Source: a virus. Taken from it: 28,912 nucleotides of DNA. The stretch spans positions 1 through 28,912 of IMG/VR virus record IMGVR_UViG_3300045922_000191; one strand, given 5' to 3'. A program made the translations under genes and the position numbers. This document shows positions 1-28,912 of the stretch, in pieces (the first letter of the stretch is position 1; each line of letters opens with the position of its first letter). Below the pieces are notes generated by a model. That model was given only the letters and a program-made list of their open reading frames with translations. It did no database searches and was not told the DNA's origin.

Positions 1-2
1 CA

Positions 3-335
3 CGTCCTGATCGATGGGCATGGGTTTGTCTCCCGTGGTTAGCGGGGGGGCCTGGCCGGTGCGGGGGGGCACCCGTGGCCGGCCCTCGCGATTGGTTGCG
101 GACGCCACGGTACGGGCGCGACCCGCCGTCCGCCAGGCCAAAACCGCCGAAACCACCTAAAGCTGCGCGCACGGGTGGAAACCCGGTTGACAGGCGTGGG
201 CACGTGGTGCACAGTGGCGGTGCAAGGACACGCAACGAGCTCGCGTGGATCCAGCTTCTGCGCGAGGCCGTCCAGGAGCTGGAATACCAGGCGGTGTTCA
301 CCGACGCCGAGTACCAGTCGCTAAACAGCCAGTGA
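3..335 (+). CDS. Partial ORF, possible C-terminal part of the endolysin (if the window closes into a circle)
   Basis: The frame is open from the first bases of the window to a TGA at 333-335, with no stop, so the 5' end is missing or lies upstream. The product has a Pro/Lys-rich linker-like stretch (PKPPKPPK) followed by a helical tail (ELAWIQLLREAVQELEYQ). If base 28912 is joined to base 1, the endolysin frame from 28540 continues exactly into this frame and would give about 235 residues: catalytic domain, linker and helical tail. The first dozen codons have poor GC at third positions, which weakens the case. GTG codons at 75 and 204 could instead start a small separate protein. Two runs of seven G (44-50 and 63-69) are places where an indel could mislead. 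The stop overlaps the next ATG as TGATG. Confidence 0.45.
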   Translation, partial: RPDRWAWVCLPWLAGGPGRCGGAPVAGPRDWLRTPRYGRDPPSARPKPPKPPKAARTGGNPVDRRGHVVHSGGARTRNELAWIQLLREAVQELEYQAVFTDAEYQSLNSQ

Positions 336-541
336 TGGAGCCAGTTGACATTGAGCGTCTCGCGGCGGTCGCCCGCGAAACAGCGTCGCGGATCGTGTTG
401 GCCGACGGGATCCGCGACGAGCGCGACGAGCTGATCCGCCGGGCCCGCGCCGGTGGGATGAGCCTCGGCGAGATCGCCCGGGTGACGGGTCTGTCGCGGA
501 CGATGATCCACAAGATTACGGACACCAAGGCCAGGAGCTGA
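335..541 (+). CDS. Small helix-turn-helix DNA-binding protein
   Basis: This 68-residue protein has a basic-acidic helix (RDERDELIRRARAGG) followed by a classic helix-turn-helix: GMSLGEIARVTGLSRTMIHK, roughly residues 42-61. The pattern resembles sigma-70 region 4-like and Xre-like recognition helices and is common in actinobacteriophage proteins. The ATG at 335 overlaps the upstream stop, which suggests translational coupling; longer versions in this frame would run through the upstream gene. It is probably a regulator of phage or host transcription, but its target cannot be read from the sequence. Its own stop overlaps the start of the lyase-like gene. Confidence 0.75.
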   Translation: MEPVDIERLAAVARETASRIVLADGIRDERDELIRRARAGGMSLGEIARVTGLSRTMIHKITDTKARS

Positions 542-1491
542 TGATGCGCACACTCACCCCCCTGCTGTGGACGTGGGACGACCTGCCGGTTGGCACCAGA
601 AACCAGGGGCCGGCGGACCCGTCGGTCAAAAAGCCCGACGGGACTGTCGCCCGGTGCGCGGTGCAGGTTGCGCCGCCCGACTCGATCGAGGTGATCGACA
701 GCGTCGTCCGTCCCGGGCGGCGCGCCGCCCGCATCACCCACCACGCTGGCGTGGACCCCATCAACTCAACCGGCGAGCGGTGCGAGTGGTTGGACACCCG
801 GCCCCTGGACGCCGCCCGCGAGGATCACGGAACGCAGGCCTGGTATGCGCTTGCGATCACCCTGGACCCCCGGTTCTTCCCCCCCACGTCGTGGGGGATC
901 ATCCGGCAGCTGCATCACGCGAGAGACACGGGCTCGCCGCCGTGGGCGTTGCGCATGGACAGGGTCCTGGACCCGGACAACGACGCGGCAGGCTCGCTGT
1001 GGATAGCGCATCGTGACACCCAGACGGGTCCCGATCAGTCGTGGAACCTGGCGGTGGACGCCCCGCTCGCGACGATCGCATTACTTATGGGGATCAGGTG
1101 GGGCGGCGAGCCCGGCACCACGAACGCCGGGTCGTGCGAGGTGTGGGGTGCGATCGGCCCCGCCGCCATGGACCGGTCCCGCCCGGACGCGTGGCGGATG
1201 ATCGGCAAGTGGTCCGACACGACGTTCTTCGGTCCGTGGGGCGCGTACTGGAAGGGCGGGTTTTACACCGGCGAGCGCACCGCGGCGGTCATCGTGGACG
1301 ACGGGATGATGCGGGCCGGCACAATGGACGAGGCCCGCCAGTTCTTCGCCCCATCAGCCAAGTACTCGCAGCCCAACCCGACGCCGGCGCCTGACCCGTG
1401 CGCGGATGTGCGCTCGCGGCTCGCGGACGTGACCAGGCGGCTGCAGGACGCGGAGGCGAAGCTAGCCGTGATCCGCAGTGTGTTGTCGTGA
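541..1491 (+). CDS. Polysaccharide lyase-like protein with C-terminal coiled coil
   Basis: This 316-residue protein has the order of motifs seen in heparin-lyase-like and glucuronan-lyase-like jelly rolls. These are an early R-x-E type strand (GERCEWLDTRP), then a WYALAITLDPRFFPP strand, an IIRQLHHARDTGSPPWALR strand with conserved Q-x-H, and late strands around FFGPWGAYWKGGFYTGER and VIVDDGMM. About 30 residues at the C terminus (CADVRSRLADVTRRLQDAEA) look like a coiled coil that could mediate trimerisation or attachment. No signal peptide is visible. By family analogy it would bind or cleave an acidic surface polysaccharide. It lies in the accessory block after lysis and early regulation rather than among the tail genes, so it may act as a free enzyme or a late-attached spike. 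Substrate and activity are unproven. Confidence 0.6.
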   Translation: MMRTLTPLLWTWDDLPVGTRNQGPADPSVKKPDGTVARCAVQVAPPDSIEVIDSVVRPGRRAARITHHAGVDPINSTGERCEWLDTRPLDAAREDHGTQAWYALAITLDPRFFPPTSWGIIRQLHHARDTGSPPWALRMDRVLDPDNDAAGSLWIAHRDTQTGPDQSWNLAVDAPLATIALLMGIRWGGEPGTTNAGSCEVWGAIGPAAMDRSRPDAWRMIGKWSDTTFFGPWGAYWKGGFYTGERTAAVIVDDGMMRAGTMDEARQFFAPSAKYSQPNPTPAPDPCADVRSRLADVTRRLQDAEAKLAVIRSVLS

Positions 1492-1718
1492 CGGGCGACG
1501 TGGAGCTGCTGCGGGCCGTCGGGCGTCACGGGCCATGCACCGCGATGATGCTGTGGCATCGGTTGGAGGGTGACTGGCCGGGTTCGCACGCGTCCCTGGT
1601 GGCGCGTCTCGAGGTGTTGCACCGGCGGGGTCTCGTGGTGAGGAATCGCCGGCGCCGGCCAGGGCCAATGTGGATGTTGACGCGCACTGGGCGGGATGTC
1701 GTTGACGGCGGCGGATGA
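1488..1718 (+). CDS. Winged-helix DNA-binding protein, first of a tandem pair
   Basis: This 76-residue protein begins at a GTG overlapping the previous stop by four bases. It reads as a winged helix: helix 1 (VELLRAVGRHG), helix 2 and recognition helix (HASLVARLEVLHRRGLV), then a two-stranded wing (VVRNRRRRPGPMWMLT) and a final helix (TRTGRDVV). The wing is strongly basic. The following gene has the same plan and an alike ending (TRAGRDIA), so the two are probably tandem paralogues. A role as a transcriptional regulator is the family expectation. The operator is unknown. Confidence 0.65.
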   Translation: MTGDVELLRAVGRHGPCTAMMLWHRLEGDWPGSHASLVARLEVLHRRGLVVRNRRRRPGPMWMLTRTGRDVVDGGG

Positions 1719-1938
1719 TGTCTGGAGGTGGCTGGTGGCGAACGCCGCGGGCCGTGACGTGACCGTCGCCGACGTGACCGCGGGGAGCCGCAGAACACCT
1801 GTCGCGGTCCGGGCGGTGCTGGCGACGTTGGTCGCCGCCGGGTTGATGGAACGCCGGCTTGTCGCTGGACGGGGCCACCACGCCTACCGATGGACGCGCG
1901 CCGGTCGCGACATCGCCCGCCAGGAAAGAGAGACGTGA
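1696..1938 (+). CDS. Winged-helix DNA-binding protein, second of a tandem pair
   Basis: This 80-residue protein has the same layout as its upstream neighbour: DDVWRWLVANAAG, a helix-turn-helix over TVADVTAGSRRTPVAVRAVL, the hinge AAGLMERRLV, a wing containing GRGHHAYRWT, and the closing TRAGRDIA helix. The ATG at 1696 overlaps the upstream gene by 23 bases. A TTG at 1702 is an alternative. MarR-like or DprA-type winged helices share this hinge pattern (AAGLMERR). It probably arose by tandem duplication and may form a heterodimer with its neighbour, which is inference only. Confidence 0.65.
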   Translation: MSLTAADDVWRWLVANAAGRDVTVADVTAGSRRTPVAVRAVLATLVAAGLMERRLVAGRGHHAYRWTRAGRDIARQERET

Positions 1939-2177
1939 AAGACATGGGCACGAATCGTGTTGTGACGCGCTTGCATGATGTGCGCAACCGGCACCGGGCC
2001 GGGGCGCACGACGGGAGGGTGATCCGGCGGGCGCAGCGTGAGGCGGACCGCATCCGTGACCTGGAGGCGGACCTCGAGTGGGAGCGCGCCGCCCGGGTGA
2101 GGATGGAGGCGCTCGCTCAGCGGCACGGTGCCGCCGGGTGGGAGATCGAGCGTGCCCGCACCGGGGGCGGGTCGTGA
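1935..2177 (+). CDS. Small charged coiled-coil protein, function unknown
   Basis: This 80-residue protein starts at a GTG that overlaps the upstream stop. The purine-rich GGAAAGAGAG just before it can serve as ribosome binding site. An ATG at 1944 is the alternative start. The body is nearly all charged helix (RRAQREADRIRDLEADLEWE and on), predicted as a coiled coil, with no cysteines and no catalytic motif. I do not recognise the family. Position between regulators and the secreted peptidase gives no clear hint. Confidence 0.55.
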   Translation: MKDMGTNRVVTRLHDVRNRHRAGAHDGRVIRRAQREADRIRDLEADLEWERAARVRMEALAQRHGAAGWEIERARTGGGS

Positions 2178-2833
2178 GCCTCCGCTGGGCACGCGGGCTT
2201 GTCGCCGCCACGGTCACGGCCGCCGCGATCATCTGGCCGGCGGCGACCCCCGGTGCCGCCGGGGCGGCGGAGCCGGCGCCAGAATGGGTGCAGGCGGTGG
2301 CCCGTGACGTGCGGTTGTGGTTATGGCGACAGGGGTTCCCGGTCCCGGACCGGCCAGTGTGGGTGGCGACAAACGGTGACCTGCCCCCCGCCCCCCGTCA
2401 CGGTGAGGTGGTTCTGGCCGCCGCCACGCGCAACGGCCCAGTTCTGAACCCACAGGTTGTGCGGGCCGCGAGGCGCGACGCCACGCTGCTGCCGGAGGTG
2501 CTCATCCACGAGCTCCTGCACTTGTTGCGCGACCCGGACGAGTTCGCGGACCTGACCGAACCGGAGCGCGAGCTCGAGGAGGGTGCTGTGACCGCCGTCA
2601 CGGAGGACCTGCTGCCCCGGTTCATGCTCGCCCGCCGGGGCGTTACGGTCATCACCTGGGCGTCCGAACATCCGTATGGTCCGTTGATGCGGATGGTCCG
2701 TGGGGTGTCGCAGCGCGCCACCGGTGCCCGATGGCACCAACGGCCCGCGCGCGACTGGCGGTACCGGCTTGTGAGGGCCGACTGGCACGCGCGGGCCGCA
2801 ATGTGGGCGCGGGCGACGGGGGTGTCCCAGTGA
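2174..2833 (+). CDS. Secreted HExxH zinc metallopeptidase
   Basis: This 219-residue protein begins at a GTG overlapping the upstream stop. The N terminus is a signal peptide: basic start (SLRWARG), hydrophobic core (LVAATVTAAAIIW) and an Ala-rich cleavage region near residues 25-33. The active site is HELLH at residues 112-116, with a downstream EEG at about 135-137 that could give the third, glutamate ligand in the manner of minigluzincins. Residues W38 to P90 form an N-terminal subdomain. It should act outside the cytoplasm, on wall-associated or surface proteins. Signal peptides are uncommon on phage proteases outside lysis genes. I see no pro-domain. Substrate is unknown. Confidence 0.65.
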   Translation: MSLRWARGLVAATVTAAAIIWPAATPGAAGAAEPAPEWVQAVARDVRLWLWRQGFPVPDRPVWVATNGDLPPAPRHGEVVLAAATRNGPVLNPQVVRAARRDATLLPEVLIHELLHLLRDPDEFADLTEPERELEEGAVTAVTEDLLPRFMLARRGVTVITWASEHPYGPLMRMVRGVSQRATGARWHQRPARDWRYRLVRADWHARAAMWARATGVSQ

Positions 2834-3018
2834 CCGGCGAGCACCCGAGCATCACGTGGGCGCGCGAGTTCATCGGTGAGGTGGTCGCCGTCACCCGCGG
2901 TCAGCGGATCGACCGGCGCTATTACACGCCGGAGCAGTGGGAGGCGCTCGAGCAGTTGGTTATGAGGCTCGCGGTCCTCCACGCGGCCGCGGCCCGCGGC
3001 GAGCGAGTTGACCGGTGA
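2830..3018 (+). CDS. Small helical protein, function unknown
   Basis: This 62-residue protein begins at a GTG overlapping the peptidase stop (GTGA). It reads as two or three helices (WAREFIGEVVAVTRGQRID, then YTPEQWEALEQLVMRLAVLH) with no known motif. The YTPEQWEALEQL phrase is a helix cap seen in many small phage proteins but does not give a function. It is probably translationally coupled to the peptidase gene. Confidence 0.5.
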   Translation: MTGEHPSITWAREFIGEVVAVTRGQRIDRRYYTPEQWEALEQLVMRLAVLHAAAARGERVDR

Positions 3019-3046
3019 TGGGGCGGCGGGACGAAAGGTGAGGGAA

Positions 3047-3298
3047 GTGGCAACGAACACCTCGGTGCACGAGCTGATCGCCTCATGGGTTGACCGCGCG
3101 GAGCGGGCGCGCGCCGCGCTCGCCGAGATGCAGGGCAGCAGCGCGCAGATGCTGGCGTTCACCAGGCCGGACGTCCAGCGGATCCAGGCGGTGCGCGCCG
3201 CCCTGGACGAGCACCTGCGGGTGCTGCGCCGCATCAACACGGGTCCCACCACCGGCGAGTGGCCCGCCCCTGGTCGCGGCGATACGGGCGCCGCGTAA
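3047..3298 (+). CDS. Small helical/coiled-coil protein, function unknown
   Basis: This 83-residue protein is mostly helix (HELIASWVDRAERARAALAE, and VQRIQAVRAALDEHLRVLRR) with a short Gly/Pro-rich tail. I chose the GTG at 3047 because an AAAGGTGAGG ribosome-binding-like sequence lies about five bases upstream. TTG 3008 and GTG 3038 are in frame but less well placed. No catalytic motif is visible. It closes the accessory block; the next strong start is about 170 bases downstream. Confidence 0.5.
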   Translation: MATNTSVHELIASWVDRAERARAALAEMQGSSAQMLAFTRPDVQRIQAVRAALDEHLRVLRRINTGPTTGEWPAPGRGDTGAA

Positions 3299-3466
3299 GA
3301 CGGCGGGCACGCGGTGGTGATGTCACAAACAGACGACGCCGCAAGTGCAGTGGAACGTCACCCGCACCCGTTCGACGGGACGCCCACATGTCCCCCTTTG
3401 GAGGGGCCCGCGGCCGGCCCCGGGCATCGACGGGGGCCGCACCCACACGACCCGGAGGTTGTCCGG
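3299..3466 (+). other. Short non-coding or N-terminal-extension region before the nuclease gene
   Basis: The nuclease frame stays open through this stretch (starts at GTG 3314/3317 or ATG 3320). However, the encoded 49 residues are low-complexity, rich in Pro, Gly and His, and lack a good ribosome site. A GGAGG at 3454-3458 points to the later start at 3467. The stretch contains a small hairpin (CCCCT/AGGGG, 3393-3406). It may be a leader for the DNA metabolism operon or a disordered N-terminal tail. I see no convincing promoter. Confidence 0.35.
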
Positions 3467-4450
3467 GTGACCCGCACCGTCAGCCACTCGGAGCTGCGGA
3501 CGCTCACGGAGTGCCCCGCCCGGTGGGACTTCACCTACGGTGACCGCATGGCGGGGTCCAGCCTGGTGCCGCGCGTCACCGCACCGGTCCTGCGTGACGG
3601 GCGGGCGTGGGGGGCGGCTGTCGCCGCGTGGCACGCGACCGGCAGCGTCGCGGACGCGACCGACGCCCTGAACGCGGCGCTCGACGAGGACGCCGCCGGT
3701 GTGCGGGCGACTGGCGCGCCCGGCGACGGTGAACGCGACGCGACTGCTTCGAGACTCGGCGTGATCCTCCGGCATTACGCGGCGAGCGTGGCGCGCCTCG
3801 AGCTCGATGCACGTGAGCACGAGTTCGACGTGCCGGTGCGCACCGGTTGGCGGCTGCACGGCCGGTTCGACGGTTTGCACATCGACGCTGACGGCCGCGT
3901 GTGGATCGTCGAGTTCAAGTTGCGCCGCCGGCTGACGGACTTGGGGATGCTCGCGTTGGACCGTCAGGGGCGCCGGTACGCGTGGGCGTGGCGGGAGGCA
4001 ACCGGCGAGCAGCTCGCCGGCGTGATCGTCGACGAGACCCTCAACCAGGCGCCTCAGCCGCCGCGCGTGCTTGCGTCCGGCGCGACATCCCATGACGCCA
4101 GGCAGCACACCACCGCGGAATGGTATCTCGCGTCGTGCGCGGAGACCGGGACAGCCCCGTCGGTGAGGACGGTGGATGCGCTGCGTGCCCGCAAGTGGCA
4201 TCAGCGGCACCGTGTCACGTTCACCGCGTGGGAGCTGGAGGACACAGGCCGGGAGCTGGTGTCGTTGACTCGCCTCGTCGGGGACTTGGAGTCCGGGCGG
4301 ATCACCCCGTTCCGGGCGCCGTCCACCAGGACGTGCCCGGGGTGCCCGTTCCGGGATGTGTGCAACGACCCGCGCGACACCGGCGTGGTGGACGCGTTGT
4401 TCACCAGGACCCCCGCGAAACACCAGCGGCAGCTGCTCGCCGGCGGGTGA
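3467..4450 (+). CDS. PD-(D/E)XK nuclease, RecB/Cas4-like, with Fe-S type cysteines
   Basis: This 327-residue protein starts at a GTG eight bases after GGAGG. The family opening SHSELRTLTECPARW carries the first cysteine (C16). The nuclease core shows D135 in GRFDG, E149-x-K151 in WIVEFKL, and the RecB-type QxxxY (Q167, Y171). The C terminus has C290-x2-C293-x5-C299, which together with C16 matches the four-cysteine iron-sulfur cluster of Cas4 and AddB nucleases. It likely acts as a DNA exonuclease that resects ends for the Sak4-like annealing protein encoded directly downstream. There is no Cas1 or CRISPR in the window, so an adaptation role is unsupported. Starts as early as 3314 are possible. 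Confidence 0.8.
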   Translation: MTRTVSHSELRTLTECPARWDFTYGDRMAGSSLVPRVTAPVLRDGRAWGAAVAAWHATGSVADATDALNAALDEDAAGVRATGAPGDGERDATASRLGVILRHYAASVARLELDAREHEFDVPVRTGWRLHGRFDGLHIDADGRVWIVEFKLRRRLTDLGMLALDRQGRRYAWAWREATGEQLAGVIVDETLNQAPQPPRVLASGATSHDARQHTTAEWYLASCAETGTAPSVRTVDALRARKWHQRHRVTFTAWELEDTGRELVSLTRLVGDLESGRITPFRAPSTRTCPGCPFRDVCNDPRDTGVVDALFTRTPAKHQRQLLAGG

Positions 4451-4511
4451 GCGACTCGCACGCTGGAACACCAAGTTTCCATTCACCAGGTAAAGCAATG
4501 TTTGGAGGTGC
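4451..4511 (+). promoter_or_regulatory. Leader between nuclease and Sak4-like genes with strong ribosome binding site
   Basis: This 61-base gap is less GC-rich than its surroundings. It holds a short imperfect hairpin (GGAAC at 4465-4469 with GTTTCC at 4475-4480) and a very good TTGGAGGTG ribosome binding site at 4502-4510. It is one of the few real gaps in the genome, so a promoter or a translation-control element for the recombination genes is plausible. I could not find convincing -35 and -10 boxes. Confidence 0.3.
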
Positions 4512-5225
4512 GTGTTGCCACTGGAGTTCGTGAAACCAACCCCCGCCGGGTCGACGGCGAACTTCCTGTTGTACGGGCCGCCTGGCACCGGGAAAACCGT
4601 GGGTGCCACGTCAGCCCCAGGCCCGATCCTCGTCCTGAACGCGGAGGGGCCGGGTGGCCTCCGCAAGGCCCGGGAGATCCACGCCGGCACCGACATCCGT
4701 GAGGTCGCGGTGACCGGCAAGGACGTCCTTGACGCCTCGTACCTGTACGTGCGGGACGGCAACGGTGTCCGGACGGTTGTCGTGGACACGGTCGGTGAGG
4801 TGCACCGCGTCCTGCTGGAGGAGATCGGCGGTGACCGCCCGAGCCTGCAGGCGTGGGGCGACACCAACACGGTGGTGGAACGGTTCGTCCGCGCCCTCCG
4901 GGACCTGGACGTGAACCTTGTGCTGACCGCCCACGAGGAGGTGGTGGTGGACGGGACGACGGGTGAGACGATCCGGATGCCCGTCACCGGCGGCAAGAAA
5001 CTCCCGGGGTTGCTGATGGCGCAGGTGGACGTGGTCGCGTACACGGGGGTGGTGAGCGAGGAGGGGCGGGCAACCAGGTTCGTCGCGCAGCTCATCGACG
5101 GTGGCGGCCGCAGGTGCAAGGACCGGTCGGGGCGCCTGGGGGCGGTGAGGGACGTGAACCTCACGGAATGGCTGGCGGCGATGTCACCCGCCGGCGACGG
5201 CAACAACAACCGGAAGGCGGCGTGA
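4512..5225 (+). CDS. Sak4-like RecA-fold ATPase (putative single-strand annealing protein)
   Basis: This 237-residue protein has a Walker A motif GPPGTGKT at residues 22-29 and a Walker B strand RTVVVDT ending at D92. A later ATPase strand (VNLVLTAHEEVVV) and the PVTGGKKLPGLLMAQVDVVAY segment are typical of the AAA_24/Sak4 group of phage RecA-like proteins. Known Sak4 proteins anneal single-stranded DNA and are helped by a cognate SSB, and an SSB-like gene follows at once with a TGATG overlap. GTG 4512 and TTG 4515 are both reasonable starts after GGAGG. It probably drives recombination-dependent repair or replication with the upstream nuclease. Confidence 0.75.
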   Translation: MLPLEFVKPTPAGSTANFLLYGPPGTGKTVGATSAPGPILVLNAEGPGGLRKAREIHAGTDIREVAVTGKDVLDASYLYVRDGNGVRTVVVDTVGEVHRVLLEEIGGDRPSLQAWGDTNTVVERFVRALRDLDVNLVLTAHEEVVVDGTTGETIRMPVTGGKKLPGLLMAQVDVVAYTGVVSEEGRATRFVAQLIDGGGRRCKDRSGRLGAVRDVNLTEWLAAMSPAGDGNNNRKAA

Positions 5226-5656
5226 TGGCACCGATCAACGTGGATTTCACGGGGGTTGACCCCGTGGCGGAACCCGGGTCAGGACCCATCCCGGACGGCG
5301 AGTACCTGGTGGCGGTTGATGTCGCGCAGGAACGCACCAGCCAGCGGGGCACGCACGGCGTCGCGCTGCAGCTTCGGATCGTCGGTGGCCAGTTCGACGG
5401 GCGCCTGCTGTTCGACGATTTGTGGATCACCCCCGCCGCCCTCGGGTACGTCCTGCACCGGTTGCGGTGCCTGGGGATCGCGGTGCCCGCGGGACCGTTC
5501 ATCCTCGACCCGGAGAGGCTGGTGTCACGCCGCGCCCGCGTCGTCGTCCGGCAGGAGGAGGGCGCGGACGGGCGGGTCAGGGCGCGCGTGAAGGCGTGGC
5601 TGCCCGCCGCCGCCGGCGCCGCACCGGGGAACCCGGATGCGGACATTCCGTTCTGA
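5225..5656 (+). CDS. SSB-like single-stranded DNA-binding protein
   Basis: This 143-residue protein resembles the OB-like SSB group that accompanies Sak4 genes. It has an N-terminal PIPDGEYLVAVDVAQERTS strand, a LQLRIVGGQFDGRLLFDDLWI strand pair, a LHRLRCLGI helix and a basic RRARVVVRQEE strand. It ends in NPDADIPF, the acidic tail with terminal Phe through which SSBs contact partner proteins. ATG 5225 overlaps the ATPase stop. Role: coat single-stranded DNA and load the annealing protein. The base string at 5640-5650 that encodes part of this tail is identical to one iteron unit in the initiator gene. Confidence 0.7.
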   Translation: MAPINVDFTGVDPVAEPGSGPIPDGEYLVAVDVAQERTSQRGTHGVALQLRIVGGQFDGRLLFDDLWITPAALGYVLHRLRCLGIAVPAGPFILDPERLVSRRARVVVRQEEGADGRVRARVKAWLPAAAGAAPGNPDADIPF

Positions 5657-5886
5657 TGGGCGCCCCATCATGGGGTGAGTTGCGCCGGTTCCTGGACGGG
5701 GAGCACCCACCCGCGGTTGAGGGGCGCCTGCGGGCACGGTACGAAGAGGGCCAGGCGGAGCACGGCGACGACTGGACCACATGGCCGCCGGAGCGGTTCG
5801 CCCATGAAATCCAGCAGGAGATGGACGACATCACCATCTACGCCGCAATGCAACGGTACGCGGCCGCGGTGAGGCGGGGGCACTGA
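5656..5886 (+). CDS. Small MazG-like protein (possible nucleotide pyrophosphohydrolase relative)
   Basis: This 76-residue protein has the phrase RARYEEGQAEHGDDWTTW followed by the helix FAHEIQQEMDDITIYAAM. An E-x3-E-x2-D pattern with a following Tyr is the metal-binding helix seen in MazG/dUTPase-like phage enzymes. Only one such helix is clear, so the protein may be a minimal relative, work as a tetramer, or be non-catalytic. ATG 5656 overlaps the SSB stop. It would fit nucleotide-pool control during replication. Confidence 0.5.
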   Translation: MGAPSWGELRRFLDGEHPPAVEGRLRARYEEGQAEHGDDWTTWPPERFAHEIQQEMDDITIYAAMQRYAAAVRRGH

Positions 5887-6212
5887 TGCGTCACGGGCCG
5901 GAGGCGGAGTTCCAAGCCGCGGTCGTGCAGCTCGCCCGCCTGCGCCGCTGGCGGGTCGCGCACTTCCGGCCCGCCACCCTCACCAACGGCAAGACCATCA
6001 CGCCCGTCGCGGCGGACGGCGCCGGGTTCCCGGACCTGGTCCTCGCGAAACCCCGGGTGGGTGTCGTGTTCGCCGAACTGAAGGCGCGCCGCGGGCGCCT
6101 GTCCCCCGCCCAGACACAATGGGTTGAGTGCCTGCGGTCCGCCGGCGCCGAATGCCACGTGTGGACACCGGACGACTGGGACGTGATCGAACGCGTCCTC
6201 GCCGGGAGGTGA
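5886..6212 (+). CDS. VRR-NUC domain nuclease
   Basis: This 108-residue protein is a complete, stand-alone VRR-NUC fold: EAEFQAAVVQLARLRRW at the N terminus, the catalytic D50 in GAGFPDLVLA, E64-x-K66 in VFAELKARRGRLSP, and Q76 in the AQTQW helix. Family members are structure-specific nucleases of the PD-(D/E)XK group, including Holliday junction and flap cleavage enzymes. It probably resolves branched replication or recombination intermediates, or trims DNA for packaging. ATG 5886 overlaps the preceding stop. Confidence 0.85.
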   Translation: MRHGPEAEFQAAVVQLARLRRWRVAHFRPATLTNGKTITPVAADGAGFPDLVLAKPRVGVVFAELKARRGRLSPAQTQWVECLRSAGAECHVWTPDDWDVIERVLAGR

Positions 6213-6217
6213 AACGA

Positions 6218-6433
6218 ATGATGACCGCCGACCACCCGCACCCCAAGGGGTGGGACCCGTCCCGGACGCACACGGGGATGCGCGCCGCCGGCACCCGCGT
6301 GGTGTGGGTGACGTGCACGAACTGCGGTGGCGGGCGGGCGCCGCACGTGCCGGCGCGCAACGGTGAGGGCCTGGTCCCCGTCGCGTGCCGCCACTGCCAT
6401 GCGGGTGACCCACGGTTCGGTGGTGGCGCGTGA
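6218..6433 (+). CDS. Small zinc-ribbon protein
   Basis: This 71-residue protein starts after a near-perfect ribosome binding site (GGGAGGTGA). It has two knuckles, CTNC and CRHC, separated by about 27 residues, so it very likely binds one zinc ion. The rest is basic and Gly/Pro-rich. Such small ribbons bind nucleic acid or protein partners; no particular family is recognised. It sits between a nuclease and the replication genes. Confidence 0.6.
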   Translation: MMTADHPHPKGWDPSRTHTGMRAAGTRVVWVTCTNCGGGRAPHVPARNGEGLVPVACRHCHAGDPRFGGGA

Positions 6434-6666
6434 CAACCCTTGACGGGGACCCGGTTGCCGTCCCCACCGACCTGGACGCGGACGACGCGCTCCGCCTGAT
6501 CCGCCGGCGCTCCGACGCGCAGCTCGCGCGCGCGGTGCTGGTGGTCGCCGCCCACGTCCGCCACCTGAGGGAGGAGCGGGACGCGCTCATGGACTTGAAC
6601 ACGCAGATGCACCACGAGCTGGTGAACCGCGACATGGGGTTTGACGACACGCGAGGAGGCCCGTGA
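6430..6666 (+). CDS. Small coiled-coil protein upstream of the initiator, function unknown
   Basis: This 78-residue protein starts at a GTG overlapping the zinc-ribbon stop. It is mostly helical (DADDALRLIRRRSDAQLARA and VRHLREERDALMDLNTQMHH). No motif identifies it. Its place immediately before the initiator, with overlapping stop and start, suggests a replication accessory role, but that is inference. Confidence 0.5.
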   Translation: MTTLDGDPVAVPTDLDADDALRLIRRRSDAQLARAVLVVAAHVRHLREERDALMDLNTQMHHELVNRDMGFDDTRGGP

Positions 6667-7316
6667 TGGGCATGGAATGGTTCAAGATAACTGCGGGGTT
6701 CTGGTCACACCCGAAGATCATCGGCCTGTCGGACAGGGCGTACCGGGTGTTGACGTCCAGCTGGGGTTACGCCGCGCAGCACGGCACTGGTGGCAGGATC
6801 AACCGGGCGGCGCTCCGCGTGATCGGCGGGTCAGCGGGAACAGCGGGGCAGCTGGTCCGCGCAGGCCTGTGGCACCCGGACGGCGACGGATGGGTCATCC
6901 ACGATTGGGATGACCACCAGGAGGCTGCGGTCGCCATTGAGGAACGCCGCAGACGAGACCGTGAACGCAAACAAAACGAGCGCAGCGTCCGTGGAATGTC
7001 CGCGGACATTCCACGGACATTCCACGGACAGTCCGAGGACATTCCAAGCGAACCGTCCGCGGACATTCCAAGCGAACCGTCCGCGGACATTCCGCGCAGA
7101 GAAGAGAAGAGAAGAGAAGAGAAGAGAAGAGAACCCCCCCAAACCCCCCCTTCCCAAAACGACGCGGACCCGCCACCATGGGAACGCACACCAGGACGCG
7201 GCCGCCCAACCCTCGCCGAACAGATCGCTCGCGCCGAACAGCTCGTCGCCCGTCACACCGTCAACGGCAGAATCGTCTACGATCCCACCCGTGACCCCGA
7301 CCCTGAACGCGGCTGA
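6666..7316 (+). CDS. Replication initiator-like protein with iteron-containing linker
   Basis: This 216-residue protein has the N-terminal winged-helix domain of phage replication initiators: MEWFKITAGFWSHPKIIGLS, LVRAGLWHP and WVIHDWDDHQ, about residues 1-90. Next come a basic helix (EERRRRDRERKQNERS), a repetitive linker at residues 108-156 (ADIP-containing repeats, then a REEKR repeat), and a short C-terminal part (RPTLAEQIARAEQLVARH). GAGGAGG ends six bases before the ATG; GTG 6663 is an alternative. The linker DNA holds iteron-like repeats, as lambda O holds its own origin. It probably binds them and recruits the downstream helicase loader. Confidence 0.75.
   Translation: MGMEWFKITAGFWSHPKIIGLSDRAYRVLTSSWGYAAQHGTGGRINRAALRVIGGSAGTAGQLVRAGLWHPDGDGWVIHDWDDHQEAAVAIEERRRRDRERKQNERSVRGMSADIPRTFHGQSEDIPSEPSADIPSEPSADIPRREEKRREEKRREPPQTPPSQNDADPPPWERTPGRGRPTLAEQIARAEQLVARHTVNGRIVYDPTRDPDPERG
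6987..7094 (+). repeat. Iteron-like repeat array with 32-bp perfect palindrome (candidate origin)
   Basis: The unit CGGACATTCCA occurs at 7003-7013 and 7014-7024. Variants follow at 7025-7035 and 7036-7046, then further copies at 7060-7070 and 7084-7094 (last base G). The spacing is 11, 11, 11, 24 and 24 bases. An inverted copy lies at 6992-7002, and bases 6987-7018 form a perfect 32-bp palindrome centred between 7002 and 7003. The array lies inside the initiator gene, in frame, and is followed by a purine tract. This is the arrangement of a lambda-type origin. Function is inferred, not shown. Confidence 0.75.
7098..7133 (+). repeat. 36-base pure purine tract of AGAAG repeats
   Basis: Seven tandem five-base units give an uninterrupted A/G run next to the last iteron, encoding a REEKR repeat. 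A pyrimidine-rich stretch with two C7 runs (7134-7140 and 7144-7150) follows. It is less GC-rich than its surroundings and may serve as the unwinding region of the origin, or form unusual DNA structure. Confidence 0.7.
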
Positions 7317-7899
7317 CACCACTCACTGGATCCGCAGGCTCATGGCCGCCTGGCCCATCCCCGCCTGGGACCACGACCGCACCAGCGGTTACCTCGACGC
7401 CATGGCGGGCGCCGAGGACCGGCACGTCAACGCCGCCATCGACCGGCTCATCCGCGGCGGGTGGCGCAGCAACTTCCCCCCCGCCGGCCCAACCCTCCGG
7501 CTCATCGTCGACGAAATCGCCCGCACCGAAGCCGACGAACGCCGACGCCAAGCCGACGCCGCCGCGCGCCGCGAACAGGACGGACGGGCCGCCGGCCCCT
7601 GGCACCCGCTCCTCTGGAGCGCCTGGCAACACCTCGAAAACAACCAGCCCATCCCAACCGAACTCCAGCCCTACGCCGACATCGTCCGCCGCCACAACCT
7701 CACCCCCGAGGACGCCGGCGTCCGGGAACACGGCGGACCCAACCACGGCCTCTGGACCGACCGGGACGCCATCACCACCACCTGGCGCGACGCCGTCACC
7801 GAAGCCGAACGGGTGTGGCGAACCACCGGAGACCACGCCAGCGCCCAACGCGCCGCACGCGCACTCATCGACGGGACCGCCACACCAACCAGGATGTGA
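7291..7899 (+). CDS. G39P-like replicative helicase loader candidate
   Basis: This 202-residue protein starts at a GTG overlapping the initiator end by 26 bases; longer versions in this frame only overlap the initiator. The N-terminal helical domain matches helicase loader/inhibitor proteins of the SPP1 G39P type: THWIRRLMAAWPIP, a LDAMAGAEDRHVNAAIDRLI helix, then GGWRSNFPPAGPTLRLIVDE. A charged helix (ADERRRQADAAARREQ) and a C-terminal helical part follow. It would load the host replicative helicase at the origin defined by the initiator. The initiator-loader pairing mirrors lambda O and P. Confidence 0.65.
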   Translation: MTPTLNAADTTHWIRRLMAAWPIPAWDHDRTSGYLDAMAGAEDRHVNAAIDRLIRGGWRSNFPPAGPTLRLIVDEIARTEADERRRQADAAARREQDGRAAGPWHPLLWSAWQHLENNQPIPTELQPYADIVRRHNLTPEDAGVREHGGPNHGLWTDRDAITTTWRDAVTEAERVWRTTGDHASAQRAARALIDGTATPTRM

Positions 7900-8162
7900 C
7901 CGTGGCCCAGTGGCGCGTCGGACCAGGCGGCACCCTCACCCCACTCCACGCACCGCGCCGCGACCCGCGCACCAGCAGACGCCACCAGCAGGCCCGCGCC
8001 CGCGCCATCGCCAAACAACCCTGGTGCTCGAGGTGCGGGGCGACAACCGACCTGCAACTCGACCACATCACCCCACTCGACGCAGGCGGCCACCCCCACA
8101 ACCCCGCCAACCACCAGGTCCTCTGCGGAACCTGCAACCGCGCCAAACACAACCGCCAATGA
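7896..8162 (+). CDS. HNH endonuclease next to the terminase genes
   Basis: This 88-residue protein has the full HNH pattern: C44-x2-C47 (WCSRCG), D56-H57 in LQLDHITPLDAGG, N72-H73 in NPANHQ, and C77-x2-C80 in LCGTCN followed by RAKH. The cysteines make a structural zinc site, and the His/Asn residues are the metal-dependent active site. HNH proteins next to terminase genes, such as HK97 gp74, are needed for cos cleavage and packaging, and that is the likely role here. GTG 7896 overlaps the loader stop; GTG 7902 is an alternative. Confidence 0.85.
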   Translation: MTVAQWRVGPGGTLTPLHAPRRDPRTSRRHQQARARAIAKQPWCSRCGATTDLQLDHITPLDAGGHPHNPANHQVLCGTCNRAKHNRQ

Positions 8163-8281
8163 CACCACTCATCAGCAAAGGGGGGGATGCAAACCCAGTG
8201 CCACGAGGACGAAGAGGGCCGGCCTCAGCCCTGACGGAAACCCAGAGAGTCGCGTTTTGCAGGGGTTTTTGGTGGCGGTGA
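8159..8281 (+). CDS. Possible 40-residue ORF between HNH and terminase genes
   Basis: An ATG overlaps the HNH stop as ATGA. It opens a 40-residue frame reading MTPLISKGGDANPVPRGRRG and onward, which ends inside the start of the small terminase gene. The overlap pattern fits this genome, and the PRGRRG phrase resembles the N terminus of small terminases. It could be a real small gene, the true N terminus of the small terminase separated by a frameshift, or chance. I cannot decide. Confidence 0.3.
   Translation: MTPLISKGGDANPVPRGRRGPASALTETQRVAFCRGFWWR
8163..8271 (+). other. Gap before the terminase genes, candidate packaging-site region
   Basis: About 110 bases with a G7 run (8180-8186), a GGCCGGCC palindrome (8217-8224) and an AGGGC/GCCCT inverted repeat (8215-8232). 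In many HK97-like phages the cos or pac site lies between the HNH gene and the small terminase gene, so this is the best place to look. The sequence itself does not prove it. It can also be read as a 40-residue ORF. Confidence 0.3.
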
Positions 8282-8784
8282 GTCGTCGTTTCGGTGAGCC
8301 GGTTTTGACGCCGGCTGTTCGTGACGCGATTGTCGGTGCGGTGCGGACTGGGGCGTCGCCTGTGACGTGCGCCGAGTCGGTGGGTGTGCCGGCCCGCGTG
8401 TTTTCGGGGTGGTTGGCGAGGGGTGAGGACGCTGAGGCTGTTTTGGGGGAGCGCGGTTCGTGCGACCGGTCGGAGCGCCCGTTCCTCGAGCTTGTGCGGT
8501 TGGTGCGTGAGGCGCGGGCGGCTGCGGAGTTGGAGGCTGTGGGTGCGGTGATGGACGCCGCCCGGTCGGATTGGCGGGCGGCGGCGTGGTGTTTGGAGCG
8601 GTTGAACCCGCAGATGTTCGGGTCGCCGCGCCGGAACCTGGGTGGCAGGCCGCGCGGCGCGGTGTCCGCCCCGGACAGGAAGGCGCGGCCTCATGGTGTT
8701 GCGCAGGCGCCTGGCGCGGGTGGTGGCCGTGTTGATGGTGAGCCGCCGCGGGTGACGCGTGTTGATGGCGGTGGTGGTGCGTGA
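8272..8784 (+). CDS. Terminase small subunit
   Basis: This 170-residue protein has an N-terminal helix-turn-helix: VLTPAVRDAIVGAVRTG, then SPVTCAESVGVPARVFSGWL. It continues with ARGED and an oligomerisation helix (FLELVRLVREARAAAELEAV), then WRAAAWCLERLNPQMFG, a typical small terminase phrase. The C-terminal tail is Gly/Arg/Pro-rich. It recognises phage DNA and feeds it to the large subunit. GTG 8272 follows AGGGGT by seven bases; TTG 8257 and GTG 8278 are alternatives. Its third-position base use (G and T) contrasts sharply with the C-rich genes just upstream. Confidence 0.75.
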   Translation: MAVSRRFGEPVLTPAVRDAIVGAVRTGASPVTCAESVGVPARVFSGWLARGEDAEAVLGERGSCDRSERPFLELVRLVREARAAAELEAVGAVMDAARSDWRAAAWCLERLNPQMFGSPRRNLGGRPRGAVSAPDRKARPHGVAQAPGAGGGRVDGEPPRVTRVDGGGGA

Positions 8785-10307
8785 CGATGTTGGTTGCGCG
8801 TCCGTGGGAGGGTTACGCGGCGGGGTCGTGCGTCGACCATTTCGCGTGGTGGGTTGAGCGGCATTGCGTGCAGACCGTCGACCAGTTCGCGGGGTTGCCG
8901 TTGGTGTTGGAGCCGTGGCAGCTGGATTTCATGGGTGAGGTGCTCGCCGTCGATTCGGATGGGACGCCGTACTGGTCGATGTGCGTTTTGGTGGTGCCCC
9001 GCAAGAACGGCAAGAGCACTTTGATGGCGGCGTACTCCGCGTATCATTTGTTGACGAGTGACGGTGAGCCGCAGGTGCTTCTCGCTGCGGCATCCGACAA
9101 GCAGGCGGGCCGGATTTTTGATTACGTCAAGACGTTCATGGTGATGTCACCGGAGCTGGATCCCCAGGTGCACATCCGTGATTACGTTGGTGAGATCAAC
9201 CGTGTTGATGGTGGCGGGTCGATCCACAGGTTGGCGTTGGACCCGAACACTGTGCACGGGTGGAACCCGTCCCGGACGATGGTGGACGAGTTGCACGCGT
9301 TCACGACCCCGTCGGCGCGGCGCGCGTGGGGTGCGTTGACGACGGGCGCCGGCGCGCGCCTGGACCGGCAGACAGTGGCGATCACGACGGCGGGTGAGGC
9401 GTCGGACCGGGCGACCGGGATCCTCGGGCAGTTGATCGACCGCAACCAGGAGGCGGGCGACGTGGAGGTCCACGGCGCCCTCACTGTCAGCCGCAACCAT
9501 GATGCCCGCACCATCGTCTACAACTATTCGGCTCGGACGAGTGACCACCGTGACGTGGACGCGTTGAAGGAGGCGAACCCCGCGTCGTGGATCACGAAGC
9601 GGTATCTGCGTGAGCAGGCGAACCAGCCGGGGATCGACCCGGCGACGGTCCTGCAGTTGCACGGGTGCGTGTGGGCTGATTCGCACGGCCAGTGGATCCC
9701 GGCGGACGCGTGGCGGGCGTGCGAGGACCGGTCGCTCCCTCCCCCCGACCCGCGCGCCCCGTGCGTCGCCGGGGTGGACATTGGTCTCGCGTCGGATTCG
9801 ACGGCTGTCGCGTTGGCGTGGCCGTTGGATGACGGGCGTGTCCGCGTGTCCGCGTGGGTGCTTGCCCCTGACCGCCGTTCACCCGCGCACGAGCACGCGG
9901 CCGGCGGGCGCGTGTCGCTCCGCCGGGTTGAGGACAAAATCATGTGGTTCGCGGACCAATACCGTGTTGAGTTTGTTGTGTATGACCCGCAGTTCTTTGA
10001 GCGGTCCGCGGAGATCATCAGTGACAGGGGCGTGGACACCGTGCACATGAACCAGCAGTCAGCGGAGATGCGCCGCGCCTACCAGGGCTTCTACCAGGCT
10101 GTGGGGGAACGCCGGGTTGTGCACGACGGTGACCCTGTGCTCGCCGCCCACGTGATGGGTGCGGCGGCGACCCTCACGGAGCGCGGGTGGGACGTGAGGA
10201 AGCTGCGGGCGTCGTCGCGGTTCGACGCGCTGGTCGCGTCAGTGATGGCGGTGCATTTCGCGCCGCGCGTCGCCGGCGCCGGCCTCATCTCGGAGGTGTG
10301 GGTTTAG
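8781..10307 (+). CDS. Terminase large subunit (HK97-like)
   Basis: This 508-residue protein is a complete packaging motor. The ATPase part has the Walker A variant VPRKNGKST (residues 72-80) and Walker B TMVDELHAF (D169, E170). The nuclease part has D333 in AGVDIGLASD, D402 in VVYDP and D482 in SSRFDALVASVMAVH. It cuts concatemeric DNA and pumps it through the portal using ATP. GTG 8781 overlaps the small subunit stop. Confidence 0.95.
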   Translation: MTMLVARPWEGYAAGSCVDHFAWWVERHCVQTVDQFAGLPLVLEPWQLDFMGEVLAVDSDGTPYWSMCVLVVPRKNGKSTLMAAYSAYHLLTSDGEPQVLLAAASDKQAGRIFDYVKTFMVMSPELDPQVHIRDYVGEINRVDGGGSIHRLALDPNTVHGWNPSRTMVDELHAFTTPSARRAWGALTTGAGARLDRQTVAITTAGEASDRATGILGQLIDRNQEAGDVEVHGALTVSRNHDARTIVYNYSARTSDHRDVDALKEANPASWITKRYLREQANQPGIDPATVLQLHGCVWADSHGQWIPADAWRACEDRSLPPPDPRAPCVAGVDIGLASDSTAVALAWPLDDGRVRVSAWVLAPDRRSPAHEHAAGGRVSLRRVEDKIMWFADQYRVEFVVYDPQFFERSAEIISDRGVDTVHMNQQSAEMRRAYQGFYQAVGERRVVHDGDPVLAAHVMGAAATLTERGWDVRKLRASSRFDALVASVMAVHFAPRVAGAGLISEVWV

Positions 10308-10553
10308 GTGCCGTGGTGGATGTCGAGGCTCGCGTGGCGGTTCCGGCGGAAGCGGCTGGTGCGGGTGCACATCGCGACGGGTGACGCTCACCCCGGCACT
10401 CCGGACACCATCGACGGTGTCCGCCTCGGGGTGTGGGGCGGCAACATCGTTTTGATGCTGGGGAAGGTGGTTGAGGAGCATGGGTCGACGATGCTCACCG
10501 GTGTGCTCGAGGTGCCCCGCGACCGTGTCCTGTTCGTGCAGGTGATGCAGTGA
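10308..10553 (+). CDS. Small conserved-position protein between terminase and portal
   Basis: This 81-residue protein starts at a GTG immediately after the terminase stop. The N terminus is basic and aromatic (PWWMSRLAWRFRRKRLVRVH). The rest looks like a small beta protein (DTIDGVRLGVWGGNIVLMLG, then MLTGVLEVPRDRVLFVQVM). I do not recognise a family with a known role. Position between the motor and portal genes suggests a head or packaging accessory protein. Confidence 0.6.
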   Translation: MPWWMSRLAWRFRRKRLVRVHIATGDAHPGTPDTIDGVRLGVWGGNIVLMLGKVVEEHGSTMLTGVLEVPRDRVLFVQVMQ

Positions 10554-10572
10554 CCAGCGTTGGGGCGGCCGC

Positions 10573-11871
10573 GTGATCCTCGCGACGACACGCGGGAACG
10601 TTGCCCGGAGATCTGTTGCCGCAGTGATCCCGGAGCGCTCCGGTGCGTACGCCTCCGCCGTGAACGTCACCCCTGAGAGCGCCGTCGGCGTGCCCGCGTG
10701 CGATGCCGCGATCACCCTCGCGGCCCAGGCGGTCGCGTCGATGAGACTTCTTGTGTGGCGCGGGCAGGGGTTCGAACGGCGGCCGGTCACCACCACATGG
10801 CAGGCCCGGTTGTTCAACCGGGCGATGCCGAACACACAGCAGTCACGGTTCGAGTTCTGGGAGACGGTCGAGGCGAGCCTCACCGCCCGCGGCAACGCGT
10901 ACGTCTGGAGGACGCGTGACGACACCGGCCGGGTCGTCGCACTGTGGGCGCTGCACCCCGACCAGGTGTCCGTGGACGTCGTCACCGTCAGACCGCGCGG
11001 GAAAACCATTGTGTACCGCGTGGAGGTCGGCGGCGGTTGGCTCGACCCGACCGGGTCCGCCACGGCGCACGGGGGGTCGGCTGAGGTCACTTCCGACACG
11101 ATCCTCCACATCCGCGGTCCGCACGGCGGGGGCAGGGTGGTCGCACCGTCACCGATCGAACGCCACCGGTCCACTATCGGCGCCGCGATCGCCGCCCAGG
11201 CGTACCAGGAGGCGTTCTACACGCGCGGGACCGGCGGCGGCCATGTCATTGTGTTCCCCGCCGAGCTGCCGATCAGGCAGGTGCGGGAGGCGAAACGCCT
11301 TTGGGAGGAGAGCAACGCCGGAGTCGGGAACGCTCACGGGACCCGTGTTCTGTCCGGCGGCGCCCAGTTCATCCCGGTCACCCTGTCGCAGCAGGACGCC
11401 GAATACGTTGAGTCCGCGCGCCTCACCGTCCAGGACGTCGCCCGGATCTTCCGGGTGCCGGCGTCACTGATCGACGGCGGGTCGGACACCGGCCGTCCGA
11501 TCAGCCCCGAGCATGAGCAGACACGATGGGCACGCTACCATCTCACACCACGGTTGCTGCGCCTGGAGGCGGCGCTCGAGGCGGACCCGTTCCTGTTCGG
11601 TGACGGGTCGCGGGACTACCCAATGTTTGACAGGACGCGCATGGTCACCGGTGACGTTGTCGCGGAGGCGGAAGCGGACGTGAAACTCGTTCAGGCGGGG
11701 ATCGACTTGCCGGACGAGGCGCGCGCCCGCCGTGGCCAGCCACCACTCCCCAATGGTGTCGGGATGATCCCGCAGATCACCCCGGTCGGCGGCGCACCGA
11801 ACCCGAACACCCCCGCCGTCCCCGCCGTGACGGACGCCGCCGCAACCGGCCAGGACGACCAGGAGGCATGA
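10573..11871 (+). CDS. Portal protein (HK97 family)
   Basis: This 432-residue protein shows the hallmarks of HK97-type portals: an N-terminal VPACDAAITLAAQAVASMRL helix, FWETVEASLTARGNAYVWR, HPDQVSVDV, the DTILHIRG strand, and a stem and crown region (IERHRSTIGAAIAAQAYQEA, TRGTGGGHVI). The late VQDVARIFRVPASLIDG segment is diagnostic. The tail is Pro/Ala-rich. As a ring of twelve subunits it forms the DNA channel and nucleates head assembly. It is about the usual family length. Confidence 0.93.
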   Translation: MILATTRGNVARRSVAAVIPERSGAYASAVNVTPESAVGVPACDAAITLAAQAVASMRLLVWRGQGFERRPVTTTWQARLFNRAMPNTQQSRFEFWETVEASLTARGNAYVWRTRDDTGRVVALWALHPDQVSVDVVTVRPRGKTIVYRVEVGGGWLDPTGSATAHGGSAEVTSDTILHIRGPHGGGRVVAPSPIERHRSTIGAAIAAQAYQEAFYTRGTGGGHVIVFPAELPIRQVREAKRLWEESNAGVGNAHGTRVLSGGAQFIPVTLSQQDAEYVESARLTVQDVARIFRVPASLIDGGSDTGRPISPEHEQTRWARYHLTPRLLRLEAALEADPFLFGDGSRDYPMFDRTRMVTGDVVAEAEADVKLVQAGIDLPDEARARRGQPPLPNGVGMIPQITPVGGAPNPNTPAVPAVTDAAATGQDDQEA

Positions 11872-12701
11872 CACAAATGCCCGCAACGCGCCCACCCGAC
11901 AGCCCCGTCGTCCACCGTGCCCGAGCACCGCTCATCGACGTGGAGCTGCGCACCGACCCGTCCTCAACCGGCGACGGGTCCTGGACGTTCCACGGCCACG
12001 CCGCCGTCACCAACCAGACCACCACCCTGTATGAGGGCCGGTCGTGGGTGTGGCGGGAGCGGATCGCCCCCGGCGCTTTCCGGGACGTGCTCGACGAGTT
12101 GCGGGCTGGTTCCCTCGACCACGAGGTCGTGCTCAACCACGAACACGACAACCGCGCAGTGCTCGCCGCGACCGGGACCCCGCCGTCCCAGGTCGGGGGA
12201 CTGGAGCTCACGGAGGACGGCACTGGGCTCGCCGTGTTTGCCCGCCTCGACCCGGCGGATCCGGACACCCAGCGTGTCGTCCCGAAAATCAAACGCGGCA
12301 ACCTCCGGCAGATGTCGTTCGCGTTCACCCCCGGCGAGTTCCAGACCGCCACCGAGGAGGACGACCAGGGGCGCGTCGTCGAAACCGACACGATCCTGTC
12401 GGTCAGGTCACTGTGGGACGTGACGGTGTGCGCCCACGGCGCGTACCCCACGACGTCCGCCGGCATCGACATCCGCGGCCTGCTGGCCGCATCCGGTCGC
12501 TCGGGTTTCGACCCCGAGGGCCCCGACGTCGGGCGCGGTCGCGGCACCATACTGGTGCCGGGTCGCCCTGGCACCACCAGCGTCGCGCCACCCACGGCGG
12601 GTGCTGTCGAAAACGGCCGCGCCTTGCGGCTCGCGAAGCTGCGGGCCAGGGCGGCGGTCGCCGTTCACCAGCACAAGGAGCTGAACGACTCATGTCACTG
12701 A
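11868..12701 (+). CDS. HK97-type prohead maturation protease
   Basis: This 277-residue serine protease has the family order FHGHAAVTN, ERIAPGAF, then the catalytic His region VLNHEHDN (H91 or H93), LARLDPADPDTQRV-type acidic loop, and the nucleophile in QMSFAF (S150). The closing strand SLWDVTVCAHGAYPTTSA is typical. A Gly/Pro-rich linker leads to a basic helix (ALRLAKLRARAAVAVHQ) that may be removed on self-cleavage. It processes the capsid protein and its scaffold domain inside the prohead. ATG 11868 overlaps the portal stop by four bases. Confidence 0.92.
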   Translation: MTQMPATRPPDSPVVHRARAPLIDVELRTDPSSTGDGSWTFHGHAAVTNQTTTLYEGRSWVWRERIAPGAFRDVLDELRAGSLDHEVVLNHEHDNRAVLAATGTPPSQVGGLELTEDGTGLAVFARLDPADPDTQRVVPKIKRGNLRQMSFAFTPGEFQTATEEDDQGRVVETDTILSVRSLWDVTVCAHGAYPTTSAGIDIRGLLAASGRSGFDPEGPDVGRGRGTILVPGRPGTTSVAPPTAGAVENGRALRLAKLRARAAVAVHQHKELNDSCH

Positions 12702-14092
12702 TCGACACCCGCCGCGCCGCGTACCACGCGGCCGTCACGCGGATGCACGCCGCCGCCGGCGCGATCGAGGCCGCCGGCGACGACGCGGACATCGACGCCC
12801 TCGAGGCGGCGTTCACCGACGCCCAGGCGGACGTGGAACGCGCCCGCGAGGCGCTCAACCGCGCCGAAGCGATCGAGGCGGCCCGCGCCGCCCACCCCGT
12901 CGAGGTCGCGGAGCGCACCGAACCGGCCGCCGCCCACACCGACAGCCGCCCCGCCGACATCCGTGTCACCGCGGACCGCGAACTCACCTACCGGCGGGAC
13001 CGTCAGGGTTTCTTCCGGGACGCGTTCGCCGCCCGGTTCATGGGTGACATCGGCGCCCAGCAGCGCCTCAACCGTCACGCCCAGGAGATGGACGTCGTCT
13101 ACCGTGAGCGCGGCATCGTCCTCCACGACCCGGGCGCCACCAGCAAGCGCGACGTCGGGACCGGCGCGTTCACCGGCCTCACCGTCCCACAGTATCTGGT
13201 GGACGAGTTCGCCCCGTTCGCGCGCGCCGGCCGCCCGTACCTCGACACGATCAGGCGCATCCCGCTGCCCGGCGCGGGGATGACTGTGAACATCAGCAGG
13301 CTCACGACCGGCACCGGTGTCGCCGCCCAGGCGTCCGAGAACACCGCTGTGCAGGAGACCGACGCGGACGACACGCTGCTCACCGTCAACGTCCGGACGT
13401 ACGCCGGCGAGCAGGACGTGTCCCGCCAGGCGCTCGAGCGGTCCGAGATGGTCGACACGGTCATCTACCAGGACCTGGTGCTCGCCTACCACACGGCCCT
13501 GGACAACGCCGCCCTCAACGCGAACGGCACGTCCGGGACGCACCTCGGGTTCCGGTCCACCAGCGGCATCGCGACCGTCACGTACACCGACTCGACACCG
13601 ACCGCCGCGGAGGCGTGGCCGAAAATCGCGGACGCCGTCCAGCAGATCGCGGCCGGAAGGTTCCTCGGCGCGACGCACATCCTGATGCACCCGCGCCGGT
13701 GGGGGTGGTTCACCGCCGCCAGCGACACCACCGGGCGGCCCCTCATCTCCGCGACGGCTGACGTCCCGATGAACGCGATGGCCACGTACGACACGCCGTC
13801 CTACGGTCCCGTCGGCATGATGCAGGGACTGTTTGTCGTCACGGACGCGAACATCCCGACGAACCTCGGGGCGGGCACCAACGAGGACGTCATCCTCGTG
13901 TACCGCGCCCCCGACCACATGCTGTGGGAGGAGGGCGACGGGATGCCCCGGCGGCTCCGGTTCGAGGAGACCCAGGCGGGGAACCTCACCACGAAGCTGG
14001 TCGTCTACGGCTACTCGGCGTTCACCGCCGGCCGTTACCCGCTCGCGGGTGCGGCCATCAGCGGCACCGGTCTGGTCACCCCGACGTTCTGA
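12692..14092 (+). CDS. Major capsid protein with N-terminal scaffold (delta) domain
   Basis: This 466-residue protein has an Ala/Glu-rich coiled coil at about residues 1-75 (LEAAFTDAQADVERAREALN), the delta domain that acts as scaffold and is normally cut off. The HK97 fold follows: TGLTVPQYLVDEFAPFARAG, LPGAGMTVNISRLTTGTGVA, the EQDVSRQALERSEMVD segment, and HILMHPRRWGWF with a NEDVILVYRAPDHMLWEEG late strand. ATG 12692 follows AAGGAG by eleven bases and overlaps the protease end. A terminator-like hairpin follows the gene. Confidence 0.93.
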   Translation: MSLIDTRRAAYHAAVTRMHAAAGAIEAAGDDADIDALEAAFTDAQADVERAREALNRAEAIEAARAAHPVEVAERTEPAAAHTDSRPADIRVTADRELTYRRDRQGFFRDAFAARFMGDIGAQQRLNRHAQEMDVVYRERGIVLHDPGATSKRDVGTGAFTGLTVPQYLVDEFAPFARAGRPYLDTIRRIPLPGAGMTVNISRLTTGTGVAAQASENTAVQETDADDTLLTVNVRTYAGEQDVSRQALERSEMVDTVIYQDLVLAYHTALDNAALNANGTSGTHLGFRSTSGIATVTYTDSTPTAAEAWPKIADAVQQIAAGRFLGATHILMHPRRWGWFTAASDTTGRPLISATADVPMNAMATYDTPSYGPVGMMQGLFVVTDANIPTNLGAGTNEDVILVYRAPDHMLWEEGDGMPRRLRFEETQAGNLTTKLVVYGYSAFTAGRYPLAGAAISGTGLVTPTF

Positions 14093-14102
14093 TAGCGGTG
14101 AA

Positions 14103-14134
14103 GGGGCCGGGTGGGCTGCGGTCAGCCCGGCCCC
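14103..14134 (+). terminator. Strong hairpin after the major capsid gene
   Basis: GGGGCCGGG (14103-14111) pairs perfectly with CCCGGCCCC (14126-14134) over a 14-base loop. An alternative inner stem is GGGCT/AGCCC. No U-run follows, so it may be a partial terminator or an mRNA stabiliser that keeps capsid transcript levels high. Hairpins are common just after phage capsid genes. Confidence 0.65.
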
Positions 14135-14170
14135 ACAAACCGCACCGTCCCGACAGGAGGGCACGACACG

Positions 14171-14500
14171 ATGACGGACCACCAGGACGAACAGGTCAAC
14201 CCGGACCCGGTCACCGTCGAGCAGACCGACGCGATCACCGACGCGCTGCGCCGCGAACGCTACGGTTACGAGTTGCGCGAGGCCGCCGCCAGAAAAAAGC
14301 TCGCCGCCATCAGCAACACCAACCGCGACGACGCCGCCATCAGGAAACTCCGCGTCGACCTCGACATCGAGATCGAACGGGCGGCAGCCCGCCAGGAGCA
14401 GATCGACGCGGCCCTCGCACAGCATGGTGTAAAGGCCACCCCGAGGGGAAACGCCCGCACCGCGCAGCGACTGATGCCGGGCCGGCAGGACAGGAGCTGA
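14171..14500 (+). CDS. Small charged helical protein after the capsid gene, function unknown
   Basis: This 109-residue protein starts at an ATG about ten bases after AGGAGGG. It is highly charged helix throughout (AITDALRRERYGYELREAAA, KLRVDLDIEIERAAARQEQI) with a disordered acidic N terminus and a basic tail. No known motif is visible. Position just after the capsid gene suggests a virion or head-assembly accessory role. That is inference. Confidence 0.6.
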   Translation: MTDHQDEQVNPDPVTVEQTDAITDALRRERYGYELREAAARKKLAAISNTNRDDAAIRKLRVDLDIEIERAAARQEQIDAALAQHGVKATPRGNARTAQRLMPGRQDRS

Positions 14501-14501
14501 A

Positions 14502-14960
14502 ATGGGCAACTTTGTTTTCAACATCGCCAAGGGCCGCGTTGCAGAGCTTTACCATCGCGTTCACAGCAACGACCCGGCGAACTCGGCGATCATCGTTGTG
14601 CCCGTTGACCGTGGCGGCGCGACCGACGCGACGCTCCGTGACCTCGACACCCTCCAGCAGGTGCTCGCGTCGGTGACGGAACGCACCACCGGCGGGTGGA
14701 ACCGCAAAACCCTCACCGACACAGACCTGGCCGCCCTGGCACCGGACGACACAAACGACCGCATGCCCGTGGACCTCCCGGACCTCACGTGGACGTCCGT
14801 CACGTCAGGGACCGTCACCGACCTGATCATCTGTTACGACAACGACACGACATCGGGGACGGACGCGAACATCATCCCGCTCACGTGCCACACGTTCGCC
14901 ATCACCCCGGACGGGTCGGACGTGGTGGCGGTGATCAACGACTTCTACCGTGCGAGCTGA
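14502..14960 (+). CDS. Conserved phage head-region protein, possible decoration or fibre base
   Basis: This 152-residue protein belongs to a recognisable type found in actinobacteriophages between capsid and connector genes. It opens with FVFNIAKGRVAELYHRV and NDPANSAIIVVPVDRGGATD, and later has LAALAPDDTNDRMPVDLPDL, WTSVTSGTVTDLIICYDNDT and an HTFAITPDGSDVV strand. The fold looks beta-rich after a helical start. ATG 14502 follows AGGAG with good spacing. It is probably a virion surface protein, but the family has no firm function that I know of. Confidence 0.6.
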   Translation: MGNFVFNIAKGRVAELYHRVHSNDPANSAIIVVPVDRGGATDATLRDLDTLQQVLASVTERTTGGWNRKTLTDTDLAALAPDDTNDRMPVDLPDLTWTSVTSGTVTDLIICYDNDTTSGTDANIIPLTCHTFAITPDGSDVVAVINDFYRAS

Positions 14961-14965
14961 CCGCA

Positions 14966-15283
14966 ATGGGTCTTTACGAACGGCTGATCGGACTGGATGG
15001 GAGCACCAAGCTCCCTCTGCACGCATTTCAGGCTGTCATGGCCGAGTTCGGGCGGGGCCGTCTCACCGGTGCGCAGGCTCAGAATGTCATCAACGCGATT
15101 TCCGGTGAGCCATTGTCGCCGGACGAGATCGCCGAGACGCAGACGCTGATCGCCACCGTCACCGGGACGGCAATGGCCAAGCTAGCGCGGGTCGTGGAGA
15201 TCGACCATGTGCTTTTGCTCGCCGAGCACCGGGCACCAGGCTACGCGACGCCACAGGAGCTCAGAACCAGGCTTGGCGTGTGA
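14966..15283 (+). CDS. Small conserved helical protein paired with the head-fibre gene
   Basis: This 105-residue protein is mostly helical: KLPLHAFQAVMAEFGRGRLT, GAQAQNVINAISGEPLSPDE, then ARVVEIDHVLLLAEHRAPGY and an ending in RTRLGV. This type is common next to fibre-like genes in actinobacteriophages. The GRLTGAQAQNVIN phrase resembles EF-hand-free helical repeats rather than an enzyme. ATG 14966 lies just after the previous stop. Likely structural; no direct proof. Confidence 0.55.
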   Translation: MGLYERLIGLDGSTKLPLHAFQAVMAEFGRGRLTGAQAQNVINAISGEPLSPDEIAETQTLIATVTGTAMAKLARVVEIDHVLLLAEHRAPGYATPQELRTRLGV

Positions 15284-15304
15284 CGAGCTTGGTGGGCCGT
15301 TAGT

Positions 15305-16738
15305 TTGAGCGTTGACGTCAAAAAGGGCGTTTTCGTCTGCAACACCAGCACCGGCAACCAGTCGGTAACCGGCGTTGGGTTCCAGCCAAAGGCCATCATC
15401 CTGTGGGGCGTCAAACTGACGTCCAACAACACGTTTGAGTCAGGCGACAACGCGTTCTGGTTCGGTGCGGCGACATCAGCCACCGAGCGCTGGTGCATGT
15501 CGGGAGCCGAGGACGATGCGGTCGCAACATCAAACACCGGTCGGCGTCTCAGCACAAACAGGGTCATCACCATTCACGCCTCGGGCACCCCAACAACCGA
15601 CGCTATCGCCGATCTGGTGTCGTTCGACGCGGACGGGTTCACCATCAACTGGTCCGACGCACCATCCGCAGCATGGCAATGCCACTACATGGCCCTGGGC
15701 GGCGACAGCATCACAAACGCGAAGGCGGGAACCGCAGCGACAACTCCTACTCCATCAACTTCGATAACGGGAGTTGGGTTCACGCCTGGCATTGTCATCA
15801 TGGCCGGCGTCAACACAGCCAAAGACACAGATCTGAACACCAAGTCTTTGATGATCGGGGCCGCGTCCGCAGTGTCCAGTCAGGCCGTGGTGGCCATGCG
15901 CAGCAGAGACGCGGTGACTACCACAGACAACATCAGTTACCAAGACAGTAACTTCTGTTTTGCGTTTTTGGCCGCCGGTTCAAACAGTTTCTCTTGGAGG
16001 GGTTCACTAGCGTCGTTCGACGCGAACGGGTTCACAATCAACTGGCAGACGTACGGCGGGACGGCCACCGACTTTTGCTACCTCGCGCTAAAGGGCGGAC
16101 AATACGCGGTCCTGACAGACACGCAGCGAACATCCACCACAGGCACGAAGTCAACGACAAATGTCGGTTACAAGCCTCGTGGCGCACTGTTCGCATCATG
16201 GGGGCGCACAGCTAGCAATTCGATTGACAACACCCAGGCGCGGCTAACCGTCTCCGCGTCCGACGGGAACGACCAGGGCGGGTTCTGGTGGCAATCGGCC
16301 GACAATGTCACCACAACCGATCTCGATCAAAAGTCGTTCACGGACAAGGCGTTGCTGCTCGCAACACAACCGTCAACGACTGACGCTGAGGCGGACCTGG
16401 CGTCGTTCGACGCTGACGGGTTCACGCTGAACTGGACGACAGTCGCGGATTCGACGGCGCGGCAATTCATCGCTGTGCTGTTTGGTCACTCCCCGATCAC
16501 TCCGGCGACACAAGATGACACTTCAGTCGCTTTCCAGCGTCTAAAGACGCGGGTTGTGTCGCCCGTCGCCGACGCTCAGACAACGCTCACACTGGGGAGC
16601 ATCCACCAACGGGCGGTCACCACCGCGACCGGAACCGACACCGCCAGGATCATCAAAGTCGAGGCCAAAATCGTCACCAGGGCATTCGACCATCCCGCAC
16701 CGGTCGCATCATCATTCGACGCGCGGACACCAGACTGA
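15305..16738 (+). CDS. Three-repeat fibre-like protein, probable head fibre
   Basis: This 477-residue protein contains three homologous units of about 130 residues. Each opens with a VGF-x-P or VGY-x-P strand and ends with SFDADGFTINW or a close variant followed by a Y-x-A-L-x-G-like strand. The three FDADGFT-type motifs start near residues 105, 236 and 366. Each unit looks like an all-beta domain. A short unrelated tail follows. The gene lies between the capsid and the connector genes, so a head fibre or decoration is more likely than a tail fibre. The only upstream start is TTG 15305, with a weak ribosome site. Parts are clearly less GC-rich than neighbours, which suggests recent exchange. 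Confidence 0.6.
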   Translation: MSVDVKKGVFVCNTSTGNQSVTGVGFQPKAIILWGVKLTSNNTFESGDNAFWFGAATSATERWCMSGAEDDAVATSNTGRRLSTNRVITIHASGTPTTDAIADLVSFDADGFTINWSDAPSAAWQCHYMALGGDSITNAKAGTAATTPTPSTSITGVGFTPGIVIMAGVNTAKDTDLNTKSLMIGAASAVSSQAVVAMRSRDAVTTTDNISYQDSNFCFAFLAAGSNSFSWRGSLASFDANGFTINWQTYGGTATDFCYLALKGGQYAVLTDTQRTSTTGTKSTTNVGYKPRGALFASWGRTASNSIDNTQARLTVSASDGNDQGGFWWQSADNVTTTDLDQKSFTDKALLLATQPSTTDAEADLASFDADGFTLNWTTVADSTARQFIAVLFGHSPITPATQDDTSVAFQRLKTRVVSPVADAQTTLTLGSIHQRAVTTATGTDTARIIKVEAKIVTRAFDHPAPVASSFDARTPD

Positions 16739-16747
16739 GGTCGTTTG

Positions 16748-17665
16748 ATGGCCCCCATCCGCATCTTCGCCGGGAACCTTTCCCCGTCAATCACCGACAC
16801 CATCAAGATCGCCGGCACCGCGTTCAACCTGACCGGTTCAACCGTCAAGTTCCGGATGCGGGCAGCCGGCGCCTACACGTTGAAGGTCGATTCGGCCGCG
16901 ACCATCGTCAACGCAGCGGCCGGCACCGTCCGTTACGACTGGGCCGCAGCCGACGTCGACACCCCCGGTGATTATCTCGCCTGGTGGCATGTCACCCTCC
17001 CCTCAACCAAAACGCAGGACACCCCGGAGTTCCAGGTTGAGATCGCCAGTCACAGTGCGGCGTCCGGTGACCTCACCACAATCACCGCGGTCAGGCAGTT
17101 CATGCAGACACCATCCGGGGACACCGGTTCGGACGAAGTCGCCGCCGCGCTCATCACCAGGGCGTCACAGCTCATCATGCGGTGGATCGACCGGCGCGTC
17201 GCCCCGCTCGACACCAGCGACACCGTCCGGCTCATCCCGGTCGCCGGCGCCGCCCGCACGCGCGACCTGTGGGTCGGTGACCTGTCGGCGGCACCGACAA
17301 CCATCAGGCTGCTCGACAGTGACGCCCAGACTGAGGTCACGACCGTCGCGTCAACGGAACGGCTGCTGCTGCCCCTCGACAGGTCATCCACCGACCCGAT
17401 CGAGGCGATCCGCCTCCTTCCGGCGGTCGGCGGTCTCAGCCCGCGCTGGTATGCTGAGGTCACCGGGAAATGGGGTTGGCCCGTTGTCCCCGCCGACATT
17501 GAGCACGCGTGCATCATCACTGTTGTCACATGGTTGCGGCGCGGCGTGCAGGCGCTCACCGCGCCGGCGATGGAGGGAGTCACGCCAACGGAGGACCGCC
17601 CATCAGGCCTGCCAGTCGAGGCGGAAACGGTGCTCCGCCGTTACCGCACCGTGGGTGTCGCGTGA
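16748..17665 (+). CDS. Head-tail connector fused to an N-terminal Ig/BppU-like domain
   Basis: This 305-residue protein has two parts. Residues 1-100 form a small beta domain of the BppU N-terminal type (NLSPSITDTIKIAGTAFNLT, then VRYDWAAADVDTPGDYLAWW and a QDTPEFQVEI strand). From about 108 on it is a head-tail connector of the gp6/gp15 group: TTITAVRQFMQTPSGDTGS, AALITRASQLIMRWIDRRVA, and late ADIEHACIITVVTWLRRG. There is no in-frame start at the boundary, so the fusion looks real. In other phages these are usually separate genes. ATG 16748 follows GAGG by several bases; TTG 16745 is an alternative. Confidence 0.7.
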   Translation: MAPIRIFAGNLSPSITDTIKIAGTAFNLTGSTVKFRMRAAGAYTLKVDSAATIVNAAAGTVRYDWAAADVDTPGDYLAWWHVTLPSTKTQDTPEFQVEIASHSAASGDLTTITAVRQFMQTPSGDTGSDEVAAALITRASQLIMRWIDRRVAPLDTSDTVRLIPVAGAARTRDLWVGDLSAAPTTIRLLDSDAQTEVTTVASTERLLLPLDRSSTDPIEAIRLLPAVGGLSPRWYAEVTGKWGWPVVPADIEHACIITVVTWLRRGVQALTAPAMEGVTPTEDRPSGLPVEAETVLRRYRTVGVA

Positions 17666-18141
17666 TCCGCACCCGCGTCGTCGTCCGGGATGAGGCGCTG
17701 CGCGCCGCCATGGCGGAAACCCGCGCACAGCTGGATGAGGATGTGCGGTCCGCGCTCATCGGTGTCGCCGAGGACGTGGTGCTCCCCGTCACCAGGACGC
17801 TTGCGCCGCGGCGGTCCGGTGAGCTGGTGTCGTCACTCGTCGCCCGCGCCACGCAACGCGGCGCGTACATCACCAGCTCAATCCGGGGCAAGCGGGGCCG
17901 ACGTGTCGGACTTCTGGAGTTCGGCGGCACTGTCAAGAAACCGATCGTTCCGCGGCGCGCACGCGCCCTCACCCCCGCCCCCGGCGTGTTCGTCGCGCGG
18001 ATCACGACGCACCGCACATACCCGGCACAGATGTTCATGCAACGGTCCGTGGCGGTTCAGCAGTCACGCATCCGCGCCGCGATCGGTGACGCACTCACCG
18101 AAGCAGTGAACCGGCACATGCGACGCCACGGGGTGGGGTGA
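17662..18141 (+). CDS. HK97 gp10-like tail completion protein
   Basis: This 159-residue protein follows the connector with a four-base GTGA overlap. It has the helical start QLDEDVRSALIGVAEDVVLP, then LAPRRSGELVSSLVAR, which is the typical P-x-R-x-G-x-L-x-x-S region of gp10-like proteins, a GLLEFGGTVKKPIVPRR strand and a TYPAQMFMQRSV ending. Family members join head and tail. Position between connector and terminator genes supports this. Confidence 0.75.
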   Translation: MIRTRVVVRDEALRAAMAETRAQLDEDVRSALIGVAEDVVLPVTRTLAPRRSGELVSSLVARATQRGAYITSSIRGKRGRRVGLLEFGGTVKKPIVPRRARALTPAPGVFVARITTHRTYPAQMFMQRSVAVQQSRIRAAIGDALTEAVNRHMRRHGVG

Positions 18142-18590
18142 TGGGCGTCCCGTCACTCACCGGCATCGCGGACGCCGCCGCTGATGTTGTCACCGCCAAG
18201 GCGATCACCCTGGACGGCAACGCGTGCAAGGTGTACGCGACCGAGCCGCGCGCGCTGGACACACTCCCGGCCGTCGCAATCAGGTTCTCCGGGTTCGACC
18301 GTCGCAACCTGGATGAGGCGGACCATCAGCTCGGCACCGAAGCATGGGACCTCACCTATGTGGTGACCGTCGAGGTTCCCCTCACCGACGCTGACGCCGG
18401 GCAGCGCAACGCGCAAACAGTGCTCGCCCAGGTCGTCGACGCGTTCGACGGGTCACCGACCCTCGGCCGCAGCGACGTTGAGGACGCCGTCCTGGTCTCC
18501 GGCGAGCAGGTTTTCGTGACCGACCAGGCGGCGAACCAGCAGCGCGTGCGCCTCGAGTGCCGCCTGATGGTCCGTGCACTGTCCACATGA
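18141..18590 (+). CDS. Tail terminator protein
   Basis: This 149-residue protein sits at the usual tail terminator position between the gp10-like and major tail genes. It has the alternating fold expected: DAAADVVTAKAITLDGNACK, LPAVAIRFSGFDRR, a WDLTYVVTVEVPL strand, AQTVLAQVVDAFDGSPTLG helix and the last strand QQRVRLECRLMVRAL. It would cap the growing tail tube and bind the connector. ATG 18141 overlaps the preceding stop; GTG 18138 is in frame too. Confidence 0.7.
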   Translation: MGVPSLTGIADAAADVVTAKAITLDGNACKVYATEPRALDTLPAVAIRFSGFDRRNLDEADHQLGTEAWDLTYVVTVEVPLTDADAGQRNAQTVLAQVVDAFDGSPTLGRSDVEDAVLVSGEQVFVTDQAANQQRVRLECRLMVRALST

Positions 18591-18607
18591 CCAGGAGGCC
18601 GCATCAC

Positions 18608-18991
18608 ATGGCAACACGCAAGACAGCCGAGGCGCACGGCCTCCGGCTCACCCTCCCCGGCGCCACATCCGAGGCACACAACATCCCGGGTGTCCCCGGG
18701 TGGTTCTGGACGCACCAGCCGACCCCCGTCGGCGGGCCATGCGACGCGATCACCCTTGAGGACGCCCGCAAATATGACTCGGACCCCGGGATGCACCTGC
18801 AGCTGGTGGAGTTGACCGTCGCCGAGCACGCCGCCGCCCGCGACCACCTCGACCGGTTCGTCCGGGCCGTCGCCGGTGACCTACGCGCCGTCGCCGCCAC
18901 CGCCATGGGTGACGAGCGTGAACGCGTCGCAGAGCAGCTCGACTCCACGCGCAACGCGGTCACCGCTGACGTCAACAGTGAGGAGGAGTAA
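18608..18991 (+). CDS. Small protein before the major tail gene, function unknown
   Basis: This 127-residue protein starts at an ATG nine bases after GGAGG. The N-terminal part looks beta-rich (GVPGWFWTHQPTPVGGPCDA, DARKYDSDPGMHLQLVELT). The C-terminal half is a charged helix ending in SEEE. I do not recognise a family. It lies in a head-tail joining region and may be structural. Confidence 0.55.
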   Translation: MATRKTAEAHGLRLTLPGATSEAHNIPGVPGWFWTHQPTPVGGPCDAITLEDARKYDSDPGMHLQLVELTVAEHAAARDHLDRFVRAVAGDLRAVAATAMGDERERVAEQLDSTRNAVTADVNSEEE

Positions 18992-20014
18992 ATGGCGACC
19001 GGCTACGTGCAAATCAGGACTGAGGCAACCCCCGGTTCCGAGTCGAACACACCCACCTACGGGACGAAGGTGCTGTACGCGCCGGCCGTGCAGGTGCAGG
19101 CGAACAGCAACCCGATGCACCTCGACCGTGACGACGAAATCCGCAACCTGGATGAGCCGATATCGCGCCTGCCTGAGAAGTACGCGCCGGACTGGTCACT
19201 GGAGTCCCGGATGTACCCCGACACCGTCGGGATGCTGCTCACCATGATGCTCGGCGCTCCGACCACCACCGCCGGCAACAACACCATCACGGACCCGGAC
19301 AACGTCACAATCCCAACCGGTGCGCACCGGCACGTGTGGACCGCCCCGTTCATCACTGGTTCCACCCCGAAAACCGCTGATTTGCGCATCGCATACAAGG
19401 ACCAGTCGTTTTTTGAGCAGCTGAAAGGCGCCGCAACTCAGCAGATGCAGGTGACGACCCCCGCGGAGGGCGGGGCGCGTGTTCAGGTGTCAGGCCCCGC
19501 CCTGTATCTGGCGCGCATCAACGACCCCAACCTCACGCCCGCATACGAGGCGCTCACCATTCTCCCGTTCCTTCGCAGCCACATGAACATCACGTGGCTG
19601 TCCGGTGGCGCAGCGATCGAGGACTTCAACCTCAACATCGCGAACCCCGTCACCGCACAACACACGCCCGGTGCCGGGTCGAGGTTCCCGGACCTCATGG
19701 AGAAGGCCGAGACGCCAGTGACGTTCACCGGTAGCATCCCGAAGCGCTCCATCAACGCCACCGACTTCGACGCGCTCATCAACGCAACCGGGTTCGCCGC
19801 CACGATCCGGTTCATCTCCACGACGAACATCGTGGGAAGCTACCCGTACAAGTTGTTCTTCGAGTTCACCAACTGCCAGTACGTTAGCGGCGGGCCGAAC
19901 GCCCTGGAGAACAAGCGCAGGATCGGGTCGTCGTTCGAATGGCGGGCGTCGAGCACCGGCAGCTCCGGGCACGCGAAGATCACCCTCGTCAACGCGACCA
20001 CCAGCTACACGTGA
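18992..20014 (+). CDS. Major tail tube protein
   Basis: This 340-residue protein is preceded by AGGAGG at ideal spacing, fitting high expression. It is beta-rich with the arrangement of large tube proteins: ATGYVQIRTEATPGSE, VLYAPAVQVQANSNPMHLDR, WSLESRMYPDTVGMLLTMML, later FNLNIANPVTAQ, PVTFTGSIPKRSINATDFDA and the closing FFEFTNCQYVSGGPNALENK. Its position before the chaperone and tape measure genes is diagnostic. It stacks in hexamers to form the tail tube. Confidence 0.8.
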   Translation: MATGYVQIRTEATPGSESNTPTYGTKVLYAPAVQVQANSNPMHLDRDDEIRNLDEPISRLPEKYAPDWSLESRMYPDTVGMLLTMMLGAPTTTAGNNTITDPDNVTIPTGAHRHVWTAPFITGSTPKTADLRIAYKDQSFFEQLKGAATQQMQVTTPAEGGARVQVSGPALYLARINDPNLTPAYEALTILPFLRSHMNITWLSGGAAIEDFNLNIANPVTAQHTPGAGSRFPDLMEKAETPVTFTGSIPKRSINATDFDALINATGFAATIRFISTTNIVGSYPYKLFFEFTNCQYVSGGPNALENKRRIGSSFEWRASSTGSSGHAKITLVNATTSYT

Positions 20015-20520
20015 GTTGGGTCGCCAACGAGCAGGAGCACACGTTCAAGTCGGGCCGGACGTTCACCGTCCGGCGCGGCCTGTCCATGTCCTGGCTCATG
20101 TCCCAGGCGATCGCCCGCGGCGACGACGAGGTCGCCGGCATCCTCGGGATGCTCATCGAATCCGGCGGCCAACTGGATGACGGAACCGTCGACCTCACCG
20201 ACCCAATCGCGGCCCGCGCGGTCCTGCTGTTGCAGCGCGACATCGTGGAGGCGATGTTCATCAAGCCGCGGGTTGTCTACGACCAGGACCAGGTCCCGGA
20301 TGGGATGGAACCTGACCCCGTCACGGGTGTCCCCCCGGTTGTGTGCGCAGCCGACCTGCACGACTCGGAGCTCACCGAGGTCCTCACGATGGCGTTCGAG
20401 GGGGTCGCTGACGCGACCAGGTTTCCGGGACTCAGAACTGGCGGAACCGGTGGCACGGGTGGCGAGGGCGTGGGGGTCAAGCCCAAGCGCACTCCTCGGG
20501 CTTCCAGTGGCAAGCGTTAG
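20011..20520 (+). CDS. Tail assembly chaperone, upstream frame
   Basis: This 169-residue protein starts at a GTG overlapping the major tail stop by four bases. It has a beta start (EHTFKSGRTFTVRRGLSM), helical body (WLMSQAIARGDDEVAGILGM, LTEVLTMAFEGVADATRFPG) and Gly-rich basic tail, as typical for the first of two chaperone frames before the tape measure gene. It would coat the tape measure protein and recruit tube subunits. The following frame is offset by +1 (or -2). Confidence 0.7.
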   Translation: MSWVANEQEHTFKSGRTFTVRRGLSMSWLMSQAIARGDDEVAGILGMLIESGGQLDDGTVDLTDPIAARAVLLLQRDIVEAMFIKPRVVYDQDQVPDGMEPDPVTGVPPVVCAADLHDSELTEVLTMAFEGVADATRFPGLRTGGTGGTGGEGVGVKPKRTPRASSGKR

Positions 20521-20701
20521 CGCGTTCATTGTCGACCGCGACCTGGCGGAGCTGCTCGCTGAGGCAGACGCCGCCGAACAGCAGCATTATGCTGATGGTG
20601 CGGTGACGTCACCCGGGGGATCATGGGGTGGCAGCGTGAGTGGCAGCCCGCCACCCGACCCGAACCTCCCGTGGGCCCCGGGGCACGGGCCGGGGGACTG
20701 A
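20507..20701 (+). CDS. Second tail chaperone-like ORF
   Basis: This 64-residue frame can start at GTG 20507, overlapping the previous gene by 14 bases. It reads SAFIVDRDLAELLAEADAAE followed by a Gly/Pro-rich tail. In phages a second chaperone is commonly made by ribosomal frameshift from the first. Here the needed shift would be +1 or -2, and the usual -1 frame is not coding-like, so independent initiation is equally possible. Its stop overlaps nothing and lies two bases before the tape measure start. Confidence 0.5.
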   Translation: MASVSAFIVDRDLAELLAEADAAEQQHYADGAVTSPGGSWGGSVSGSPPPDPNLPWAPGHGPGD

Positions 20702-20702
20702 A

Positions 20703-23700
20703 ATGGCGCGCGGACGCAACCCACGGATCTACATCGAGGGTGACGCCGATGGCGTGAAGCGCGCGTCACGTGAAGCGGAGACCGCCGTCTCCCGTCTCAG
20801 TCACGCGGGGACGCGCGCGTTCGGGGGGATGCGCGCCGCGGCGCTCGCCGCCGGCGTCGCGTTCACCGCCCTCACCGCGGGTGTCGCCAAGTTCGGTGTG
20901 AGCGCCGTCAAAGCCGCCCAGGAAGCGGAGGCGTCCAACGCGAAGGTCCGGCGGATGGTCGACACCGCCGGCGTGGCGTGGGACAAGTACGGCGAGAAAA
21001 TCGACAAGGCGATCCAGGCGCAGTCCCGCCGCTTCAAGATGGACGATGAGGCGCTCGCCGAGTCGTTCGGGAACATGCTCCGCACGACGGGGGACGTGAA
21101 CAAGGCCCTGGCGCTCAACGTGACCGCCGTCGATATTGCGCGTGCCAAGAACATTCAACTCGCGGATGCGCAGTCGATGCTCGCCCGCGTCTACAACGGG
21201 TCGTTCCTGAGTCTCCGCAAACTGGGGATCCAGTTCGAGCCGGTCACGAAAGCCCAGGACAAACTCAAGGAGTCCGGGCGTGCCTACACCGAGCAGCAAC
21301 TGGAGCAGGCGAAAGCCGCGGACAAGGTCGCGTCACGTGAGGCGGCGCTCGCCGCCATCAGGCAGAGGTTCGCGGGCCAAGGGGACGCGTACGCGCAGAC
21401 GACGAAAGGAAAAATCGAGGGTTTCCAGGTCGCGTGGGAGAACCTCCAGGAGACGATCGGCGCCCGCCTGCTGCCCGCCGTCGGCGACGCGTTCGACGCG
21501 ATGGCCGGGGGCATCAAAACCGTCACGGACGAGTGGCCGAAGATCGAACGGGCGATCGCACCGGTCATCGAAGCGTTCGGTTCGAAACTAGGTGCCGCTG
21601 TCGCCGGGTTCTCCAACGCCGCCCGGCGGGCGTTCCCGGTGGTCGCCGACATCATCGGACAGGTGCGCGCCCCGATCGCCGCGACCGTCGCGAACCTGTC
21701 GAGGCTGTGGGGTGCCCTCGCTGAGGACGGCGCTCGCGCGTTCCGCCGGCTTGCCCCCGTCGTCGGCCCCCTGATGCGGGAAATCCTGAAAACAGTCCAG
21801 TCGGTCATTGCGCTTATCACCGCGGTGTGGGTGCGGTGGGGTGACGAGATCACCACCGTTGTCGTCACTGCCTTGCGTGCGGTGGCCGCGGTGATGCGCC
21901 CCGCATTGCAGGTCATCCGCGGTGTCCTCGTGGCTGTGACCGCCGTCATCGACGGTGATTGGTCAAAGGCGTGGGGCGGCATGACAACCGTTGTGCGCGG
22001 CGCCATCAACTTGGTGCTCGCCATGCTGCGCGCCGTTCCCGCACGGATGGCGGGCGCGGCCGTCGCGATCGGGACGTCGCTCATCAGCAAAATCGGGTCC
22101 GGGTTGCGGCAGCTCCCGGCGACACTCGCCGCGATCATCGGTGCGGCGATCCGGGCGATCCCCGGTCTGATCGCCGACGCCGCCATCAACGCCGGGAAGG
22201 CGCTCGGCCGGCAGTTCGCGGACGGTTTGCGTTCCGTCGCTGGTGGCCTCGCCGGCGCCCTCAACCCGTTCTCGTCAGGTGGCTTCATTGGTGGCCCTGG
22301 CCCGAGGGACGTTGATTCCCGCCTGGTGCTCGCCCGCCCCGACGAGGTGATCCTCACCCCGCAGCAGCAGCGCCTCGTTGAGTCCGGTGTGAGCATCACC
22401 CACGCGCTCGCCATGACCGGCGGGAAGGTTCAGCGGTTCTCCACCGGCGGGTGGGTTGACGCCGCATACCGGTTCGCGCGAGCCCAGGTCGGGAAGGGCT
22501 ACACGCCGGGCGGCACAGGTAGAGGGGAACGGACCGGGCCGAACTTTTGGGACTGTTCGGGGTTCGCCACCTATGTCGCCGCCCAGGTCCCCGGGTTCCG
22601 CGGCACGAAGGGCGGGACTACGTTCAGTGAGTTCCCGATCAGCAAACCCGCCAGGGGTGATGAACCCATCGTTTATGGGTTCCGGTCGTGGGGGCGGTCG
22701 CGGTTCGGCACCGGGTACCAGCACATGGGAATCCGGGTGAAAGGCGTGTGGTTCGACGCGGGTTCCGGTGGTGTGGAGGTTGGTGACTCACGGTGGGATG
22801 TGCTGCGTGTCCCCGCCGGCTTGGAGCGGCTCCGCGGCACGGGTGACCCCGCGAGCGACGTCGACCCGACACCCGCCACCGGGAACCGCACTGTGGCGGA
22901 CCGGCGTGACCTGGCTGCGGACCGGCGTGACCTGGCTGCGGACCGGCGTAACCTGGCTGCGGCCCTGCGCGTCGGCCGGGCGCTTTTGAGGTTCCGGCCG
23001 TCGACGCCCTGGTCAGCGTCTGATGCCATCACCGCCCGCCACCGCGACGATTCGCTCCAGGACAAGCAGGTGGGTGCCGCCGCCGAACAGGCGGCCCGCG
23101 GCGCGGGGATCACGAACCCGGACAAACTCGATGCGATCCGCCAGCAGGCGGTGCGGGCGGCCCGCATCCGTGAGCTGCAGGACGATCGCAGGGACCTCAT
23201 CGCGGAACGCGGCCGCCACAACCGGACGATCACTGGCCTCAAGCGCGCCCGGAAGGCCGCGTTCGCGTCGCTCCGCAAGACCCGTGGTGCCGAGAACCGC
23301 CGCAGGGTCCTGGACCGCATCCGTGACCTGAACAGGCAGTTGCAGGACGCGTGGGATGCGCGAACCGCTGTTGACCGTGAGATCGCCGACGTCGACGCGC
23401 AGCTCGCCGAACTCGGGTGGGATCAGGCACAAACCGCGCAGGAAATTATGAGTCTGCCGGACAACCCCACAGCCGCGGCGGAGACCACCCCCACGGACAC
23501 AGGTGTTGTCAACCAGCCCGCGGAGCTGACGCCGGAGCAACGCGCCCGGATCAACACCGGCATCCTGGCGGAGGAGTTCATCCGGACGGCGTTCGGGCCG
23601 GGGGACATTGGAGTCGGGGGGCGCAACGCGATCACCGCCGCAACCGGTGGCAGGTTCGTGACGATCCGCGTGGACGCGTCGAGTTTCGCGCGCGCGGTCG

Positions 23701-23759
23701 GCGCGAGCGTTGACGGGCAGGCGAGCACGCCGGCAACCCTCGTCCCGTCGGGAGCGTGA
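20703..23759 (+). CDS. Tape measure protein with embedded NlpC/P60 hydrolase domain
   Basis: This 1018-residue protein is the longest gene. It has an N-terminal phage tail domain (RNPRIYIEGDADGVKRASRE) with a hydrophobic helix near residues 45-60, and the YNGSFLSLRKLGIQFEPVTK region typical of tape measure proteins. Repeated hydrophobic helices follow in the middle. An NlpC/P60-type peptidase domain lies at about residues 580-710: C618 in FWDCSGFATY and H674 in YQHMGIRV. A triple repeat, DRRDLAA (about 732-752), precedes a long coiled coil and a C-terminal domain. It sets tail length, and the hydrolase would open peptidoglycan at DNA entry. ATG 20703 is right after the chaperone stop. Confidence 0.9.
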   Translation: MARGRNPRIYIEGDADGVKRASREAETAVSRLSHAGTRAFGGMRAAALAAGVAFTALTAGVAKFGVSAVKAAQEAEASNAKVRRMVDTAGVAWDKYGEKIDKAIQAQSRRFKMDDEALAESFGNMLRTTGDVNKALALNVTAVDIARAKNIQLADAQSMLARVYNGSFLSLRKLGIQFEPVTKAQDKLKESGRAYTEQQLEQAKAADKVASREAALAAIRQRFAGQGDAYAQTTKGKIEGFQVAWENLQETIGARLLPAVGDAFDAMAGGIKTVTDEWPKIERAIAPVIEAFGSKLGAAVAGFSNAARRAFPVVADIIGQVRAPIAATVANLSRLWGALAEDGARAFRRLAPVVGPLMREILKTVQSVIALITAVWVRWGDEITTVVVTALRAVAAVMRPALQVIRGVLVAVTAVIDGDWSKAWGGMTTVVRGAINLVLAMLRAVPARMAGAAVAIGTSLISKIGSGLRQLPATLAAIIGAAIRAIPGLIADAAINAGKALGRQFADGLRSVAGGLAGALNPFSSGGFIGGPGPRDVDSRLVLARPDEVILTPQQQRLVESGVSITHALAMTGGKVQRFSTGGWVDAAYRFARAQVGKGYTPGGTGRGERTGPNFWDCSGFATYVAAQVPGFRGTKGGTTFSEFPISKPARGDEPIVYGFRSWGRSRFGTGYQHMGIRVKGVWFDAGSGGVEVGDSRWDVLRVPAGLERLRGTGDPASDVDPTPATGNRTVADRRDLAADRRDLAADRRNLAAALRVGRALLRFRPSTPWSASDAITARHRDDSLQDKQVGAAAEQAARGAGITNPDKLDAIRQQAVRAARIRELQDDRRDLIAERGRHNRTITGLKRARKAAFASLRKTRGAENRRRVLDRIRDLNRQLQDAWDARTAVDREIADVDAQLAELGWDQAQTAQEIMSLPDNPTAAAETTPTDTGVVNQPAELTPEQRARINTGILAEEFIRTAFGPGDIGVGGRNAITAATGGRFVTIRVDASSFARAVGASVDGQASTPATLVPSGA
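22896..22958 (+). repeat. Triple 21-bp in-frame repeat inside the tape measure gene
   Basis: GCGGACCGGCGTGACCTGGC recurs at 21-base spacing three times, with one base changed in the last copy (GTAACC for GTGACC). Each copy encodes seven residues, ADRRDLA. It lies between the hydrolase domain and the coiled coil and could vary in copy number. Confidence 0.85.
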
Positions 23760-23763
23760 CGAC

Positions 23764-26199
23764 ATGCAGGTGACCCTCACCGCCAACGACGCGAACTCAA
23801 GCTCCTACGCCCTGTCCACCCCCCCGTGGCACATCACGACGTGGGACTGGGGGAACGCCATATGGGAGCAGGCGTGGTCGGGTCCTCGCGGCACCCTCGG
23901 GCGGCAACCCACGTCCAGTGAGGTGCAGAACCGCCAGGTCGCGTTGGGGCTGCGCCTGCTGCCGTCAGCCGCCACCGACATGCCCGGCCATGTCTCTGAC
24001 CTGGCGAACATCGTGGAGCTCATGCGCCGTCACGGCGGGCGCGTGACGGTTACGACGAACACGTCACCATACCGGCAGCACCTGAGGGTGTTCTCATCCA
24101 CCGCGCAGTTGCAGGACTGGCGGAACCGTGCTGAGTGGGGGGGCCGCGTCGAGTTCGCTGTGACGTTCATTGCAGCCCCGTACGTCGAGGGCGACCCGAT
24201 GGGAGCGTTCATTGACCTCGGGAACTCGCAGCCCGCAACCGATTGGACGTTCGACAGTGGCTCGGCGAGCAACATTGTCCTGTCGTCGTCTGGCGAGTGG
24301 CAGCCCGCCAACGCAAGCATCAATGTGCGCGCCATCTGGACTGCGTACGGCTACACGTACGGTGACGTCAGGTGTCTGCTGACGGTGGTCCCTGGATCGA
24401 CGATCACAAACCTAGTCGCTGGTGTCGTCCTAAAACGTGTCTCTGCTAACACGTTTCTGGTGTGCTACGTGGATGACACGGGTTCCGTGTCTAGGGTCAG
24501 AATCGACAAGGTTGTCAATGGAACAACAACCAACCTCGCGTCGTCCAGTCTTATTACGCGCATTGACATCGGGTCACCGTTCCGGGTGGCGGGCAGCATC
24601 GAGGGGAACGTCGTCACGGTCAAGATATGCCAGTCCCTCGTTGCGTCCGCCGATTTCGACATGAACGTCAATGGGTGGGTGTCGGTTGTGCTATCCACAG
24701 CCGACGTCGCTGTATTCGGCCACAATGTCACCGGTCGAGTTGGGATCACGTGGAGGCCGCTAGCGACAAACTGCTTCATCGACGACTTCGCTGTTCAGCC
24801 GTATTGGTATGACGTCGCTGACCCTGTTGGCGACATCGTTATGCGCGGCGCTATTCCGGGTGACGCGCCCGCAACCGCACAGTTCGAGGCGATCGCGAAA
24901 GCCGGAACGGCCACGCCCAAGGCCGCGGTTATTGGGTTCGCGCGCTCGCCGGCGAACCGCAACTACCTGTCCGACGGTTCGTTTGACTTCGCCGGGACGG
25001 GAACCGTGTCGAGCCCGTGGACGGTTGCGGCGTCACCGCTCACCGGTGCAGCGACCAGCATCGAGTACGCAGCACCCGGGCGGTTCGGAAGCGCGTGCGC
25101 CCAGGTCGTTGCCCCTGCTACCGCCAACACTGGCGCCTCATCACCAGTCTACGGCCCGTTTTACGCTGGCGTGACGTACCAAGCGTCCGTGTGGGTGAGG
25201 TCCGCGAACAACACGACATCAACGCGCCTGCGATTCGGCACGTCTAGCAACAACAGCTCAACGTCGGGTGTCGCCCTGTCAACCACATGGACGCAGAAAA
25301 CCATTGACTGGACGCCGGCGACCACCACGTATGTTGCGTGGATAGCAGTGGAGCAGCTCGCCGCGACAGCCACCACCTGGCAGATGGACTGGGCGCAGGT
25401 CATTGAGGTCGGGCGCACCCCGACACTGGTGTCGCAGGACCGCGGCCGTGGCGGCAGGCCCGGGTATGCACTCCTGTCACCTCGGGAAGCCAGGTTGCTA
25501 TCGCCGTTTACGGTCACGACAGCAAGCGGGTGGCCAAACATCCTCGGATCGGTGTTGCGGATCTCGTCGAACGCGAGCCCGGCGATGGCGCGGTGGCGCC
25601 TTGACCCGTCACTGTCCGACCCGCAGCACCACACCGGCGCCCTCGAGATGGAGGTGTGGGCGTGGGTGACGGCCCCCGTCACCACCTGGACCTCCCCGAG
25701 GCTCATCGCGTCGCTCGCCGGTGGCGACGTTGACCAGCACACCTACACCAGAGAATACGGGTCGACGGGTTACGCGCCATCCGGTAGTGGGTTGCACCGG
25801 TTGGGGACGCTTGCGGTGCCGATCAACGAGAACGCTCAGGTTGACTTCGTGCTGCGCGAGACGTGCACCGCGATGTCGGGAAACCTGGACATTCCGTTTG
25901 TGATCCTGGTGCCCCCGCACCGGCGTCTCATCGCGGCCAAAACACCGGGGCTCATTCCAACCAACAACTACGGGGGCGCGGTTGCGGTCCAGGTGTTCCC
26001 AGACGGCCTGGCCCGGGCCCGGACGGTTTACGAGCCCGGCTGGTCGGCGGCATCAGGTGTTGGACAGACGATCGAGATCGACCCCGGCGAGTGCGAGCTC
26101 GTATTCGCGATGCAGGCGTCAACGGCGTCTACGTACCCGGAGTTAGCAATGATCCGGGTCACGCCCACCCCCAGGTGGCATTACGTTCGCGACGAGTGA
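23764..26199 (+). CDS. Distal tail-like protein with concanavalin-like and carbohydrate-binding-like domains
   Basis: This 811-residue protein starts with a distal-tail-like region (residues 1-150: WEQAWSGPRGTLGRQPTS, MRRHGGRVTVTTNTSPYRQ). Next come a concanavalin/LamG-like segment at about 156-356 (FDSGSASNIVLSSSGEWQ, NTFLVCYVDDTG, CFIDDFAVQPYWYD) and a CBM-like beta sandwich at about 400-555 (NYLSDGSFDFAGTG, GPFYAGVTYQASVWVRSAN, WQMDWAQV). A C-terminal beta domain follows. The first insert is less GC-rich than its flanks. It would connect the tail tube to the tip and may bind surface sugars. Confidence 0.7.
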   Translation: MQVTLTANDANSSSYALSTPPWHITTWDWGNAIWEQAWSGPRGTLGRQPTSSEVQNRQVALGLRLLPSAATDMPGHVSDLANIVELMRRHGGRVTVTTNTSPYRQHLRVFSSTAQLQDWRNRAEWGGRVEFAVTFIAAPYVEGDPMGAFIDLGNSQPATDWTFDSGSASNIVLSSSGEWQPANASINVRAIWTAYGYTYGDVRCLLTVVPGSTITNLVAGVVLKRVSANTFLVCYVDDTGSVSRVRIDKVVNGTTTNLASSSLITRIDIGSPFRVAGSIEGNVVTVKICQSLVASADFDMNVNGWVSVVLSTADVAVFGHNVTGRVGITWRPLATNCFIDDFAVQPYWYDVADPVGDIVMRGAIPGDAPATAQFEAIAKAGTATPKAAVIGFARSPANRNYLSDGSFDFAGTGTVSSPWTVAASPLTGAATSIEYAAPGRFGSACAQVVAPATANTGASSPVYGPFYAGVTYQASVWVRSANNTTSTRLRFGTSSNNSSTSGVALSTTWTQKTIDWTPATTTYVAWIAVEQLAATATTWQMDWAQVIEVGRTPTLVSQDRGRGGRPGYALLSPREARLLSPFTVTTASGWPNILGSVLRISSNASPAMARWRLDPSLSDPQHHTGALEMEVWAWVTAPVTTWTSPRLIASLAGGDVDQHTYTREYGSTGYAPSGSGLHRLGTLAVPINENAQVDFVLRETCTAMSGNLDIPFVILVPPHRRLIAAKTPGLIPTNNYGGAVAVQVFPDGLARARTVYEPGWSAASGVGQTIEIDPGECELVFAMQASTASTYPELAMIRVTPTPRWHYVRDE

Positions 26200-26202
26200 A
26201 CC

Positions 26203-27825
26203 ATGAGTGCATCCGGGATAGCGACGCTGCGAATCAAGCCACCGGGCGGGTCGTGGACTGTTGTCGGCACCGACCAGGCGCGCGGCGTCGTCCCCGAGTC
26301 ACTGTCGGCGAGCGCCAACGAGTGGGGCCCCGACCAGCTGTCGTTCTCAGTGTCCCGGGATAGCCGGCTCCCGTGGTCCGATCTGCTCCCGTTCTCGGAG
26401 GTTGAGCTCGAGGTGTCGGGGTCGGGGTTGTGCTGGTCGGGACGGGTTTCCGACACCAACCTCGGAACAGGCAACAAAATCGACGTGACATGCAAGGGGT
26501 GGCAATACGCACTGGACGACGTGATGGTCACCCGGGCGTGGGTCCATCAGCAGCTCGCGGATTGGCGTGAGATAACATCGTTCCCTGGCACGCTCGCATA
26601 CATATCGGATTTTGCGAACGCCTCAGTGTTGAACGGACGCAACGATGGATACCTAGCATGGGGCGTTACAGCCAACACCACCATCCCAATCGCCACCGAC
26701 GGCGCCCGGTCGGGGTTTTATCTCGATGGTGGTGAGGCGGGAGCGTGGAAACGCGTTGTTATCGAGTGGGAGTGCGCCGGTAACGCCGCCGGCATTGACA
26801 CCAACCTGTATTTCTCGGATTCGGACCCGTCAAAGTGGACCGGCTCCGATTCCGGGTACGTGGTGGTCAGTGGGTGGGGCGCTTCGTCTGGGACGTTCGC
26901 AACGACGCTCTCCACCGCGCGTCGCTATCTAAGCCTCGTTGCGAACAACAAAGGTAACGCTCCGTGGACGCCGGCCGCTGCGACGTGGTTTCGCGTCAGA
27001 CGCGCCCTGGCCGCCCGCGACACCGCGTATGAGGCGAGCAACCAGTCCGATCTCACCGCGAACGAAGTGTTCACCTCGCTGCTTTCCGGATACCTGCCAA
27101 TGCTGTCGTCGAGCACGTCGCGGATCACAACAACGTCATTCAAAATCCCGCATCTCGCGTATATTGGCCGGCCCGTGTCGGTGCGAGCGGTTGTGCAGGC
27201 CGCCAACGCGTATCACGACTATCTGGTGGGCGTGTCCGTTGACAAGGAACTGTTCCTTGAGCAGCGACCGACGTCACCCGCCTTCGAGGTTGGTGAGTGG
27301 TCAGGTGCGACGTTCGCCGACGCGGGTGACGCCGGCGACGAACTGTACAACCAGGTCACCGTCTCCGGCACCGGTGTTGACGGCCGTTCTTTGTCTGTCA
27401 CCCGCACGGGGACGCACCCGATCCTCACCGCCGCCGGCGTCACCCGCGGCCTGACGCTCACCGTTGACGCGGCCCTCACCACCGCAAGCGCCGAGGCGAT
27501 CGGCGACGCGTGGCTCGCCACAAGGACTGTTAGGCCGACGCGCGGGTCGATCACCCTCGGCGGCTCCAATGCCGTTCGGTCGCTTACCTCGGGTGCTCCG
27601 GTGTCCGCCGCGTCGTTGCTGCGCCACCCGGGGCAGCGGGTCCGGTTGTCGAACCGGTGGGACCCGGACACTGGCTCGTGGGGACGTGATGCGTCGATCA
27701 CGCAGGTGACGTGGCGGGCAGATGGTGACGAGGCGACCCTCACCCTCGACTCCCCACGCGACAGGGTGGACGTCATCCTGGGCCGGCTCGCGGCGGTCCG
27801 CGGCGCCGGGTTACCGTTGGCATGA
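26203..27825 (+). CDS. Tail hub/minor tail protein with inserted domain
   Basis: This 540-residue protein follows the distal tail gene, as hub proteins do. The N-terminal part (SLSASANEWGPDQLSFSVSR, VELEVSGSGLCWSGRVSD, KIDVTCKGWQYALDD) and the C-terminal part (LYNQVTVSGTGVDGRSLSVT, HPGQRVRLSNRWD, ITQVTWRADGDEATLTLDSP) match gp27-like or siphovirus hub proteins. Residues about 120-265 look like an inserted beta-sandwich with lower GC (YLSLVANNKGNAPWTPAAA at its end). It should form the base of the tail tip and contact the host. Confidence 0.7.
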   Translation: MSASGIATLRIKPPGGSWTVVGTDQARGVVPESLSASANEWGPDQLSFSVSRDSRLPWSDLLPFSEVELEVSGSGLCWSGRVSDTNLGTGNKIDVTCKGWQYALDDVMVTRAWVHQQLADWREITSFPGTLAYISDFANASVLNGRNDGYLAWGVTANTTIPIATDGARSGFYLDGGEAGAWKRVVIEWECAGNAAGIDTNLYFSDSDPSKWTGSDSGYVVVSGWGASSGTFATTLSTARRYLSLVANNKGNAPWTPAAATWFRVRRALAARDTAYEASNQSDLTANEVFTSLLSGYLPMLSSSTSRITTTSFKIPHLAYIGRPVSVRAVVQAANAYHDYLVGVSVDKELFLEQRPTSPAFEVGEWSGATFADAGDAGDELYNQVTVSGTGVDGRSLSVTRTGTHPILTAAGVTRGLTLTVDAALTTASAEAIGDAWLATRTVRPTRGSITLGGSNAVRSLTSGAPVSAASLLRHPGQRVRLSNRWDPDTGSWGRDASITQVTWRADGDEATLTLDSPRDRVDVILGRLAAVRGAGLPLA

Positions 27826-27856
27826 CCGGCGACGTCGCAAGGGGCGGTGAGCGTGC

Positions 27857-28066
27857 GTGAGCCCCCAACGCAACAGCAACGGCGACTCATGGCGTCCGCG
27901 CTGGTGGGTTCGTCTCACAACGATCGTGGCGTTCGTGTGGGGCTTGGTGCTCGCCACCGTCGAGACCCGGGGGGAGGGAAGGCCGGAGGTCCTGGCGTTC
28001 GCCGGGACGCTGGTGCTCCTGGGCATGGGACTGTCGGCGGTGGCGGACCGCGCGTTCCGGCGGTGA
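27857..28066 (+). CDS. Holin-like protein with two membrane segments
   Basis: This 69-residue protein has a basic N terminus and two hydrophobic helices: VRLTTIVAFVWGLVLATVE and EVLAFAGTLVLLGMGLSAVA, joined by a short charged loop. This is the usual plan of class II holins, and it lies in a lysis cassette ahead of the endolysin. It would form membrane lesions that release the endolysin. A GGTGAG lies five bases before GTG 27857. A membrane scaffold role is the alternative. Confidence 0.65.
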   Translation: MSPQRNSNGDSWRPRWWVRLTTIVAFVWGLVLATVETRGEGRPEVLAFAGTLVLLGMGLSAVADRAFRR

Positions 28067-28143
28067 CGCTCGTCGTGGTCGTGTTGCTGACGGCGATTGT
28101 GTGGGCCACGATCGTCGCGTCGGTTGTGAGGTTCCTCGCATGA
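28063..28143 (+). CDS. 26-residue single-pass membrane peptide
   Basis: A GTG overlapping the holin-like stop (GTGA) opens a frame ending in TGA at 28141-28143, itself overlapped by the next ATG. The product is nearly all hydrophobic (LVVVVLLTAIVWATIVASVV) with one Arg near the C terminus. The double overlap fits this genome and argues for a real gene. It may be a holin partner or antiholin. It is too short for family assignment. Confidence 0.45.
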   Translation: MTLVVVVLLTAIVWATIVASVVRFLA

Positions 28144-28517
28144 TCCCGCATGCAGATCACGAGCGGGTCATTGCGCGCATGAGCCGCCGGGCCCTGGCGT
28201 GGACGGCGGGGATGCTCGCAGTGAATCTCGCCCTGGTTGGCATGATGTTCGCCCGTGTCGAGGCAAACGTAGATGACGTTGAGCGCGTCATCGGCGCAAC
28301 GGTCGCGCAAATCGTGCTGACGTGCGAGCGCGGCAATGAGCTGCGCCGCGCCGTCCGGGCTATCGCCACCGAGCAGGCGAGGGACCGCAGGGCCTCTGGA
28401 CGGGGCTCTTATGTCCCGCAGCTGGATCCGGATGCGCTCGTGATCCAGTCGTGTCGCGAGACGGCGATCCGCGTGACCGGCATCGACCCGGGGCCCGTCG
28501 AGGATTTCGTGCCGTGA
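28140..28517 (+). CDS. Single-pass membrane protein of the lysis cassette
   Basis: This 125-residue protein has a basic N terminus (HERVIARMSRRAL), one hydrophobic helix (AWTAGMLAVNLALVGMMF), and then a soluble, mostly helical part (VEANVDDVERVIGATVAQIV) with two cysteines (CERGNE and SCRETA). An N-in topology would put the soluble part outside the membrane. It could be an antiholin, a spanin-like protein or an anchor for the endolysin. ATG 28140 overlaps the tiny membrane gene; the endolysin start is 22 bases downstream of its stop. Confidence 0.6.
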   Translation: MIPHADHERVIARMSRRALAWTAGMLAVNLALVGMMFARVEANVDDVERVIGATVAQIVLTCERGNELRRAVRAIATEQARDRRASGRGSYVPQLDPDALVIQSCRETAIRVTGIDPGPVEDFVP

Positions 28518-28539
28518 ACCGTCGATTGGGAGGGGTGTC

Positions 28540-28912
28540 GTGAGCAACGCGGCGCAGGTCATCGCCCAGGCCCGCCGGTATGTGGGGACCGCGGAGACGC
28601 CGCCTGGCAGCAACAGGGGCCCGGACATCGACCGTTGGCAGCGGTTCTGGGGGATGTCCGGGCAGCCGTGGTGCGGGATGTTCGCCGACGCGATGTTCCG
28701 CGAGGCGGGAGTCGATGACGACGACATCGGCCACCCGTCAACCTGGACGATTCATGCCAACGCCAGGGCGAAGGGCCGGCTGCGGCCGGAGCCCGTGCCG
28801 GGGTGTTTTGTCGTCTGGGACCCCGGCCCCCGTGGGCACGTGGAGATCGCCGTCAGGCGGGTCGCCCCTGGTGTCTGGAGGACGATCGGTGGCAACACCG
28901 GCGACATGGTGC
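28540..28912 (+). CDS. Endolysin, CHAP/NlpC-like amidase or endopeptidase, cut by the window end
   Basis: The visible 124 codons give an N-terminal helix (AAQVIAQARRYVGTAETPPG), the catalytic Cys in QPWCGMFADAMF (C45), the catalytic His in PRGHVEIAV (H100) and the GGNTGD turn (N119) typical of CHAP-like peptidoglycan hydrolases. GGGAGGGG lies before GTG 28540 at good spacing. The frame is open at the window end. It would cut the cell wall at lysis, released by the holin-like proteins upstream. The frame continues exactly into 3-335 if the ends are joined. Confidence 0.85.
   Translation, partial: MSNAAQVIAQARRYVGTAETPPGSNRGPDIDRWQRFWGMSGQPWCGMFADAMFREAGVDDDDIGHPSTWTIHANARAKGRLRPEPVPGCFVVWDPGPRGHVEIAVRRVAPGVWRTIGGNTGDMV

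Follow-up and report, generated by a model that had tools for sequence, protein, structure and literature searches.

The locus considered here raises the question of where a phage begins to replicate its DNA, and of what determines the repeats found at that place. The DNA is a viral contig of 28,912 bases (IMG/VR record IMGVR_UViG_3300045922_000191), the whole of which is termed the window. A gene with the properties of a replication initiator displays an array of short repeats in its interior, and a sequence-only reading had taken this array to be an initiator-bound origin. Comparison with related phages supports that proposal by co-variation of the repeat motif with a helix of the protein, by conserved position, and by the published origin of a remote homologue. 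The replication origin is most probably the linker-coding part of the phage's own initiator gene, comprising the iterons and the tract described below.

Initiator Gene and Protein

The open reading frame at positions 6666–7316 (plus strand) is identified by profile search as a phage replication initiation protein (phrog_3926). Its product matches the PHROG 3926 and 2447 profiles with E-values of 1.9e-29 and 6.7e-26, respectively, which places it in the family, and its N-terminal domain is found in 136 phage records. The start is uncertain and may be GTG 6663, ATG 6666 or ATG 6672. A nucleotide search for the locus among phages gave no match.

AlphaFold2 predicts a winged-helix N-terminal domain (residues 11–80 counted from ATG 6666, positions 6696–6905, plus strand) with block-mean pLDDT of at least 90 and the order helix-strand-helix-helix-strand-strand. 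A Foldseek search with this domain against the PDB returned nearest structures, none of which is significant. In the model the winged helix is followed by a long basic helix (residues 88–112) and then by a flexible linker. The basic helix contains the segment D-R-E-R-K (positions 6957–6971, plus strand), predicted by information, k-mer and pair tests to be the DNA-reading stretch. Upstream of the gene, at 3314–6212, are recombination genes for a PD-(D/E)XK exonuclease, a Sak4-like annealing protein and a VRR-NUC nuclease.

Iteron Array and Palindrome

The array encompasses positions 6982–7093, in the DNA that codes for the linker of the initiator. GGACATTCC or close variants begin at 6993 (inverted), 7004, 7015, 7026, 7037, 7061 and 7085, and weak units are at 6982, 7050 and 7074. 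Expressed as CGGACATTCCA, the units are at 6992 (minus orientation), 7003, 7014, 7025 (two mismatches), 7036 (one mismatch), 7060 and 7084 (one mismatch). The seven 11-bp units or variants first reported, one inverted and six direct with spacings of 11, 11, 11, 24 and 24, are thus present, and they exceed expectation: the top 9-mer of positions 6901–7140 occurs six times, and five or more occurrences were seen in none of 2000 dinucleotide shuffles. The weaker units at 7050 and 7074, of sequence GAACCGTCC, occupy the two 24-base gaps, and therefore the array follows an 11–13 bp lattice throughout.

The units had also been described as lying in frame with the gene, but not all of them do so. Their starts are in codon phases 2, 1, 0, 2, 2 and 2, such that one DNA word encodes differing peptides. 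Since all three codon phases are represented, the constraint acts on the DNA. A near-identical contig (L002) has exactly one additional 24-bp unit, and the rest of the aligned region is identical.

Positions 6987–7018 form a perfect 32-bp palindrome, as previously noted, made up of one inverted and one direct unit with their flanks. It is the longest palindrome of the window; the runner-up is 18 bp.

The Array in Related Phages

Domain searches provided the 136 phage records together with loci from viral contigs and bacterial genomes, and 144 non-redundant loci, the window included, were compared. An array phased at 11/12 bp is found at the same place in these loci, with a motif that differs by phage. 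Autocorrelation directly after the domain gives z = 8.8 at lag 11 and z = 13.1 at lag 12, plus harmonics. Half-sites among the phages are GTCAC, GTTCG, GTAAC, GTCCC, GTCCG, AAGCA and TGGCA. Their geometry is common to the family, i.e. half-sites of the same orientation are 11–12 bp apart, convergent ones 7–8 and divergent ones 15–16. Because of this shared geometry, the palindrome and the mixed 11/24 spacing of the window, at first considered unusual, are ordinary for the family.

The comparison of the array among relatives, proposed with the original reading, shows that its position is conserved and that its motif co-varies with the protein helix. Relatives that lack the repeats and keep the linker, which would speak against an origin, were not seen. 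In locus L017 the initiator gene stops short of the linker, and the repeats are retained nonetheless, the whole array being situated between genes.

Members of the same family include the actinophage proteins named "RepA-like replication initiator" or replication initiation protein, e.g. those of Appavirus Phonegingi and Gordonia phage BritBrat, with array and tract at the same place as in the window. The actinophage loci mostly have CCCGA-type pentamers and often a hairpin, whereas in the window the pentamers are of purines, a C7-A3-C7 tract is present and the hairpin is missing. Dense arrays resembling GGACATTCC were also observed in low-GC DNA at L177, L178 and L180, one of them beside CCGTAA-type repeats; an initiator helix was not found near these arrays.

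Two Helix Residues and the Iteron Motif

The excess information on the iteron motif is 1.08 bits at alignment column 96 and 1.47 bits at column 100 (numbered from ATG 6672); all other aligned columns have 0.53 bits or less. The two columns are four residues apart in the basic helix and correspond to the first and last residues of D-R-E-R-K, so that the window has the pair D,K.

Residue pairs were examined with k-mers derived de novo for each pair and with no preset motif classes. Pair A,M goes with GTTCG in 23 of 23 loci (6 of 120 elsewhere) and pair A,Q with GTCAC in 19 of 19 (16/124 elsewhere). GTCCC is found in 10 of the 12 loci with E,K (3/131 elsewhere), GTAAC in all six with T,V (4/137), and AGCAA in seven of eight with R,G (1/135). 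The pair of the window, D,K, is associated with GTCCG/CGGAC in 3/3 loci as against 1/140 elsewhere.

At domain identities below 40%, a common motif is found in 16 of 16 pairs having the same residues and in 15 of 248 having different residues, the pairs not being mutually independent. Conversely, L022 and L102 have domains that are 86% identical, yet they differ in the residue (Q/M) and in the motif (GTCAC/GTTCG). Because the link holds below 40% identity and these two loci differ, shared ancestry is not a simple explanation. The tree of the 84-residue domain has too few supported branches for a formal independent-contrast test.

Two initiators found solely by a DNA search for the repeat of the window, L181 (ERTRK) and L183 (ERARK), have helices that fit the E/D..K rule. 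Most contigs that share GGACATTCCNNGGACATTCC show no matching helix near the repeat; they look unrelated and were set aside. In the sequences compared, two helix residues predict the iteron motif across about 180 related phages, and the initiator very probably binds the repeats of the array.

Pentanucleotide Tract, C-rich Tract and Hairpin

The purine tract noted after the array is present at 7098–7133. It is here recognized as a separate conserved element of period 5, (AGAGA/AGAAG)7, with 100% period 5 and a lag-5 identity of 0.94, its position and period being as in relatives. It is followed at 7134–7155 by a C-rich tract, CCCCCCCAAACCCCCCCTTCCC, which by sequence motif is a potential G-quadruplex on the bottom strand.

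Tandem repeats, mostly with units of five bases, are enriched about 1000-fold after the domain: period-5 repeats number 75 in the 46 kb made up of the 320 bases following the domain, while 674 kb from other parts of these loci contain a single one. The units in relatives are mostly CCCGA, CCCGT or CCCAT, and some have period 6 (CCCGTA). Copy numbers are 3–7 and are not confined to multiples of 3. At eight loci the C-rich motif lies past the stop codon of the initiator.

In actinophage tracts the CCC is constant and the spacer variable. The G-quadruplex motif (C3+N1-7)x4 is found after the domain on the coding strand in 113/144 loci and on the opposite strand in 2, where shuffles give 5.9 and other windows 2.9%. 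Although strong in actinophages, the motif is absent from AGAAG/AGTAT tracts, and a G-quadruplex was accordingly demoted as an explanation for the tract in general.

A hairpin often follows the actinophage tract, significantly so, with a stem of at least 8 in 35 of 113 loci compared with 1.1 when shuffled, and with loops TAAC, TGAC or TAAA. Post-tract hairpins at L009, L021, L031, L055, L104, L114 and others have variable perfect stems and near-constant loops (TAAC, TGAC, TAAA, TAC) closed by C-G. On the bottom strand the loops read GTTA, GTCA and GTA, which we take to be similar to the GNNA/GNA class of extra-stable DNA loops. No hairpin of the actinophage type follows the tract in the window, and no significant hairpin was detected in the set of Tuc2009-Rep relatives; the hairpin was therefore rejected as part of a general module.

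Relationship to Known Origins

In-gene iteron origins are already known. The Rep protein of Tuc2009 binds direct repeats within its own gene, and these repeats act as ori (PMC8965321); the Tuc2009 record annotates the rep gene as "contains origin of replication". This protein (ORF16), of the P335 lactococcal phages, has a winged-helix-like N-domain and is a remote homologue of the family of the window. An hhalign comparison of the Tuc2009 and actinophage N-domains gives a probability of 88.4 and an E-value of 2.8e-6 for this single comparison, which indicates domain homology; the Pfam family Phage_rep_org_N matches the window protein below threshold only.

The Tuc2009 gene displays 11-bp-phased iterons and then a pentamer tract (AGGAT/AGGTT/AGGTA), both inside the gene as in the window; its repeats are followed by AGGATAGGATAGGAGAGGTTAGG... 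Thus the window shares with Tuc2009 the direct repeats inside the cognate gene and a pentamer tract directly after the iterons, the latter being a common trait recognized here. Among 36 non-redundant Tuc2009-Rep relatives, lag-5 identity is 0.715 as compared to 0.465 in shuffled sequences, with lags 4 and 6–9 at background, and one locus of this set (L230) carries the AGAAG unit of the window. Tuc2009 differs in its low-GC host, in its iteron motif and in the G pairs of its purine pentamers; in the window the protein is shorter, and (AGAAG)7 is accompanied by the C-rich tract.

Lambda O and ori-lambda likewise have iterons in the initiator gene and then a strand-asymmetric tract, and lambda as well as many relatives of the window initiator show an inverted repeat after the tract. 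However, ori-lambda has four iterons of roughly 20 bp, 20–24 apart, and an AT-rich purine tract with no clear five-base period. An AT-rich tract is not found downstream of the iterons in the window, where (AGAAG)7 is followed by the GC-rich C7-A3-C7-T2-C3. The hhalign comparison of lambda O with the window N-domain detected no homology (probability 0.56). The term lambda-type origin therefore stands as an analogy only; the closer relative whose origin has been mapped is Tuc2009 Rep. From these comparisons, the best reading of the locus is a replisome-organiser type of in-gene iteron origin, for which the lambda ori is an analogue and not a homologue. Since neither TP901-1, which also has an in-gene origin, nor lambda shows a clear five-base tract, the tract is not needed in all in-gene origins.

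A further parallel is found in the DnaA-trios and DnaD recognition element of the B. subtilis oriC, where an element of short period adjoins the double-strand boxes of the initiator and is read as a single strand (PMC10201434). The trios have a three-base register and the motif TnnT, while tracts of the window type have a five-base period; no sequence or protein homology between them is apparent. For RepA phages, Wetzel et al. 2020 (PMC7157519) could only suggest that the origin is located within repA or close to it, and they did not find repeats; that RepA is not equated here with the present family.

Downstream Gene and Neighboring Features

The next gene (7291–7899, plus strand) is a candidate helicase loader by position only. 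Profile searches gave no family match, and the earlier call of this gene as a helicase loader candidate is not confirmed. The positional counterpart in L017 has a weak match to Inhibitor_G39P (E = 0.11), and the two products are not detectably alike.

From 7000 to about 8165 the GC skew is strongly negative (-0.15 to -0.33) and the AT skew positive (mostly +0.2 to +0.6). This block covers the array together with the genes for the candidate loader and for a putative HNH protein, and the signs flip abruptly at about 8170. Skew was discarded as evidence for an origin, for the block is sharp in the window but the family-wide change is only local. The small open reading frame at 7901–8162, just before the small terminase gene, has paired Cys motifs and DHI..LD..GH and resembles an HNH endonuclease; no family match was obtained at the thresholds used. 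A 21-bp tandem repeat of 3.5 copies was observed at 22896–22969, in a 1039-codon open reading frame (20640–23759) that is possibly the tape-measure gene.

Proposed Origin and Alternative Readings

The comparison supports well the initiator family, the array, the co-variation of residues and motif, the position, and the DNA-level conservation of array and tract. From these we infer a series of steps. Initiator molecules would bind the GGAC/GTCC half-sites at 6982–7093 via the basic helix (DRERK, with its D..K pair). Being in helical phase, the bound initiators would form a nucleoprotein coil, and the coil would open the duplex downstream, in the pentamer/C-rich tract at 7098–7155. One strand of the tract is probably engaged by the initiator or the loader in a register of five bases, and loading of the host helicase would take place at the opened tract.

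The tract might instead open the same origin by adopting a non-B structure on one strand, for example a G-quadruplex, in place of register reading. The strand bias of the quadruplex motif in the 144 loci, the constant CCC with its varying spacer, and the presence of CCCCCCCAAACCCCCCCTTCCC in the window are all in accordance with this; however, Tuc2009-type tracts such as AGAAG/AGTAT and the AGAAG repeat of the window have no G-runs and still keep period 5. The folding explanation is thus possible, but we regard it as unlikely, and the five-base register is favored as the general rule because the tracts without G-runs keep that period.

Many initiators also autoregulate, and the array could be an operator by which the initiator represses its own operon, with the origin elsewhere. 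Co-variation indicates no more than a very probable binding of the repeats by the protein, which would suit an operator as well. Yet the array is at least 300 bases inside the gene and not at the promoter, the tandem tract next to it shows conservation alongside the array, and the repeats of the Tuc2009 homologue are published as ori (PMC8965321); an operator function with a distant origin is accordingly quite improbable. The least credible explanation, to which we give hardly any weight, is that the repeats are neutral or of significance for the protein only, i.e. slippage-prone linker DNA for a disordered, proline/arginine-rich spacer. The linker is of low complexity, and the 24-bp unit that distinguishes L002 from the window is in frame. 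Against this, the array units are in three frames, neither the period of 5 nor the copy numbers follow multiples of 3, the tract or array is past the stop codon in the eight loci and in L017, and the motif tracks the helix residues. The in-gene origin with iterons and tract is the reading retained.

Significance

No earlier description of the residue code or of the shared pentamer tract was found in the limited literature searched, and both look to be undescribed. Tentatively, phage origins of this class may share a pentanucleotide tract, comparable in phages to the DnaA-trios, of which one strand is read by the initiator or loader in a five-base register, together with an x1-R-x-R-x2 helix code that sets a predictable iteron sequence; we put this combined proposal forward with less than even confidence. 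To our knowledge, the origin has yet to be mapped in most actinobacterial phages. Array, tract and residue code together allow origins to be located from the sequence in many phages and prophages, and the specificity of initiators and the opening of origins in high-GC DNA become directly testable.
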